Assembly: GCA_023485845.1 (NCBI GenBank)
Contig: JAMCZE010000001.1
Span: 1-62,455 of the forward strand
Length of the DNA stretch: 62,455 nucleotides
Direction of reading: 5' to 3'
Source of the DNA: Patescibacteria group bacterium
GTDB lineage: Bacteria; Patescibacteriota; Microgenomatia; JAMCZE01
The translations under genes were made by a program, and so were the position numbers. Of this stretch, positions 1 through 62,455 are shown one piece after another (the first letter of the stretch is position 1; each line of letters begins with the position of its first letter). A model generated the notes under the pieces. The model saw only the letters and a program-made list of their open reading frames with translations, had not been told where the DNA came from and made no database searches.

Positions 1-334
1 AAATTTACAGTTACATTTGGTACTACAATAATCTGCGAATTCACACCAGCTTAAAGATGTCCCCAGCTCAATTTAGAAGAAAATTCCTAGACGCAGAAAC
101 CGTGTCCCAAAAATCGGGTACTTGACAAAAATCAACAGAAAATAACAAAACTGGAAAGAAAACAAACACTGTCTCTGTTTCTGAGGCTGGGAATTTATAA
201 CTCTTGGAGTCCAAGAAGCTATGCGGTATTTGAAAAGCATCTCAATCGGGCGGAAGACACATCGTTGTCGATGGGAGAAAGAGTTAGAGCAGCTAATAAC
301 ATTGATCAGATGTTTTATAGGAGGATAAAAAAAC

Positions 335-937
335 ATGAGCAAAATAAGTGAACAATCAGAAAAACTAACCACCCCAAAGATGCCTGGAGAGACAGAAAGC
401 CAGTATACAGCTTTCCTGCTGTATTGCGAGGTCGGGAGCGTTTCCAAGTTGATGCAGGCATGGCAACAAATATGTCGGAATCCTGTAGGAGAGTTGTCGG
501 TGATTTTTGGCACTAAACTTGGGAATTTACCCTCAGAAAGGACGATTGAACGCTGGTCGGTCAAATACCAGTGGATTAAACGGGCAGACAAGAAGCTGAC
601 AGAAGATTTAGAAGGCTTGAAAAAGAAGTCAACTCAAATCAGACAGAAAAGAGCATATCTGATCACGGAAGCATTCTGGAGCAAACTGCAGGCATTAAAA
701 AAGCAAATACAGGCAGGTGAACCAGCAACTGTCCAGGAAGTTAAAGCATTATGGGAAATGCACAGAACAGAATTTGGAGAATCAATCGGCAAGCACCAGA
801 TAGTGGGAGGCATCGACGAAACAGAGCAAAGACCCCTTACTCCAGAAGAAGAAAAATTGTCAAAGGAGATAACAAAGTTAGAAATGGAATTTAACAAAAA
901 ACAATTAGAGGACAACCAAGATGATAGTTCAAGTTGA
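335..937 (+). CDS. Phage terminase small subunit-like / HTH-containing hypothetical protein
   Basis: ORF with good SD (aggagg); N-terminal ESQYTAFLLYCEVGS...RTIERWSVKYQWIKRA resembles small-terminase HTH regions; product assignment weak. Confidence 0.4.
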   Translation: MSKISEQSEKLTTPKMPGETESQYTAFLLYCEVGSVSKLMQAWQQICRNPVGELSVIFGTKLGNLPSERTIERWSVKYQWIKRADKKLTEDLEGLKKKSTQIRQKRAYLITEAFWSKLQALKKQIQAGEPATVQEVKALWEMHRTEFGESIGKHQIVGGIDETEQRPLTPEEEKLSKEITKLEMEFNKKQLEDNQDDSSS

Positions 938-983
938 TATTACTTGAAGTTTCATTTATGTGTTGTGTTAGCAACAAAAACCT

Positions 984-2618
984 ATGAAAGCTGTCCTACT
1001 CTGCCGAGTATCAAGTCGAGAACAAGAAGAAACAGGCTACTCTTTACCAGCCCAGGAGAAGCTGCTGAAGGGGTATACCCAAAAACAAGGCTATTCAATC
1101 GCCAAAATCTTCACCATCTCAGAAACGGCAAGCGGAAGGAAACAACGAGAGATTTTCTCCTCCATGATGGCGTATGTTCAAAAAAACAACATCAAAATTC
1201 TCATTTGTGAGAAAGTTGACCGTTTTACCAGAAACTTTAAAGATGCAGTTATGATTGATGACTGGTTAGAGGAGGATGAAGAACGGCAAGTCCATATGGT
1301 TAAAGACTCTCTTGTCCTTCATAAAAACTCCCGTTCGCAAGACAAGCTAAACTGGGGAGTCCGCATTATCTTTGCTAAAAATTACATTGATAACCTCTCT
1401 GAAGAGGTAAAGAAAGGGCAGAAAGAGAAATTGGCACAGGGCTGGCTGCCGTGCCGACCCAAGCCAGGATATAAGACCATCGGAGAACGAGGGCATAAGA
1501 CCCATGTTCCAGACGAGACGACTGCTCCTCTAATGCGCAAATTCTTTGAGCAGTATTCGGATGGAGACTGCTCGGTCAAAAAACTGGCTGATATAATGTT
1601 TGAGGCGGGACTTCGCTCGTCAACAGGAGGCAGAATCTACAAAAGCCGAGTCCATCAACTCCTCAAAGACCCGTTTTACATCGGGAAGATTAGGTGGAAC
1701 GGCGAGATTTACCAGGGTAAACATGAGCCTTTAATAAGTCAGGAGATTTTTGATAAGATACAGTTAGTGTTAGCTGGTAAAAATACACCTAAAATAAATA
1801 GACATATGTTTCTCTTTAAGCAATTACTCAAATGTGCCGAGTGCAAAGGCACGGTCACCTGGGAAATCCACAAGGGTATCATCTATGGGCATTGTAACCA
1901 CTACCGCAACTGCTCCCAGAAGAAATGGACAAGGGAGGATGAAATCGAAAACCAGCTATTAACAGGATTTGAGGGATTACAGTTGAAAAATAGCCGTATA
2001 GCAGAGTGGTTGAAAAAAGCTCTCAAAGAAAGTCACCAGGATGCCACCAACTACGAAACAAGCAGCCTCAAAGAGTTACAAGACCGTCTGGCACAGGTTG
2101 AGAAGCGCTTAGATCGCCTCTATGACGACAAGTTGGATGAGAAGATCACCAAAACCTTCTATGATCAGAAATTCAAGCAGTATACCCAGGAGAAGGCAGA
2201 TATTGTGGTAGCCATCGAGAAACACACCAAAGCCAAGAATAACCACTTTGATTTGGGGATAAACCTCTACGAACTCTCCCAGAGAGCCAGAGAGATATAC
2301 CTGCGAGCCAAAGAATGCCACCTTCTGGAAGAACAAAGACGGCTCATCAGTCTGGTATTTACCAGCATGACTCTTGATAAAGGAATCCTGGCTTACGAGT
2401 ATTCCAATGCCTTCAAGTTGATACACAATGCGGTGGTTGAGACTAACGGTTCGAAAGTGGCGAATTTAGCAAAAAATGGAGCGAGGATTTTCGAACCTAA
2501 CGAATTGCCCGATAAATCAACCCAAAAGGGGTCTTTGCGACCCTCTCGTCCTACTTGGCTGCGGGACTTGGATTCGGACCAAGATATCAACCTTCAGAGG
2601 GTCGAGTCCTACCGTTAG
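984..2618 (+). CDS. Large serine recombinase (resolvase N-terminal, recombinase domain, zinc ribbon, coiled coil)
   Basis: N-terminal AVLLCRVSSREQEETGYSLPAQ; KVDRFTRN; PGYKTIGERG; CxxC...C zinc ribbon (LLKCAECKGTVTWE...HYRNCSQKK). Confidence 0.93.
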   Translation: MKAVLLCRVSSREQEETGYSLPAQEKLLKGYTQKQGYSIAKIFTISETASGRKQREIFSSMMAYVQKNNIKILICEKVDRFTRNFKDAVMIDDWLEEDEERQVHMVKDSLVLHKNSRSQDKLNWGVRIIFAKNYIDNLSEEVKKGQKEKLAQGWLPCRPKPGYKTIGERGHKTHVPDETTAPLMRKFFEQYSDGDCSVKKLADIMFEAGLRSSTGGRIYKSRVHQLLKDPFYIGKIRWNGEIYQGKHEPLISQEIFDKIQLVLAGKNTPKINRHMFLFKQLLKCAECKGTVTWEIHKGIIYGHCNHYRNCSQKKWTREDEIENQLLTGFEGLQLKNSRIAEWLKKALKESHQDATNYETSSLKELQDRLAQVEKRLDRLYDDKLDEKITKTFYDQKFKQYTQEKADIVVAIEKHTKAKNNHFDLGINLYELSQRAREIYLRAKECHLLEEQRRLISLVFTSMTLDKGILAYEYSNAFKLIHNAVVETNGSKVANLAKNGARIFEPNELPDKSTQKGSLRPSRPTWLRDLDSDQDINLQRVESYR

Positions 2619-2629
2619 ACGATCCCGCA
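2556..2629 (-). tRNA. tRNA-Gln (anticodon CTG), CCA encoded
   Basis: Reverse complement TGCGGGATCGTCTAACGGTAGGACTCGACCCTCTGAAGGTTGATATCTTGGTCCGAATCCAAGTCCCGCAGCCA folds as cloverleaf: acceptor TGCGGGA/TCCCGCA, anticodon loop CTCTGAA, T-stem CTTGG/CCAAG. Confidence 0.93.
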
Positions 2630-2712
2630 AAATTACCCCTTAATTATACTGCATCTTTGGGGAGGATGGTGTTTATACTGTTATGGCAATCTATTACTAG
2701 TATAATGCGGGA

Positions 2713-3135
2713 ATGAGGATTGAACACGCGGAACTTTTAATAAAACGATCGGATAAAAAAATTGATGTTCTTGAGTTAAGAAGGGCAGATGGGGGATTCT
2801 TCACAGCAGTATATTTGCTGGCAACCAGCAACTGGATTGATGCCAATAATCCGATATATCAGGCAATGGGTTGTCTTGAGTGCCCATTGCTAAAGAGAAT
2901 TGCGGAAGAAGAAGCAAGATCGTATGGTAGCCCCCGGACAACAAAAAATGTATTGGGTAATGACAACGCAAGGGCTAGACCTTTTTCCTACAATAGCTCT
3001 GATGCTGGCAGGACCGTTTTACTTTTTGTGTGCGAGTTACTAAATCCAATGAATAATCATCCGGATTTGCGAAGTATTAGGCCTCCTTGTCTGAAAAAAA
3101 CAAAACTTAGTTTTGATTGTGAAGTTTGGGAGTAG
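2713..3135 (+). CDS. Hypothetical protein
   Basis: ORF with TATAAT box 6 nt upstream of ATG. Confidence 0.55.
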   Translation: MRIEHAELLIKRSDKKIDVLELRRADGGFFTAVYLLATSNWIDANNPIYQAMGCLECPLLKRIAEEEARSYGSPRTTKNVLGNDNARARPFSYNSSDAGRTVLLFVCELLNPMNNHPDLRSIRPPCLKKTKLSFDCEVWE

Positions 3136-3185
3136 GAAGATTATGATAAGCGGAAGTAATATAATCGGGCTGGAGGGGGTGAAGT

Positions 3186-3437
3186 ATGGCAGGCAGCAAA
3201 GTGGTTCATGTAAATGTTGGAACGGTTGAGAGTGTGCATCTATTGAGTGAGATAACTAGGGAACCCAATGATAAGGCGCGCGTTGTGGATGTCAGGTTAA
3301 CAAAAGGTGGTTTTGATCAAGTTAATATTGGTGCAAGAGCTGATATTAAACCTGGACAAAGAGTTCGAGTGGTAACACGGCAACGAATCGAAAATGGTGC
3401 AACAGTAATTTGGTCCAGCATTTGGCGAGCGAATTAA
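3186..3437 (+). CDS. Hypothetical protein
   Basis: ORF with SD GGAGGGGGTGAAG upstream of ATG. Confidence 0.55.
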   Translation: MAGSKVVHVNVGTVESVHLLSEITREPNDKARVVDVRLTKGGFDQVNIGARADIKPGQRVRVVTRQRIENGATVIWSSIWRAN

Positions 3438-3443
3438 TAGGAA

Positions 3444-3776
3444 CTATTTCTTTCTTGCTCTTTTGATCTCGTCAAGGAGTTCTTGTTTGGCGGCGGCGGC
3501 GGCGGCGCGGATAGCCGCTTCAATATCCACCGGGGTTTGCGCCTGCAGATAGTTCAGCAGTTTTGGGTCATGGGGGGCTTGGTGAAACTTCGTCAGAAAT
3601 TCTTCGTGTTTGGCAGCGGGCAGGTGGGTGAGAATCACGTCCAAAACCCGGTGGTGCAGAGTTTCATCAACCAATTCAATAAGCTCTTCCCGTTCTTCCA
3701 CCGCAATTTCGTGTTTGTCCAGAACGGCAATAACCTCTTCTCGCAGAACTAGATGGTCATAGAAAATCTTTACCAT
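3444..3776 (-). CDS. Conserved hypothetical protein (CPR-type, DUF5663-like)
   Basis: Small acidic helical protein MVKIFYDHLVLREEVIAVLDKHEI...; family name from memory. Confidence 0.5.
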   Translation of the reverse strand: MVKIFYDHLVLREEVIAVLDKHEIAVEEREELIELVDETLHHRVLDVILTHLPAAKHEEFLTKFHQAPHDPKLLNYLQAQTPVDIEAAIRAAAAAAKQELLDEIKRARKK

Positions 3777-3777
3777 A

Positions 3778-3838
3778 ATTTAAAATTCAAAAATCAAAAG
3801 TCAAAAATTCAAGTTAAAATTAAAAATTTTTACTTTTA
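3778..3838. repeat. AT-rich degenerate repeat tract (AAAATTCAAAAATCAAAAGTC words)
   Basis: aattcaaaaatcaaaagtcaaaaattcaagttaaaattaaaaattttta between two ORFs, running into the 3' end of the S23 gene. Confidence 0.7.
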
Positions 3839-4194
3839 AGTTTCATCACTCCGGCTGCGAGCATACTTGCGATTTCGGAAACTTCATCAATTAATGTTTG
3901 CGTGCCTTTTCCGGCAGCCAACCCGGAGTCCCTTAGTAATAATAACCAATATCTTGTTTCGTTGGCACTCTTAAGTGCTATTTCGTAAAACTTCTTGTAT
4001 TCAAGGCGAGAGCTGGCAGCGCCGCCTTCAATTAAATTTGCTCCTATTGACATGGCAGACCGAAGGAGTTGATCAGTAATAACCCAGGCGGATCTTTTCT
4101 GGGGCAGGCTGTCAACAAGGGTCATTGTTGCCAAACTAAATTTGAAGCAACGATCTTTCAAGTCACTTTTATATTTTGAATTGTAATTTTGCAT
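3820..4194 (-). CDS. Four-helix bundle protein (S23/23S rRNA intervening-sequence protein family)
   Basis: Pattern QLLRSAMSIGANLIEGGAASSRLEYKKFYEIALKSANETRYWLLLLRDSG matches the S23 family. Confidence 0.85.
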   Translation of the reverse strand: MQNYNSKYKSDLKDRCFKFSLATMTLVDSLPQKRSAWVITDQLLRSAMSIGANLIEGGAASSRLEYKKFYEIALKSANETRYWLLLLRDSGLAAGKGTQTLIDEVSEIASMLAAGVMKLKSKNF

Positions 4195-4216
4195 TTTAAA
4201 TTTTGAGTTTTGACTT
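4170..4216. repeat. AT-rich degenerate repeat tract, opposite orientation to 3778-3838
   Basis: atattttgaattgtaattttgcattttaaattttgagttttgactt overlapping the 5' end of the S23 gene. Confidence 0.7.
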
Positions 4217-4221
4217 CATGG

Positions 4222-5067
4222 TTACGCTTGCTTAGCAGTTAGTTCTTTATTGACTTCTATATTATATTCTAATGGCCCTAACGGGACTTCGTTGTTGGGG
4301 TCATCAAGGAAAAACATCACCACCGGATGATTTTGCATGCCGGTGTTGATGCCCAGATATTCCAGCACTTCCGGGGATCCCCCAAAATGTTTGCCGGTCC
4401 AATCGGCTGGCCCGGCATCAGCCACGGCGCTGACTATGGCTTTGCCGTTGGCAGGATTAACCACCACCATCCGGCGCCAGCGGTACCAGTCAACATAATA
4501 TTTGGTCCGCTCCCGCCAGTCCGGCAGGTAGATAATCGGGACAGCGACATAATATTTTTCCACCGTGGGATCGGTGACATAGCCCCAACCGCCCAGCCCC
4601 GGGGCCATGTTGGGCACGTTGTCGCCCGGGAAACGGGCCAGATGTTGTTCGGCCCCCATGCGGCCATAATCATGGGGCAGGCGGTTGCCGTCCAGTTCGG
4701 GAACAGCGTTCACGCCGAAAGCCGCTTTAATTTTTTGGCTGATTTCCTGTTCCTGGTCAGGCGAAAGGCTCCATTGGCCTTCCGGCGGCAAAATGTTTTG
4801 CCAGGTCAAATTATTGGCGGCAATGGTGGTGTTGGCCTGGGTCGGCAAACCAGTGTGGGCGGTTAACAAGAGGCTGCCAGCCAAAGCTCCGGAAGTCAGC
4901 AGCCGGGCGGCATGCTGGCGGATTTTGCCCGGGCGCAGTTTAAGGTGGCCGAAGAACTCGGCGGCGGTTGGGTGGCTGACCAGCAGCTTTTTCTCCGATT
5001 CAAAACTGCGCAGTTTAAGGCGGGCCCTTAAATTTTCGCTATCCAGTCTTGGTTTATTTTTGTCCAT
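4222..5067 (-). CDS. Secreted/membrane-anchored hypothetical protein with possible double-psi beta-barrel (RlpA/3D-like) C-terminal domain
   Basis: N-terminal hydrophobic segment; RRMVVVNPANGKAIVSAVADAGPADWTGKHFGGSPEVLEYLGI resembles DPBB consensus. Confidence 0.5.
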   Translation of the reverse strand: MDKNKPRLDSENLRARLKLRSFESEKKLLVSHPTAAEFFGHLKLRPGKIRQHAARLLTSGALAGSLLLTAHTGLPTQANTTIAANNLTWQNILPPEGQWSLSPDQEQEISQKIKAAFGVNAVPELDGNRLPHDYGRMGAEQHLARFPGDNVPNMAPGLGGWGYVTDPTVEKYYVAVPIIYLPDWRERTKYYVDWYRWRRMVVVNPANGKAIVSAVADAGPADWTGKHFGGSPEVLEYLGINTGMQNHPVVMFFLDDPNNEVPLGPLEYNIEVNKELTAKQA

Positions 5068-6361
5068 GGGCAGATTGTAAGCGGGATATGGTTTCCTCTT
5101 TCCCGAGAATTTTCATGATATCCCAAAGCGGCGGGGTGGCGGTCTGCCCCGTGACAGCTTGGCGCAGTGTCATAAAATAGTCGCCAACTTTAATATTTTT
5201 TTGCGCGCAGAACGCCCGACTTTGTTCCTCCAGAAATTTTCCGTCAAAGTTTTTTTCTAAGACAGATATAGCGTGGGAAATAATCGCGGCGTTTCCTGGG
5301 ACAGGCGCTGGGGCAGTGAAGAAATAATTCGTCAAAGCATCAAAATCTTTCAGGGTCACCAGCCGGTCTTTGACCAAGGGAATAAGTTTGGTTATTTCTG
5401 CCCCGGTTTTATCGGTGAACTTTGCCAGCATCTTAACTAGTTTGGTGTCGGCGGTTTTTCGGATGTATTGTTGGTTAAACCAGTCCAATTTTTCCGTGTG
5501 GAAAACCGGGTTGGCCTTTTGAAAGCCGTTTTCATTAAAATTTTCCACAAACTCGTCAAGAGTGAACATTTCCCGGTTGTCTTTGGGCGCCCAACCAAGA
5601 AGAATGATGAAGTTTAAAAGAGCGGCCGGTAAATAGCCATGATCAAGAAAACTGCTGATGGAAGTTGACCCTTTTCGCTTTGATAATTTGCCACCCTCCG
5701 GTGATTGCACGTCGGTTAAGTGCCCGATTTCTGGCGTTTCATAACCCAGATATCTATAAACAAGTAAATGGATGGGTGTGCTCGACATCCAGTCATAGCC
5801 TCGCAGCACATGAGAAATATTTGTCTCGTGATCATCAACAGCTGCCGCTAGATGATAAGTGGGGAAGCCGTCGGATTTGAGAAGAGTGGCATCAAAGACT
5901 TTGTCTGTATTCCAACTGATTTCCTTTTGAAAAACTAGATCTCGGAACGAAATTTTTTCACCATCAGGCACTTTGAGTTTGATTGCCCCCACCGTTAATT
6001 TTTTCTCACGGCAGGGATCCCGCAGGATTTGGGAGTATCCGTCCTTCTTGGCATTTTTTCCTGGGCAATTGCAATAGAAAGCATGGCCGGTGGCCACCAA
6101 TTCCTCGGCAGCGGCTCGGTAAAGATCGAGGCGCTCAGACTGGACATAATACTCGTCCCAATTCATATTGAATGTTGTTAACATATTTTTTAGGCTAGTC
6201 ACGGCTTCGGGGACATATCTTTTTTGGTCAGTGTCCTCAATACGAAAAATAAAATCGCCATCACTATGTTTGGCTAAGGCGAAGGCATAAGCAGCGGTTC
6301 GCAGGTGACCAATATGCGGTTGTCCGGTGGGCGAGGGGGCGAAACGGGTTCGGACTTTCAT
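5054..6361 (-). CDS. gltX: Glutamate--tRNA ligase
   Basis: VRTRFAPSPTGQPHIGHLRTAAYAFALA, FRIEDTDQKR, KLSKRKGS; likely start at 6361 rather than 6553. Confidence 0.93.
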   Translation of the reverse strand: MKVRTRFAPSPTGQPHIGHLRTAAYAFALAKHSDGDFIFRIEDTDQKRYVPEAVTSLKNMLTTFNMNWDEYYVQSERLDLYRAAAEELVATGHAFYCNCPGKNAKKDGYSQILRDPCREKKLTVGAIKLKVPDGEKISFRDLVFQKEISWNTDKVFDATLLKSDGFPTYHLAAAVDDHETNISHVLRGYDWMSSTPIHLLVYRYLGYETPEIGHLTDVQSPEGGKLSKRKGSTSISSFLDHGYLPAALLNFIILLGWAPKDNREMFTLDEFVENFNENGFQKANPVFHTEKLDWFNQQYIRKTADTKLVKMLAKFTDKTGAEITKLIPLVKDRLVTLKDFDALTNYFFTAPAPVPGNAAIISHAISVLEKNFDGKFLEEQSRAFCAQKNIKVGDYFMTLRQAVTGQTATPPLWDIMKILGKEETISRLQSAHGQK

Positions 6362-6401
6362 ACGAGAGAATTCTATCATAGAATAAGAGGGAACTGCCCA
6401 T

Positions 6402-7448
6402 ATGGCAACACTGACACAAACGGCATATGTCACCCGTAAGGCGATTAACATCGGATTAATCGTTCTGGCAGCGCTTTTTGTCTTGAGATTGGCCTTTGGT
6501 TTGGTGGTGGGCCTGTGGAACCGGATCTTTCCACCCCCGCCTCCGGCGGCCACCTTGGCTTTTGGCCAATTGCCCTACCCGGCGGCCCAAAATGACGTGT
6601 CCACCCCTTCAGCCGCCATTTCTTATTCTCTGGAAACGGCCGACGGCGGTTTGCCGGCCATGCCTGCCACAATTGAGGTTTTCTTTATGCCCCAACCCGG
6701 CCCCACATTTGGTTCTTTTGACAAGATGAAAGCCTTGGCAGCCAAAATTGGCTTTGCCGACGTGCCGGTTAAAACTTCCAGCACCGCCTGGCGTTTCACC
6801 GACGCCGCTAATCCTTTGCGCACTCTGGACATTGACGAGGTCAGCGGGAATTTTCGCTTAACCTACAATTTTTTGTCCGATTTGTCGCTGTTTAATGATA
6901 AGAATTTTTCTTCCCAGGATCAGATTGCCGGTGATGCTCGGTCATTTTTTAGCAATCTCGGACTTTTGCCGGCGGACATTGCCACCGCCAGCCCGACCCT
7001 GTCCTATTTTAAACTTGATTCCGGAGCCCTGATTCCCACCACTTCGCTTTCCGACGCTGATGCTGTTGGCGTCACTTTGAACCGGGCCGACGTCGAAGGA
7101 CTGCCTGTGGTGTCTCCTGACCCCAATCAGGGACTGGTGTCGGTGCTGTTTTCCGGCTCCAACGAGCAGAAGAAGAAAATTTTGGAGGCGCGCTATTTCT
7201 ACACGCCGGTGGACCAGGAAAACTTTGCCACTTATCCGGCCATCTCCACCGACACGGCGTTTAATAATCTAAAGTCCGGCAAGGCAATTTATGCCAGTTT
7301 GGCAACTCCGACCCCGACGACGGTGACAATTCGCAAGGTCTATTTAGCCTATCTTGACCCCTACCCGTCGCAAAGTTTTCTCCAGCCGGTGTTGGTTTTT
7401 TCCGATGAGAAGAGTTTTATGGCGTATGTGCCGGTGGTGAACTACTGA
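6402..7448 (+). CDS. Hypothetical membrane-anchored protein
   Basis: Long ORF, N-terminal TM helix; Pro-rich linker; extracytoplasmic domain. Confidence 0.7.
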   Translation: MATLTQTAYVTRKAINIGLIVLAALFVLRLAFGLVVGLWNRIFPPPPPAATLAFGQLPYPAAQNDVSTPSAAISYSLETADGGLPAMPATIEVFFMPQPGPTFGSFDKMKALAAKIGFADVPVKTSSTAWRFTDAANPLRTLDIDEVSGNFRLTYNFLSDLSLFNDKNFSSQDQIAGDARSFFSNLGLLPADIATASPTLSYFKLDSGALIPTTSLSDADAVGVTLNRADVEGLPVVSPDPNQGLVSVLFSGSNEQKKKILEARYFYTPVDQENFATYPAISTDTAFNNLKSGKAIYASLATPTPTTVTIRKVYLAYLDPYPSQSFLQPVLVFSDEKSFMAYVPVVNY

Positions 7449-8415
7449 TCCAGGTGAAGTTGCGAAAGATCCACTCGATTAACCGGGCGCTGTCCCCAAA
7501 CCGGTCGGTGCTGTCCAAAACCACGGCAACCACTCGGTGACCGTTGCGGGTCACAGAACTAACCAAACATTGCCCGGCCAAATCAGTGTAGCCCGTTTTA
7601 ACCCCATCGGCCCCATAGAGATAGCCCAAAAATTGGTTAACATTTTTGAGATTATAGGTTTTTGTTCCGGTGGCGTCGGTGACAGTGATGCCATAGGTGG
7701 CCACAATTTTGTTAATCAGGCTGTTTTTGAGGGCAGACATCGCCAGCAGGGAAATGTCATGGGCGCTGCTATATTGGGTGGGGCCGTCAAAACCGCTGGG
7801 ATTTTCAAAATGAGTATTTTCCATGTGCAGCTGTTTGGCCTTTTGGTTGGCCGCATACAAAAAGTTTTCAATTCCGCCGGGGAAGTTGTCGGCCAAAGTG
7901 TAAGCCGCGTCGCCGCCGGAAGGAACCAGGAGGCCATAGAGTAAACTGCGAACACTTAGTTGGTCGCCAACGGCCAGACCCATGTCTGATTCAAAGGGAA
8001 CGGGACTTAATCTCTTAACAATCAACACTTGGTCGGGGGAATAATAGTCCAGGGCGACCAGGGCAGTCATCAACTTGGTGATGGAAGCCGGGTAGAGCCG
8101 CTCATTGGGGTTAACTTCAAAAAGGGTGACGCCGGAGTCAAGATCCCGGGCAACAACGGCTTGCGCGGACAAATAAGGCGGCAATTCCACCCCGGTTTTT
8201 TGCGGATAGAGCGAGGGGGTGAAGTTGTCAAACTGCGTGTGGCGCAAAACCAATGGCTCGGGCGGGGGTTTGAGCTGGCTTGGGGCAGCGACAAAAAGCA
8301 GCGACAAAGCGACAATAATAAGAGTTGCCAGCCGCCATTTATCCCGGCTGATCCTCTTTCTAAAAGAAATAAACACCTGCAGTTTCCTTGACAATTTTAG
8401 ATTTCGTGATATCAT
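7417..8415 (-). CDS. dacA: D-alanyl-D-alanine carboxypeptidase (S11 family)
   Basis: SITKLMTALVALDYY (SxxK), VPSGGDAAYTLAD (SGN-like), GVKTGYTDLAG (KTG). Confidence 0.88.
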   Translation of the reverse strand: MISRNLKLSRKLQVFISFRKRISRDKWRLATLIIVALSLLFVAAPSQLKPPPEPLVLRHTQFDNFTPSLYPQKTGVELPPYLSAQAVVARDLDSGVTLFEVNPNERLYPASITKLMTALVALDYYSPDQVLIVKRLSPVPFESDMGLAVGDQLSVRSLLYGLLVPSGGDAAYTLADNFPGGIENFLYAANQKAKQLHMENTHFENPSGFDGPTQYSSAHDISLLAMSALKNSLINKIVATYGITVTDATGTKTYNLKNVNQFLGYLYGADGVKTGYTDLAGQCLVSSVTRNGHRVVAVVLDSTDRFGDSARLIEWIFRNFTWISSSPPAHTP

Positions 8416-8467
8416 ATAAATACTGTTGGATGCTCTAGTGACCAGTTCTCATAACTGAAACTCTGAG

Positions 8468-8950
8468 CTAGAGATTATCTCGACTAGATCGGGATCTCCA
8501 ACACTTTTTTGTGCCATAAATAACTTCAAGAAGCTCTTTTGTTCCAACCTTGATGTCCGGCTTAATCTCACGGTTAAAAACTCCAAGAGCAATTTTGTGA
8601 GCCGCAGCTTTTTTGCCGATTTCGGTAAAGCTGATTTCCGGGGCGTTTTCTTCCTCCCTCTCAAATAATTGGATTATCATGAGTTTAATATCTGCTTCGT
8701 GACCAGGATATTCGCGGTCGATTATTAAACTATCTGTAGCCTCGCTCTTTAGGAGAAGGAATACTAGTGCTGAAAAAATCTTATAGATAAATGTTTTTTT
8801 CGGAAAGTCTGTCTCCCGTATTAATCTAATTAGCTCTTGTTTCTCTTTAGCGCCAATCTGGATTGACTTTGATTTACTGTTGGAAAATGCGATCACCGTG
8901 ACCTGTCCGGTATGCTCGATCTTTCCTGACTGATCAATATAAAATGCCAC
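8468..8950 (-). CDS. Hypothetical protein
   Basis: ORF between dacA and aspS. Confidence 0.5.
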   Translation of the reverse strand: MAFYIDQSGKIEHTGQVTVIAFSNSKSKSIQIGAKEKQELIRLIRETDFPKKTFIYKIFSALVFLLLKSEATDSLIIDREYPGHEADIKLMIIQLFEREEENAPEISFTEIGKKAAAHKIALGVFNREIKPDIKVGTKELLEVIYGTKKCWRSRSSRDNL

Positions 8951-8979
8951 GTTCTAATTGTAGCAGTTTTATTTGGAGC

Positions 8980-10377
8980 TCACGACGGTCTCTTACTCTT
9001 AATAGATATTCCTAATTCATCAAGTTGTGATTTGTCGACGATTGATGGGGCGTCCATGACGGCTGTTCGCCCTGAAGCGGAAGTTGGGAAAGCAATCACT
9101 TCGCGCAGTGTTGGCTCGCTAAGAGCGGCCATAATGAACCTGTCGATTCCCGGCGCGATTCCACCGTGCGGCGGGACACCATACTTAAACGCCTGAAGCA
9201 AATGTCCAAATTTTGTCTGGATGTCTTTTGGTGAGTGGCCCAGAATTTCAAAAATTCGCGATTGTAGTTTTGGGTCAGTTATCCTGATGCTGCCGCCACC
9301 AATCTCAAATCCGTTTAGGACAAAATCATATTGATCTGCCCGCAATTTACCAAACTCCTTTGGATTACCAAGGTAAAGAAAATCAATGTCGTCCGCTTTT
9401 GGGGCGGTAAAAGGATGATGCATAGCGTCCCAGCGTTTTTCTTGTTCCTTCCATTCAAACAATGGGAAATCAATGACCCAGCAAAAAGCTAGTTCGTTTT
9501 TATCTTTCTTATCGGCTCGTAAATCAGGTTTGTCAGTGCCGTATTTTTCTATTGCCTCGGCATAGGAAAGAACCGGGAATGGTATTTTGGAAATTCTTTT
9601 ATCTGGAAAAACTTCCTTAACAATTTCCACGTATAAATTCTCAATAAGAGAGCGGATTTCTTCCTGGGTGGGGAAGGACATCTCCACGTCCAGTTGGGTG
9701 AATTCACCATAAGCACGGTCGGCCCTGGGGTCCTCATCGCGGAAACATCGGGCAATCTGAAAATATCTCTCCAGTCCGGCCACCATCAAAAGCTGTTTAT
9801 ATTGTTGCGGCGATTGGGGCAAGGCATAGAAATTTCCTGGCTGCAATCTCGCGGGCACAAGAAAATCCCGGGCGCCTTCCGGGGTGGCCTTGGTTAGAAT
9901 TGGGGTTTCCACTTCCACGAAGTCCTTTGCTAACAGATAGTTGCGGATTTTTTGAACCACTTTATTGCGCAGGAGCAAATTTTGTTTCATTCTTGGTCGC
10001 CGCAGGTCCAAATAGCGGTATTTAAGACGAAGTTCTTCGTCAATATCCAGCCCCTCGGTGTCCAGGGGAAATGGTGGTGTTTCGCTTTCTGCCAGCACCT
10101 TGATTGATTTTGCCTCAATTTCCACCGTTCCTGTTGCCAGATTTGGGTTTACCAAATTTTCCGGCCGTTTTTTAACCAACCCGGTAATTTCTACCACCCA
10201 TTCGGAGTTAATCTTTCCGGCGATTTCGTCCGTGGCAACAACCTGAACAATGCCCCAGCGATCACGGACATCTAAAAAGACAATTTTGCCGTGGTCCCGG
10301 CGGGTTTGCACCCAGCCCTTAACAAGAACAGTTTCTCCAACCTTCTCGATGGTGTCAGCAATCAGCGTTCGCTCCAT
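8980..10377 (-). CDS. aspS: Aspartate--tRNA ligase, bacterial type without GAD insertion
   Basis: FRDEDPRADRAYGEFTQLDVEMSF, DAMHHPFTAPK, GIAPGIDRF; GTDKPDLR is followed almost immediately by LAFCWVIDFPLFEW. Confidence 0.93.
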   Translation of the reverse strand: MERTLIADTIEKVGETVLVKGWVQTRRDHGKIVFLDVRDRWGIVQVVATDEIAGKINSEWVVEITGLVKKRPENLVNPNLATGTVEIEAKSIKVLAESETPPFPLDTEGLDIDEELRLKYRYLDLRRPRMKQNLLLRNKVVQKIRNYLLAKDFVEVETPILTKATPEGARDFLVPARLQPGNFYALPQSPQQYKQLLMVAGLERYFQIARCFRDEDPRADRAYGEFTQLDVEMSFPTQEEIRSLIENLYVEIVKEVFPDKRISKIPFPVLSYAEAIEKYGTDKPDLRADKKDKNELAFCWVIDFPLFEWKEQEKRWDAMHHPFTAPKADDIDFLYLGNPKEFGKLRADQYDFVLNGFEIGGGSIRITDPKLQSRIFEILGHSPKDIQTKFGHLLQAFKYGVPPHGGIAPGIDRFIMAALSEPTLREVIAFPTSASGRTAVMDAPSIVDKSQLDELGISIKSKRPS

Positions 10378-10414
10378 GCCTCAAGTTTACCCCTTGACGA
10401 GCCGCTTATCAAGG

Positions 10415-11839
10415 TTATGCTGGTGTCCTCAGGCCTTTTTGGATCTCCTGTTTGGCAAGATGAGTGGCGACAAATTTCAACCAATCAATTTTTGGCTTTC
10501 GCGGCTCTTTAGTTAGCAGCACCTCGCAAACGTCACCGGATTTTAATTGGTAGTCAAAAGGAACAATTTTGCCGTTAACTTTTGCTCCGGTGGCCCGGTC
10601 ACCCATTTCGGAGTGGACAGCGTAGGCGAAATCAATCGGTGTGGCTCCAGCCGGCAAATCTTTGACGTCACCGTTGGGAGTTAGGACAAAGATCCGGTGT
10701 GACAGGGCGTCAAACTTTAATCCCTGCATAAATTCCTGGTTGTCCACTACCTCATTTTGCCAATTGGCCAATTGTTTCACCCAGGACAATTTGTCAGCAG
10801 CGGCAAAGGCCTCGGTCTCCAATTTTTCGCCACTAACGCTTTTTGATTTAACGGCCGCATAATTGAAATGGGCAGCCACGCCATATTCCGACTCTTCATG
10901 CATGGCGTGGGTTCTGATTTGCACTTCAATGATCCGCCCGTCGGGGCCGAAAACCTTAGTGTGGATGGAGCGGTAGCCATTGGGCTTCGGCAGAGCAATG
11001 TAATCGGAAACGCCCAATGACGGCACCGGTTTGTATATTTTGTGAACTGCTCCCAGGGCGGTGTAGCATTGCTCGACGGTGTCCACTAGAACGCGCAGAG
11101 CAACCAGGTCGTGAATCAGGGAAATGTCTTTGTTAATTTCCGGCCGCAAAAGTTTTCGGTATAAGCTATAGATGTGTTTGGCCCGGCCGGCGATTTCCGG
11201 CTTAAGTTTTTCTTTGGCCATTTCTGCCAGGAGTTTCCTTTTTGCCTCTAAGATATGTTTTTGTGCTTCTTTATAGGCGGGGGCACTGTAGTCTTTCAGC
11301 CATTGGTAATCTTGCGGATAAAGATATGGGAAGGCCAGGTCTTCCAGCTCTCCCTTAACCTCACCCATGCCTAACCGGTCGGCCAGTGGCGCATAAACTT
11401 CCATGGTCTCCCGGGCGATTCTGGCTCTTTTGTGCTCAGGAAGATATTGTAAGGTTCGCATGTTGTGCAGTCGATCGGCCAGTTTAATGATGACGACCCG
11501 CAAATCTTGGGCCATGGCCAAAAACATTTTGCGCAGGTTTTCCACAAATTCTTCTTCCGTTGAGCCGCGCAGCCTAATTTCTCCGACCTTAGTGACTCCG
11601 TCCACCAGGGCGGCAATCGTCGGCCCGAATTCTTTTATTAAATCTTCATTGGTGGCTGCTCCGTCTTCAATGGAGTCATGCAGCAGTCCGGCGGCAACGG
11701 AATAGTCATCCATGTGCCACTGGGCAAGAATTTGGGCCGTGGCTTCCAAATGGGTGATATACGGTTGCCCGGAAGCCCGCTTTTGGCCGGTGTGGGCTGT
11801 TTGCGCAAAACTAAGAGCTTTTTTATAAAGGTCAGTCAT
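10415..11839 (-). CDS. RelA/SpoT-type (p)ppGpp synthetase/hydrolase, HD-SYNTH-TGS, no ACT domain
   Basis: AAGLLHDSIEDG, KLADRLHNMRTL, PNGYRSIHTKVFGPDGRIIEVQIRT, TGS region GDVKDLPAGATPIDFAYAVHSEMGD; ends shortly after TGS. Confidence 0.93.
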   Translation of the reverse strand: MTDLYKKALSFAQTAHTGQKRASGQPYITHLEATAQILAQWHMDDYSVAAGLLHDSIEDGAATNEDLIKEFGPTIAALVDGVTKVGEIRLRGSTEEEFVENLRKMFLAMAQDLRVVIIKLADRLHNMRTLQYLPEHKRARIARETMEVYAPLADRLGMGEVKGELEDLAFPYLYPQDYQWLKDYSAPAYKEAQKHILEAKRKLLAEMAKEKLKPEIAGRAKHIYSLYRKLLRPEINKDISLIHDLVALRVLVDTVEQCYTALGAVHKIYKPVPSLGVSDYIALPKPNGYRSIHTKVFGPDGRIIEVQIRTHAMHEESEYGVAAHFNYAAVKSKSVSGEKLETEAFAAADKLSWVKQLANWQNEVVDNQEFMQGLKFDALSHRIFVLTPNGDVKDLPAGATPIDFAYAVHSEMGDRATGAKVNGKIVPFDYQLKSGDVCEVLLTKEPRKPKIDWLKFVATHLAKQEIQKGLRTPA

Positions 11840-13391
11840 AATGAATATCTTTAATTTTCAACTGTAATTTATGATTGCCGTTAAAGGTGTCAAGGGCGAG
11901 GCAGTAGGCCAGGGAAATTTCCTGGCCTACTTTTAATTTAGCGGCCAGAGGCCCCTGGTTAAAAGCGATGGCGTCAAAACCGTCAACGGCTAATTTAAGG
12001 TGTTTACCGTCAGCCCCAACGGTTCGCAGATTTTGAATTGTCCCTTGGCTGGCAAAAACCGGTTCGGGGTTGCCGATGCCAAATGGCGCCAATCGCGCGA
12101 GATCATCATATAAATTCATGTTAATTGCTTGCAAATCAAGCCGACAGTCAACTCTAAGTGTTTTTTGCAGCATTTCCTCAGAAATTTTGTCCCGCGCTAA
12201 ATTTTCAATTTTTAATTTAAAATTTTCAATTTGCGCAGTCTCGATGGTGAATCCCGCCGCCATCGGGTGGCCGCCGGCGTTGATGAGCAAATTCTCAAAA
12301 GCGCGGATGGCCTCAATGATGTTAAAACCGGCAATCGAGCGGGCGGATGCTTTGCTGACGGTTTCTCCTTTGGCAATAACAATGGCCGGCCGGTAATATT
12401 TTTCCACTAACTTTCCGGCAATCAGGCCGATCACACCTTGGTGATAACTTTCATGGCTGATAACAATAAGACTTTCGTTAGCTTTTAGCTGATAGTTGGT
12501 AGCTTGCAGCGCGTGTTGGGTCTGTTCTTCAACCATTGTTTGCCGGTCTTTGTTTGTCTTATTAAGCAACGTTGCCAACTGTCTGGTCTTGTCGGCATTT
12601 TTGGTGCATAGGAGACGAAGAGCCGAGAGGCCGCTTTCGATGCGCCCGGAAGCATTAAGCCGCGGTCCGATTAAATAGCCAACTTCATAAGGCCCGACGT
12701 GTTCGATGCCGGCAATTTCAAAAAGAGCTTTAAGTCCCGGTCGGGTGGTTTTGTTTAGGGCCTCCAGGCCATATTTAACAATTGACCGGTTCACTCCGGT
12801 CAGCGGCATTAAATCGGTGATCGTGGCGATGGTGGCCAACTCAAGAAAAGGCTCTAGGTTATAGGTTCTAGTGACTAGGGACCTGGCCACAAAGTAGGCA
12901 ATGCCGCTGGCGCAAAGCTCGGTGGTATGAATGATTGCAAATGCTTTGGGAAGTTTCCTTGGCTTTTCATGGTGGTCGAGAATAATGACGTCAATGCCTA
13001 ATTTGTTGGCGTAGTCCACCGCGGCATTGGCGACGATGCCGGAATCCACAACAATAATCAGTTTTGCTTCCAGACTTTTTATTCCCTCGATGGAAAGTCC
13101 GTAGCCCTCTTTTTCCCGCTGGGGAATAAACGGCAGAGCTTTAGCCCCTAAACTATTTAGAGCTTCCCACATGATGGCCGTGGCACAGATGCCGTCGGCG
13201 TCATAGTCGCCATAAACCACGATTTTCTCTTCATTCTTGATGGCCTTCTTAATCCTGGCGATGGCCTTGACCAGCGGCAGTTTAAATTCCGGAAACGGCG
13301 GATTTAAAAACTCATTCTTATTTTTGATTTTTCGATTCGTCAACAAAATATCCAATATTTTGCCTTTTGAATTCAAGATGTTCCACTTCAT
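11832..13391 (-). CDS. recJ: Single-stranded-DNA-specific exonuclease RecJ
   Basis: YGDYDADGICATAIM, IILDHHEKP, GGHPMAAGFTI, GIGNPEPVFAS. Confidence 0.92.
   Translation of the reverse strand: MKWNILNSKGKILDILLTNRKIKNKNEFLNPPFPEFKLPLVKAIARIKKAIKNEEKIVVYGDYDADGICATAIMWEALNSLGAKALPFIPQREKEGYGLSIEGIKSLEAKLIIVVDSGIVANAAVDYANKLGIDVIILDHHEKPRKLPKAFAIIHTTELCASGIAYFVARSLVTRTYNLEPFLELATIATITDLMPLTGVNRSIVKYGLEALNKTTRPGLKALFEIAGIEHVGPYEVGYLIGPRLNASGRIESGLSALRLLCTKNADKTRQLATLLNKTNKDRQTMVEEQTQHALQATNYQLKANESLIVISHESYHQGVIGLIAGKLVEKYYRPAIVIAKGETVSKASARSIAGFNIIEAIRAFENLLINAGGHPMAAGFTIETAQIENFKLKIENLARDKISEEMLQKTLRVDCRLDLQAINMNLYDDLARLAPFGIGNPEPVFASQGTIQNLRTVGADGKHLKLAVDGFDAIAFNQGPLAAKLKVGQEISLAYCLALDTFNGNHKLQLKIKDIHYD
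12199..12232. repeat. AT-rich degenerate repeat inside recJ
   Basis: aaattttcaatttttaatttaaaattttcaattt; read in frame as IENFKLKIENL. Confidence 0.65.
12478..12510. repeat. AGCT-word degenerate repeat inside recJ
   Basis: ttagcttttagctgatagttggtagcttgcagc; read in frame as LQATNYQLKA. Confidence 0.55.
12851..12883. repeat. CTAG/GGTTCTAG-word degenerate repeat inside recJ
   Basis: gctctaggttataggttctagtgactagggacc; read in frame as RSLVTRTYNLEP. Confidence 0.6.
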
Positions 13392-13405
13392 GTTAGAATA
13401 TTACC
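13392..13405. promoter_or_regulatory. Compact divergent promoter (overlapping -10 boxes) between recJ and cca
   Basis: 14 bp gttagaatattacc: TAGAAT (+) 6 nt before cca ATG and TAATAT (-) 6 nt before recJ ATG. Confidence 0.55.
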
Positions 13406-14722
13406 ATGATCACCTTGCCTTCGGAAGTGAAAAAGTTCATTCAGACAATCCGGGAAGTCGGTTTTGAATGTTATGCCGTCGGCGGCAGCGTCCGGGACAC
13501 GATTTTGGGCCGGCCCACCCATGGCTGGGATTTCACTACCAGCGCCACCCCACAGGAGATTCAAAAGATTTTGCCCGACAGTTATTATAATAACAACTTT
13601 GGGACAGTGGGAGTGAAAGTGGCCGACGACATTTTTGAGATTACGACTTATCGGCGGGAAGGAAAATATTCCGACGTGCGTCATCCGGACGAAATTTCCT
13701 GGGCAAAGACCATTGAAGAGGACCTGGCCCGGCGGGATTTTGCCATGAACGCCATTGCCACCGACGGGGAGAAGATAGTTGACCCCTATAATGGTCAAAA
13801 GGACATTGCTGCTAAGATTATTCGTTGCGTTGGTAACCCTGGTGACCGATTTGCCGAAGACGGGCTGCGTTTGATGCGGGCAATTCGTTTTGCCAGCCAA
13901 TTGGGGTTTACCATTGAAGAGGCTACCTGGCAGGCGATTACCAAGAATTTGGGATTAATAACCAAGGTTTCGTCGGAACGGGTTCGCGACGAACTGATTA
14001 AAATTCTGGCCAGCGATTTTCCCGCTGACGGGGTGAAACTGCTGCACACCGCCGGATTATTAGATCACATTTTGCCGGAGCTAACTAAAGCAGTTGGTGT
14101 GGACCAAAAGGGGACCCATCATGTTGATGATGTTTTCACCCATTCGCTCAAGGCCCTGGCGGCTTGTCCAAACCCTAATTGGGTTGTCCGGTTGGCTGTG
14201 CTACTCCATGATGTTGGCAAACCGGTGACCTACAAAGAGGTGGCCGGCCGGGCCACCTTTCATGGTCACGAGGTGGTGGGGGCGAGAGTTGCCAGAAACA
14301 TTGCTGACCGGCTGCATTTTTCCAAAGAAGACCGGGAGAAACTCTATATGTTAGTGCGCTGGCACATGTTTTCCGTGTCGGAATTTCTCACCGACGCAGC
14401 TATCCGCCGCTTCATCCGCCGGGTGGGACCAGATAACACCACGGACATGCTGGACTTGCGCACTGCTGACCGGTTAGGATCGGGGACGCCGAAAACCAGC
14501 TGGCGCCATGAACAATTCCGGCAGAGAATTATCGAAGTGCAAAAACATATTCCCTCCGTTAACGATTTAAAAGTTGACGGTCACGATGTGATGAAGGTTT
14601 TGGGCATCGCCCCCGGTCCCCGTGTCGGCATCATCCTTTCCAAACTTTTCGCCGAAATCTCCGAAGACCCAGCAAAAAATGACCGAGAACACCTATTGAA
14701 ACAGATAAAAGCCGTAAAATAA
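13406..14722 (+). CDS. cca: CCA tRNA nucleotidyltransferase with HD domain
   Basis: CYAVGGSVRDTILGRPTHGWDFTTSA, RRDFAMNAIA, EDGLRLMRAIRFASQLGF, LLHDVGKP. Confidence 0.93.
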   Translation: MITLPSEVKKFIQTIREVGFECYAVGGSVRDTILGRPTHGWDFTTSATPQEIQKILPDSYYNNNFGTVGVKVADDIFEITTYRREGKYSDVRHPDEISWAKTIEEDLARRDFAMNAIATDGEKIVDPYNGQKDIAAKIIRCVGNPGDRFAEDGLRLMRAIRFASQLGFTIEEATWQAITKNLGLITKVSSERVRDELIKILASDFPADGVKLLHTAGLLDHILPELTKAVGVDQKGTHHVDDVFTHSLKALAACPNPNWVVRLAVLLHDVGKPVTYKEVAGRATFHGHEVVGARVARNIADRLHFSKEDREKLYMLVRWHMFSVSEFLTDAAIRRFIRRVGPDNTTDMLDLRTADRLGSGTPKTSWRHEQFRQRIIEVQKHIPSVNDLKVDGHDVMKVLGIAPGPRVGIILSKLFAEISEDPAKNDREHLLKQIKAVK

Positions 14723-14864
14723 TAATGGATATCTTACCCCCGATTCTTGGTTTTTATTTTGCTGCCTCGCTGCCTCTTTCGCCGTTAGCCATTTTTCTGT
14801 TGGCATTCTTATCGGGCAGTATCGTGCAGGGATTGACATATAAAGACTGGCACAAAATCTGTTC

Positions 14865-14893
14865 TTGACAAATAAAATTTGTAATCTTATAGT
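14865..14893 (+). promoter_or_regulatory. sigma70-type promoter TTGACA-17-TATAGT
   Basis: Near-consensus hexamers with 17 bp spacer upstream of ATG 14908. Confidence 0.7.
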
Positions 14894-14907
14894 TGACCTA
14901 TAAGCGT

Positions 14908-15117
14908 ATGAGAAAGGCAGAAGAAATTCGTAATGATTTTCCCGGTGCAAACGGGTTTAAGTTGTTTTTTGGCTTAATGGCAATTACTTTGGCTGCTCCG
15001 GTTTTGTGGGGCCGACCGGAAGTATCGGCTGCCCTGGGAACAGTCGCGATCGCCGAGGGCCTTCTCGCTGCTGCTTACTGTGCCCTAACTCCCCGGATGG
15101 GACGAGTCTATAAATAA
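14908..15117 (+). CDS. Small membrane protein, hypothetical
   Basis: 69 aa, two hydrophobic stretches, downstream of strong promoter. Confidence 0.6.
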   Translation: MRKAEEIRNDFPGANGFKLFFGLMAITLAAPVLWGRPEVSAALGTVAIAEGLLAAAYCALTPRMGRVYK

Positions 15118-15185
15118 CTTTATAGAAGGTTTTCTTCTAGATTTTTACTAAAATTATTTCGTGTCATATACGATAAGATGTAACT

Positions 15186-15848
15186 ATGCTGAAGCATAAA
15201 TTTGTTTATACAAAATTTGGGAAAATACACTACCTAGATAATGAAGTGGGCAGCGAAACCATCGTTGCAATTCACGGCTGGTTGGGCAGCCCCAATATTG
15301 GCTTCTCCCAAATAGTCGAAGCTGTTGATGAAGCACTTATTAAAATTATCACAGGCCCAATGTACATTGTCGGTCATTCCTATGGTGGGGCCATAACTGC
15401 AGCCCTTAGCCATAGAAGCAGATTTATTAAAAGAGTTATCATTTGCGACCCGTTCTTTGGAAAAGCAGGCCGTTCCACTGCAAATATTCTCAGAGATTTA
15501 ATCGGTGATTTAGTTTATGATAAGACTCTTAAATTATCACTTAGAAGTAAAGTTGAAATTGGAGGCCCCCAGTTAAGTGCTTTATTGGGTTGGGCTAATA
15601 TTTCGAAGATGTCCGAGAAAGATTTTAATTTCGGTCGAATCCCTGTTCTTGCACTTTGGGGCGATCGAGACAGAGTTACCCCGTGGGATAAGCATAAGGA
15701 TATTATCGCAAAAATTCCTAATTTAACTGTTAAATCATTCCCTGGAGGGCACTACTGGTATGTGAATCACCAGCGGAAATTTCTTTCTGAAATTGAGGAT
15801 TTTATTTCTTCTTCTCTTCCCACAGCACCAGTAAGGGCGCGGCGTTGA
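15186..15848 (+). CDS. Alpha/beta hydrolase
   Basis: AIHGWLG, VGHSYGG nucleophile elbow, WGDRDRVTPW, FPGGHYW. Confidence 0.85.
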   Translation: MLKHKFVYTKFGKIHYLDNEVGSETIVAIHGWLGSPNIGFSQIVEAVDEALIKIITGPMYIVGHSYGGAITAALSHRSRFIKRVIICDPFFGKAGRSTANILRDLIGDLVYDKTLKLSLRSKVEIGGPQLSALLGWANISKMSEKDFNFGRIPVLALWGDRDRVTPWDKHKDIIAKIPNLTVKSFPGGHYWYVNHQRKFLSEIEDFISSSLPTAPVRARR

Positions 15849-16530
15849 AGATGGAGGAGTAGGTGCCGGAGAAAACGCCGATGAAAAGGGCAACTACAAA
15901 CCAGTGAATAGACTCTCCGCCAAAAAGAATCAGAGCCAATAGGGTTAAAAGCACGGTGATGGAGGTCATCAGTGATCGACCCAGCGTTTGCAGGACAGAT
16001 TCATTAACCACTTGTGTGAACGGGGCGGATGATTTTCTCAAATTTTCCCGAATCCGGTCAAAAACTACAATCGTGTCATGGACAGAAAAGCCAATGACGG
16101 TTAATAAAGCGGTGATAAACAGCGAGTCGATCTGCACGTTGGCAAAGTGGCCCAGCAGGGAGAAGATCCCCACCACGACCAGAACGTCATGAAGCAGGGC
16201 GACCACGGCGGCAATGCCGAATTTCCAGGGAGAGTAGGGTTTGGGGATTTCCCGGAAAGCGTAGGCAATATAGAGGATGATTGCCAGGCTGGCAACGCCA
16301 ACGGACTCCACGGCATTAATGGTGGTTTCCCGGCCGATCACCGGACCAACGGTGTCCGAGCGGATAATCTGTCCGGCCGCGTTTTTTTCCACCACCGTTC
16401 CCCCGGTGAAATCAATGGACGGCCGCAGTCCCCAGCGGGCCAGAGAGAATAACCCCGGCAAGATCACTAGTAGAGAAATTCCAAAAAACACGTATTTAAA
16501 TTTCATCAAATTAAACATTTTTTCAATCAA
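15802..16530 (-). CDS. secF: Protein translocase subunit SecF
   Basis: PSIDFTGGTVVE, FSVHDTIVVFDRIREN, RSLMTSITVLLTL. Confidence 0.92.
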   Translation of the reverse strand: MIEKMFNLMKFKYVFFGISLLVILPGLFSLARWGLRPSIDFTGGTVVEKNAAGQIIRSDTVGPVIGRETTINAVESVGVASLAIILYIAYAFREIPKPYSPWKFGIAAVVALLHDVLVVVGIFSLLGHFANVQIDSLFITALLTVIGFSVHDTIVVFDRIRENLRKSSAPFTQVVNESVLQTLGRSLMTSITVLLTLLALILFGGESIHWFVVALFIGVFSGTYSSIFNAAPLLVLWEEKKK

Positions 16531-16645
16531 TCCAATAATCCAATTTCCAATCTTTCAATGTCCAATCCTTAATGACCAATTAACAAATTGAGAATTGGTT
16601 GATTGGTGATTGATATGTATTGGATATTGATCATTGGTTTTATTG
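16524..16645. repeat. Degenerate CCAAT/ATTGG repeat tract forming a large imperfect inverted repeat between secD and secF
   Basis: CCAAT-type words in left half (ccaataatccaatttccaatc...) and ATTGG-type words in right half (attggttgattggtgattga...attgg). Confidence 0.75.
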
Positions 16646-17932
16646 AATTTTGTTGAATGTTCTCAACAGCGTTCTTGTAACGGTGACTGCGGTAAATAAC
16701 GAAACAATGATGCCGATGGCCAATGTCACGGCAAAACCGCGGACAGAGCCCGTGCCAAAATAGAACAGAATGGCACAGGTGATAAGCGAGCTGGCGTTAG
16801 AGTCACGAATGGAGGGAAAAGCCCGGGCAAAACCCAGCTCAATGGCAGCTATTTTGCTTCGGCCCCAACGAATCTCTTCTTTCATCCGTTCAAAAATGAG
16901 AATGTTGGCATCAACCGCCATGCCGATGGAAAGAATGAACCCGGCGATGCCGGCCAGGGTCAGGGTTACAGGAATTAATTTAAATATGGCTAACACCACC
17001 AGGGAATAAATCATTAAGGCTAGGTCGGCAAAAATTCCCAACCGGCCGTAGTTGGCAATCATAAACAGGGCGACAATGGTTAGACCCACCGTCCCGGCCA
17101 ACAGGCTTTTGTTAATCGAGTCTTGACCCAAAGTGGCGCCGATAGTGCGCTGTTCAATGACGTGGACGGGAGCGGGCAGGGCACCGGAATTAAGCAGGAT
17201 AGAATATTCCTTTGTTTGGGCAGTGGTGAAGTTGCCGGAAATAACCGGTTGGCCGTCAGTAATAGCGCTTTGAATGGTGGGTGCCATTAGGAGTTGGTCG
17301 TCAAGAAAAATTGCCAGATGCTTGCCCACGTCGCGGGTGGTGATGTCGGCAAACTTTTTTGTCCCTTCAGCATTAAAAGTTAATTGGATAATCGGTTCGT
17401 TGGTGCTTGATTGGAAGGCTGGCTTCGCTAGTTTTAGGTCTTTGCCTGACAAATCGGTTAATTTTTGATAAGGCCCGTAGAGCTGGGCGGAGATCGTGGA
17501 AATGTTTGCTGATTCACTGGCGCTGACTTCTTCTCGGAAGGTAAGATTGGCGGTTTTGCCGACCAAGTCAATGGCTTGGTTAACGTCAGTAATTCCGGCT
17601 AACTCCACAATCACCCGGTAATCATTGCCTGATTTACTACTTTGCACCACCGGTTCAGAAACACCAAAAAGGTTAACCCGCCGCTCGATAATTCCCTTAA
17701 GTGATTCCAGAGCGGTGTCCCGGTCGGCACTGTTCACTTGGCTCATGTCAGCCTGGAGCACTAGTCTGGTCCCTCCGGCCAGATCCAGACCTTTTTTTAA
17801 CTCCAGCACCCGGCCAAAAAAACTGGGAGTTGGTAATTCGTGTTTAAATATGGTGGCGTTAGTTGGCAAGTCAAAATAGACCGCGATGGCAGTTATAAGG
17901 ACAATAATGCCGATAAGGAAACGGTTGTTCAT
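16640..17932 (-). CDS. secD: Protein translocase subunit SecD
   Basis: KKGLDLAGGTRLVLQAD, GMAVDANILIFERMKEE. Confidence 0.93.
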   Translation of the reverse strand: MNNRFLIGIIVLITAIAVYFDLPTNATIFKHELPTPSFFGRVLELKKGLDLAGGTRLVLQADMSQVNSADRDTALESLKGIIERRVNLFGVSEPVVQSSKSGNDYRVIVELAGITDVNQAIDLVGKTANLTFREEVSASESANISTISAQLYGPYQKLTDLSGKDLKLAKPAFQSSTNEPIIQLTFNAEGTKKFADITTRDVGKHLAIFLDDQLLMAPTIQSAITDGQPVISGNFTTAQTKEYSILLNSGALPAPVHVIEQRTIGATLGQDSINKSLLAGTVGLTIVALFMIANYGRLGIFADLALMIYSLVVLAIFKLIPVTLTLAGIAGFILSIGMAVDANILIFERMKEEIRWGRSKIAAIELGFARAFPSIRDSNASSLITCAILFYFGTGSVRGFAVTLAIGIIVSLFTAVTVTRTLLRTFNKIQ

Positions 17933-18510
17933 CAGGAGATTAACTCTTCTTCGTCACCGATGACCATGATCCGGCTGGTTTCCAAAATTCCCAGGATAAA
18001 CGAATCGCGCTTTTTTTTGCGAAAGGCAAACTCCTCCTCCGTCATGGGCGTAAAAAAGATTTCCCGGCCGCGGTGAATTTCATCTTCCCGCACCAAGGCG
18101 GCCACTTCGGGAATCACCACGGTGCCGACGATTAATAAATCAACTTTCTCCGCTGAACCGGGGAGATTCCGGGCAAGTTTGCCAGAAAGCATGGCAAACT
18201 TGACTCGCCCCAACTTGTTACGATTTTTCAAAATGGCGGCTCCTAAGCCAGTGGTTTTAGTGATCAGTTCCAAAAGGTCAAAGTAGAGGGGATAGTCCTT
18301 GCGAAAAGAGTAATATAGCCGATTGGCCCGGTGTTCTTTAGTCACCATCCCGCATTTTTCCATGTGGGCCAGCTCCCGGCGAACGGCATTGATTTCTTCC
18401 TTGCTTTGGCGCACCAATTCCCGGACATGAATAATCTTGCCCGGATTGGTGAGAAAGAGCGTGAGCAGTTTAACGCGACAGCGTGAGACGATTAGGTCCG
18501 AAAGTTGCAT
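17932..18510 (-). CDS. Winged-helix regulator with nucleotidyltransferase-like domain
   Basis: N-terminal wHTH (FLTNPGKIIHVRELVRQSKEEINAVRRELAHMEKCGMV), C-terminal MNT-like VDLLIVGTVV...REIFFTPMTEEEF. Confidence 0.65.
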   Translation of the reverse strand: MQLSDLIVSRCRVKLLTLFLTNPGKIIHVRELVRQSKEEINAVRRELAHMEKCGMVTKEHRANRLYYSFRKDYPLYFDLLELITKTTGLGAAILKNRNKLGRVKFAMLSGKLARNLPGSAEKVDLLIVGTVVIPEVAALVREDEIHRGREIFFTPMTEEEFAFRKKKRDSFILGILETSRIMVIGDEEELIS

Positions 18511-18514
18511 AAGC

Positions 18515-19723
18515 CTATTGCACCGTGACCGGCTGGCCGATGGGCAGGACCTCAATCCAAGTTAAGCCACGATTCATCTTTATCTCTACACCATTTTGGT
18601 CCAAAAATCTAGTCCTGGCTGTGCGGCTGGTTTTTTGCCAGGTGCCGTTGATCACTTTACCGTCAGAAAGGAGCATAGCTTTGCCGGAACCTTTGGTTCC
18701 ATAAAGAGTGTGCTGGCCATGACCTTCTTCGTTATAGCCGTCATCGGCCACCGTCATAGTGGTGAATTCAATGACCACGTTTTTGGCCAACAGTTGTTGG
18801 TTGGTGTCCAGATCCATGTGCGGCTTGCCGCCGTTAAAGCGTAGATAAGAATTGCTGTCGTGGTCATACTGCCATTTGACAACATAGTCGTCGGCATATG
18901 AGGCTTGTTGGCCGGAAAGGGCAAAGGTGGCGGAAAAAGCCGCCGGACGGGAATCTACTGGGGCATCGTCCTTAAACTGCCAGGGCACAAAGTTGACGTC
19001 CCAGGAAGTCTGCTTGCCGGTTTGGTCATTAGTGGAAACATTAGTGAGATCTCTTTTGGTGGCGGCAAAATCCCAAAGCTTCGTGGTGGAAGTGTAAACA
19101 GTGTGTTCGGTGGCGGTGTCCGGTCCTAGTCGCTCATAATCGCGCCAGAAGGTGGGAAAGCCAATGCTGAACTGGTTCATATCATTGTAGGCGTCCCAGC
19201 CATATTGACCAATTTGTCCGAGCGCATCCGCCGGGCCGGGCGTGTTGGCACCGCCAACGTGGGCATAGAGCGGATAGTCAGCGTATTCGGAAATCCAATC
19301 AAGATAATAGGTTCGGGCGGAGCGGACCGGGCCGACAATTTCTGAAGGCTGGCAATAGAAAATGGCCATCAGTCGGGTGATGCCGCCTTCGGCCACCGCT
19401 TCGTAGACGATGTCGGCGCTGGAAACTCCCGATTGGGGTCGGGCGGCAGCGGAATTTTCAATCATCACGCCCAACGGCCGGCGTTTTTCCCACAAGTCCC
19501 GTTCCGGTTTGGAATACATCTGCCCGTTTAGCGGACAGGCCTCGGTTTTTGGCAAATTAGCATATTGGGCGGTGGGGGAGACAAACTTGCCGTTTTGGGT
19601 GGTGGTGGCGGGCGTGATAGTGCCAGTTGGGCGCAGAACCGAGAAGGCCGCATAGGACAAACCGGCGGACAGAAGGTATAACACCAGACCTAAACCAAAT
19701 AAGAGCAGTTTTTCTTTATTCAT
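18515..19723 (-). CDS. DUF3048 (YerB-like) domain protein
   Basis: RPLGVMIENSAAARPQSGVSSADIVYEAVAEGGITRLMAIFYCQPSEIVGPVRSAR is characteristic. Confidence 0.85.
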   Translation of the reverse strand: MNKEKLLLFGLGLVLYLLSAGLSYAAFSVLRPTGTITPATTTQNGKFVSPTAQYANLPKTEACPLNGQMYSKPERDLWEKRRPLGVMIENSAAARPQSGVSSADIVYEAVAEGGITRLMAIFYCQPSEIVGPVRSARTYYLDWISEYADYPLYAHVGGANTPGPADALGQIGQYGWDAYNDMNQFSIGFPTFWRDYERLGPDTATEHTVYTSTTKLWDFAATKRDLTNVSTNDQTGKQTSWDVNFVPWQFKDDAPVDSRPAAFSATFALSGQQASYADDYVVKWQYDHDSNSYLRFNGGKPHMDLDTNQQLLAKNVVIEFTTMTVADDGYNEEGHGQHTLYGTKGSGKAMLLSDGKVINGTWQKTSRTARTRFLDQNGVEIKMNRGLTWIEVLPIGQPVTVQ

Positions 19724-19783
19724 TTTCAATATGATAATCATAAACGACTGGACTTCCCTTCGTCAATATGTTAAAACAGGGTC

Positions 19784-20023
19784 ATGCCTAAAAAGACCAA
19801 GAAGGAAAAGATCATGGCGCAGTATCACCGGAAACTGCAGCAGATCAGCTATAAAATTCCCGAGCAAAAAACTCCCACGGTTATTGTTGCGGTTCCCAGT
19901 TTCCAGTCGCCAGTTTCCAGTCATTCGGACTATTCATACGTGCTGTCTGACCTAAAACGAATCGCCATTTTAACGGCCCTTGCAATTTGTGCTCAAGTCG
20001 TGCTATGGTATAGGTATCACTAA
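19784..20023 (+). CDS. Small conserved membrane protein, hypothetical
   Basis: Basic N-terminus, C-terminal TM helix, followed by DUF5679-like gene. Confidence 0.6.
   Translation: MPKKTKKEKIMAQYHRKLQQISYKIPEQKTPTVIVAVPSFQSPVSSHSDYSYVLSDLKRIAILTALAICAQVVLWYRYH
19896..19923. repeat. CAGTTTCCAGT-word degenerate repeat
   Basis: cccagtttccagtcgccagtttccagtc, read in frame in ORF 19784-20023 (PSFQSPVSS). Confidence 0.65.
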
Positions 20024-20046
20024 CTGCCAAAAGGGGGTGAAGAATA

Positions 20047-20196
20047 ATGAAGCATCAAGGATATTGTGTTAAATGCCGAGCCAAAAGAGACATTACCGAT
20101 GGGAAAGAAGTGACTTGGAAGAACGGACGCCGCGCGTTTGTGGGCAAATGCCCAGTTTGCGGCACCACCGTTGCCCGTGTTTTGGGAAAAGCTTAA
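20047..20196 (+). CDS. DUF5679-like small zinc-ribbon protein
   Basis: MKHQGYCVKCRAKRDITDGKEVTWKNGRRAFVGKCPVCGTTVARVLGKA, two CxxC; SD GGGGGTGAAG; absent from ORF track. Confidence 0.85.
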   Translation: MKHQGYCVKCRAKRDITDGKEVTWKNGRRAFVGKCPVCGTTVARVLGKA

Positions 20197-20223
20197 ACTA
20201 GTGGCTAGTTACTAGTAGCTAGT
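20197..20223. repeat. CTAGT-word degenerate repeat
   Basis: actagtggctagttactagtagctagt directly after a stop codon. Confidence 0.75.
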
Positions 20224-20258
20224 AAAGAATCGTTCTTTTTAAGAACGATTCTTTTTTG
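20224..20258 (+). terminator. Intrinsic terminator
   Basis: aagaatcgttctt ttt aagaacgattctttttt perfect stem plus T-run. Confidence 0.9.
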
Positions 20259-20267
20259 ACCACATAT

Positions 20268-20285
20268 AAGGGTGCAACCCTATTA
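20268..20285. repeat. REP-like palindrome, left flank of RAYT
   Basis: agggtgcaaccctatta; inverted relative to the copy at 20982. Confidence 0.75.
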
Positions 20286-20316
20286 TGGACTGGTGTAACA
20301 GTATATTTTTAATAAT

Positions 20317-20964
20317 CTATTTTTCTAAGACTAGAAAATTAAGATCAATTGGCTCCTTGATTTCATCACCGACAAATTTCTGATAATTAGGGATCTTTCG
20401 CATTTCCGCGCTGGAAAAACAATCTAGAATTGGTTTAGTGTTAAGCCATGCCGTGTGTCTTTCCCCGAGGTAGTCCCCGTAACTGCTATAGAGATAATTT
20501 TGAAAATTATCTGGGTTTCGATGAATGTAGCGACTAACCCAAAGTAAATAATTTTCATCGTCGATATCTACCGCCTTAAAGATTCCTTGAAAAAGTGAGC
20601 CTACGCGCTCGTACTTCTTATTAAAATACATAGCATAACAGGTGCAGATCGACCGCATGAACTCTGTCATCACTGTTGGTGTAGTTTGCCTAATCAGGAA
20701 ATGAAAGTGATTTGGCATTAAGCAAAAGGCGAGCAGGTCCATTTTTAGGTAAAAGTTTTTCTTGACAATCGGAATAAGCCTTCCTGATGCTACTTTAAGG
20801 GTTGCACCCTGTTTTGGAGCAGGAGAAAGGGCCATCTTTAAAAGATGCAAAAACGTCAGATAATCGTCACGATCTAGAAAGATATCCCGTTTTTCAACAC
20901 CGCGATTATAAATATGATAGAAGCCGTTTTCGTAATAGTGCTTAACCGAATTTTTCTGTGGCAT
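20317..20964 (-). CDS. REP-associated tyrosine transposase (RAYT, IS200-like Y1/HUH)
   Basis: FYHIYNRGVEKRDIF, CLMPNHFHFLIRQ (HUH), GSLFQGIFKA, YIHRNPDNFQNYLYSSYGDYLG. Confidence 0.92.
   Translation of the reverse strand: MPQKNSVKHYYENGFYHIYNRGVEKRDIFLDRDDYLTFLHLLKMALSPAPKQGATLKVASGRLIPIVKKNFYLKMDLLAFCLMPNHFHFLIRQTTPTVMTEFMRSICTCYAMYFNKKYERVGSLFQGIFKAVDIDDENYLLWVSRYIHRNPDNFQNYLYSSYGDYLGERHTAWLNTKPILDCFSSAEMRKIPNYQKFVGDEIKEPIDLNFLVLEK
20801..20818. repeat. REP-like palindrome inside RAYT coding sequence
   Basis: agggttgcaccctgttttgg read in frame (PKQGATLK). Confidence 0.7.
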
Positions 20965-20981
20965 GATTCTATGCTACAAAA

Positions 20982-20997
20982 TAGGGTTGCACCCTGT
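20982..20997. repeat. REP-like palindrome, right flank of RAYT
   Basis: atagggttgcaccctgt; reverse complement matches the left flank agggtgcaaccctatt. Confidence 0.75.
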
Positions 20998-21184
20998 AAA
21001 GTGGTAATTTGATAATTTGTCTAGGAGTGATTTTGTTGTGTCCTGCGGAGGTTGTGGATGAATTCGCTAATTTTCTGTCTCGCGGATTTTTTCGGTTCAA
21101 TCACTGGCATTCTTGCCATGATTTCCAGGCTAACAGGTCTTGTCCATAGTCCAGGCCTGATTTCTGTCCAACCGCCTTTTGTTG

Positions 21185-21868
21185 TCATAAATATTTTACT
21201 ATTTTTGCTTGGGATTGAAGCTGTGAGAAAAAGCTTTGGAAAGCGGCGTTTTGCTTCTGGGAAATCAGTGTTTGCCGGGCTTGGGCGGCCTGGCTGGCCG
21301 GATCGGTGGAGGTTAAGCTGGCAGCGTTGGAAGCAATGTAGTCAGCCACTTGCGCATCGGTGACAGTGATTTGATCAGCCGTCAACTTTTCCAACATCAG
21401 CTGCAGTTCCACTTGGTTGCGAAAATCCGTCATGGTCATGCCCTGTTGGGCCAAGGCGTCATTGATGCTAATTTGTCCGTTGAGGGATTTTTCGATGTCG
21501 GCCACTTTGGCATCAATTTCGCTGGAAGAAACGGTCACGCCTTTTTTGGCGGCCGCTTGTTTAATCAAGTTCTCATTGGTGATTTCCTGCAGGGTTTGAT
21601 CGCCATAGTGACTAAGCATCCGACTTTCCAGCTCCCAACGCCAAACGGGCTGGCCGTTAACGGTGGCCACCACCAAGAGGCTTTTATTTCTCCAGGCAAA
21701 AACGGCCAAGAGAATCACTAAAGCCAAAATGATCAAATTTCGGGGAGAAAAAACTTTGTGATAGTCAACGGTCGGTCGCGTTGGGGTCATGGCAGCTATC
21801 GGTTCCGGCATTTTTACCGTCCGCGGTGTTCGGGTTCGAGTGTTTTTTCTGGTTATTTTTGTCGGCAT
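21185..21868 (-). CDS. SurA N-terminal domain-like secreted chaperone/foldase
   Basis: TM anchor then VVATVNGQPVWRWELESRM...LIKQAAAKKGVTVSSSEIDAKVADIEKSL. Confidence 0.7.
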   Translation of the reverse strand: MPTKITRKNTRTRTPRTVKMPEPIAAMTPTRPTVDYHKVFSPRNLIILALVILLAVFAWRNKSLLVVATVNGQPVWRWELESRMLSHYGDQTLQEITNENLIKQAAAKKGVTVSSSEIDAKVADIEKSLNGQISINDALAQQGMTMTDFRNQVELQLMLEKLTADQITVTDAQVADYIASNAASLTSTDPASQAAQARQTLISQKQNAAFQSFFSQLQSQAKIVKYL

Positions 21869-22040
21869 AATGTTTTTATTTTATATGATTGGCGGGAATA
21901 ATCAATGGGGAAAAACGGCCGTGTGTTCTCCCAGAACCACGCTGTGATCAGGAAGGAAACCTTGGGTTTTGGCATAAATCACCAAAACTAAACAAACCAA
22001 AAACCAGATAATCACATTTCTCAAGTCCTTCATTTTGTGC

Positions 22041-22046
22041 TATAAT
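22041..22046 (+). promoter_or_regulatory. -10 box of rnpB
   Basis: TATAAT about 7 nt upstream of the predicted RNA 5' end. Confidence 0.6.
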
Positions 22047-22052
22047 ACCACT

Positions 22053-22394
22053 GCTCTCTAAGACAGGGCAATGACCCCGCGAAGCTTTATGCAAAGTGGG
22101 GAGGAAAGTCCAGACAGCAGGAAGCAGGGTGCTCCGACCAAATATCGGAGGCGCCGGCCTAAAGCCGAGCGACGGTGAAGCTACAGAGACGAGTGAAATG
22201 CAACGAAGCAATTCCCCCCGCTGCAAGGTGCCGACTGGGTTTAATGCCGCTTCCCAAAATTCCCGAAGCAGCACCGCCTAGATAGATTGTTGCAGCGCCT
22301 CTAACGTAGCTGCAAGCGGAGTGGGGCTAAAACCCCCCTTCGCCAAAGGTTTCGGTGGGGTGCAACAGAATCTGGCTTACTCGTCTTAGGGAGC
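22053..22394 (+). ncRNA. rnpB: RNase P RNA
   Basis: gaggaaagtcc (P4 5' strand region) and acagaatctggctta (P4 3' strand region); P1 stem GCTCTCTAAGAC/GTCTTAGGGAGC pairs over 12 bp (one G-U), then TTTT. Confidence 0.93.
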
Positions 22395-23372
22395 TTTTAT
22401 GTGGTCTAAAATAACTCGAACCGAGGCAACAACGGGGACCGCAACCAGATAGCCCACCACTCCGAACAAATGTCCCCCGACAATCACAACCGCCAGAATT
22501 ATCAGGGGGTGCAACTTCACCATTCGCCCCATCACTTGCGGAATAACAAACAGATCCTCTAGTTGGCGAAGAACAGTGTATAAAGCGGCCACGGCCACGG
22601 CGTCAATAAACGGATTAGCGCTGATGCGCGAAGCCTGGTCGGTGAAAGCCACTATCACCGCTACCCCAGCGGCCACCAGCGGCCCGACAAAAGGAACAAT
22701 TTCCGCCAGTCCGGTGAAGACGGAAAGGATCAGGACAAAACGAACCCCGATTATTAAAAGCCCAATATAGGTGGCAAGGCTCATAATGGCCACTAAAAGG
22801 AGCTGGCCGCGCAAATAGTCGCCCAACACTTTGCCAATCTTGCCGCGGACGATTTCGACCTCTTTTGGTAAATTTTTAGTGAATTGGCTGCCGTCGCGCA
22901 AAAAATAAAAAGTGGCCACCAGAAAAATTAATAAGCTAACAGTGCGGTTAATGGCCCCAGGGATGTAGGTCGTCATCCGGCCGCCGGGAAGAGTGAGCGA
23001 GGTTCGGGCCGAGGTGAGAGTGTCCCGAGCCGCCGGAACCAACCAGTCTGGCAAAGTGGTAATTTGCAATTCTGCCTGGTTTAAAAAGACATGTGTTTCT
23101 CTTAAAAACTCTGTTGATTCTTCGCTTAATCGCAAAGCCAGATTTAAGCCGGCGGCAACTAAGAGTCCAATAGTGACAGTGTAAATTAAAAGAATTGCCA
23201 GCGTTCGTGGCATTCTAGCGCGATGGGTTAGCCAATTAACCAGGGGATTAAGCAAATAAGCCGCCAGGGCGGCCAGGATAAACGGGGTTAACACGGCTCT
23301 GGCCAAATAGGCCAAGACCACAGTGACAACCACCACTGTCAGATAAACCAAATGGCGACTCTCCACTTTCAT
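22386..23372 (-). CDS. AI-2E family transporter (PerM-like)
   Basis: YLLNPLVNWL, LAEIVPFVGPLVAAGVAVIVAF, LEDLFVIPQVMGRMVKLHPLIILAVVIVGGHLFGVVGYLVAVPV. Confidence 0.9.
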   Translation of the reverse strand: MKVESRHLVYLTVVVVTVVLAYLARAVLTPFILAALAAYLLNPLVNWLTHRARMPRTLAILLIYTVTIGLLVAAGLNLALRLSEESTEFLRETHVFLNQAELQITTLPDWLVPAARDTLTSARTSLTLPGGRMTTYIPGAINRTVSLLIFLVATFYFLRDGSQFTKNLPKEVEIVRGKIGKVLGDYLRGQLLLVAIMSLATYIGLLIIGVRFVLILSVFTGLAEIVPFVGPLVAAGVAVIVAFTDQASRISANPFIDAVAVAALYTVLRQLEDLFVIPQVMGRMVKLHPLIILAVVIVGGHLFGVVGYLVAVPVVASVRVILDHIKAP

Positions 23373-24499
23373 GGGGCAATTATACCTTCTTTGTGGTGCA
23401 GAACCAAAATGGCCCCGGAAGTGAGAATCATCCCCAGGCCAAAAAGAACCATTATCACAAGGGAGAGATTATTATTCTTGGTTAATGCCTTAGCTGATTG
23501 ACTGGCGCCAGACGAAGCGGGCCTGGCACTGGTGGTCCCCAAAACCAAATTAATTTCCGGCTCTTTAGTGGCGGTTTTTGTCTTTGCGGTCACAACGGGC
23601 GGGTTGATGGTGGCAGTTGTCACTGTTGTGACGGTGGGCGCCGGGGCGGGGGCGATAAAGCCCACCGTTTTATTGTTGGAATCGGTGTTGTCACCGGTTT
23701 GGCTATGGTGAAAACGCAAACCGATTTGGTAATCGCCCGGATCGTTTTCCGGTTTAATCCGGCCATAAATTTCTCCGGAAGCGCAGCCAGAGCCGTCGGC
23801 GGTGATTTTGGGGAATTTTGTCCAGCCGTCATTAGATGACAAATACTCACCGGCACTTTGCGTTTGGCCGCCGAGCATCTTAATAAAATAGTCCACGTTT
23901 TGATCAAAGTTTTTGATGGAGAAAGTCAATTTAAAAATGTCCCCGATTATTCCGTTGTCAACCGTGTCCCAGGAAATTTCCGGATCGGGAGTTGTCTGCT
24001 CTTCGGTTGTGTCATCGGATTGGTCCGATGGCAAATTCATTGTGGCGGAAATAGAAGCGGCATTGGAGTTTTGATGACTGGTGGGAGAACTAATATATTT
24101 CCAAACGAACAGGTTATAAATTCCCGGCCCGGTGTAGCCGCTATCGTCAATATCGAATTTCGCCTGGATCTCTGCGTTCCATGAACTGCCGTTGGGAGTA
24201 AAACTATATAGTGTCGGCAGGTCCGGGGTTGTTTGGTATCGGATCCAGTCTCCGGACGAATTTTTGGTAAAGCCAAGATAGTTTGAAGGCGCCCCATCTT
24301 TAGTAATAGCGACCTGGAGATATTGTGCGCTGCCGCTGGATATTCCGGTTATACTGACGGGAATTGTGATAATGTCGTCGGGAGAGTTAATTGTTGCCGG
24401 GGAAACATTGGAAATTGTCACGGCGGCAAAGATTTTTTGAGGAAAAAGAAACAAGAAGAAAAGTAATCCCAGCAGCCCGATGGTTCCCCATCGCCACAT
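23369..24499 (-). CDS. Secreted/surface hypothetical protein with C-terminal TM
   Basis: Signal peptide, Ser/Thr-rich ectodomain, C-terminal TM. Confidence 0.65.
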   Translation of the reverse strand: MWRWGTIGLLGLLFFLFLFPQKIFAAVTISNVSPATINSPDDIITIPVSITGISSGSAQYLQVAITKDGAPSNYLGFTKNSSGDWIRYQTTPDLPTLYSFTPNGSSWNAEIQAKFDIDDSGYTGPGIYNLFVWKYISSPTSHQNSNAASISATMNLPSDQSDDTTEEQTTPDPEISWDTVDNGIIGDIFKLTFSIKNFDQNVDYFIKMLGGQTQSAGEYLSSNDGWTKFPKITADGSGCASGEIYGRIKPENDPGDYQIGLRFHHSQTGDNTDSNNKTVGFIAPAPAPTVTTVTTATINPPVVTAKTKTATKEPEINLVLGTTSARPASSGASQSAKALTKNNNLSLVIMVLFGLGMILTSGAILVLHHKEGIIAP

Positions 24500-24512
24500 T
24501 AGTAATATGGTA

Positions 24513-25700
24513 TCACATTGTGACCTTGTCGATTTCGGTCATGCTGCCGAGACTGTAGTGGGAGGTGAAAGAAATCTCCTGGCCGTTTTCCACGAAGGGA
24601 TCATTCATTTTATAGTCCCCGTTGGAACCGCTGACTAAAACTACAAAGTGACTCGGCCCGGCGCCAATGCCCACCACCACCGGATGCCCGGCGGACAGTT
24701 CGCTGTCAATTTGCGAATAGGAAATTGACTGGCGGTTCATATTCACTCCATTGGCAGTGATTGATTTATTCAAATAGGCCGGATAGTAGACAGCAAAGTT
24801 ATCCGGGTTGCTGTTGATCGAAATCGGGTTGATGTCTTTGTGACCATAGTGGGTGGCCACCATGGCCATTGACGTAACCAAACAACCACTGTTAGCCAAC
24901 GTGTAGCCGGTGTGATTGAGGGCCATGGCTCCCCACTGACTGTCCCGTTGGTTATAGTAGCAGCCCCAATCATTGCATTTGGTTTGATTGGAAAGAAGGC
25001 TGGCGCCGCCTTGACTAGTGACGAAACCTTGGAAAGCAGCCAATTCCGCCTGAGCTTGGGCCAGCAGCTGCTGATAGGTGGCCTCGCTGTTTTGAGTCAC
25101 GGCCAACAGTTGTTGCTTATCCCGGTTTTGCTGGTCCAGTAGGTTTTTTTCCGCTTTAAGCTGGGCGGAAAGTTCTTCGACCTGCTTCTTCTTGTCAACC
25201 AATAGGTCCTTTTGGTCGTTATAATTTTTTTGCGTTAGGGCCATTTGCGTCATTAGTTCCTTATCGTGCTTCTGAACAATGCGCAAATAGTCAAATCGTT
25301 GGAAAAAATCATCAAAGTTCGCCGACAAAAGCAAATAGGTTATCGGGTCAGTTCGTCCGGCAATGTAGGTTTCGCGGATTCGATTAGCCAGGACAACGGA
25401 AGCATGGGCCAGGGAATCCTGAATAACGTTAATTTTGCCGGAAACGGAGGAAATGTCATTATTTAACCGGTCGAGCTTATCCTGAGTTTGTTGAATTTGG
25501 ACCTTAGTGAGGGCAATTTGATTATTAATTAAGTCAATTTGCGAGGATAAAGTTTTTTCCTGGCTCTGGGCATCGGCGATTTTTTGACGCAGTTGATTAA
25601 TTTGGTCCTGGAGGTCACTTTGTTGATCCGCGGCCGCCGGCCAAGTGGGGGCAAAAATAATAATAACGGCAAGGATGATGACAATCAGTCTTTTCCACAT
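24513..25700 (-). CDS. Coiled-coil (CwlO/EnvC/PcsB-like N-terminus) secreted protein with C-terminal C39-like cysteine peptidase domain
   Basis: Signal peptide, long heptad coiled coil, then NSGCLVTSMAMVATHYG ... SHFVVLVSGSNGDYKMNDP (Cys/His/Asp). Confidence 0.82.
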   Translation of the reverse strand: MWKRLIVIILAVIIIFAPTWPAAADQQSDLQDQINQLRQKIADAQSQEKTLSSQIDLINNQIALTKVQIQQTQDKLDRLNNDISSVSGKINVIQDSLAHASVVLANRIRETYIAGRTDPITYLLLSANFDDFFQRFDYLRIVQKHDKELMTQMALTQKNYNDQKDLLVDKKKQVEELSAQLKAEKNLLDQQNRDKQQLLAVTQNSEATYQQLLAQAQAELAAFQGFVTSQGGASLLSNQTKCNDWGCYYNQRDSQWGAMALNHTGYTLANSGCLVTSMAMVATHYGHKDINPISINSNPDNFAVYYPAYLNKSITANGVNMNRQSISYSQIDSELSAGHPVVVGIGAGPSHFVVLVSGSNGDYKMNDPFVENGQEISFTSHYSLGSMTEIDKVTM

Positions 25701-26575
25701 TAATTTTTTAGGTAGTGCCAGACGGCCAAGAAACTTCCGCCCACGCCGACGATGGCGCCAGAGCCCACCGCCGCGGCTAAAATCGCCAGCATTGCCAGAG
25801 GGCTAAGCGGCAAAAGCGATAGTCCGGCCAAATAGGGTGTTAGGGCCGGGGTGGACAAAAGAATTATGGTCATCAAAATTGCCCAGGAGGCTGTGCCCCC
25901 GACTAGGCCGTAGAATAAACCTTCCAAAAGAAAAGGAGAACGAATATACCAGCCTGAAGCTCCCACCAAATTCTCCACGTCAATTTCTTCTTTGCGTAGG
26001 GCAATTTTCATCCCGATGATGGTGACGATGGTAAACAGTGAGGTGGCGGCCAGAAAAATCATTACCCCGACGCCAAACTTGCGCGTTTTGTCCAAAATGC
26101 CGATGAGATTATTAACAACGTCCTGCTGATAGGAAACATCCTCGATGTTGGAGGCCTGTTTAATGATGTTATAGAGGGTGGGCAAATCGGCAACGTTGGT
26201 GGCAGACACTTCTAGACTGGCGGGCAGGGTGTTGGCCGTAACTAATTCCAAAAGGAGGGGGTCATTCTGATTGCGCTGTTTATAAATCTGCAAAGCCTCG
26301 TCCTTGGAAACAAATTTCATGCTGGCAGCTTTTTGGGTGTCCACCAGTTTTTGTTCCACATCGGCCACCTGGTTTTCGGCCGTGATGGTGTCATTGAAAA
26401 AAACAATCACCTGGGGTTTTTGTTCCAAATAGGTTAAGAGCCGCTGTGACCCCAGGGACAAAATTAAAAAAGACAGGCCGACAAAGGTGGTGAGCATCAT
26501 AATCATCACGGCCGCCGCCGCTTGATAGGGCGATCTTCTAATGTGTTGCCAAGTGACGGTTAATTGATGAGACAT
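25700..26575 (-). CDS. ftsX: Cell division protein FtsX
   Basis: TM topology; LTVTWQHIRRSPYQAAAAVMIMMLTTFVGLSF; adjacent to FtsE. Confidence 0.9.
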   Translation of the reverse strand: MSHQLTVTWQHIRRSPYQAAAAVMIMMLTTFVGLSFLILSLGSQRLLTYLEQKPQVIVFFNDTITAENQVADVEQKLVDTQKAASMKFVSKDEALQIYKQRNQNDPLLLELVTANTLPASLEVSATNVADLPTLYNIIKQASNIEDVSYQQDVVNNLIGILDKTRKFGVGVMIFLAATSLFTIVTIIGMKIALRKEEIDVENLVGASGWYIRSPFLLEGLFYGLVGGTASWAILMTIILLSTPALTPYLAGLSLLPLSPLAMLAILAAAVGSGAIVGVGGSFLAVWHYLKN

Positions 26576-27250
26576 TTAATGGTATTTTCCTTTCTTATCA
26601 GAAATTATATGCCCGTCTTCAAGTCGCAGCACCCGTTTGTTCAGGGTGTCGACAATTTCCGTGTTGTGGGTGGCCATCACCACGGTGATGCCGCTCTTAT
26701 TAATCTTATCGAGAATCTTGACAATTTTCCAGGCGTTGGCGTCATCCACGTTGCCGGTTGGTTCGTCGGCCAAAAGATATTTCGGATCACCGGCTAGGGC
26801 GCGGGCAATGGCCACCCGCTGCAACTCGCCGCCGGAAAGTTGCGCCGGAAAAAAGTCACTTTTGGCGGATAGACCCACCAGGGCCAATTTTTCCGCCACT
26901 TGTTCATCAACTTCCTTTTTGGTTTTTCCTAGGACCCAGAGGGATAAAGCCACATTTTCAAAAACGCTGCGGTCGGCAAGCAGTTTTAAGTCCTGGAAAA
27001 CCACACCAATCTTGCGCCGCAACTGGGTGATTTTGCTGCCGGAAATCTTGGTGAGGGCGTGCTCATCAACGGTGATTTGGCCGGAGGTGGGAGAAAGTTC
27101 CCGGATGATCAGGCGCAAGATGGAGGTTTTGCCAGCGCCAGACGGGCCGACCAGAAAAACAAACTCCCCGTCGCCGATCTCAAAACTCAAATTAGTCAGC
27201 GCCGTCGTCCCGTCAGGAAATTTCTTATTAACTTTCTCGAAGATGATCAT
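26576..27250 (-). CDS. ftsE: Cell division ATP-binding protein FtsE
   Basis: GPSGAGKTSILRLI, LSGGELQRVAIARAL, LLADEPTGNVD. Confidence 0.93.
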   Translation of the reverse strand: MIIFEKVNKKFPDGTTALTNLSFEIGDGEFVFLVGPSGAGKTSILRLIIRELSPTSGQITVDEHALTKISGSKITQLRRKIGVVFQDLKLLADRSVFENVALSLWVLGKTKKEVDEQVAEKLALVGLSAKSDFFPAQLSGGELQRVAIARALAGDPKYLLADEPTGNVDDANAWKIVKILDKINKSGITVVMATHNTEIVDTLNKRVLRLEDGHIISDKKGKYH

Positions 27251-27256
27251 TAAGGA

Positions 27257-27718
27257 TCATTGTACCACTTTAATTCTTCCCACATCCATGAGCCAGCCGG
27301 CTTTCTGGCCTTGGAAGGTCTCGCCCCAAACCTGAACCTTTTTCCCGTTATATTTGGATAAATCAATCACCGAAGAGGTGAGGTAGACATTTTGGGAAAC
27401 GTCACCGCGAACCAGAATGTTGGTTCCCTCGGTGGTGATTTTGCCATCGTTTGGTTGCATCGTTCCGGTGGCGGTGTCTTTGAAAGTGGAAGCGTCTTTG
27501 ACGCCCTCTTCGGTGGGGGTGTTGACAATCTGAACATCCTGGCCGGCTAGGCGCACTGTCCCGGCCGTTTTCCAGCGATAAAGTCCAAACCCGCTGGTTA
27601 GTCCAAGAAGGATAATAACCACTAGGGCAATAAGGATTTTTTTGTCAAAGTTCAACTTGGGCAAACCAAGTTGCCTTTTGGCGCTCTCCAGTGGTTTGAC
27701 AACATTAATTTCTTCCAT
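27257..27718 (-). CDS. Hypothetical single-TM protein
   Basis: Start at MEEINVV just overlapping end of prfB. Confidence 0.6.
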
Positions 27719-28718
27719 CTGCAAAGAAGTGTAACTCACTTTGGATAAATCCGTCAAGATGGCCGTTGAGCACAAAGTCGGAGTTGGTTTCCTCATAATC
27801 GGTCCGCAGATCCTTAACCAGGTGGTAGGGATGGAGAACATAGGAGCGGATTTGGTTGCCCCAGCCGGGAGTGAGATGTTTGCCGCGCAGTTTTAACTCT
27901 TGTTCACGGACTTTTTCTTCCTGCCGCGCCAAGAGTTTCGCCCGGAGGATTTTTATGGCAATTTCCCGGTTGCGGCTTTGGTCCCGTTCTTTTTGTGAGG
28001 TCACAATGATTCCCGTCGGTTTGTGGGTAAGCCGGACGGCACTGCTGACTTTGTTGACATTTTGGCCGCCATGGCCCCCGGAGCGGAAAAAATCCCACTC
28101 GATATCCTCCTCATTAATGACTGCTTCCTGATTTCCTGTGGTCCTATCTTCCTGAATGTCCGGCATCACTTCCACCAGAGCAAAGGAGGTTTGGCGCAAA
28201 CGGTCGGCGTTAAAAGGGGACTGGCGCACCAGGCGGTGAACCCCGGCTTCATATTTTAAAAAGCCGTAAACATAGTCGCCGGTTAGTTCAAAAGTGGCGG
28301 TTTTCAGGCCGGCCTCCGGCCCCGGTTCAAAATCCACCTCGTCCAGTTTCCACCCTTTTTCCATCGCTAGTTTGGAATACATTCGGTAGAGCATTGACGC
28401 CCAGTCCATGGCTTCCACGCCCCCCTGGCCGGAATGGATGGAAACAATCGCGCTGCTGGCATCATAAGGGCCGGACAAATAGAGCTTTAATTCCATCTCC
28501 TCAACCAATTCCGGGGTGGGGGTGCTGGCCAGTTTTTCCAGTTTGGTGATTTCATCCTGTAGGCCAGCCAGCCGGCGCATCTTGGCCGCCGCCGTCTGGT
28601 TGTCATGCCAAAATTCCGGTTTCTCGGACTCCACTTCAATAGCGCGCGCCCCCCGGCGCTTCCCATCAACATCCATTTTCCCTAAAATCTTCTTCACCCG
28701 CTCGTTTAAGTCTTCCAT
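27705..28718 (-). CDS. prfB: Peptide chain release factor 2
   Basis: [28 protein letters not shown]2-type N-terminus. Confidence 0.92.
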
Positions 28719-28726
28719 GATAGTGA

Positions 28727-28734
28727 TATAATAG
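28727..28734. promoter_or_regulatory. Shared bidirectional -10 region between prfB and hicB
   Basis: TATAAT (+) 28727-28732 and TATTAT (-) 28729-28734 in the 20-bp divergent gap. Confidence 0.5.
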
Positions 28735-28738
28735 CACT

Positions 28739-28978
28739 ATGAAGGTTAAAAAATTAGATTATCTTATTGAACTGACGTACGACAAAGCCTACAAGGGCTA
28801 TGTTGCCGATGTGGTTAACCTTTATGGTTGCATGTCTCAGGGAAAAACTAAACAAGAAGCATTGGCAAATGCCGACAAGGCAATTAAAGCCTATATGGAA
28901 GCGGTGACCCAGCCAAATAAAGATATCGAACTTGTCGAGCGAAGGGTCGAAACGCCGATTCCTATGGCTTATGCCTAA
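28739..28978 (+). CDS. hicB: HicB family antitoxin
   Basis: YLIELTYDKAYKGYVADVVNLYGCMSQGKTKQEALANADKAIKAYMEA. Confidence 0.85.
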   Translation: MKVKKLDYLIELTYDKAYKGYVADVVNLYGCMSQGKTKQEALANADKAIKAYMEAVTQPNKDIELVERRVETPIPMAYA

Positions 28979-29192
28979 GTTGACAAATATCTCCGGCAGA
29001 GATGCAGTTAAAACTTTTCTAAAATTCGGCTATTCGCACGTTTACACTTCCGGCGACCATGCAATCTTGCAAAAACCTGGATTCCCAAGTTTGTCTATTC
29101 CTTTGCACAGAGAAGTAGCCCCCTTTCTCTTAAAGTCCCAGATAAAAAAGGCAAGTATCCCCTTAGATGATTTTATCGAAGCGCTGAGGTGA
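28971..29192 (+). CDS. hicA: HicA family toxin
   Basis: ISGRDAVKTFLKFGYSHVYTSGDHAILQKPG...SIPLHREVAPFLLKSQIKKASI. Confidence 0.83.
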   Translation: MPKLTNISGRDAVKTFLKFGYSHVYTSGDHAILQKPGFPSLSIPLHREVAPFLLKSQIKKASIPLDDFIEALR

Positions 29193-29811
29193 CGGCAGTT
29201 TCGAGGCCGGAGGAGCCGACGAGGCGAGCCCCGTTGATAAAGAAAGTGGGCGTGGCGTTAACACTTAAGGAATTGCCGTCATTTTGATCTTCCAGCACCC
29301 GTGCCCGGGTGGCATCGGAATCCAGGTCCTGATTAAATTTCGTTATGTCCAACCCGAGGTCCTTGGCGGCCTGAATCAGATTGTCTTGCGACAAGCTTGG
29401 AGAAATAGTAAAGAGCTTCGTTCTCATTTCCCAAAACTTGCCTTGCTCTCCGGCTGCTTGGGCTGCCTCGGCAGAGCTAAACCCGTCCGGATGGGAGGGC
29501 AGGGGAAAGAACCGGTAGACGAACTGGATTTGGTTACCATATTTTGCTAACAGGCTGTCCACTGTTGGCTCGGCCGCTTGGCAGGCGGGGCATTCAAAGT
29601 CGGAAAACTCCACCAAGGTCACCTTGGCGTTGTCCGGACCTTTCTTCCAAGAATCCGGCCGGATCAAAAGCTTTTGGTCGGCGCTGCTGACGGCGCTGGC
29701 TCCCAGGGTGGCCGGGGAACCATTATTATTTCCCAACATCATCGCCGCGCCAAAAATCAGGACTAACGTTCCGATAATTACTCCCAGAAATATTTTTGTT
29801 TCCGTGCTCAT
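29173..29811 (-). CDS. DsbA-family thioredoxin-like protein
   Basis: VTLVEFSDFECPACQAAEPTVDSLL, NATPTFFINGARLVG. Confidence 0.9.
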   Translation of the reverse strand: MSTETKIFLGVIIGTLVLIFGAAMMLGNNNGSPATLGASAVSSADQKLLIRPDSWKKGPDNAKVTLVEFSDFECPACQAAEPTVDSLLAKYGNQIQFVYRFFPLPSHPDGFSSAEAAQAAGEQGKFWEMRTKLFTISPSLSQDNLIQAAKDLGLDITKFNQDLDSDATRARVLEDQNDGNSLSVNATPTFFINGARLVGSSGLETAVTSALR

Positions 29812-29816
29812 TTGGT

Positions 29817-30467
29817 TTAGTAATAGTAAACCAGACTTAACAGGGCCATGCCCGTTCCGAGAAAAAACCCCCCGATCACATCGCTGGTCCAATGGGCGCC
29901 CAGATAGACTCGGGAAACTGCCATGATTATAGTAAAAACCGTCAGAAATGTGAAGGCGGCAATCCGCCGGGCTTTGTTTTTAATGAACTTGCCGGCGAGA
30001 AACAGTCCCAGGACAGTGACGAAAATGGTTCGGGCTTCGTGGCCCGAGGGGAAAGAAAAATTTGTCCGGACATAGTCGGTGGGCAAACTAAACGGCAGTT
30101 CATAGTGGAAAAAGATATGCGGCGGGTTAGGGTGATAGAGAAGGAATTTGCCGATAAATTCAAAAATAAGAATCATGCCAAACAATGCCAAGGACCACAA
30201 CGCTAGGTGTTTTTTGCGCCAGAGCCAGAGGAAAACGGCAATCACGGTGAGGCAGGTGAACTCAAAGCTGCCAAACAGGGTGAAGATGGACAAAGGAACG
30301 TCAAGACTGCGGGGAAAGATCGCTTGCAAAGCGGTGGAAACTGCCAAATCAAGATGGGAAAAGGTCATTCTTGTCTCCAGGGAAAAGACAAAGAGAAAAA
30401 GGAGAAAAGACAAACTGCCGGCCGCAAAGAACTTAAAATTCCTAGGCTTCATGTTTAAATTAGCCAT
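29817..30467 (-). CDS. PAP2 superfamily phosphatase
   Basis: FSFPSGHEARTIF, SRVYLGAHWTSDVIGG. Confidence 0.9.
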   Translation of the reverse strand: MANLNMKPRNFKFFAAGSLSFLLFLFVFSLETRMTFSHLDLAVSTALQAIFPRSLDVPLSIFTLFGSFEFTCLTVIAVFLWLWRKKHLALWSLALFGMILIFEFIGKFLLYHPNPPHIFFHYELPFSLPTDYVRTNFSFPSGHEARTIFVTVLGLFLAGKFIKNKARRIAAFTFLTVFTIIMAVSRVYLGAHWTSDVIGGFFLGTGMALLSLVYYY

Positions 30468-30468
30468 T

Positions 30469-30963
30469 TTATGATGATATCACAAAGCGCAGCGGGGCAT
30501 CCTTCCAAGTGCCGGCGTAACTGATTCCCACCCGGGGCAACACCGAAATCTTTTTTGGTTTGGGTCCATCGGCAATAAATAGCGGCCCCTTCTTGGTTAA
30601 ATCGGCGCCGTAGAATTTTTTGTTGATGGCCAGCTTTTGGCAAACCAGTCCCGGTCCGGGAGCTGTTTGCGTGGCCCGGATCAAAACGGCGGCGCCCAAG
30701 CCCGGCCGGCCGGTGACCACATTAAAGCAAAAGTGCTTGCCGTAGACTAAATAGACATAAGCAAATCCCGGCGGGCCAAACATCACTTGGTTGCGGGCTG
30801 TTTTGCCAAAACGGCTGTGGGAGGCCAAATCCTGCGGCCCGACATAGGCCTCCGTCTGGGTGATTTTTTCTGTCAGTTTTCCCCGGACAATAATTTTGCC
30901 CAAAAGCGCCCGGGCCACCACTTTTGCCGGCCGGTTATAAAACTCCCGCGGCAGCGGTTTCAT
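30469..30963 (-). CDS. 3-methyladenine DNA glycosylase (AAG/MPG family)
   Basis: TQTEAYVGPQDLASHS, YVYLVYGKHFCFNVVTG, GVLIRA-like GAAVLIRA. Confidence 0.9.
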   Translation of the reverse strand: MKPLPREFYNRPAKVVARALLGKIIVRGKLTEKITQTEAYVGPQDLASHSRFGKTARNQVMFGPPGFAYVYLVYGKHFCFNVVTGRPGLGAAVLIRATQTAPGPGLVCQKLAINKKFYGADLTKKGPLFIADGPKPKKISVLPRVGISYAGTWKDAPLRFVISS

Positions 30964-30984
30964 GGGGGAATTCTACCATTTTTC

Positions 30985-31031
30985 CATTGCGCCCATTGCG
31001 CGATAATCTGCGCGATTCTTGCGCGATTATT
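30985..31031. repeat. Short degenerate TGCGCGAT repeat
   Basis: cattgcgcccattgcgcgataatctgcgcgattcttgcgcgattatt. Confidence 0.5.
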
Positions 31032-31132
31032 AAAATATTCTGCCCCAGAGGAGCCTTGGTTCCAGCCCCGGCTACTTTCTAAAATCCCCCGGGGGTCATA
31101 GACACACCGTGGTTAACAGTTTTTAAATGTCT

Positions 31133-31480
31133 TTAGCGTAAAAATCGACTCGAGCGTCTCTGTCGCTTGGGAGATCTTGTTTGAACTCTTTGCGGCACTT
31201 CGCCTAACAATAAACCTGCGAGTTCTTCAGTATTGATTAGTCCGAGCATTAATATACTAGAGGTACTAATTGGATCCTCGCTAATCTGTCCTTCTTCTGG
31301 AAATTCCTTTACTTCCTGCACGATTAATCCTCTACTCTCGGGGTAAAGTTCTTTGAAGGCGGGTTCAATGTAGCAAAAATGCCCCGGGGTAGGTGCTTCC
31401 AGGTGAATTATCCTTTTGGGGTTCTCTTTATCATAAATAACCATCTTGACTGTCTTGGGTTTGACATCAGGAGTATTCAT
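31133..31480 (-). CDS. Hypothetical protein
   Basis: Isolated ORF. Confidence 0.5.
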   Translation of the reverse strand: MNTPDVKPKTVKMVIYDKENPKRIIHLEAPTPGHFCYIEPAFKELYPESRGLIVQEVKEFPEEGQISEDPISTSSILMLGLINTEELAGLLLGEVPQRVQTRSPKRQRRSSRFLR

Positions 31481-31573
31481 ATGCTGCGCATCTTATGATG
31501 TTTGGGCTGTTATGTCAAGCTGTTATATTATCTGCCTACTAGGTATACGATTTATAGACTATTCTAACCTAAC

Positions 31574-31966
31574 CTAATTTTGGAAGTGGGGAATTGGTTC
31601 GATGTAGTAAACAGATGCCCCACCGTCAGCCATCACGATAGCCCTCACCATTCCCGCTGGTAATTCTGATTTGAGAGCAGGGGTGATATCAGGAACTACA
31701 CTGCTAAGATATTCAATGAGCACTTCCGCTCGTGCTGTACCTCGTGCTACCGGAGTTTCTCCTTTATCACGAAATTCTTGCCAATGAGACCCGGGGACGT
31801 CTGGCATCAGAGCCTCAACGACTTCAGTCCAGGCTGGGTCATCAACATCAATTGCCACGGCAACAAATTCTTCTCTGGATAACCCTTTCCTTACAGCCCG
31901 GTCGGCCATGTGTTCCAGGCGTTCACGTTGGGGTTGGAAAAACCGATCGCGGGTTTCTGCTGACAT
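31574..31966 (-). CDS. Hypothetical protein
   Basis: Start MSAETRDRFF placed by consensus promoter TTGACT-17-TATAAT-7-ATG. Confidence 0.6.
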   Translation of the reverse strand: MSAETRDRFFQPQRERLEHMADRAVRKGLSREEFVAVAIDVDDPAWTEVVEALMPDVPGSHWQEFRDKGETPVARGTARAEVLIEYLSSVVPDITPALKSELPAGMVRAIVMADGGASVYYIEPIPHFQN

Positions 31967-31973
31967 ATAGCTA

Positions 31974-32002
31974 ATTATATTAGGGACTAAATATAAAGTC
32001 AA
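31974..32002 (-). promoter_or_regulatory. sigma70-type promoter TTGACT-17-TATAAT, 7 nt before ATG
   Basis: Reverse complement TTGACTTTATATTTAGTCCCTAATATAATTAGCTATATG. Confidence 0.75.
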
Positions 32003-32069
32003 CTATAGGTTGCTTGGTTCCAAAGTGTGTTTTTGAATCCAAGTCTTTTTTAGTGTTATTATAAATTAG

Positions 32070-32750
32070 ATGGAAACACATGCCAGGGTGTCATCGCTGC
32101 GGGATTTGATTCTTGGCGGCCAGGACGGGTTGGTTAATGTTTTGGGGATTGTGTTAGGCGTTTCGGCGGCGAACGGTTCCACACAGATTATTATTGTTGC
32201 CGGTTTGGCGGCCGCTTTTGCCGAGGCGGTGTCCATGGGGGCGGTGGCCTACACGTCCACTTTAGCCCAAAAAGACTACTACGAAAAAGAACTGGAGCGG
32301 GAGAAAAATGAGGTGGAAACCAAACCGGAGGAGGAGAAACAGGAAATTCGCGAGATCTACAAAAACAAGGGTTTTTCCGGCCAGGTGTTGGATGACATTG
32401 TGACCACCGTGTCGGCCAACAAGGATGTTTGGGTGAACATTATGATGAAAGACGAGCTGGGTTTGGAGCCGGTGGACATGACCGCGCTTCGGCGCACGTC
32501 GGCGATTGTTTTTGTCTCCGCCCTGCTGGGCTCTTTTGTCCCAATCGTGCCGCTATTTTTCTTTCCCCGGGAACTGGCGGCTATCACCGGCGTGTTGGTT
32601 TCCTCATTAGTTTTATTCGCCATTGGGGTTTATGAAGCCAAAACCTATGTCGGTAATTGGTTGGTTAAGGGAGGCCAGATGGTGGTTATTGGCATCGGGG
32701 CGGCCATCGCCGGCTTTGTCATCGGCCGGGTTTTCCAGGTTGGACCATGA
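32070..32750 (+). CDS. VIT1/CCC1 family transporter
   Basis: LRDLILGGQDGLVNVLGIVLGVSAANGS, AFAEAVSMGAVAYTSTLAQKDYYEKELEREKNEV. Confidence 0.9.
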   Translation: METHARVSSLRDLILGGQDGLVNVLGIVLGVSAANGSTQIIIVAGLAAAFAEAVSMGAVAYTSTLAQKDYYEKELEREKNEVETKPEEEKQEIREIYKNKGFSGQVLDDIVTTVSANKDVWVNIMMKDELGLEPVDMTALRRTSAIVFVSALLGSFVPIVPLFFFPRELAAITGVLVSSLVLFAIGVYEAKTYVGNWLVKGGQMVVIGIGAAIAGFVIGRVFQVGP

Positions 32751-35034
32751 TCCGGGCATAGAAAAAGGACTTCACGGCCTGAGCAGCAAACATATAGCCC
32801 ACAATAATGGTGTTAATGGCTAAAACCAGGAAGATGGGCAGCGGTTTAAAACCAAACACCGGCCCGAGCAAATAGGGAGCCAGGTGGGCGGCGATAACAA
32901 CCAATAGGGTGGTGGCCAGAAGATAGATGCTGGGTCGGCTGGAGAGAAAAAACTTCCGGCTGCGAATCACCAGGACAATCACGGCGGCGGAAATCACCGA
33001 TTCCAAAAACCAGCCAGTGCGAAACTGCATTACCGACACGCCAAAGCCAAGCAGCAGGGCAAAAGTGAGATAGTCAAAGGCGGAGGAGAGCGGGCCAAAA
33101 ATGAGCATAAACCGGCGGATAAAACTGATGTCCCAGCGCCGCGGCGCCTCCAGATCAATGGCGTCCACATTGTCGGACGCGATGGTCATCTCCGGAAAAT
33201 CCGTCAGCAAATTTAAAAACAGGATCTGGCCTGGCAAAAGCGGCAAAAACGGTAAGAAGAGAGAAGCGCCGGCCATGGAAAACATGTTGCCAAAGTTAGC
33301 GCTAGTGGCCATAAAAATATATTTCATCGTGTTGGCAAAGGTTCGCCGGCCCTCAACGATGCCTTCTTTGAGAATGTGCAGGTCTTTGTGCAAAAGAACG
33401 ATGCTGGCCGCTTGTTTGGCCACGTCCACTCCGGTGTTGACGGAAATGCCCACGTCAGCAGCGTGCAGGGCGGGGGCGTCGTTGATGCCGTCGCCCAAGA
33501 AGCCGACCACATTGCCGCCCTTGCGCAGGGCCAGAATAATTTGTTCTTTTTGGTTTGGTTCCACCTGGGCAAAGATTTGGGTCGTTTGGGCTGCCGCGAC
33601 CAGGGCGGCTTCTTCCATTTTGGTGATCTGCTGTCCGGTGAGAATTTTTGTCGCGTCCAGCCCGACTTTGCGGGCCAGAGCGCGGGCAACTAGTTGATTA
33701 TCACCGGTAATAATTTTGAGCCCCACCCCCAGTTTTTGCAGGTTAGCCAGTGTCTGGGTCACCCCGTCTTTAACTGGATCGGAAAGCACCAGAAAACCGG
33801 CAAAAGTTAAGCCTTGCTCATCAGCCTGATCAATTTTGTCTTGGGAGATTTTTTTAGACGCGACGGCCAAAATTCGCATGCCGTCCCGGCTGTATTTATC
33901 CGTTAGTCTTTTTATTTTTTCGCGGTTTGCCCCGGGACAGATTTCCAAAATATTAGCCAGCGCCCCTTTGGTAATAAGCAGTTTGCCAGCTTTTGTCTGC
34001 ACTAAAACGCTTAAGCGCTTGCGAACAAAGTCATAAGGGATTTCGTCCAGTTTGGAAAAATCACTAAGATCCAGCGGGTGGTGGATTCTAATGGCCTGGT
34101 CAATCGGGCTATGGAAGCCGGTTTCAAAAGAGGAGTTGATAAACGCCAGCTGCCAAACCGCATCGCTCTCCCGGCCATCGGCGCCAAGAACTTTCTCCAC
34201 TTGGATTTTTCCTTCTGTCAGGGTGCCGGTTTTATCGGCACATAAAATGTTCATGCTACCGAAGTTTTCAATGGAAGCCAGGCGTTTAACAATCACTTTG
34301 CCGGCCGCCATCCGTTTAGCCCCTTTGGCTAGATTAATGCTGATGACCACTGGCAGCAATTCCGGGGTCAGCCCCACGGCCAGGGCCAGGGCAAACAGGA
34401 GTGATTCCAAAACCGGCCGGGCAAACCAGACGTTAACGGCAAAAATGCCCAACACCAAGATTAAAGTGACGGTCATCAACAGATAGCCAAAGCGGCGGAT
34501 GCCTCGTTCAAATTCCGTTTCCGGTTCCCGAGCAGCGAGTCGGGCGGCGGTTTGGCCAAACTTGGTTTGTTTGCCGACAGTGATGACTTTTGCCTGCGCC
34601 TGGCCGCTGACCACGTGAGTGCCCAGATAAACCGGATCGCCGACGGCTTTTTCCACCGGAAAGGTTTCCCCGGTTAGGCCGGCCTGGTCAACGAAAAGGT
34701 CTTTGGCGCTAATCAGCTGACAGTCGCCAGGAATAATGTCTCCAGCGGTAAGTTTGACGATGTCCCCGGCAACAACCTTTCCCACTGGCACTTCTTTGTC
34801 TTGGCCGTTGCGAACGACAGTGGCGGTCACTTGCACCAGCCGCAGCAATTTGACGACAGCGTCGCGGGCCCCCTTTTCCTGCCAAAAACCCAGACTGCCG
34901 CTGATGCCGACGATCACAGTTATAATGCCGGCATCAGCCCGATCCCCGACTAAAAAAGCCACCGCGGCGGCCAAAAGAAGAATGATAATCACCGGACTTT
35001 TGAATTGGGACAGGAAAAGCTTAAGCACTTCCAT
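32719..35034 (-). CDS. mgtA: Magnesium-translocating-type P-type ATPase
   Basis: ADKTGTLTEGKI, LTGETFPVEK, GDGINDAPALHAADVGISV; MgtA-like architecture. Confidence 0.87.
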   Translation of the reverse strand: MEVLKLFLSQFKSPVIIILLLAAAVAFLVGDRADAGIITVIVGISGSLGFWQEKGARDAVVKLLRLVQVTATVVRNGQDKEVPVGKVVAGDIVKLTAGDIIPGDCQLISAKDLFVDQAGLTGETFPVEKAVGDPVYLGTHVVSGQAQAKVITVGKQTKFGQTAARLAAREPETEFERGIRRFGYLLMTVTLILVLGIFAVNVWFARPVLESLLFALALAVGLTPELLPVVISINLAKGAKRMAAGKVIVKRLASIENFGSMNILCADKTGTLTEGKIQVEKVLGADGRESDAVWQLAFINSSFETGFHSPIDQAIRIHHPLDLSDFSKLDEIPYDFVRKRLSVLVQTKAGKLLITKGALANILEICPGANREKIKRLTDKYSRDGMRILAVASKKISQDKIDQADEQGLTFAGFLVLSDPVKDGVTQTLANLQKLGVGLKIITGDNQLVARALARKVGLDATKILTGQQITKMEEAALVAAAQTTQIFAQVEPNQKEQIILALRKGGNVVGFLGDGINDAPALHAADVGISVNTGVDVAKQAASIVLLHKDLHILKEGIVEGRRTFANTMKYIFMATSANFGNMFSMAGASLFLPFLPLLPGQILFLNLLTDFPEMTIASDNVDAIDLEAPRRWDISFIRRFMLIFGPLSSAFDYLTFALLLGFGVSVMQFRTGWFLESVISAAVIVLVIRSRKFFLSSRPSIYLLATTLLVVIAAHLAPYLLGPVFGFKPLPIFLVLAINTIIVGYMFAAQAVKSFFYARIMVQPGKPGR

Positions 35035-35063
35035 CAAATCCAGTGTAGCACTAAAATGGGGGG

Positions 35064-36110
35064 ATGATATATTCCCGTCTGATCCGGCCGGTTCTTTTTC
35101 ATCTGGACGCCGAGTTTGTCCACAGCGCAGCCATTCTTATCGGTGAGCACTTTCCTCCTTTCCCGCTCTCTTACTCGTCTTCTTCTCTCGTCCAGAAAAT
35201 CAATGGCATCACTTTCTCCAACCCCATTGGCCTAGCGGCCGGTTTCGACTATGACGGCCATCTGGCGGCAACGATGAAAAATTTCGGGTTTGGCTTTAGC
35301 ACCGTGGGAACGGTGACGGCAAAACCTTACGCCGGCAACCCCAAACCACGGCTCGGCCGGTTACCGAAATCGCAGGCAATTTTTGTTAATAAAGGGTTTA
35401 AGTCTGAAGGGGTGGCGGCGGTGGCGGCCCGGCTTGACACCAAAAACCTTGCTGGTGCCACCGTTGGTGTCAGTCTGGGCAGCCGGGACGGTTCCATCGA
35501 AGAAGTTGCCGCCGGTTTTGACTATTTAAAAGACCGTGACGATATCAAATATTTTGAACTGAATATTAGTTGTCCGAACATTCCCGGCACGGGTGTCTTT
35601 GCTAATCCCAAAAATTTGGAAAAACTGTTGGCAGCGATTAAATTTTCCAAACCCACTTATTTAAAAATGCCCAATGAAATTGAATTTTCTTTGGCCGATG
35701 CCCTGTGCCGAGTGGCCTTAAAACACAGCCTAGCCGGCTTTATCTTTTCTAATCTTGTTAAGAAACGAGATAATCCGGCCATTGACCGGGGGGAATTAAA
35801 AAAGTTCGAGAATTTGCCGGGCAACTTTTCCGGCCGGCCGACATGGGAAAATTCCAATCGGCTCATTGCCCATGCTCGCAAAAAATTTGGCAAATCGGTG
35901 ACAATCATTGGCTGCGGGGGAGTCTTCACCGCCACCGACGCCTACGAAAAAATTAAACTTGGCGCCAACCTGGTCCAACTGATCACTGGGCTGGTCTTCG
36001 AAGGCCCAACTCTGGCCAGCTCCATTAATCGTGATCTCGTTCGTCTCCTTGCCGCCGCCGGCTACTCCTGCCTCTCCGAGGCCGTGGGAAAAGGCTTGTC
36101 AAGGGGGTAA
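35064..36110 (+). CDS. pyrD: Dihydroorotate dehydrogenase (class 2-like)
   Basis: NPIGLAAGFDYDG, GFSTVGTVTAKPYAGNPKPRLGRLPKSQAIFVNKGF, ELNISCPN, IGCGGVFTATDAYEKIKLGANLVQL. Confidence 0.92.
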   Translation: MIYSRLIRPVLFHLDAEFVHSAAILIGEHFPPFPLSYSSSSLVQKINGITFSNPIGLAAGFDYDGHLAATMKNFGFGFSTVGTVTAKPYAGNPKPRLGRLPKSQAIFVNKGFKSEGVAAVAARLDTKNLAGATVGVSLGSRDGSIEEVAAGFDYLKDRDDIKYFELNISCPNIPGTGVFANPKNLEKLLAAIKFSKPTYLKMPNEIEFSLADALCRVALKHSLAGFIFSNLVKKRDNPAIDRGELKKFENLPGNFSGRPTWENSNRLIAHARKKFGKSVTIIGCGGVFTATDAYEKIKLGANLVQLITGLVFEGPTLASSINRDLVRLLAAAGYSCLSEAVGKGLSRG

Positions 36111-36192
36111 AAAGGGGCAAAATAGGCACGAAAGTAATTAATAAATATATATAAATATATCAGTAATATAATCGGCTTCGAGGAGGTCAAGT

Positions 36193-36870
36193 ATGTCCAA
36201 AGATGATGAAAGAATTGCGTATATGAATCGGGTCCTGGAGGGTCTTGTTGAAAAGACTAATCAAGAGGAGGCGAGAGAAAATGCCAAACTGGCGCCGCTT
36301 TTTGGTAAGGTCATTGCGCTTATTGACAAAAAAATCCTAGACAACGGGACATATTCTTTTTTGAGAAAAACAGGTTATGATGGTTGCGAGGTTGCCTTGG
36401 TTGAAGCGGACGGTTTGCATCACCGCCCTGGCTTTTACACCCATACCCTGAATGATAAGCATAGGGTTGATGATAAGGACGCAATTCCGGGGGAGTACAC
36501 TCTAGTTGGAATTACTTTTCCCAGACGTATAGTGTCGGTGGTTGTCATCCGTAACGACTGGGAGGGAGAGCTATGGGGTCATTATGAATTTAGAGCTAGG
36601 ACAATAGAGTTTGATTATGCGCAGCTTCGCCGCGGACTACTGGAGGTTGAGCCATACCCTCCACAGGAGAGAGCGTGGCTCAAGGAGCGGTTGATCAAAC
36701 GTGGTGATCCGTTGCCTGGGCAGGATTGGGAAGAGGGAAGATCTCTGACTGAATGCTATCTATTGGGTCTGGTAGCTGATATCCCCACCTGGGTTCCGGA
36801 AAAGAGCCGGGGAAATAATCATTTGTCTTCAACCAAAGCAATCTGGTTTCCTTCGGAGTCATTAAAATAA
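36193..36870 (+). CDS. Hypothetical protein
   Basis: ORF with SD GAGGAGGTCAAG; shares 5' leader with 3186 ORF. Confidence 0.6.
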   Translation: MSKDDERIAYMNRVLEGLVEKTNQEEARENAKLAPLFGKVIALIDKKILDNGTYSFLRKTGYDGCEVALVEADGLHHRPGFYTHTLNDKHRVDDKDAIPGEYTLVGITFPRRIVSVVVIRNDWEGELWGHYEFRARTIEFDYAQLRRGLLEVEPYPPQERAWLKERLIKRGDPLPGQDWEEGRSLTECYLLGLVADIPTWVPEKSRGNNHLSSTKAIWFPSESLK

Positions 36871-37193
36871 GCGGCTTCCCCCCACGGATAGTAGTTTATA
36901 TTGCCGACCGTTTTTATAAGATTTGGCTCGTCCTTCCCAACGGCTAAGAATTTAACGTCCCTTTTTTTTAACACCTTGACTTGTTCTTCTAGGTCAGACG
37001 CGCGAAATTCCATGCCGTTTTTGGTCCCGCCGTGAAGATAAAGATGGATCTCGGCGCCAAATGCTTCAAAAGACGCCCAGTCGGTGTCTTTATGAATAAG
37101 AGTCAATCCCAAGGTCTTCCCATAGAAACTGGTTGCCCGATCCAAGTCGCGCACCCGAATGTCTAGAATTAATTTCCTAAGACCTAGTTTCAT
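36819..37193 (-). CDS. VOC (glyoxalase/bleomycin resistance) family protein
   Basis: KLILDIRVRDLDRATSFYGKTLGLTLI...YFNDSEGNQIALVE. Confidence 0.88.
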   Translation of the reverse strand: MKLGLRKLILDIRVRDLDRATSFYGKTLGLTLIHKDTDWASFEAFGAEIHLYLHGGTKNGMEFRASDLEEQVKVLKKRDVKFLAVGKDEPNLIKTVGNINYYPWGEAAYFNDSEGNQIALVEDK

Positions 37194-37279
37194 TTTTTAG
37201 TTCGGATAGTGACACTTCTTGAAATGCTAACCAAATAGAGTACCATATCTATTCAAATAGAATATTTCACCCAAAATAG

Positions 37280-38911
37280 TTATGTTTTGAGCACTTCTTT
37301 AATATCTTGCTTTTCTCCTTTGTTGTATGCTCCAAGAAGTTTTGATACTGATTCTGGTTCCCTTCCTATGAACATTAATGGCGATTGGTCACTAAGGACG
37401 GGGATTAGATCTACGCCGTCTTCGTCAAGGGTAACAATGACGTCATTTAGCCCCGCAGGTATAATTGGGGCTCGAACTCGCGCATTAAGATTTCTCGATA
37501 AAGTTTGTGCAAACCCACCTTCAGCTCCAGTGCTGCAGGAATCTAAAAGAAATGTCGGATGATCTACAAAAAATTTCTTCGCACTATTTGCTGTTGGGCC
37601 ACCAACCTGCTCCTGGGTAATTCTACCAGAGTTAAATGCTTCTCCGAGGGTAATCGCGTCACTGGTTCCATGTCCCATGGCTACAAGGAAAGAAATTTTG
37701 TGCTGTTCCCCATACTTTTTATCGCTTTTAATCAGGTTTTTAGTTAATTCATAAGGGCTGTCACATTCATACACTCGGAGATAATAGTGTCCTTCAAGAC
37801 CCTTCAACATCGATTCAAGACTATGTTCACCTTGGTAAAAAGCTCCGTTCCAATCTGCTTTGGCGGCCATAATAACACCGTAGGGTTTGTCATTTTTTTC
37901 ATACTCCTGAAATTGTTTAACCAACATTTCTGTTGGATAACGATAAAAATGACTAACACCAAACTTATCATGAAGGAATGAACATATTCCCGGTTTTTGA
38001 TTTTCGAGCTCTTCTATCTGACGAAAGTTTTCGCTAATCTTGGCACGATCCGTTTCCAACCAGCCTTCAGCCATTTCCAAACCCTCCTTTATTCCTTTAT
38101 CTCTTAGAAGCTCACCCGCGGTTTCCGCAATCAATGTTCTGACGGATCCTGCGTACGAAGCGTGTTTCATGTTGCCTAAATATCCTGCGGCTTCTGTCAA
38201 TTTCAAACCACCCTCTTTAACGCCATTTACTAAGAAATTCCTTAAAGTCGAGGCCGCTTTACCATTAACGGGATTTTCCTGGGTATCGTTATTGTTATAC
38301 AAATTATCTTCGATACTGACAATTTGATTTATGACCGAGATAGCTTCGTTAGGTTTATGAAGATACACCATGGGATCTGGGTCTTTGATGTATCCGGCGG
38401 GTGAGCGGAGAAAACCTTCAACAACATTCCAGTGGCGATAAACCATATCTACTGCCGATTGCCAATGGTTTTCGTCGCAGCCTTCTAGAATAACGTCCAG
38501 GCATCTTGCTTGAACTACCGTATCGGTTGAAGTGGCCAGCAAGTTCTCTAAAACATCTCCGTTTTCCGCTACAATGGACTGAATTTCATCTCGCACCGGA
38601 ACTAAGCTGTCGTCGGCAAGTGTCCACATCATTGTCAGGGTTTTACGTTGAAGGTCTGGATGTTCCAGGGCTTCCCTGAAAACCCCTCCGTTAACTCGGA
38701 GTTGCTGGGCAAATTCATTGGCTCTTTTTGACTCCTCTTTTCGGTCTGGATCGAAAGTAATTGTAGGATCAACCTCACGGTTTTGGTAGTCTGTATAGAC
38801 TTTACGTAGATTTTCGAATCTTTCGGAAATTGGGGGTGGAAGAATCTCCACTGCCGGAGCAATTGTCTCAATATCAACCGGAAACTCGCTTCCTCCTGAT
38901 TCGTTAGGCAT
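37280..38911 (-). CDS. Hypothetical protein: helical N-terminus plus putative caspase-like (clan CD) cysteine peptidase domain
   Basis: KISFLVAMGHGTSDAI (His-Gly) and PTFLLDSCSTGAEGGFAQTLS (Asp-x-Cys) at clan-CD-like spacing. Confidence 0.6.
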   Translation of the reverse strand: MPNESGGSEFPVDIETIAPAVEILPPPISERFENLRKVYTDYQNREVDPTITFDPDRKEESKRANEFAQQLRVNGGVFREALEHPDLQRKTLTMMWTLADDSLVPVRDEIQSIVAENGDVLENLLATSTDTVVQARCLDVILEGCDENHWQSAVDMVYRHWNVVEGFLRSPAGYIKDPDPMVYLHKPNEAISVINQIVSIEDNLYNNNDTQENPVNGKAASTLRNFLVNGVKEGGLKLTEAAGYLGNMKHASYAGSVRTLIAETAGELLRDKGIKEGLEMAEGWLETDRAKISENFRQIEELENQKPGICSFLHDKFGVSHFYRYPTEMLVKQFQEYEKNDKPYGVIMAAKADWNGAFYQGEHSLESMLKGLEGHYYLRVYECDSPYELTKNLIKSDKKYGEQHKISFLVAMGHGTSDAITLGEAFNSGRITQEQVGGPTANSAKKFFVDHPTFLLDSCSTGAEGGFAQTLSRNLNARVRAPIIPAGLNDVIVTLDEDGVDLIPVLSDQSPLMFIGREPESVSKLLGAYNKGEKQDIKEVLKT

Positions 38912-39116
38912 ATATGGAAAAGTATATATCACTTCGACGGATTCTCAAATCAGCTAATAAATGTCCTACTTTGAATTCCTAAAGCCATATGGTGGCCGGT
39001 GGTTAGAAAAAAGGCAAAATGGAGTGTTTTACGCAAACTTTATAGAGATATAAATGCAGTTTTATATAGAAAAAATTATCTGTTATGTGGTGTTAGAAAT
39101 TGAGGTTCAGATTGTA

Positions 39117-41801
39117 TTAACGGCTATTGTCTTTATCCAAGTGGCAAAATTTATACTTCTTGCCTGATCCGCACCAACAGGGGTCGTTGCGGCCGGGCTT
39201 TTGTGAGGGACTAGTGGCTAGTGGCTGGTTACTATGAGAAGGAACGGGCGATTGGTTTTCCAATTGATTGGCGTTGGTCATCAACTGCTGCATTTGGGCC
39301 ACTTGTTCCGGAGTAGCAACAGCAATTTTGAAAATGCTGTGGACGATTTCAAAATCCATGGCGGCAATCAGTTTTTCAAACATGGCGAAGGCTTCCGATT
39401 TATATTCCACGAGGGGATCGCGTTGACCATAGCCGCGCAGCCCGATGCCTTCACGCAGATCATCAATGGCTTCCAGGTGTTCCATCCATAAGCCGTCAAT
39501 CACCCACAGCATTTCCTGCTGTTCAATGTAGCGGGCCATTTTGTCGCCGATCTGTTTTTCCCGTTGTTGGTAGACATCATGGGCTATTTTAACGAGAAAG
39601 TTGCTAGGTTCTAGGTTATGGGTTCTAGAAATTTGTTCGAGAATTTGTTTTTTTGAATTTTCATCAAATGGGACGATCGTAGTGAATTCCTCAACTAGTT
39701 TGCCTGGGTCTTCGGATCCTGGGGTCGTATACATGGCTGTTAGAACAGTAATCTCCTTGTCGATTTTTCCCAAGATTTCATTTCTTAATTCTGACCCCTG
39801 ACCACTAGCCACTAGAACCTTACTGCGCATGTCGTAAATAATTTCCCGCTGCTTGTTCATCACGTCGTCATATTCCAACAGGTGCTTGCGGGAGTCAAAA
39901 TTAAATTGTTCCACTTTCGATTGGGCTTGTTCGATGGCCCGGGTGACCATGCCATGTTCCAGCGGCTGGTCCTCGGGAATGTTAAAAAAGGTCATCAGTT
40001 TTGAAACTTGTTCACCGCCAAAGAGGCGCATAATGTCATCGTCTAACGCAACGAAGAACCGGCTGGAACCCGGGTCGCCTTGCCGGCCGGCGCGGCCCCG
40101 CAATTGGTTATCAATCCGGCGGGATTCATGCCGCTCGGTGCCAATAACATGCAAGCCGCCGGCGGCCACCACTTCGTCATGGTCGGACAGCCATTTTTTC
40201 CACTGCGGCGTTTCGGTGAGTGGCCGGCCGTCCTCTCCTTTGGGTGTGTCGCCGCCCAAAACAATGTCCACCCCGCGCCCCGCCATGTTGGTGGCCACCG
40301 TCACCGTGCCTTTTTTGCCGGCATTAGCTAAAATCATGGCTTCTTTTTCGTGCTGTTTGGCATTAAGCACCTGGTGGGGAATGTTCCTATGGTGCAAAAA
40401 TTGAGAAATAATTTCGTTTTTCTCAATTGAGGTGGTGCCGACCAAAACCGGCCGGCCTTTTTTATAATTTTCTTCAATGTCACGCACCACGGCGGCATAT
40501 TTGGCCCGTTGGGTTTTATAAACTTGGTCGGGATGGTCGGAGCGCACCAGTGGCCGGTGGGTGGGAATGACTACCACCGAGAGGTTATAAATTTTATGGA
40601 ACTCTTCCGACTCCGTCACCGCTGTCCCGGTCATGCCGGCCAGTTTTTCGTATTTGCGAAAGTAATTCTGCAGGGAAATTGTCGCCAGGGTTCGCGATTC
40701 CTGTTGAATGGTGACGTGCTCCTTGGCTTCCACGGCTTGGTGAATGCCTTCGCTCCAACGCCGGCCTGGCATCAGCCGGCCAGTGAACTCGTCCACGATT
40801 ATCACTTCACCTTCTTTGACAATATAGTCTTTTTCTCGTTGATAAAGTGTCCGGGCTTTGAGGGCCGCTTCAATGTGATGGACGGTGGCGAAATCCTTTT
40901 CATAGATATCTTTAAGGCCCAGCAGTTGTTCCACTTTGCCGACGCCGTGGTCGGTCAGATGGGCGGTGCGCAATTTTTCGTCAATAACAAAATCCAGCGT
41001 GGGGGTTAGTTTTTCCACCAATTGGGCGTATTCATAATATTTTTGCGTCGGCTGCGCGTCCGGGGCGGAAATGATATGTGGAGTGCGGGCTTCATCAATT
41101 AAAACCGAGTCCACCTCGTCAACGATGGCATAGTGGAATTCCCGTTGGACCACGTCGTTAAGGCTGCGGGCCATGTTGTCGCGCAAATAATCAAAGCCAA
41201 ATTCACTGTTAATGCCGTAGGTAATGTCGGCGCCATAAGCCTCTTTGCGGGAAATCGGCCGCAGATGGCGCAGACGCCAATCGGTGGCGGTTTCGTCAGT
41301 GAAGTCAGGATCAAAAAGAAAAGAAGCTTCGTGGACCATGGCCGCGGTGGACAAACCAAGAAAGTGATAAATGGCGCCCATCCAGCCGGCATCCCGTCGG
41401 GCCAAATAGTCATTGACGGTCACCAGGTGAACGCCGCGGCCGGTGAGAGCGTTAAGATAAAGGGCGGGAGAGGCGGATAGGGTTTTGCCTTCTCCGGTTT
41501 TTTGCTCGGCAATTTTTCCCTGGTGCAGCGCCACCCCGGCCAGAATTTGAACGTCAAAATGCCGTTCGTTGTTGACCCGAAAACTGGCTTCCCGAACAGC
41601 CGCAAAGGCCTCCGGCAGCAGATCATCGAGACTTTCGCCCCGTTCCAGCCGCAGTTTTAGCTCCGCTGTTTTTTTGGCAAAGTCCTTGTCTTTGAGTTTC
41701 TTGACCTTCGGTTCGAAGTTGTTGACGGCCTCCACCAACGGCCAAAGCCGCTTGACTTCTTTGTCATTAGAGTCTAAAAACTTAGTGAGGAAGTTCAACA
41801 T
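39117..41801 (-). CDS. secA: Preprotein translocase SecA
   Basis: MRTGEGKT-like QKTGEGKTLSASPALYLNAL, DEVDSVLIDEARTP, GRAGRQGDPGSSRF, C-terminal CWCGSGKKYKFCH. Confidence 0.95.
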   Translation of the reverse strand: MLNFLTKFLDSNDKEVKRLWPLVEAVNNFEPKVKKLKDKDFAKKTAELKLRLERGESLDDLLPEAFAAVREASFRVNNERHFDVQILAGVALHQGKIAEQKTGEGKTLSASPALYLNALTGRGVHLVTVNDYLARRDAGWMGAIYHFLGLSTAAMVHEASFLFDPDFTDETATDWRLRHLRPISRKEAYGADITYGINSEFGFDYLRDNMARSLNDVVQREFHYAIVDEVDSVLIDEARTPHIISAPDAQPTQKYYEYAQLVEKLTPTLDFVIDEKLRTAHLTDHGVGKVEQLLGLKDIYEKDFATVHHIEAALKARTLYQREKDYIVKEGEVIIVDEFTGRLMPGRRWSEGIHQAVEAKEHVTIQQESRTLATISLQNYFRKYEKLAGMTGTAVTESEEFHKIYNLSVVVIPTHRPLVRSDHPDQVYKTQRAKYAAVVRDIEENYKKGRPVLVGTTSIEKNEIISQFLHHRNIPHQVLNAKQHEKEAMILANAGKKGTVTVATNMAGRGVDIVLGGDTPKGEDGRPLTETPQWKKWLSDHDEVVAAGGLHVIGTERHESRRIDNQLRGRAGRQGDPGSSRFFVALDDDIMRLFGGEQVSKLMTFFNIPEDQPLEHGMVTRAIEQAQSKVEQFNFDSRKHLLEYDDVMNKQREIIYDMRSKVLVASGQGSELRNEILGKIDKEITVLTAMYTTPGSEDPGKLVEEFTTIVPFDENSKKQILEQISRTHNLEPSNFLVKIAHDVYQQREKQIGDKMARYIEQQEMLWVIDGLWMEHLEAIDDLREGIGLRGYGQRDPLVEYKSEAFAMFEKLIAAMDFEIVHSIFKIAVATPEQVAQMQQLMTNANQLENQSPVPSHSNQPLATSPSQKPGRNDPCWCGSGKKYKFCHLDKDNSR
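39208..39238. repeat. CTAGTGG-word repeat inside secA (linker before SEC-C)
   Basis: gggactagtggctagtggctggttactatga; in frame SHSNQPLATSP. Confidence 0.7.
39603..39629. repeat. GGTTCTAG-word repeat inside secA
   Basis: gctaggttctaggttatgggttctaga; in frame SRTHNLEPS. Confidence 0.7.
39790..39821. repeat. CTAG/CTGACC-word repeat inside secA
   Basis: tctgacccctgaccactagccactagaacctt; in frame KVLVASGQGSE. Confidence 0.6.
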
Positions 41802-41824
41802 AACCTGCCCATTTTAACAGGTTT

Positions 41825-42319
41825 ATGAGTAAGAAGGGAAATATCGGAAAACCTTCTCAGCCGGAGCTCCCTGGGTTGGTGTCACCGGGAGCTTTAAAGG
41901 ACAGAAGAACCGGTGTGCCAAAAAGAACTCGAGTATTGGCAATGTCAGTTCCGGATGTGACTCGCCATCTTGCCTATCTTAAGGAGCATGGCGACCGAGT
42001 TTTATCAAATGACATTAAAAAGTTTGAGATCCGCCCAGAAATTAAAAATCAGAATGCTAGGGAGATTGCGGAAGGGAGAAAATTTTCACCGACAGAATGG
42101 AATTCCTGGCGGACAACTGTCCGATTCAAAATTGATCTTATTAGACAAAGGACTGGCCAGCCAATTAGAGAGGGATCAGACGAAGAACAGGAAGTTTTTC
42201 AGGCAGTAGCTAAATTTAGAAGTCTCATCCCCGAAGACCGTCTCAGAATATTAGATAGCAATAAACTTCTCGCTCGCCATGTAATGATTGATCTTCGCAA
42301 ATATCGTCCTTCGGAATAG
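41825..42319 (+). CDS. Hypothetical protein
   Basis: ORF, basic. Confidence 0.5.
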   Translation: MSKKGNIGKPSQPELPGLVSPGALKDRRTGVPKRTRVLAMSVPDVTRHLAYLKEHGDRVLSNDIKKFEIRPEIKNQNAREIAEGRKFSPTEWNSWRTTVRFKIDLIRQRTGQPIREGSDEEQEVFQAVAKFRSLIPEDRLRILDSNKLLARHVMIDLRKYRPSE

Positions 42320-42346
42320 GCTTGACACTGGAAGTATAATTTTGAT

Positions 42347-42715
42347 ATGGGAAGAGAAAAAATTGTTCGTCTACGTCAAGGGCAACGGATTATTGTCGAA
42401 GCAGCGCGTCGAAGACCTCGATCTGAGCCGCCACCCCTGAGGGATTTGGCAAGGTATGTTGAAACCCATGCCGATTTACTTCTCCGGGCCAGGGGCGGGC
42501 GGTATGCTGATAATCTTGATCTGGCGATGGATACTGGTGGTGTCCCGGAACAGCTAGTCAAAAATCTTCACAGAGCTAAAATTGGCTCAGAAAGGGCATT
42601 AAGAAGAGTAAGAAGAGTTCTAATTAGCTCCGGACAACAACCAGAGGTTGCAGATACTTTCTCGGAGTTTATTGTTTATGAGCACCTTGGGATGCCTCAG
42701 GCTGGTAAGAGATAG
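42347..42715 (+). CDS. Hypothetical protein
   Basis: TATAAT 6 nt upstream of ATG. Confidence 0.55.
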   Translation: MGREKIVRLRQGQRIIVEAARRRPRSEPPPLRDLARYVETHADLLLRARGGRYADNLDLAMDTGGVPEQLVKNLHRAKIGSERALRRVRRVLISSGQQPEVADTFSEFIVYEHLGMPQAGKR

Positions 42716-43208
42716 AGCTTTTTAGACCTTCAAGATGATTGGTGATTATCAGGCCGTTTTTTGTCAGAAGTTTTTTGGGAATTTTGATAGTTTCCCGTCT
42801 ATTTCCGATATAGGCATCGGTGAGGATTAGGTCAAATTTCTGCTTGGTTGACCGGAGAAAATTGGTCGCGTCCGACTGGATAATTTCTAGATTGGGAATT
42901 TTGGCCAGGTTAAAGTACTTTTTTCCTAAAAAAATCATTACCGGGTCGATTTCCACACCGGTGATTTTGGCGGCGGGCCACTTTTGGGAAATGATTTTAG
43001 CAGCCGTTCCTCCACCTAAGCCAAGGATTAAGACATTCTTTGGAACAAAGGAAACTTTGGCCAGCGCCTTTTTCCAAAGCGGTCCCACATGGGCGTTTCC
43101 GGACTGCTCAAAACCGCCAGCCCACACTGACGGCCGGCCGAAAAACTGACGGAGTTTAATTTCGCCGTTAAATTTAGACTTAAAAATGATTTCCTGCCAA
43201 GGCCACAT
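42669..43208 (-). CDS. Spermidine synthase-like SAM-dependent methyltransferase fold protein
   Basis: NVLILGLGGGTAAKIISQKWPAAKITGVEIDPVMIFLGKKYF...FDLILTDAYIG. Confidence 0.8.
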   Translation of the reverse strand: MWPWQEIIFKSKFNGEIKLRQFFGRPSVWAGGFEQSGNAHVGPLWKKALAKVSFVPKNVLILGLGGGTAAKIISQKWPAAKITGVEIDPVMIFLGKKYFNLAKIPNLEIIQSDATNFLRSTKQKFDLILTDAYIGNRRETIKIPKKLLTKNGLIITNHLEGLKSSISYQPEASQGAHKQ

Positions 43209-44161
43209 TGATGATTTTTTGCAAAAATTCAGGATAGGAATAGCCGGCGGCGGCTCCGGAGCGGATCACTCCCGAGTCTGGCGCCAGACCCGGGTTGGCG
43301 TTGACTTCCAGGATGTAAAGTCGGTTAGCGGGGGAAAGGCGCAGGTCCACCCGGCAATAGTTTTTGCACCCCGTGATCCGGGCGGCCGCCAGGCAGATTC
43401 TTTCTAGCTCTGATAAAATCTTCGGACTTAATTTTGCTGGACAGACACCGACGGTGTCTTTATAAGCAATCGTGTCTTCTTCCCATTTGGCAGCAAAGTT
43501 AACCATCTTGTATTTATTCTGAAACGATTTGCCAAAAATGATTTCGGAGACGGGCAAAACAGTTTTGTCAAGAATGGTGACATTTAATTCCCGGCCGTCA
43601 ATATATTCTTCCACCAGGGCCGGTTCTTGATAGGTTTTCACCAAAAAATCCACTTGGTCCAGGACATCGACCGCCGTTTTTAAAACCGAATGGCCGTTAA
43701 TGCCAATGCTGCCGTCTTTGGCCACCGGTTTAACCACCAAGGGAAAATTTAGTTTTTCCAGTTTGTCACCGGCGTTGGCCACTTGGAATTTTGGGGTGGG
43801 CAAGTTATTCTTTAGCAGCAATTTCTTAGTGGCGGCCTTGTCGGTGGTTAATTTCAGGGTCTTAGATCCAGAACCGGAAAATGGTTTGCTAATTTTTTCC
43901 AAGACCTGGATCACTTCATATTCTGTGTCTGGCAAATTGGCAATGCCCTCAGCCAGATTAAAAAAGAAATCAGTGGTTATTCGGGAAAGCTTCTTAAGCG
44001 TTTGCTGATTAACTTCAAAAAGCGAAACGCGGTGACCAAGGTTCGCCAATGCTTTGGTAACTGCCCCGGCGGTGGTCACCGTGTCCTCGTCAGCCAGAAT
44101 TTCTTCCGGGCGGCCAAACGGCAGGGCAGCGACGCGGTTAAACAGAACGGTGATGTTCATA
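43180..44161 (-). CDS. D-alanine--D-alanine ligase-like ATP-grasp protein (copy 1)
   Basis: NITVLFNRVAALPFG; LVVKPVAKDGSIGINGHSV; VEEYIDGRELNVTIL; YILEVNANPGLAPDSG. Confidence 0.85.
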
Positions 44162-45157
44162 CCGATCCACCGCCAATGAAGCAATCTCGCTGATAAATTG
44201 GCTGTAGTCTAACCCCATTGCCTTGGCCGAACGGGAGGCGCCCATGTCCGGTGACAAACAGGGATTGGCGTTAACTTCAAGAAAGTAGGGGGTGTGGTCA
44301 CGGGAGAGGCGAATGTCGATGCGGGCATAGTCCCGAGCACCGCAAACCAGATAGGCCTGAATGGCCAGCCGCTCAATTTTTTGGCGCAGTTTGGCGGAGA
44401 GTTTGGCCGGACAAACGCCGACGGTCTCCCGAAAGTTAGCGGAGTTTTCCACCCATTTGGCTTTAAAATCTACCACTTTCGGCTTGGCGTCATATTTATA
44501 GGAATCACCGAAGATAATTTCCGAAACGGGCAACACGGTGACATTTTTCCCATTGCCCATCACGGTGATGTTTAGCTCCCGGCCGCGGATATATTCTTCC
44601 ACCAGTGCCGGCTCGTGATATTGGGAAACGATTTTGTGGACCACCCGGCGCAGCTGTGTCAGATTTTCCACCACCGAGTTAGTGTCGATTCCCAAACTGC
44701 AATCTTCCGCCATGGGTTTGACGATCAGCGGATAATACAAATTTTTTGGCAGACTAGCCGGCGGAGCCTCAAAAAGAGCATAGGCGGGAGTGGGGATGCC
44801 GTTTTGTTCAAAAACACGTTTTGTCAGCGCCTTGTTGGTTGTCAAAAGCAGCGAGGAAGCATCGGCGCCGGTGTAGGGCAATTTTTTTCGGTCCAAAATC
44901 TCCGGAACTTTGTGTTCTGTTTTCGGGAGACTGCCGATGCCGTCACAAAGATTAAAATAGAGGTCGGCGTTTTTTTTGCCCAACTGGCCGATGGTTTTCA
45001 TTGATAACTCCAGGGTGTCGGCTTTATAGCCGCTAGTCTTTAAAGCCTTGGCAATGGTTTGAGCATCTTCCTTTGCCCCGTCCTCCACCATGATTGCTTT
45101 GTCATCGGCAAAAGGGAGTTTTTCCACCTCGTTATATAGGACGGTAATTTTTTTCAC
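44138..45157 (-). CDS. D-alanine--D-alanine ligase-like ATP-grasp protein (copy 2)
   Basis: ITVLYNEVEKLPFADD; LIVKPMAEDCSLGIDTNSVV; VEEYIRGRELNITVM; YFLEVNANPCLSPDMG; GTG start. Confidence 0.85.
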   Translation of the reverse strand: MKKITVLYNEVEKLPFADDKAIMVEDGAKEDAQTIAKALKTSGYKADTLELSMKTIGQLGKKNADLYFNLCDGIGSLPKTEHKVPEILDRKKLPYTGADASSLLLTTNKALTKRVFEQNGIPTPAYALFEAPPASLPKNLYYPLIVKPMAEDCSLGIDTNSVVENLTQLRRVVHKIVSQYHEPALVEEYIRGRELNITVMGNGKNVTVLPVSEIIFGDSYKYDAKPKVVDFKAKWVENSANFRETVGVCPAKLSAKLRQKIERLAIQAYLVCGARDYARIDIRLSRDHTPYFLEVNANPCLSPDMGASRSAKAMGLDYSQFISEIASLAVDRYEHHRSV

Positions 45158-45161
45158 TAAT

Positions 45162-46511
45162 CTACCTTACCGGAGAGATTACGGTTTTGTCAATATATTT
45201 CTGCAGCACTTTGGGAATCGTGACACTGCCGTCTTTATTTTGATAGTTTTCCATGATGGCAATAATGGTTCGCGGCCCGGTTATTCCGGTGTCGTTAACA
45301 TTATGAACATACTTTTTTTGCCCGTCTTTGTCAATAAATCTAGTATTAAATCTTCTCGCTTGGAAATCCCGGGCATTGGTGTCGCTTCCCATCTCCACAA
45401 AGGTTTTTTGCACCGGCATCCAGACCTCAAAATCATATTTCCTGTTGGTGGCAAAATAACCGGCGTCTCCACTGCACATCAAAATAACATGATAGGGCAG
45501 CTCCAGTTTTTGCAAAAGCCATTCATTAATCGATAAGAGATATTCCATCATTTCGTTTGATTTTTCCGGAGTGGTGATGGCGTCCATCTCCAGTTTGTCA
45601 AATTGATGAACTCTCTTAATTCCGCGAACATCCTTACCCCATGATCCCACCTCTGATCGAAAGCACGAGGTGACGGCAAAAAATTTCTGCGGCAGGTTGG
45701 CAAGATCCAGGGTTTTATCCATATAGTAGGCAAATAGTGATGGTTCGGAAGAGCCGACCAAGAATAAATTTCTGTGTTCCTCGACATATTTATTTTCAAT
45801 TTGATAAACCTGGTCAGCGTCACCCGGGAAGTGGGATGTTCCATAAAGCACCCGGTCGCGAACCAGTAAGGGAACGATCATTGGTGTGAATCCTTCCTGC
45901 AAAAGTTTTTCTTTCAGCAGCTCAAAAACGGCATACTCCAGAAGAGCAGCTTCGTTTTTCAGATAATAGAACCGGCTGCCCGAAACAATGGCGCTTTGCT
46001 CCACGTCAATAATGTCTAACTGTTTTCCTAACTCGATGTGATCTTTGGCGGTAAAATCTAATTGTGGCATCCATTGCTTGGAAAAATCCTTCATTCCCAA
46101 TTGGTCTTTGCGAAGGTATTTATCTTTAGGAGTCCAAGCTTTAATCTCAATGTTATCGTTTTCGTCTCTCCCGATAGGAACATCACTGGCCAGCATGTTT
46201 GGCATCCAGTCCATGGCAGACTGCCAGTCTTTGGTAACGGCGGCCAGTTCTTTTTCCAAAACCTCCAGCCCATCTTTTAGTCTTTTCCCTTCCTCGATTT
46301 TTTCCGGTGTCCGGTCGGCGGCATTTTTCAGCTTGTCAGCCAGTTTATTCCGACCGGCGCGGATTTTCTCAATTTCTTTTTCCAGCTGTGTTTTGCGGGC
46401 GTCTAAAAGAAGGAGCTTGTCCACATCGGCCCTAGCTGGGTCAACATGACGGTTGGCAATGTTTTGTTTGATTTTCTCCGGATTTTCCCTAATGAATCTT
46501 ATGTCCAGCAT
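45162..46511 (-). CDS. serS: Serine--tRNA ligase
   Basis: MLDIRFIRENPEKIKQNIANR; TSCFRSEVGSWGKDVRGIKRVHQFDKLE; NDTGITGPRTIIAIMENYQ. Confidence 0.95.
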   Translation of the reverse strand: MLDIRFIRENPEKIKQNIANRHVDPARADVDKLLLLDARKTQLEKEIEKIRAGRNKLADKLKNAADRTPEKIEEGKRLKDGLEVLEKELAAVTKDWQSAMDWMPNMLASDVPIGRDENDNIEIKAWTPKDKYLRKDQLGMKDFSKQWMPQLDFTAKDHIELGKQLDIIDVEQSAIVSGSRFYYLKNEAALLEYAVFELLKEKLLQEGFTPMIVPLLVRDRVLYGTSHFPGDADQVYQIENKYVEEHRNLFLVGSSEPSLFAYYMDKTLDLANLPQKFFAVTSCFRSEVGSWGKDVRGIKRVHQFDKLEMDAITTPEKSNEMMEYLLSINEWLLQKLELPYHVILMCSGDAGYFATNRKYDFEVWMPVQKTFVEMGSDTNARDFQARRFNTRFIDKDGQKKYVHNVNDTGITGPRTIIAIMENYQNKDGSVTIPKVLQKYIDKTVISPVR

Positions 46512-46679
46512 GCTACTGTGAGTTTAACACAAAATATCCTTCTTGTTGAGGACAGAACTTCGGAGTGTGAATTTTATTAGATAGCGGTCTCGGGGGAAAA
46601 CCGGCCGGACCCGCCGACATCAAAATAAACCATGTGAGAAAAGTTTATCACAGCCCAGTTTTGTTTGCAAGGGGGTTTC

Positions 46680-47003
46680 TTAGTGGACTAGACTCAAAAT
46701 GGTGAGAGTGAGAAGGACAAAAACAAACAAGGTAACCGTGCTTGAGGCGATAACTTTGAAAGCAGTCGGCAGGTCTTTTTTCTCCCAAAAAAGATAAAAG
46801 GGATAACCGAGAAACATTGCGGCACAAACAATGGCGGAGAAAACAAACAGGGTCAGGAAAAGCATCGGACCCAAGAAACTGGGCGTCGGCCCGAACCAGC
46901 GGTTGCCGTTGAGCATCACGGCGCCAACGGCGGCGCAGTAGGCAATCAGCCCAGTGGCCTGCGCCACTCCGATAATGACCGGTGATATTTTATTTTTTTT
47001 CAT
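46680..47003 (-). CDS. Hypothetical membrane protein
   Basis: Start MKKNKISP; three TM helices. Confidence 0.65.
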   Translation of the reverse strand: MKKNKISPVIIGVAQATGLIAYCAAVGAVMLNGNRWFGPTPSFLGPMLFLTLFVFSAIVCAAMFLGYPFYLFWEKKDLPTAFKVIASSTVTLFVFVLLTLTILSLVH

Positions 47004-48384
47004 TAGTCGGCCGCAACAACGGAAACATAACTGTTTCGCGAATGGGCAAATTTGCCAAAAATGAAAACAGCCGTTCGCTAACACCAAAACCGGTGACCGG
47101 CGGCATACCATATTCTAAGGCGGTCACAAAATCATTGTCAAGCATCTGTGCTTCAGTGTCCCCCTTATCCCGCATTCTCTGCTGTTTCGTAAATCTTTCT
47201 TTTTGGTCGATGGGGTCATTAAGCTCCGAGTAGCCATTACCCATTTCACTACCGGCAATGATCACTTGATACCGCTCAACCAACTCCGGCCGGCTCTCCA
47301 GCCGTTTTGCCAGGGGAGAAACCGCCACTGGATGGCCGGTTAAAAACACCGGCCCGGTAATTTTCTCCCGGATACCTTTCCAAATTTGGTCAATTTCCCG
47401 GCCGTTATCCATTTTTGTCACGTCCACTCCGGCCTCTTTTTGAACTGTCTGCGCGTAATCAATGCGTGGCCAATCCTCAGCAAAGTCAACTTTGTGGTTA
47501 TTAATTTCAAATTCCATTTTCCCAAAAGTTTTTTCAATCACCGCTTTATACATTTCTTCCACCAATTTCATGGAATCTTCAAAGTTAGCGTAGGCCCAAT
47601 AGAACTCCATTTGGGTGTAGTCCTGCAGGTGCTCTCGGCTGATGCCTTCATTGCGAAATTGCCGGCCGATTTCAAAAGTTTTCTCGAAACCGGCAACCAT
47701 TAATCGTTTTTGCCACAACTCGCCCATGGAAATGCGCAAATAGAGGTCGATGTCTAAAGCGTTATGGTGGGTGACAAAGGGATTGGCGTCGGCCCCGCCG
47801 GCAGTGGTTTCCAAAACCGGCGTTTCCACTTCCAGAAAGCCGCGATCCGTTAAAAATGCCCGCATGCTGTTCCAGAAAACCGCTTTTTTGGCCAGCAGTT
47901 GTTTCAGATCGTCGTTAAGCAGCAGGTCCAAATAGCGCTGACGGTAACGGGTTTCTTCATCTTTAATTCCGAACCATTCCGACGGCAATGGGCGAAGGGA
48001 TTTTGTTAACAGTTCAAAGTCGGTGACATCAATGGTTATTTCTCCGGCTTTGGTTTTAGTTACGGTTCCTTGTGTTCCCAAAAAATCGCCGATGTCAAAG
48101 AGCTTAAGCAACTCGAATTTTTTATCTCCTAGTTTTTCTTTTTGAAACCAAAGCTGAATTTTTCCCGAGGCGTCTTTCAGATCGGCAAAAACCAAACTGC
48201 CATGCTCCCGCCAGGCGGTGATCCGCCCTTCCACAGCTTCTTTTTGACCCGGACTTTTGACGGCTTTGGCAATGGGCGTTGCCGACTGAGAATATTTTGA
48301 CGGATAGGGATTAATTCCAAGGGAGCGCAATTTTTCCAACTTTCCGTTGCGGATTTTGATTAGTTCATCAATTGGCGCGGCCAT
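46990..48384 (-). CDS. lysS: Lysine--tRNA ligase (class II)
   Basis: RYRQRYLDLLLN, VETPVLETTAGGADANPFVTHHNALDIDLYLRIS, FEIGRQFRNEGISREHLQDYTQMEFYWAY, GYSELNDPIDQKERF. Confidence 0.94.
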   Translation of the reverse strand: MAAPIDELIKIRNGKLEKLRSLGINPYPSKYSQSATPIAKAVKSPGQKEAVEGRITAWREHGSLVFADLKDASGKIQLWFQKEKLGDKKFELLKLFDIGDFLGTQGTVTKTKAGEITIDVTDFELLTKSLRPLPSEWFGIKDEETRYRQRYLDLLLNDDLKQLLAKKAVFWNSMRAFLTDRGFLEVETPVLETTAGGADANPFVTHHNALDIDLYLRISMGELWQKRLMVAGFEKTFEIGRQFRNEGISREHLQDYTQMEFYWAYANFEDSMKLVEEMYKAVIEKTFGKMEFEINNHKVDFAEDWPRIDYAQTVQKEAGVDVTKMDNGREIDQIWKGIREKITGPVFLTGHPVAVSPLAKRLESRPELVERYQVIIAGSEMGNGYSELNDPIDQKERFTKQQRMRDKGDTEAQMLDNDFVTALEYGMPPVTGFGVSERLFSFLANLPIRETVMFPLLRPTNEKK

Positions 48385-48400
48385 AAGAAGATGATACCAC

Positions 48401-48871
48401 TTACTCGATGGAGACAATAGTGTAAACCACTTTGCCGGCGGGAGCGGCCACTTCGACTTTTTCCCCGACCTTTTTGCCCAGAAGAGCTTTGCCCAGTGGG
48501 GAACTGCCGGAAATTTTCATCTCGGCCGGTTTGGCTTCCCAGTCGCCGACAATCTGGAAGGCTTGGGTTTTCCCATTGATTTTGACGGTCACTTTGCAGC
48601 CGACGTCGATGGCCCCTTTCTTGCCGCTGGCCGCAGCCGTGACCATGGTGGCATTTTTAAGAATGTTTTCCAGTTCATCAATTCGGCCTTCAATAAACTC
48701 CTGCTCCTGTTTGCCAAATTGATAGGCGGAGTTTTCCGACAAGTCACCGTCGTCCCTGGCATGGGCCACGCGCTCCACCACGGCCGGAAGTTTGGCGTTT
48801 TTCAGTTCATCCAGCTCTTTTTTGAGGGCCCCCAAGCCGTCCTTAGTTAACATGACTGTGTCCGTTTTCAT
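48401..48871 (-). CDS. greA: Transcription elongation factor GreA
   Basis: LTKDGLGALKKELDELKN, ARDDGDLSENSAYQFGKQEQEFIEGRIDELE, SPLGKALLGKKVGEKVEV. Confidence 0.94.
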   Translation of the reverse strand: MKTDTVMLTKDGLGALKKELDELKNAKLPAVVERVAHARDDGDLSENSAYQFGKQEQEFIEGRIDELENILKNATMVTAAASGKKGAIDVGCKVTVKINGKTQAFQIVGDWEAKPAEMKISGSSPLGKALLGKKVGEKVEVAAPAGKVVYTIVSIE

Positions 48872-48978
48872 AAACTTTCTTTAACAAAAAAAATCGCGAG
48901 AGGTTCCTCTGGCGAAGTGATCCTATTCTACCATCTTTTCTTGCTTTGTCAATGGGAAAAAGCTAAAATCTAGCTGCA

Positions 48979-49052
48979 GCCGCGTTCGTCTAGTGGTCTA
49001 GGACGGTTGGTTCTCATCCAACAAATCATCGGTTCGAGTCCGATACGCGGCA
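48979..49052 (+). tRNA. tRNA-Glu (anticodon CTC)
   Basis: gccgcgttcgtctagtggtctaggacggttggttctcatccaacaaatcatcggttcgagtccgatacgcggca; acceptor GCCGCGT/ACGCGGC, anticodon stem GTTGG/CCAAC. Confidence 0.93.
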
Positions 49053-49098
49053 CAAACTCCTTCTTGCATCTTGAGCAGAAATAATTTAACTTTAACTT

Positions 49099-49788
49099 GT
49101 GATTCGGTTTGCACCACTGCTGGTTGCCCTCACGGTTTTCGTCACTACTTTGGCTTTTCGCGCCCAGGTGAACAGCCAGGTGGCCGACGAGCTTTCATCA
49201 AAGGCGTTTATTGACCGGATCTTGTCTTCCACCGGCAAGCTTGATCCCAACGCCACCACCGGCGTTTGGTTTAATAAAAATGTCGGCGTGCCCACGGCCG
49301 ATTTGGCGGCCGCGCTTCTTGACAGCGCGTCAACAAACGTTCTTGGCACCAGCTCCGACAAGTGGATCGAGGTCGATTTGACCACCCAACATCTTTATGC
49401 CCATGAAGGGGGCCGGGTGGTTTTTGATTTTCCCATCAGCTCCGGTTTGCCCTGGTTTCCCACTGCCACCGGGGAGTTTCACATCTGGGCCAAACTGCGG
49501 TCCCAGGAAATGATCGGCGGCTCGCGCGACAACGGCACCTATTATGATTTGCCTAACGTGCCGTTTATTCAATATTTCTACAATGGTTATGGTTTGCACG
49601 GAGCCTATTGGCACCATGACTTTGGCCATCCCCGGTCCCACGGCTGTGTGAACATTGATATTGCCGATTCGGAAAAGCTGTTTAACTGGACTGACCCGCA
49701 GCTGGCCCCAGGTCAGTCGGCCGTCTTTAATATTGATCCTTCGGTGGGAACCCGGGTGGTGGTTCATGGAACCACGCCGGCGCCATAG
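49099..49788 (+). CDS. L,D-transpeptidase (YkuD)
   Basis: WIEVDLTTQHLYAHEGGRVVFDFPISSG, HGAYWHHDFGHPRSHGCVNIDIAD. Confidence 0.9.
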   Translation: MIRFAPLLVALTVFVTTLAFRAQVNSQVADELSSKAFIDRILSSTGKLDPNATTGVWFNKNVGVPTADLAAALLDSASTNVLGTSSDKWIEVDLTTQHLYAHEGGRVVFDFPISSGLPWFPTATGEFHIWAKLRSQEMIGGSRDNGTYYDLPNVPFIQYFYNGYGLHGAYWHHDFGHPRSHGCVNIDIADSEKLFNWTDPQLAPGQSAVFNIDPSVGTRVVVHGTTPAP

Positions 49789-49803
49789 TGATAAAATAGC
49801 CCC

Positions 49804-50229
49804 GTGACAATTAAAACCCACAGCGGCGCCCAAACGCAAAAGTTTGGGGAAGAATTTGCGAAAAAAATTGCCGGCGGGGCAGGCCTGCCTGCCGGCGGGC
49901 AGGTAGTGTGTCTTTATGGTGATCTGGGCGCCGGCAAAACCACTTTTGTCCAGGGGATGGCCCGGGGGTTGGGGATTAAGAAAAGAATCGTCAGCCCGAC
50001 CTTTATCATCGTTCGCCAGTACAAAAAACTTTTCCACATTGACCTTTATCGGCTGGATTCGGCGGCTAATTTGGGACTGGAAGAAATAATGGGGGAGTCG
50101 GGCAACATTGTTCTAATTGAGTGGCCGGAAAAAATCGAGAACATCCTGCCCAAAAATCACTGGGAGATAAGATTTAAAATAGTGAATGAAAAAACTCGGG
50201 AAATAAGTGTTAAGCATTATAAGCATTAA
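49804..50229 (+). CDS. tsaE: tRNA threonylcarbamoyladenosine biosynthesis ATPase TsaE
   Basis: VVCLYGDLGAGKTTFVQGMARGLGI, SPTFIIVRQY, HIDLYRL, IEWPEKI. Confidence 0.92.
   Translation: MTIKTHSGAQTQKFGEEFAKKIAGGAGLPAGGQVVCLYGDLGAGKTTFVQGMARGLGIKKRIVSPTFIIVRQYKKLFHIDLYRLDSAANLGLEEIMGESGNIVLIEWPEKIENILPKNHWEIRFKIVNEKTREISVKHYKH
49870..49903. repeat. GC-rich palindromic repeat CCGGCGGGGCAGGCCTGCCTGCCGGCGGGCAGG inside tsaE
   Basis: Palindromic CCTGCC/GGCAGG words; in frame AGGAGLPAGGQV. Confidence 0.75.
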
Positions 50230-50557
50230 TAAAATAGTGAAATTATATATCGACACATCATCAAACCAAAGAACCGTCGTTCGGCTAGGGGAGAGGGAAT
50301 TAGTGCAAAGCTCTCGCGCCTGGCACTCACAAGTCGTCTTGCCGATGATCAAGAAATTGCTAACAGCTAACAGCTGTCAGCTAAAAGCTATTGATGAAAT
50401 TGAAGTTAATCCTGGTCCTGGATCGTTCACCGGCTTGCGGGTGGGCGCCGCCATTGCCGGTGCTTTGGGTTATGCCCTAAAAGTTCCGGTTAACGGCCTT
50501 CGGTTTGACAAATCCCCTGCTTCGTACTATAGTATTAACTATGGCAGAAACGCTTAG
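50207..50557 (+). CDS. tsaB: TsaB-like protein, short (N-terminal domain only)
   Basis: LYIDTSSNQRTVVRL, VNPGPGSFTGLRVGAAIAGALGYAL. Confidence 0.75.
   Translation: MLSIISINKIVKLYIDTSSNQRTVVRLGERELVQSSRAWHSQVVLPMIKKLLTANSCQLKAIDEIEVNPGPGSFTGLRVGAAIAGALGYALKVPVNGLRFDKSPASYYSINYGRNA
50360..50391. repeat. AACAGCT-word repeat inside tsaB
   Basis: ctaacagctaacagctgtcagctaaaagcta; in frame LTANSCQLKA. Confidence 0.7.
50505..50533 (+). promoter_or_regulatory. sigma70-type promoter TTGACA-17-TATAGT, 7 nt before ATG, inside the tsaB 3' end
   Basis: ttgacaaatcccctgcttcgtactatagtattaactatg. Confidence 0.75.
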
Positions 50558-50846
50558 GAAGATTCTGGCCGCGGTCATCGGACTATTAATTATTATTGCC
50601 TTAATTATAGCGGCAAAGTGGACCGGTGACCAAATCCGGCAAAAGTTTTTCACCCCAAAAACTCCGACCATGGTCGAGCAGACCGTGCCGGCACAACAAA
50701 CTCAACCGTTAGCGCAAAACTCACCGACGGCAACTTATTCGGCAATTCCCTCCACCGGCCCGCGCGAAGACGCGATGGTTCTTTTGGTGTTTTTTGCCTT
50801 AGCGGGTGTGGTTACATTGCGGTTTGCCAAGTCGCCAACGGCTTAA
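50541..50846 (+). CDS. Small membrane protein with TM, PxxTGP-like motif and TM
   Basis: N-terminal TM, Gln/Thr/Pro linker, IPSTGPREDAMVLLVFFALAGVVTLRF. Confidence 0.6.
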   Translation: MAETLRKILAAVIGLLIIIALIIAAKWTGDQIRQKFFTPKTPTMVEQTVPAQQTQPLAQNSPTATYSAIPSTGPREDAMVLLVFFALAGVVTLRFAKSPTA

Positions 50847-51342
50847 GACAGGTGTCGCTGCTATAGACATAGCGAAAAATCTGGCTCCCTGCTTGCCAAT
50901 AAAGATCGCTTTCCACCCCGTTAGTTTTAACAAAGGTGTATTTCACCGCCGAAAGGCTACTGACTTTGGCCCCGAATTTCCACTGCAGAAGAATATTTTT
51001 GGCGGTTTTAAATTCCACCTGGTCGACTTTTTGGGATGATTTTAACAATGTTAACTGACAGGAGATCTTGTCGGGACTAAGAAAGACCACTTCTTGTTTC
51101 TCATTATCGCCTGGTGCTTTCTCTTGGGCCGTCCAATCCGGCGGATATTGGATCTGATAATGATATTTGGTGCTGACAAAGGTCGGCCAGTCGGGATGGG
51201 TGGCAGCGTCAATAATTGTTGTCCCCGTCCAGAGCTGGCGCAAAAAATAGCCGGCAACCAGTCCCAAAATCACGATTAAAACAATCGCTAAAGGAGTCTT
51301 TTTAACAACAACAGTCACAATTCCATTATATCTGTTACTCAA
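50812..51342 (-). CDS. Hypothetical membrane-anchored protein
   Basis: N-terminal TM; YHYQIQYPPDW...EVVFLSPD. Confidence 0.6.
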   Translation of the reverse strand: MSNRYNGIVTVVVKKTPLAIVLIVILGLVAGYFLRQLWTGTTIIDAATHPDWPTFVSTKYHYQIQYPPDWTAQEKAPGDNEKQEVVFLSPDKISCQLTLLKSSQKVDQVEFKTAKNILLQWKFGAKVSSLSAVKYTFVKTNGVESDLYWQAGSQIFRYVYSSDTCLKPLATWQTAM

Positions 51343-51366
51343 AAAATTTGTTTAGACCGTTGCTTA

Positions 51367-51395
51367 TTGACAATTTGACTAACAATGACTATAGT
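51367..51395 (+). promoter_or_regulatory. sigma70-type promoter TTGACA-17-TATAGT for SipW/TasA-like operon
   Basis: ttgacaatttgactaacaatgactatagt; about 100-nt leader to the ATG. Confidence 0.75.
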
Positions 51396-51503
51396 AAGTA
51401 TGCTGAGAGATAACTGATATTAATTTTCCTGCCCGGCAAAAAATATGCCGAATAAAAATCCTCAAATATTTCTCAATCTTCTGCCGAGAGGGGGTGAAAA
51501 TTA

Positions 51504-52106
51504 ATGAAGCGGATTTTATTAAGCTTGGTAATGATTCTTGCCGCAGCGACAATGGTTGCTGGTGCAACACGAGCCTACTACACGGATTCAGTGACCTTAT
51601 CGGGAATCACTTTTTCAACAGGTAACGCTGACCTGAAGCTTACCCAGATCATTACACATCAATGGTGGGACGGAACAGTTTCTTATACAACCCCCGCCGA
51701 CAGTGGTTGGACCACCTATGCTTCGGGACAATTTAGTGAAACAAATTGGTATCCCGGACAAACAGTCACTGATGGATTCTATGTGGGTAATTTCAGCACT
51801 GCACAGATCGGGCTTACACCCACTGTTTCCTTAACGGGTTACTCACAGAGTGTTGGGGGAATGGATAACGTCTTCCTGATGAGAATTCACGGTACTGGCT
51901 ATGATTCTGGATGGCAGACAATCAATTGGTGGCGGAATAATTCCTTCACCATGCCCAATATTGCGTGGGTAGCAGGTACACCTCCCAATCCAAATGGGAG
52001 CTACTCTGGATATATTGATGTCCAGATGGATCCGAGCGCTGGTAATTCCTACCAGAGCGCGGCGATGAGCTTTAACCTACTGTTTAATGCGGCACAAACA
52101 CCGTAA
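51504..52106 (+). CDS. TasA/CalY (camelysin)-like secreted protein with SipW-type signal peptide
   Basis: MKRILLSLVMILAAATMVAGATRAYYTDSVTLSGITFSTGNADLKL; C-terminal PSAGNSYQSAAMSFNLLFNAAQ. Confidence 0.75.
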   Translation: MKRILLSLVMILAAATMVAGATRAYYTDSVTLSGITFSTGNADLKLTQIITHQWWDGTVSYTTPADSGWTTYASGQFSETNWYPGQTVTDGFYVGNFSTAQIGLTPTVSLTGYSQSVGGMDNVFLMRIHGTGYDSGWQTINWWRNNSFTMPNIAWVAGTPPNPNGSYSGYIDVQMDPSAGNSYQSAAMSFNLLFNAAQTP

Positions 52107-52124
52107 TCCGTAGGCTTTAGCTGG

Positions 52125-52150
52125 GTTGCACAAGGGGGACTTTGTGCAAC
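52125..52150 (+). promoter_or_regulatory. Intercistronic RNA hairpin
   Basis: GTTGCACAA-gggggact-TTGTGCAAC, 9-bp perfect stem, no following T-run. Confidence 0.7.
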
Positions 52151-52162
52151 TTACTAAGTCCT

Positions 52163-52738
52163 ATGAGAAAAAATCTTAACGCGTTGCTGAAGAAGACTAA
52201 GCAATTTGCCCCATATGTATATTGGGGAATATTTGTTGTACTTGCAGCAATTGCCATTTTGGTAGCATTGTCTGGCATCAACACGCCTTTTAAAATAAGA
52301 GTTTTTAGTGTTCAATCGGGGTCAATGAGTCCAGCAATTCCTACGGGTAGCGTTGTGATTGTCCGACCAGAGACTGACTATAAGAAAGGTGATGTTGTTA
52401 CCTTTAAGTACTCCCAGGACCGCGAGTCTAAAAATCCCAAAGAGACCGTAACTCACCGAATCGTTGAGGTTAAAATAATTGATAGCAAAGTCTCTTACAT
52501 GACAGAAGGTGACGCTAATAAATCTGCCGATCCAACCCCAGTCGACAAGGATCTGGTGATTGGCAAAGTGGTCTTGTCGATCCCTTTAATTGGTTATCCA
52601 GTGGGGTTCGCGAGGACTCTGCCGGGCTTGATTTTGCTGATAATTATCCCCGCAACAATAATTATCTATAGTGAACTGGTGAACGTAAAGAAAGAGATTG
52701 GGAAACTTCTTAAACAACGTGCCAAAAATAAAAAATGA
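52163..52738 (+). CDS. Signal peptidase I, S26B/SipW (ER) type
   Basis: VFSVQSGSMSPAIPTGSVVIV (Ser), KETVTHRIVEV (His instead of Lys), TEGDANKSADP. Confidence 0.9.
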   Translation: MRKNLNALLKKTKQFAPYVYWGIFVVLAAIAILVALSGINTPFKIRVFSVQSGSMSPAIPTGSVVIVRPETDYKKGDVVTFKYSQDRESKNPKETVTHRIVEVKIIDSKVSYMTEGDANKSADPTPVDKDLVIGKVVLSIPLIGYPVGFARTLPGLILLIIIPATIIIYSELVNVKKEIGKLLKQRAKNKK

Positions 52739-53808
52739 GAAATTCTTTTTTTAAATTACTGTTACTTTTCGTGATTCTCTTTGTCCCAACGATTGGGGGA
52801 AGTAATGCTTCATTTCTCGACTTTGTGACGTTATCTGGGATCACCATTACCACTGGTTGTTGGGTGGCGCCAACGGTGCCGGTGCCAGTCTACCCTGCCG
52901 ACCCAACCTATGCCGGGGCGGCTTCCGCTTGGAATCTCAATCCCTATTTCGACTGGACCGATTCCACCAGTTCTTGTCCACAGCACCCGGACATCGCCTA
53001 TGAGTTTCAAACCTCGGTGGACAGTGCCGGAAACACCGTGCTCTATACTTCCAATTGGATTACTGTTTCGCAAACGCCGCCCTTCAGTTTGCCCGACGGG
53101 GTCTATTATTGGCGCGTTCGGGCCCGGGATTCGTTCCATAACACCAGTGCCTGGTCGGCACCGGCGCTTTTGGTAGTGGACCGAGCGGCGCCGACATCAA
53201 CTTTCACTTCCCCGGTGCCCAACACCGATGTAACGGCCAGCCCAATTCATTTTGCCGGCAACACCCATGACGATTTTGGAGTGGTTAGTGTTGATTTGCT
53301 TTATAGTCAATATGCTGGCAGCTGCAATTCCAGCTATACCTTAATCACCACTTTGGTCAATTCTTCAGTGAGCAATGACTTTTCTTGGAGTTATGACTGG
53401 ACACCGGGTTCTTCCGGCAGCTACTGCTTGAAGGCCGAGGGCCAGGATCAGGCAGGTAATAAGGAGGCCAGTCCGGTGGTGGCTAACATTTCCTATCATC
53501 AAGCCGCTGATCCGGCGGCGGCACTAAGCCTTTCCGGCGATCAACACACAATTACTTTCACCGTTAATAATCTTGCTAACTTTAAACATCTGGCTTACCA
53601 GTTAACCTATGACACCAGCAGCGCCCCCCAGGGGGTGACGGGTGATTTTGATTTAAACGGTGACGTCAATGTTTCCCGGGACATTTTGTTGGGCACTTGT
53701 TCCACCGGCGGAACTTGTGTTTATTCCCTCGGCAGTAAGAACTTCGTTTTGACGGTGATGTTGACAGACAGCGGTGGGGCAACAACAAGTCTTAGCGCAC
53801 ACTTATGA
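52735..53808 (+). CDS. Secreted surface protein with SipW-type signal and Ig/fibronectin-like modules
   Basis: SNASFLDFVTLSGITITTG motif shared with 51504 protein; YYWRVRARDSFHNTSAWS repeats. Confidence 0.7.
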   Translation: MRNSFFKLLLLFVILFVPTIGGSNASFLDFVTLSGITITTGCWVAPTVPVPVYPADPTYAGAASAWNLNPYFDWTDSTSSCPQHPDIAYEFQTSVDSAGNTVLYTSNWITVSQTPPFSLPDGVYYWRVRARDSFHNTSAWSAPALLVVDRAAPTSTFTSPVPNTDVTASPIHFAGNTHDDFGVVSVDLLYSQYAGSCNSSYTLITTLVNSSVSNDFSWSYDWTPGSSGSYCLKAEGQDQAGNKEASPVVANISYHQAADPAAALSLSGDQHTITFTVNNLANFKHLAYQLTYDTSSAPQGVTGDFDLNGDVNVSRDILLGTCSTGGTCVYSLGSKNFVLTVMLTDSGGATTSLSAHL

Positions 53809-54995
53809 GAAAACTACTTCCTGTCATCTTGGGATTGACCGCCCTATTTTTTTTGTTTTTGCCGCGGCCAACTTTGGCAGCGGACCTGACAGTTAGCTGT
53901 AATGACAGCGGTTGTTCTCCGGCCACCTCACCCAGCATCTTTCCCACCGACTTTTGGTTTCCCGGCCGCTCGGTCAGCCGGCAGGTGGCGGTGACCAACA
54001 CTGACAGTAACCCGTTGACGGTGAGTAATCAAGCTCAAAACACTGCCGTCACCGGCAGCTTGGACACAGTGATGCTGCTTTCCATTATTAGGGACAGCGA
54101 CAGCACGGTTCTTTGGAGCGGAACCTTGCATGATTTTTACAGTGCCGGAAATGTGCCTTTAGGGGTGTTGGCCGGCGGCCACAGTGAAAGTTTTGACTAT
54201 GTGGTGACGATGGATTCCTCGGCCGGAAATGAGTATCAGGATAAAGAGACCAGTTATGATTTAGTGCTCTATTTTTCCGGTGGAGCTGCACCAGCAACGA
54301 TAACAACTGGGGGCGGGGGGACGGTGGCCGGGGCATCCACGCCGGTTTGCAATGACACGGCGCCAGCCGGCGCGCCGGTGTTAACGGGCATTGTTGCCGG
54401 AACCAATAGTGTGACCCTGTTCTGGAACAAAGCCGCCGACCCGGTGACTTATTATTTGGTGGCCTACGGCACTGATCCGGCGGCCGACCAGTTTGGTAAT
54501 CCCAATGTTGGCGGTGCCGGCACGACAAGCTACACGGTTGGTGGTTTGTCCGGTGGTGTGACCTACTATTTCAAGGTCCGGGCGGGCAACGGGTGCGCGC
54601 CGGGACCGTTCTCAAACATTTTGTCCGTTACACCCGGCGGCGGAGTGGTTAGCGGCCCGGCAGCCGGATTTATCCCCGGTGTGTTGGGGGAAGCCACCCC
54701 TTCGGCGGTTTTGTCAACTCCCAGCGGCGAAACCAAAGGAGCGGCGACCCAAGCGGTTTGTTCCGAGTGCGTTTGGTGGCCATTTCTTCTACTTGAGGTC
54801 GTGACTCTAGCTCTTCTGATTAGAAAACGGTGGTTAGTCCGAGCCCTGGTCCCGGTTGCGGTCTTTATTCTTTGGTGGTTTGTCAACCGCTACGCCTGTC
54901 CAAACTTCTTTTGCCAGTGGTTTTGGCTGCTGGACATCTTAGTTTTTCTGCTGGCCATCCCGGTTGCAAGATGGCTTAGAAGGAGATTACAATGA
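53805..54995 (+). CDS. TasA-like/FN3-containing secreted protein with C-terminal TM helices
   Basis: Signal peptide; SSAGNEYQDKETSYDLVLYFSG; FN3-like SVTLFWNKAADPVTYYLVAYG...GGVTYYFKVRAGNG. Confidence 0.7.
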   Translation: MRKLLPVILGLTALFFLFLPRPTLAADLTVSCNDSGCSPATSPSIFPTDFWFPGRSVSRQVAVTNTDSNPLTVSNQAQNTAVTGSLDTVMLLSIIRDSDSTVLWSGTLHDFYSAGNVPLGVLAGGHSESFDYVVTMDSSAGNEYQDKETSYDLVLYFSGGAAPATITTGGGGTVAGASTPVCNDTAPAGAPVLTGIVAGTNSVTLFWNKAADPVTYYLVAYGTDPAADQFGNPNVGGAGTTSYTVGGLSGGVTYYFKVRAGNGCAPGPFSNILSVTPGGGVVSGPAAGFIPGVLGEATPSAVLSTPSGETKGAATQAVCSECVWWPFLLLEVVTLALLIRKRWLVRALVPVAVFILWWFVNRYACPNFFCQWFWLLDILVFLLAIPVARWLRRRLQ

Positions 54996-55880
54996 TTGTT
55001 AATGAGGAAAGTCTTGGAACCGTTTTTGCATTTTTTCACTCCCCGGCACACTAATAATCATAAGGCTAGGGCGCTGCATTTCTCCTCACTCACCACCTAC
55101 ATTGCCGTTCTTTTGGTGCTGCAGATCGTTTTTTCCGGGGTGGCCAAGTTCCGGCCGCAAATTCTTGGTTATGCCAGCAACATCACCGTTTCCGATTTAT
55201 TAACGGACACCAACAAAGATCGGGCGGCGGCCGGGGTGGCGCCGCTAACACTCAATAGTGAACTTTCCCAGGCGGCGACAGACAAGGCGCATGACATGTT
55301 CACCCACCAATATTGGGCTCACACGTCTCCCCAGGGTCGAGACCCCTGGTCTTTTATTATCGCCGCCGGTTATCACTATCTTTTTGCCGGAGAAAACCTG
55401 GCCCGGGATTTTGGTGATTCGGCGGGCGTTGTCTCCGCCTGGATGAACTCCCCGTCCCATCGGGAAAACCTTTTAAACGATAAATATAAGGATGTGGGTT
55501 TTGCGGTTGTTAACGGCACTCTTAACGGGGAAGAAACCACGCTGGTGGTGCAGGAGTTCGGCGCTTTGCCGTCGGGGGCGCCGACGGTGGCGGCGCCATC
55601 GACACCGGTGCCGGCTGCCTTGCCGGTGGCACAGACGCCAGCCCCGGGCCCGGAAGTTTTGCCGGCGCAAACCATTCAGCCAAAGTTTGATTTGATGACC
55701 GTCACAAAAACCATCTCCATGGCGTTAATCATCATGCTGGTGGGAATTTTGGTAGTGGACAGTTTCCTGGTTTCCCGGCGCCGGATTGTTCGGCTGTCTG
55801 GCCACAATCTGGCCCATCTGTTTTTGTTATTGGCCGTTTTGGTGGCGATTAACGTCATCAGCCGGGGAGTGGTGCTATGA
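54996..55880 (+). CDS. CAP (SCP/PR-1) domain membrane protein
   Basis: LTDTNKDRAAAGVAPLTLNSELSQAATDKAHDMFTHQYWAHTSPQGRDPWSFI...AGENLARDF...WMNSPSHRENLLNDKYKDVGFAV. Confidence 0.9.
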   Translation: MLMRKVLEPFLHFFTPRHTNNHKARALHFSSLTTYIAVLLVLQIVFSGVAKFRPQILGYASNITVSDLLTDTNKDRAAAGVAPLTLNSELSQAATDKAHDMFTHQYWAHTSPQGRDPWSFIIAAGYHYLFAGENLARDFGDSAGVVSAWMNSPSHRENLLNDKYKDVGFAVVNGTLNGEETTLVVQEFGALPSGAPTVAAPSTPVPAALPVAQTPAPGPEVLPAQTIQPKFDLMTVTKTISMALIIMLVGILVVDSFLVSRRRIVRLSGHNLAHLFLLLAVLVAINVISRGVVL

Positions 55881-56125
55881 GACACGCCGTTGATTTTTTG
55901 ATCTTGCTGCTGATTATTAGCCTTGGACTTGGCGGAGTGCTGTTTTTCCGTTTTGACATTGCCTCCCAAGTAGCCGTGGTCATTTTAATGGCGGTTTTCT
56001 ATGTTTTTTGGGGCATTGTCCATCACCACCATGACGGCAACTTGACCTCGTCAATCGTCTTGGAGTATATTGGCATGGCAGCCTTAGTAACTTTCATTTT
56101 AATTATCTTCCTGCTCAGAGTCTAG
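55877..56125 (+). CDS. Small membrane protein
   Basis: Three hydrophobic segments, translationally coupled to CAP gene. Confidence 0.65.
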   Translation: MRHAVDFLILLLIISLGLGGVLFFRFDIASQVAVVILMAVFYVFWGIVHHHHDGNLTSSIVLEYIGMAALVTFILIIFLLRV

Positions 56126-56128
56126 ACG

Positions 56129-56875
56129 ATGAAAGGAGTTATTCTTGCCGGTGGGTTGGGAACGAGACTTTACCCTCTTACGTGGGCCACAAACAAACAT
56201 CTTCTTCCGATCTACGATCAGCCAATGGTTTTTTATCCGATCCAGACACTGGTTAAAGCTGGTATCACCGAAATAATGGTGGTGATTGGTGGCCCCCACG
56301 CCGGTCATTTCGTTTCCGTTTTAAGAAATGGTAAGGCGCTAGGTGTGAGACATTTGGAGTTCGCTTTTCAAGATTCAATTGTAATCAATGGTCAGAAGAC
56401 GGAAGGCGGAATTCCTCATGCTCTGGCTCTGGCGGAGGATTTTGCGGACAAAAAACCGGTTACGGTTATTCTAGGTGATAACACGACTGATGCGGATATC
56501 TCTGTTGATGTGAAGGGTTTTAAATCAGGGGCGAGAATTTTTTTAAAAAAAGTTCCTGATCCGGAAAGATATGGTGTGCCCGTTTTTGCTAAAACCGATC
56601 CACAAAAAATCACTCAATTCATTGAGAAACCGGAGCACCCGTTAACAAAATATGCAGTCACCGGCTTATATATATTTGACGACAAGGTTTTTGACATAAT
56701 TCGCGGCCTAAAACCGTCGGAGAGAGGAGAATATGAGATTACTGATGTTTGTAATGCCTACTTGGCCAAAGATAAGCTGAGTTGGAGTGAACTCAAAGGC
56801 TATTGGAGTGATGCCGGAACGTTTAGGAGTCTTTTTATGGCCTCCAAGTATTGGGCAGAAAAAAATTGCCCATAA
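56129..56875 (+). CDS. Glucose-1-phosphate thymidylyltransferase-like nucleotidyltransferase
   Basis: MKGVILAGGLGTRLYPLTWATNKHLLPIYDQPMVFYPIQTL. Confidence 0.9.
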   Translation: MKGVILAGGLGTRLYPLTWATNKHLLPIYDQPMVFYPIQTLVKAGITEIMVVIGGPHAGHFVSVLRNGKALGVRHLEFAFQDSIVINGQKTEGGIPHALALAEDFADKKPVTVILGDNTTDADISVDVKGFKSGARIFLKKVPDPERYGVPVFAKTDPQKITQFIEKPEHPLTKYAVTGLYIFDDKVFDIIRGLKPSERGEYEITDVCNAYLAKDKLSWSELKGYWSDAGTFRSLFMASKYWAEKNCP

Positions 56876-56878
56876 GAA

Positions 56879-59182
56879 ATGGATTTTTTAAAAAAATACT
56901 CCGGCATTTTGTTTATCTTGTTGACTCTTGGTTGTTTGGCGGTGGTTTATCGGGAAGTGTTGGTGGGGCAAAAGATTGTTTTTCCGACTAATTATCTGGC
57001 CGCTTTTTATTCCCCGTGGGCCGTTAAAATTCCTTTCAAGGCCATTGGGGGCGACACCATCCGGTTGCTCTATCCCTTCCGCACTTTTGCCAATTCCCAG
57101 TTGTTGGCCGGGAAAATGCCTTTGTGGGATCCTTATATCTTCTCCGGTTTGCCAGCCTTGGCTAACTACCAGACAGCGGTTTTTTACCCTTTTAATATTC
57201 TTTATTTTTTCTTGCCGCAAATCACCGCCTGGTCAGCCTTGGTTTTGGTTCAACCGCTTCTGGCAACCTGGTTTGCCTATCTCTATTTCCGCTCGTTAAA
57301 ACTTAGTAGTTTGGCCAGTTTTTTGGCCAGTTTTTCTTTTGGCTTCTCCGGTTTTATCATCAGCTGGACCCAGGCGGCCGCGGTGGTGTCCCAAACGGCC
57401 ATCTGGCTGCCGCTGCTGCTTTATTTTTTGGAGAAACGGTCCTATCGCTGGCTGGCGCTTTTTCTGGCGGTCTGCTTTTTCGCCGGCTATTTTCAAGTGA
57501 CCTTTTATATCGTGGCTCTGTTGGCGGTCTATGCTCTGGTCCGGTCGCGCCTAACCGGTTTCCTGCTTGCCTTGGCCTTTAGTTTTTTAATTGCTGCAGT
57601 GCAGATTATCCCCACCGCCCAGGCGCTTTCCCTCTCGCCGCGGCTTTCCTCGGAAATAGAAAAGGTTTTTGCCACCTATCTATTGGCCCCCACCCATTTG
57701 CTTCGTTTGCTATCTCCCGATATCAATGGTAATCCGGCCACCTGGAATTACGCCGGGCCGGGGTCATATGAAGAAACCGCTCTCTATCTTGGTTTAGTGC
57801 CGCTGGCCTTTGCCCTGTTTGCCATCCTGAGGCGAAAACCTACTTTTCTGCCGAAGTTTTTTCTGGGCGCAGCCATTATCTCATTTGCATTAACCAGTAA
57901 TTTTTTCCTGACCCGCTGGTTTTTGCACTTGCCGTTGCCGTTTATTCCCACTTTCCAGCCCAGCCGAATTTTAATTCTCACCACGTTTTCTTTATCCGCC
58001 CTGGCCGCGTTCGGGTTTGACCGGTGGCTCAAGAACAATGACCGTCGGAGACTAATAAAGATTTTCCTGTCTTTTATTCCCCTTCTTCTGGCGGCAGGGA
58101 TTTTCGCTCATAGCCCGGTTTCCTGGCGAAATCTCGTTTTGCCGCTGGCGATGGCGGCGGCCGCCGTGGCACTGCTGTTTTTAAACCGGCGCCGGCTGAC
58201 AATTTTTGGTTTGGTGGGAATCACGCTCTTGGGTCAGGTCTACTTCTTTAATAAATATCTTTCCATTGGTTATCCGCAGCTTCTTTATCCGGCCAGTCCC
58301 GTTTTTGAATTTTTGCAAAATCACAATGATCTTTCGCGGTTTTTGACTTTTGGAGAAGCGGTCAAGCAGAACCTTTCCCTGCAAACTCAAACCTATTCAC
58401 CGGAGGGTTTCGACCCCATTTATCCCCTGCGCTATGGTCAGCTGGCCTACGCCGCTAGTTTTAACGGCCAACTGGAAACGCAAAAGATCTCCCGGACGGA
58501 AATCACTTTGTCGGAAATGGGTTCAACCGAGTCGGCTAAAACCAAGCCACGGCTGTTGCGGCTGTGGGCGCTCTTAGGAGTGAAATATTTTCTTTATTAT
58601 CCTAAACCGGACGTGCCCCGGCCGGCGCAGGACATTTTTTTGCCGGATCTGTTTACCCCGGTGGCCAGCTTTTCCGGTTGGTCGGCTTTTGAGTTTAAAA
58701 ACGTTTTACCCCGGGTTTTTTTGGCCGATCGGGTGACGGTGGCAACTGACCCCCAAACCCAGCTGGACACAATTTTTGCTGACGATTTTAATTTGCGCCG
58801 CGACCTGGTTCTAGAGGAGGTGCCAGCGCAGTTGCCGGTTGCTGGGACTGATCCTGGCCAGGCAATAATCACGCAGTATGAACCGGCGCGAGTGACCATT
58901 AAAACCCAGGCTGATGGGCCCAGATTCTTATTTCTTTCCGATAACTTCTATCCCGGTTGGCAGGCCACATTGGACGGCCAGCAAACAAAGATTTATCGGG
59001 CGGATTTTTCTTTCCGGGCGGTTTATGTCCCGGCGGGGGACCATGTGGTGGTTTTTAATTATCAACCGGAGTCTTTTGCGATTGGCCTGCGGCTTTCTGT
59101 TTTAGGCTTGCTTGTTTTCGCCACGCTGCTATTTTTTGGTGGTCGCCGGAAAGCAAAATCTCCGGAACTTTCCAGCCCTTAA
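56879..59182 (+). CDS. YfhO-like multi-TM membrane protein
   Basis: Multi-TM; GGDTIRLLYPFRTFANSQLLAGKMPLWDPYIFSGLPALANYQTAVFYP; C-terminal LFLSDNFYPGWQATLDGQ. Confidence 0.85.
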   Translation: MDFLKKYSGILFILLTLGCLAVVYREVLVGQKIVFPTNYLAAFYSPWAVKIPFKAIGGDTIRLLYPFRTFANSQLLAGKMPLWDPYIFSGLPALANYQTAVFYPFNILYFFLPQITAWSALVLVQPLLATWFAYLYFRSLKLSSLASFLASFSFGFSGFIISWTQAAAVVSQTAIWLPLLLYFLEKRSYRWLALFLAVCFFAGYFQVTFYIVALLAVYALVRSRLTGFLLALAFSFLIAAVQIIPTAQALSLSPRLSSEIEKVFATYLLAPTHLLRLLSPDINGNPATWNYAGPGSYEETALYLGLVPLAFALFAILRRKPTFLPKFFLGAAIISFALTSNFFLTRWFLHLPLPFIPTFQPSRILILTTFSLSALAAFGFDRWLKNNDRRRLIKIFLSFIPLLLAAGIFAHSPVSWRNLVLPLAMAAAAVALLFLNRRRLTIFGLVGITLLGQVYFFNKYLSIGYPQLLYPASPVFEFLQNHNDLSRFLTFGEAVKQNLSLQTQTYSPEGFDPIYPLRYGQLAYAASFNGQLETQKISRTEITLSEMGSTESAKTKPRLLRLWALLGVKYFLYYPKPDVPRPAQDIFLPDLFTPVASFSGWSAFEFKNVLPRVFLADRVTVATDPQTQLDTIFADDFNLRRDLVLEEVPAQLPVAGTDPGQAIITQYEPARVTIKTQADGPRFLFLSDNFYPGWQATLDGQQTKIYRADFSFRAVYVPAGDHVVVFNYQPESFAIGLRLSVLGLLVFATLLFFGGRRKAKSPELSSP

Positions 59183-59768
59183 AATCTTCCGGGCGGGTGT
59201 ATTGGGGGTATTCATAAGCACGAGAGCCGGAGAGTAGGTAAGCGGGAGAGAAGGACTCAATTTCGGTAGCCTCAGGTTTTTCCAGAACTCCGGGAACAAG
59301 GCGGGTCACAGCGTCAACAATGACCATGGCCGGTATTTCCCCGCCGGTGAGAACATAGTCGCCAATGCTGATGCTTTCATCGACTAAGTGCTCCCGCACC
59401 CGCTCGTCAATGCCTTCATAGTGGCCGCAAATCAGAATTAATCTGTCTAGTTTTGAATATTCCCGGGCAATTGCTTGGGTAAACTTTTCTCCGCGGGGAT
59501 CAAGAAGGATGGTTCTTTGATTTCGGATTTCGGATTTCGGATTTCGGATTTTTTGTAAAGCGCGGTATATTGGTTCAATTTGCATAACCATGCCCACCCC
59601 TCCACCGTAGGGCCGGTCGTCAACCGTGCCCCGCTCGTCTGTTGCCCAGTCGCGCAGGTTGTGCAGGTTAATGGTGACTAACTTTTTATCCTGCCCCCGT
59701 TTAACGATGCTCTGGTCCAGCGGCCCAACAAACATTTCCGGAAAAAGAGTAATAATGTCAAAAGTCAT
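59055..59768 (-). CDS. trmD: tRNA (guanine-N1)-methyltransferase
   Basis: MTFDIITLFPEMF, DDRPYGGGVGMVM, ICGHYEGIDERV, SIGDYVLTGGEIPAMVIVDAV, VPEILLSGDHQKIAAWR. Confidence 0.95.
   Translation of the reverse strand: MTFDIITLFPEMFVGPLDQSIVKRGQDKKLVTINLHNLRDWATDERGTVDDRPYGGGVGMVMQIEPIYRALQKIRNPKSEIRNQRTILLDPRGEKFTQAIAREYSKLDRLILICGHYEGIDERVREHLVDESISIGDYVLTGGEIPAMVIVDAVTRLVPGVLEKPEATEIESFSPAYLLSGSRAYEYPQYTRPEDFKGWKVPEILLSGDHQKIAAWRKQASLKQKAAGQSQKTPVDN
59517..59557. repeat. GGATTTC tandem repeat inside trmD
   Basis: ttgatttcggatttcggatttcggatttcggatttttt; in frame KIRNPKSEIRNQR. Confidence 0.8.
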
Positions 59769-59807
59769 GCCTATATTTTACTTCTTTGCCCTGATATACT
59801 CAAAAGC

Positions 59808-60554
59808 ATGAGTAAAATTGTGATTTGCATGCCGACATATAACGAAAAAGATAATGTCGGGCGAATGATTGACATTCTCTTTAAAGACGTGTTCCCTAAA
59901 ATAAAGAATCACCAAATGGCGCTTTTAATTTTTGACGACACGTCACCCGACGAAACTTGGAAAGTGGTTCAAGAGAAGATGAAAAAATATAAAAATTTGT
60001 ACCTTTCCCTAGCTAAGGGCAAACAAGGTTTAGGCTATGGCTATAAACGGGCCTTTCGATATGCAATTGATAAATTAAAGGCTGACGCAGTGATGGAGAT
60101 GGATGTCGATTTCCAACATGATCCTAATGATGTCCCCAGATTTGTGCAGGCTTTTGATGAAGGAATCGATTATGTAATCGGGTCGCGATATGTGCCTGGT
60201 GGTTCGATTCCCCGAGAATGGGGAATTGAGAGGAAATTTTTGTCGGTTGTGGGCAACCTTTTTTACCAAGTCACGCTTTTTATGTGGAATGTCCATGATT
60301 TTACCACTGGGTTCCGGTTAGCCAGGGTGAGCATTTTAAAAAAGGTTAGTTTTGACAGGGTTTTTATTAGGTCTTTTGCCTACAAAACACTTTTGCTTTA
60401 TGAAATGATGAAGCAGGGAGCCAAAGTTAGAGAAATTCCTTTAAATTTTCAGCTGCGCAAGCTAGGAGATAGTAAAATGACGACCAACACGATCATTGAG
60501 CAGCTTAAAGTGATTGGAATTATTTGGGCCGACCGTTTAGGGCTAAATCGATGA
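59808..60554 (+). CDS. Polyprenol-phosphate mannosyltransferase-like GT2
   Basis: VICMPTYNEKDNVGRMID, IFDDTSPDETW, MEMDVDFQHDP, FTTGFRL. Confidence 0.87.
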   Translation: MSKIVICMPTYNEKDNVGRMIDILFKDVFPKIKNHQMALLIFDDTSPDETWKVVQEKMKKYKNLYLSLAKGKQGLGYGYKRAFRYAIDKLKADAVMEMDVDFQHDPNDVPRFVQAFDEGIDYVIGSRYVPGGSIPREWGIERKFLSVVGNLFYQVTLFMWNVHDFTTGFRLARVSILKKVSFDRVFIRSFAYKTLLLYEMMKQGAKVREIPLNFQLRKLGDSKMTTNTIIEQLKVIGIIWADRLGLNR

Positions 60555-61252
60555 AAAAAGTCGTTGTTGTCGCTCCCACGTTCAATGAGGCCGAGAACAT
60601 CACCGCGTTTATTGCCGCCGTCTCCAAATTTAACGTCGACGTTCTAATCTCCGACAGTCATTCCACCGACGCCACAGCACAGTTGGTTAAGAAGTTCAGG
60701 TCAAAGAGAGTTCATTACCTGGATGTTAAAAAGAGAGGACTGGGGCTTGGCTTGTCTGCCGGTCTTGATTATGCTGTGAACAAATTAAAAGCCGATTATC
60801 TGGTGACGATGGAGGCGGATTTGTCCTGTGACCCAAAACTTCTACCCAAATTTATCGCCGGTCTTAAAAATTATGATGTGGTCATCGGCAGTCGCTACGC
60901 TCCCGGCGGCGGGGTGGAGAATTGGTCCTGGTGGCGAAAACTGTTAAGTTTGGGAGCAAACTTTGTTTTGCGCTGTTTGCTTCTGTTTCCAAAACTTCAC
61001 GAGTTCACTAATCTTTACCGGGCGTTTCGCAAAGAAGTTTGGCTAGGACTTCGCAGTGAGGTAAGTGTTCATCGGGGCTGGCTGTTTGTGCCGGCATTTG
61101 CTTTCGAAGTGGTTAGCAGCAAATTCAAATTCACCGAGCTTCCCTTTGTCTATTTTGACCGTTTTGGCGGCCGGTCAAAAATGCGCACCCTTTCTTACAC
61201 TAAAAATCTTTTGCATTATGCGCTAAGATATACTTTGAAGAAATATGTCTGA
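60551..61252 (+). CDS. GT2 family glycosyltransferase
   Basis: VVVVAPTFNEAENITAFIAAV, ISDSHSTDATAQL, TMEADLSCDPKLLPKFIAGL, IGSRYAPGGGVENW. Confidence 0.87.
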   Translation: MKKVVVVAPTFNEAENITAFIAAVSKFNVDVLISDSHSTDATAQLVKKFRSKRVHYLDVKKRGLGLGLSAGLDYAVNKLKADYLVTMEADLSCDPKLLPKFIAGLKNYDVVIGSRYAPGGGVENWSWWRKLLSLGANFVLRCLLLFPKLHEFTNLYRAFRKEVWLGLRSEVSVHRGWLFVPAFAFEVVSSKFKFTELPFVYFDRFGGRSKMRTLSYTKNLLHYALRYTLKKYV

Positions 61253-61679
61253 CACCATTATTCGTTTTCTGAAGTTTGCCGTTGTCGGCACCATTGGCTT
61301 TATCGTTAACACCACCGGGCTGTTGGTGGGGGTGCGCATCGGCATTCGCCCTTCGTTGGCTGGGCCGGCCGGGGCGGAGTTTGCCATTATTTCTAACTTC
61401 ATTTTAAATAATATCTGGACATTCTCTGACCGCAGTCTGGCCCTTTCCGACATCCCCGGCAAATTTGCCGCTTTCAATGTCCTCTCTCTGGGGTCAGTTG
61501 TGATCCAGTTTCTTTTCTTGCGGATCGGGGAAATGATCTTTGGCCTGGAAGAGTTTAAAAAGCCTTTCCCAAACCTGCCATTTCAAAAAATTTCCCCATA
61601 TATGTTTTTCTATGTGGCCGGAGTCGGAGTGGGACTTATTGTTAATTATGTCATCTATAGCCAAATTATTTGGAAATAA
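61245..61679 (+). CDS. GtrA family protein
   Basis: RFLKFAVVGTIGFIVNTTGLLVGV...AISNFILNNIWTF. Confidence 0.87.
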   Translation: MSDTIIRFLKFAVVGTIGFIVNTTGLLVGVRIGIRPSLAGPAGAEFAIISNFILNNIWTFSDRSLALSDIPGKFAAFNVLSLGSVVIQFLFLRIGEMIFGLEEFKKPFPNLPFQKISPYMFFYVAGVGVGLIVNYVIYSQIIWK

Positions 61680-62455
61680 AAAACTCTGGCTCCTTCTGAT
61701 TTTAATCCTGGCGGCTTTCCTGAGATTCTATAAGTTGCCGGATTATCTGCAGTTTTTGGGGGATGAAGGCCGGGACGTGCTAGTGGTGGAACGAATGATT
61801 GTGGACCATCAATGGACACTTCTTGGCCCGACCGCCTCTGTCGGCGGGTTCTACACTGGCCCGATCTACTACTATTTCATGCTGCCGTTTCTCTGGATTT
61901 TTAACCTTTCCCCAGTGGGCCCGGCCGTGATGGCGGCCATTTTCGGTCTGGCCACGGTGGTCCTGGTCTATCTGGCCGGCCGAAAGTTTTTTGGGGAGAA
62001 AGCCGGTTTGATCGCCGCGTTCTTAGTGGCCGTTTCCCCAAGGATGGTGGACATTTCCCGGTTTTCTTGGAATCCGAACCCGGTGCCTTTTTTTGCATTG
62101 TTGACTGCTTTCCTTCTTTATCAGCGCAAAAGCCGTTTCACTTTTCTGGCCGGCCTAAGCTTGGGCGTTTTAGTGCAGCTGCATTATATGGATCTTATCT
62201 TTCTCCCAATCATCGGGCTATCGCTGCTGCTGCTTTTCCCTTGGCGGGAGTGGCTAGTCCAAATTGTCTTATTGGCAGCAGGGACAATGTTGGGTGATTC
62301 AATGTTTCTTCTGTTTGAATTGCGGCACGGTTTTCCTAACACCCGCAGTGTTTGGCAGTTTATCAACCGTCACGGGGCGACAGTCTCACCGCGCAGCGAT
62401 AATTTCCTCTGGTTGTTCAATGACATTGCCCGCCAGCTTTATGAAATTGTTCTAG
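61648..62455 (+). CDS. PMT/ArnT-like glycosyltransferase (GT39/GT83 fold), truncated at window end
   Basis: Open frame to the window end: MSSIAKLFGNKKLWLLLILILAAFLRFYKLPDYLQFLGDEGRDVLVVERM... ; absent from ORF track because it has no stop. Confidence 0.8.
   Translation, partial: MSSIAKLFGNKKLWLLLILILAAFLRFYKLPDYLQFLGDEGRDVLVVERMIVDHQWTLLGPTASVGGFYTGPIYYYFMLPFLWIFNLSPVGPAVMAAIFGLATVVLVYLAGRKFFGEKAGLIAAFLVAVSPRMVDISRFSWNPNPVPFFALLTAFLLYQRKSRFTFLAGLSLGVLVQLHYMDLIFLPIIGLSLLLLFPWREWLVQIVLLAAGTMLGDSMFLLFELRHGFPNTRSVWQFINRHGATVSPRSDNFLWLFNDIARQLYEIVL

What the first reader, a model, noticed from the sequence alone, without database searches (positions are those of the whole stretch)
3778..4216. S23/four-helix-bundle gene bracketed by inverted AT-rich degenerate repeats: candidate mobile cassette
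The S23-family gene is flanked by two tracts of degenerate AAAATTC/TTTTGAA words in roughly inverted orientation, which extend into both ends of the ORF (N-term MQNYNSKYK, C-term KLKSKNF). The same word family occurs inside recJ (12199-12232). S23 proteins are known as ORFs in 23S rRNA intervening sequences and are structurally related to the Avd accessory protein of diversity-generating retroelements. Inference: the S23 protein may take part in the spread or maintenance of these repeats. No reverse transcriptase is visible in the window.
Basis: partly seen in the sequence, partly recalled or inferred. Interest (0 to 1): 0.68.

Follow-up and report, generated by a model that had tools for sequence, protein, structure and literature searches.

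The report
S23 genes inside mobile seven-base-repeat elements
A small gene of unknown function, common across bacteria, sits inside a roughly 450-base mobile unit whose two ends are matching tandem seven-base repeats; this links an orphan protein family to scattered seven-base repeats that have lacked an explanation.

Summary
The S23 (PF05635) gene and both tracts form a 445-bp insertion (3777-4221) between two genes that abut (median gap -4 nt) in relatives. In 109 S23 genes of this class, and 96 more mostly from other phyla, the flanks carry degenerate tandem repeats of period 7 (sometimes 8 or 9) that other nearby genes lack (p about 1e-34 and 1e-22). The tracts are mostly inverted. The word differs between elements but matches across each gene, and both tracts change together as elements diverge. 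The unit moves: one homologous cassette lies at unrelated sites in two genera with homology ending at the tract ends; two different S23 elements occupy a site that is empty in a congener; gene-less ~93-bp copies are scattered in this genome. Tract density is 11.4 per 100 kb in S23-bearing genomes against 1.0 in S23-less ones. Most RT-less genomes of the class carry S23. The protein folds like the solved S23 pentamer and like Avd. Best reading: a transposase-less mobile element family whose S23 protein recognises its repeat ends. Binding, catalysis and whether DNA or RNA moves are inferred. I found no paper making this link.

The parts
3777..4221 (-). whole element (445 bp): tract + S23 gene + tract, inserted between the 281-aa and 110-aa genes
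   Evidence: these two genes abut in relatives
4165..4216 (-). 5' tract (sense of the gene): AAGTCAAAACTCAAAATTTAAAATGCAAAATTACAATTCAAAATATAAAAGT, running into the start of the ORF
   Evidence: period 7; same words in relatives at unrelated sites
3820..4194 (-). S23 / PF05635 gene, 124 aa, four-helix-bundle family
   Evidence: family fold from a relative
3777..3842 (-). 3' tract, inverted relative to the 5' tract, ending directly at the ATG of the next gene
4222..5067 (-). upstream host gene (281 aa, no Pfam match), context of the insertion
3444..3776 (-). downstream host gene (110 aa, no Pfam match), context of the insertion
16524..16655 (.). inverted pair of similar tracts (CAATCAATCCAATAATCCAATTTCC ... 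GATTGGTGATTGATATGTATTGG) with no gene between: gene-less derivative by appearance
   Evidence: sequence
20193..20224 (.). single tract of CTAGTAG-type units in an intergenic region, in front of a strong hairpin; probably related

Best explanation
The S23 gene with its two tracts is a small (about 450 bp) mobile genetic element without any recognisable recombinase. It sits in intergenic gaps of operons in the sense direction and is probably expressed by read-through. The S23 protein, by homology a pentamer of four-helix bundles, binds the tandem 7- or 8-nt units of its own end tracts (several subunits on successive units), brings the ends together and so makes the element, and gene-less copies in trans, substrates for movement by host enzymes. 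Both tracts are renewed together (one copied from the other, or both held to one binding word), which keeps them alike within an element while the word drifts between elements. Shown here: the association, period, insertion, transfer of the whole unit, gene-less copies, concerted change, sense orientation and higher tract density in S23-bearing genomes. Inferred: binding, the need for S23, host enzymes, and whether DNA or RNA is the moving form.
For: Empty site in class relatives and in a congener that lacks S23. Homology of L003 and L008 ends at the tract ends, flanks unrelated. Same words at unrelated sites in other families, with S23 64-76% identical where a host gene is 44-50%. Gene-less ~93-bp copies; 27 of 41 sampled tracts match the genome's own S23 elements. 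Period 7 around S23 and not around control genes. Concerted change. Period tracks protein lineage, and two periods coexist in one genome. Tract density 11.4 against 1.0 per 100 kb with and without S23. Sense orientation 137 to 5. Fold of the S23 pentamer structures and of Avd.
Against: No enzymatic domain is known in S23 and no target-site duplication was seen. G054 lacks S23 yet has 25 weak or clustered tracts in 800 kb. About a quarter of S23 genes show no clear tract pair at my threshold and 13 are direct rather than inverted. Some tract families of this genome match none of its S23 elements (14 of 41). No binding or movement was observed directly.
Confidence: 0.62

Rival explanations
1. 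The elements are mobile, but S23 is a passenger or accessory. The tracts are mobilised by an unrelated enzyme elsewhere in the cell, and S23 helps copies persist, for example by binding their RNA and making the insertion tolerable.
For: S23 has no catalytic domain; some tract families have no matching S23 element in the genome; an S23-less genome still has a few tracts.
Against: S23 presence and tract density go together; period follows the S23 lineage; S23 is the only gene carried.
Confidence: 0.2
2. RNA regulator. S23 is a ring protein that binds period-7 units in mRNA leaders, in the manner of TRAP, and the scattered tracts are its regulon rather than mobile copies.
For: Tracts often end right before start codons; a regulatory role was proposed for TAACTGA repeats (PMC4679880); ring-like pentamer.
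Against: The matching 3' tract, gene-less copies with both ends of the element, homology that stops at the tract ends and different words for each S23 gene of one genome are not needed by a regulator. Could be true as well as mobility.
Confidence: 0.08
3. IVS-like RNA element. The inverted tracts pair in the transcript and are cut by RNase III as in 23S rRNA intervening sequences; the element is tolerated because it leaves the mRNA.
For: Same protein family, inverted ends and sense orientation; Coxiella IVS has a 28-bp terminal stem cut by RNase III (PMC4990558).
Against: The window element folds no better than shuffles (z -0.81), 13 loci have direct tracts, none of 40 loci tested lies in rRNA. 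Does not by itself explain spread or period 7.
Confidence: 0.08
4. Slippage or base composition: the tracts are simple repeats that arise in AT-rich spacers, and S23 genes happen to sit there.
For: The window tracts are AT-rich; slippage has been proposed for heptamers (cited in PMC4679880).
Against: Excess at lag 7 only in this class, and at 7 and 8 in the wider set; GC- and GA-rich tracts also occur; the own downstream tract ranks in the top 5% of all loci's in 71 of 109; matched beats swapped; control genes lack tracts.
Confidence: 0.02

Closest known systems
23S rRNA intervening sequences (IVS) encoding S23 protein (Coxiella and others)
   Same: Same protein family; about 430 bp; ORF between inverted ends; proposed in the literature as mobile or selfish (PMC4990558)
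   Different: IVS lie in 23S rRNA and have a plain near-perfect stem; these lie between protein genes, end in degenerate tandem 7-mers, occur in many copies and leave gene-less derivatives; none of 40 loci tested is in rRNA
REPtrons: RAYT transposase genes with REP/REPIN repeats
   Same: One gene flanked by short repeats, with gene-less doublets and solo repeats scattered in intergenic regions
   Different: RAYT is an HUH tyrosine transposase acting on palindromes with a GTAG tag (PMC3733652); S23 is a four-helix bundle with no such domain, and the ends are tandem units of freely varying word
Avd of diversity-generating retroelements
   Same: Same fold (TM 0.81 to 4dwl) and related profile
   Different: Avd works with an RT and a TR/VR pair; S23 elements carry neither, and most RT-less genomes of the class have S23
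Heptamer tandem repeats of cyanobacteria, Xanthomonas and Beggiatoaceae (STRR, GGGAATC, TAACTGA)
   Same: Period-7 intergenic tandem tracts, dispersed; cyanobacterial plasmid S23 genes here have such tracts, e.g. GGGAACA in Nostoc; the solved S23 protein Xcc0516 is from Xanthomonas
   Different: Those papers name no S23 gene and no mechanism of spread; I could not test whether their own repeats neighbour S23 genes
MITEs
   Same: Short gene-less copies keeping both ends of a longer element
   Different: No transposase, and no target-site duplication seen

Membership tests
S23 / PF05635 protein family | Profile match above the curated cut-off and the four-helix-bundle fold | tested here: met
   Window gene 80.9 bits, cut-off 33.8; family member modelled, TM 0.94 to 2gsc
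23S rRNA intervening sequence (IVS) | Location inside a 23S rRNA gene | tested here: not met
   The window copy lies between protein genes; 40 other loci not in rRNA
23S rRNA intervening sequence (IVS) | Strong terminal stem cut by RNase III | tested here: inconclusive
   Tracts pair in the predicted fold, but energy is no better than shuffles (z -0.81); cutting not testable
Diversity-generating retroelement (Avd) | RT and TR/VR pair next to the accessory gene | tested here: not met
   Only the S23 gene between the tracts; RVT_1 absent from most S23-bearing genomes
Insertion sequence / DNA transposon | Encoded transposase | tested here: not met
   Single S23 ORF with no other domain
Insertion sequence / DNA transposon | Target-site duplication | tested here: inconclusive
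   None seen at gene-less copies or at two empty-site comparisons, but compared genomes are diverged
REPtron / RAYT | HUH tyrosine transposase and GTAG-tagged palindromic repeats | tested here: not met
   No such domain; repeats are tandem 7-mers of many words
MITE-type derivative | Gene-less copies keeping the ends of an autonomous element | tested here: met
   ~93-bp copies with cassette positions 6-49 joined to 379-445

The most novel reading that the evidence does not exclude
S23 genes are the core of a very widespread, undescribed class of bacterial mobile elements in which a pentameric non-enzymatic protein recognises tandem 7-, 8- or 9-nt units. The unit length is set by the protein and the word is free to drift, with both ends renewed together. 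These elements are the source of the unexplained heptamer repeats in cyanobacteria, Xanthomonas, Beggiatoaceae, Bacteroidota and Patescibacteria.
Probability: 0.45. Interest if true: 0.95.

Novelty: categorically new. Interest (0 to 1): 0.86.

Why it matters
It would give a function to a large orphan protein family and a cause to a class of dispersed repeats for which 'no mechanism is evident' (PMC4679880). It would also describe a mobile element that moves without its own recombinase and whose ends are defined by a repeat period rather than a fixed sequence. Both questions become testable with ordinary binding and knock-out experiments.

Tried and rejected
Dependence on a reverse transcriptase: rejected, since 165 of 226 RT-less genomes of the class have S23 and 44 of 54 RT-bearing ones do (my comparison of the lists). 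recJ tract as an insertion: rejected by alignment. Strong RNA stem: the window element is not below shuffles. Location in rRNA: none of 40 loci. Rfam Acido-Lenti-1 and Flavo-1 matches near two S23 loci: looked at, not made of such repeats. Strictly inverted tracts as a rule: rejected, as 13 loci are direct and 12 ambiguous. A strict conserved core inside the unit: only weak (variance of mismatches 0.72 against 0.59). Target-site duplications: none found. Phage records: no S23 hit. A plasmid record could not serve as a search centre, so Nostoc and Xanthomonas chromosomes were not examined.

Full report
WHAT IS IN THE WINDOW. The gene at 3820-4194 (-) is S23/PF05635. It is bracketed by tandem repeats of period about 7, at 3777-3842 (AAAATTC, AAAAATC, AAAAGTC words) and 4165-4216 (TTTTGAA, TTTTGAG words); the two arms are inverted relative to each other and run into both ends of the ORF. 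The genome is 883 kb and has five PF05635 matches, one below the family cut-off. Two more S23 genes show the same architecture with other words: L003 (AATTTGAAATTTG) and L001, which is not AT-rich and has period 8. So period and word belong to the element, not to the genome.

IT IS AN INSERTION. The order gltX-like gene, 281-aa gene, 110-aa gene is conserved in the class: in 28 of 29 relatives the 110-aa gene follows the 281-aa gene and no S23 gene lies between. In the 15 relatives measured the two genes overlap or nearly touch (median gap about -4 nt), whereas here the gap is 445 nt, exactly tract + S23 + tract. In genus g20, genome G054 has a short intergenic gap where G019 and G039 carry two different S23 elements, with different proteins and words, at the same site. 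A cluster of nested tracts in G039 right behind a tRNA-like sequence has an exact empty site in G054. I saw no target-site duplication.

THE WHOLE UNIT MOVES. Own-genome L003 and L008 of another genus align (71% over 481 columns) from the first base of one tract to the last of the other, and the flanks are unrelated. S23 proteins 57-76% identical to the window's occur in other families of the class with the same tract words at unrelated sites. In those genomes where the host 281-aa protein was found it is less alike than S23: 44% against 76% in G013, 47% against 70% in G072, 50% against 68% in G053, 50% against 64% in G115 (the host values are over the aligned part). In this genome at least six copies of about 93 bp keep both ends of the window element and lack the gene (L133:18421-18513, L134:313-405, L137:11128-11220, L138:3516-3611, L138:15819-15911, L143:11412-11504). 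Of 41 period-7 tracts in 449 kb, 27 match the words of two of the genome's own S23 elements.

IT IS GENERAL. In 109 S23 genes of the class against 242 non-adjacent control genes of the same loci, best 35-nt identity at lag 7 is 0.627 against 0.428 (p 1.5e-34), with no comparable excess at lags 4-6 or 8-12, and the inverted match between the two flanks has median score 20 against 10 (p 6e-32). In 96 genes from 80 named-genome loci and 12 plasmid loci (Bacteroidota, Planctomycetota, Omnitrophota, Desulfobacterota, Chloroflexota, Acidobacteriota, Clostridia, cyanobacterial plasmids and others, plus some Patescibacteria that overlap the first set), lag 7 is 0.586 against 0.428 (p 1.5e-22) and lag 8 is 0.476 against 0.402 (p 3e-8). 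Over both sets the best period is 7 in 154, 8 in 20 and 9 in 6 of 205. Period clusters on the protein tree (11 changes for period 8, shuffled mean 20.2, 0 of 500 as low), with the caveat that near relatives help such clustering. S23 genes stand inside known operons: between cas6 and cas4 and between cas10 and a Cmr3-family gene.

TRACTS CHANGE TOGETHER. There are 146 distinct words among 277 tracts. For pairs of related elements, the sum of own-flank inverted scores beats the swapped combination in 2757 of 3000 pairs at 35-45% protein identity, in 966 (against 138) of 1149 at 55-65%, and no longer at 80-99% (9 against 17). Words therefore turn over, but on both sides at once. Pairs share members, so these counts are not independent events.

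GENOME-LEVEL LINK. Away from S23 genes, period-7 tracts number 4 in 400 kb of eight S23-less genomes (1.0 per 100 kb) and 97 in 848 kb of eleven S23-bearing ones (11.4 per 100 kb). In genus g20 the S23-less G054 has 25 in 800 kb, several of them poly-A/T-like and most of the rest in a few clusters, against 36 in 120 kb of G039. The association is strong but not absolute, and phylogeny was not corrected for.

ORIENTATION AND STRUCTURE. S23 lies in the sense of both neighbours in 137 cases and against both in 5, as expected if it is expressed by read-through or if the event involves RNA. Tracts are inverted in 138, direct in 13, ambiguous in 12 and unclear in 63 of 226. A family member (L001's) is predicted as a confident four-helix bundle (pLDDT 97.6) and matches Xcc0516 (2gsc, TM 0.94), BT_0352 (2rld) and Avd (4dwl, TM 0.81); 2gsc and 2rld have five chains each, and the published title of 2gsc speaks of a quaternary structure of five four-helix bundles (cited in PMC10053308).

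MECHANISM. Shown: mobile unit, gene-less derivatives, period specificity, concerted ends, co-occurrence. Inferred: the pentamer binds several successive units of a tract, pairs the ends and recruits host replication or repair enzymes; both ends are renewed from one another or held to one binding word. A reverse transcriptase of the RVT_1 family is not required. An RNA stage is neither shown nor excluded.

LITERATURE. IVS elements with S23 ORFs are described in 23S rRNA and have been proposed as mobile (PMC4990558). Heptamer repeats are described in Beggiatoaceae, cyanobacteria and Bacteroidetes ('no mechanism is evident', PMC4679880) and in Xanthomonas and Nostoc, generally not associated with mobile elements (PMC4692102). 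In the passages found, none links them to S23 genes. The library holds open-licence papers only, so an earlier report may exist.

VERDICT. The kind of element appears undescribed: it carries a member of the S23 protein family, but is not an IVS, DGR, REPtron or IS by the tests made.

Noticed in passing
L005 (G000:C11:10479-13775): Looks like a diversity-generating retroelement in the same genome: an RT gene (C11:11133-11753, -), a weak PF05635/Avd-like match (11979-12275) and repeated TR/VR-like stretches (CAGAGCGACCGCCTATAT...).
   Followed up: partly
window 984-2629: A serine recombinase gene (resolvase and recombinase domains) whose end overlaps a tRNA on the other strand (2559-2629): possible integrative element just beside the S23 insertion.
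   Followed up: no
window 50355-50390: Period-7 stretch (GCTAACAGCTAACAGCTGTCAGCTAAAAGCTA) inside what looks like a tsaB gene; no length change is apparent by eye, so the reading frame may simply have absorbed it.
   Followed up: no
window 59508-59559: Nearly perfect GATTTCG x4.7 tandem tract; word unlike any S23 element sampled in this genome.
   Followed up: no
G054 C1 around 50, 65 and 298 kb: A genome with no S23 match still has clusters of period-7 tracts, perhaps remains of lost elements.
   Followed up: partly
L186 around 2850-3470: A roughly 20-bp direct repeat (CCTAAYCAGAGATGGGATTG) flanks the S23 element of this KSB1 contig; could be a target duplication or an older repeat.
   Followed up: no
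L178, L203, L243, L170: The same word family (AGCGTNTAGCGTNTAGCG) flanks S23 genes in Planctomycetota, Omnitrophota, Aerophobetes and Patescibacteria, hinting at transfer between phyla.
   Followed up: no
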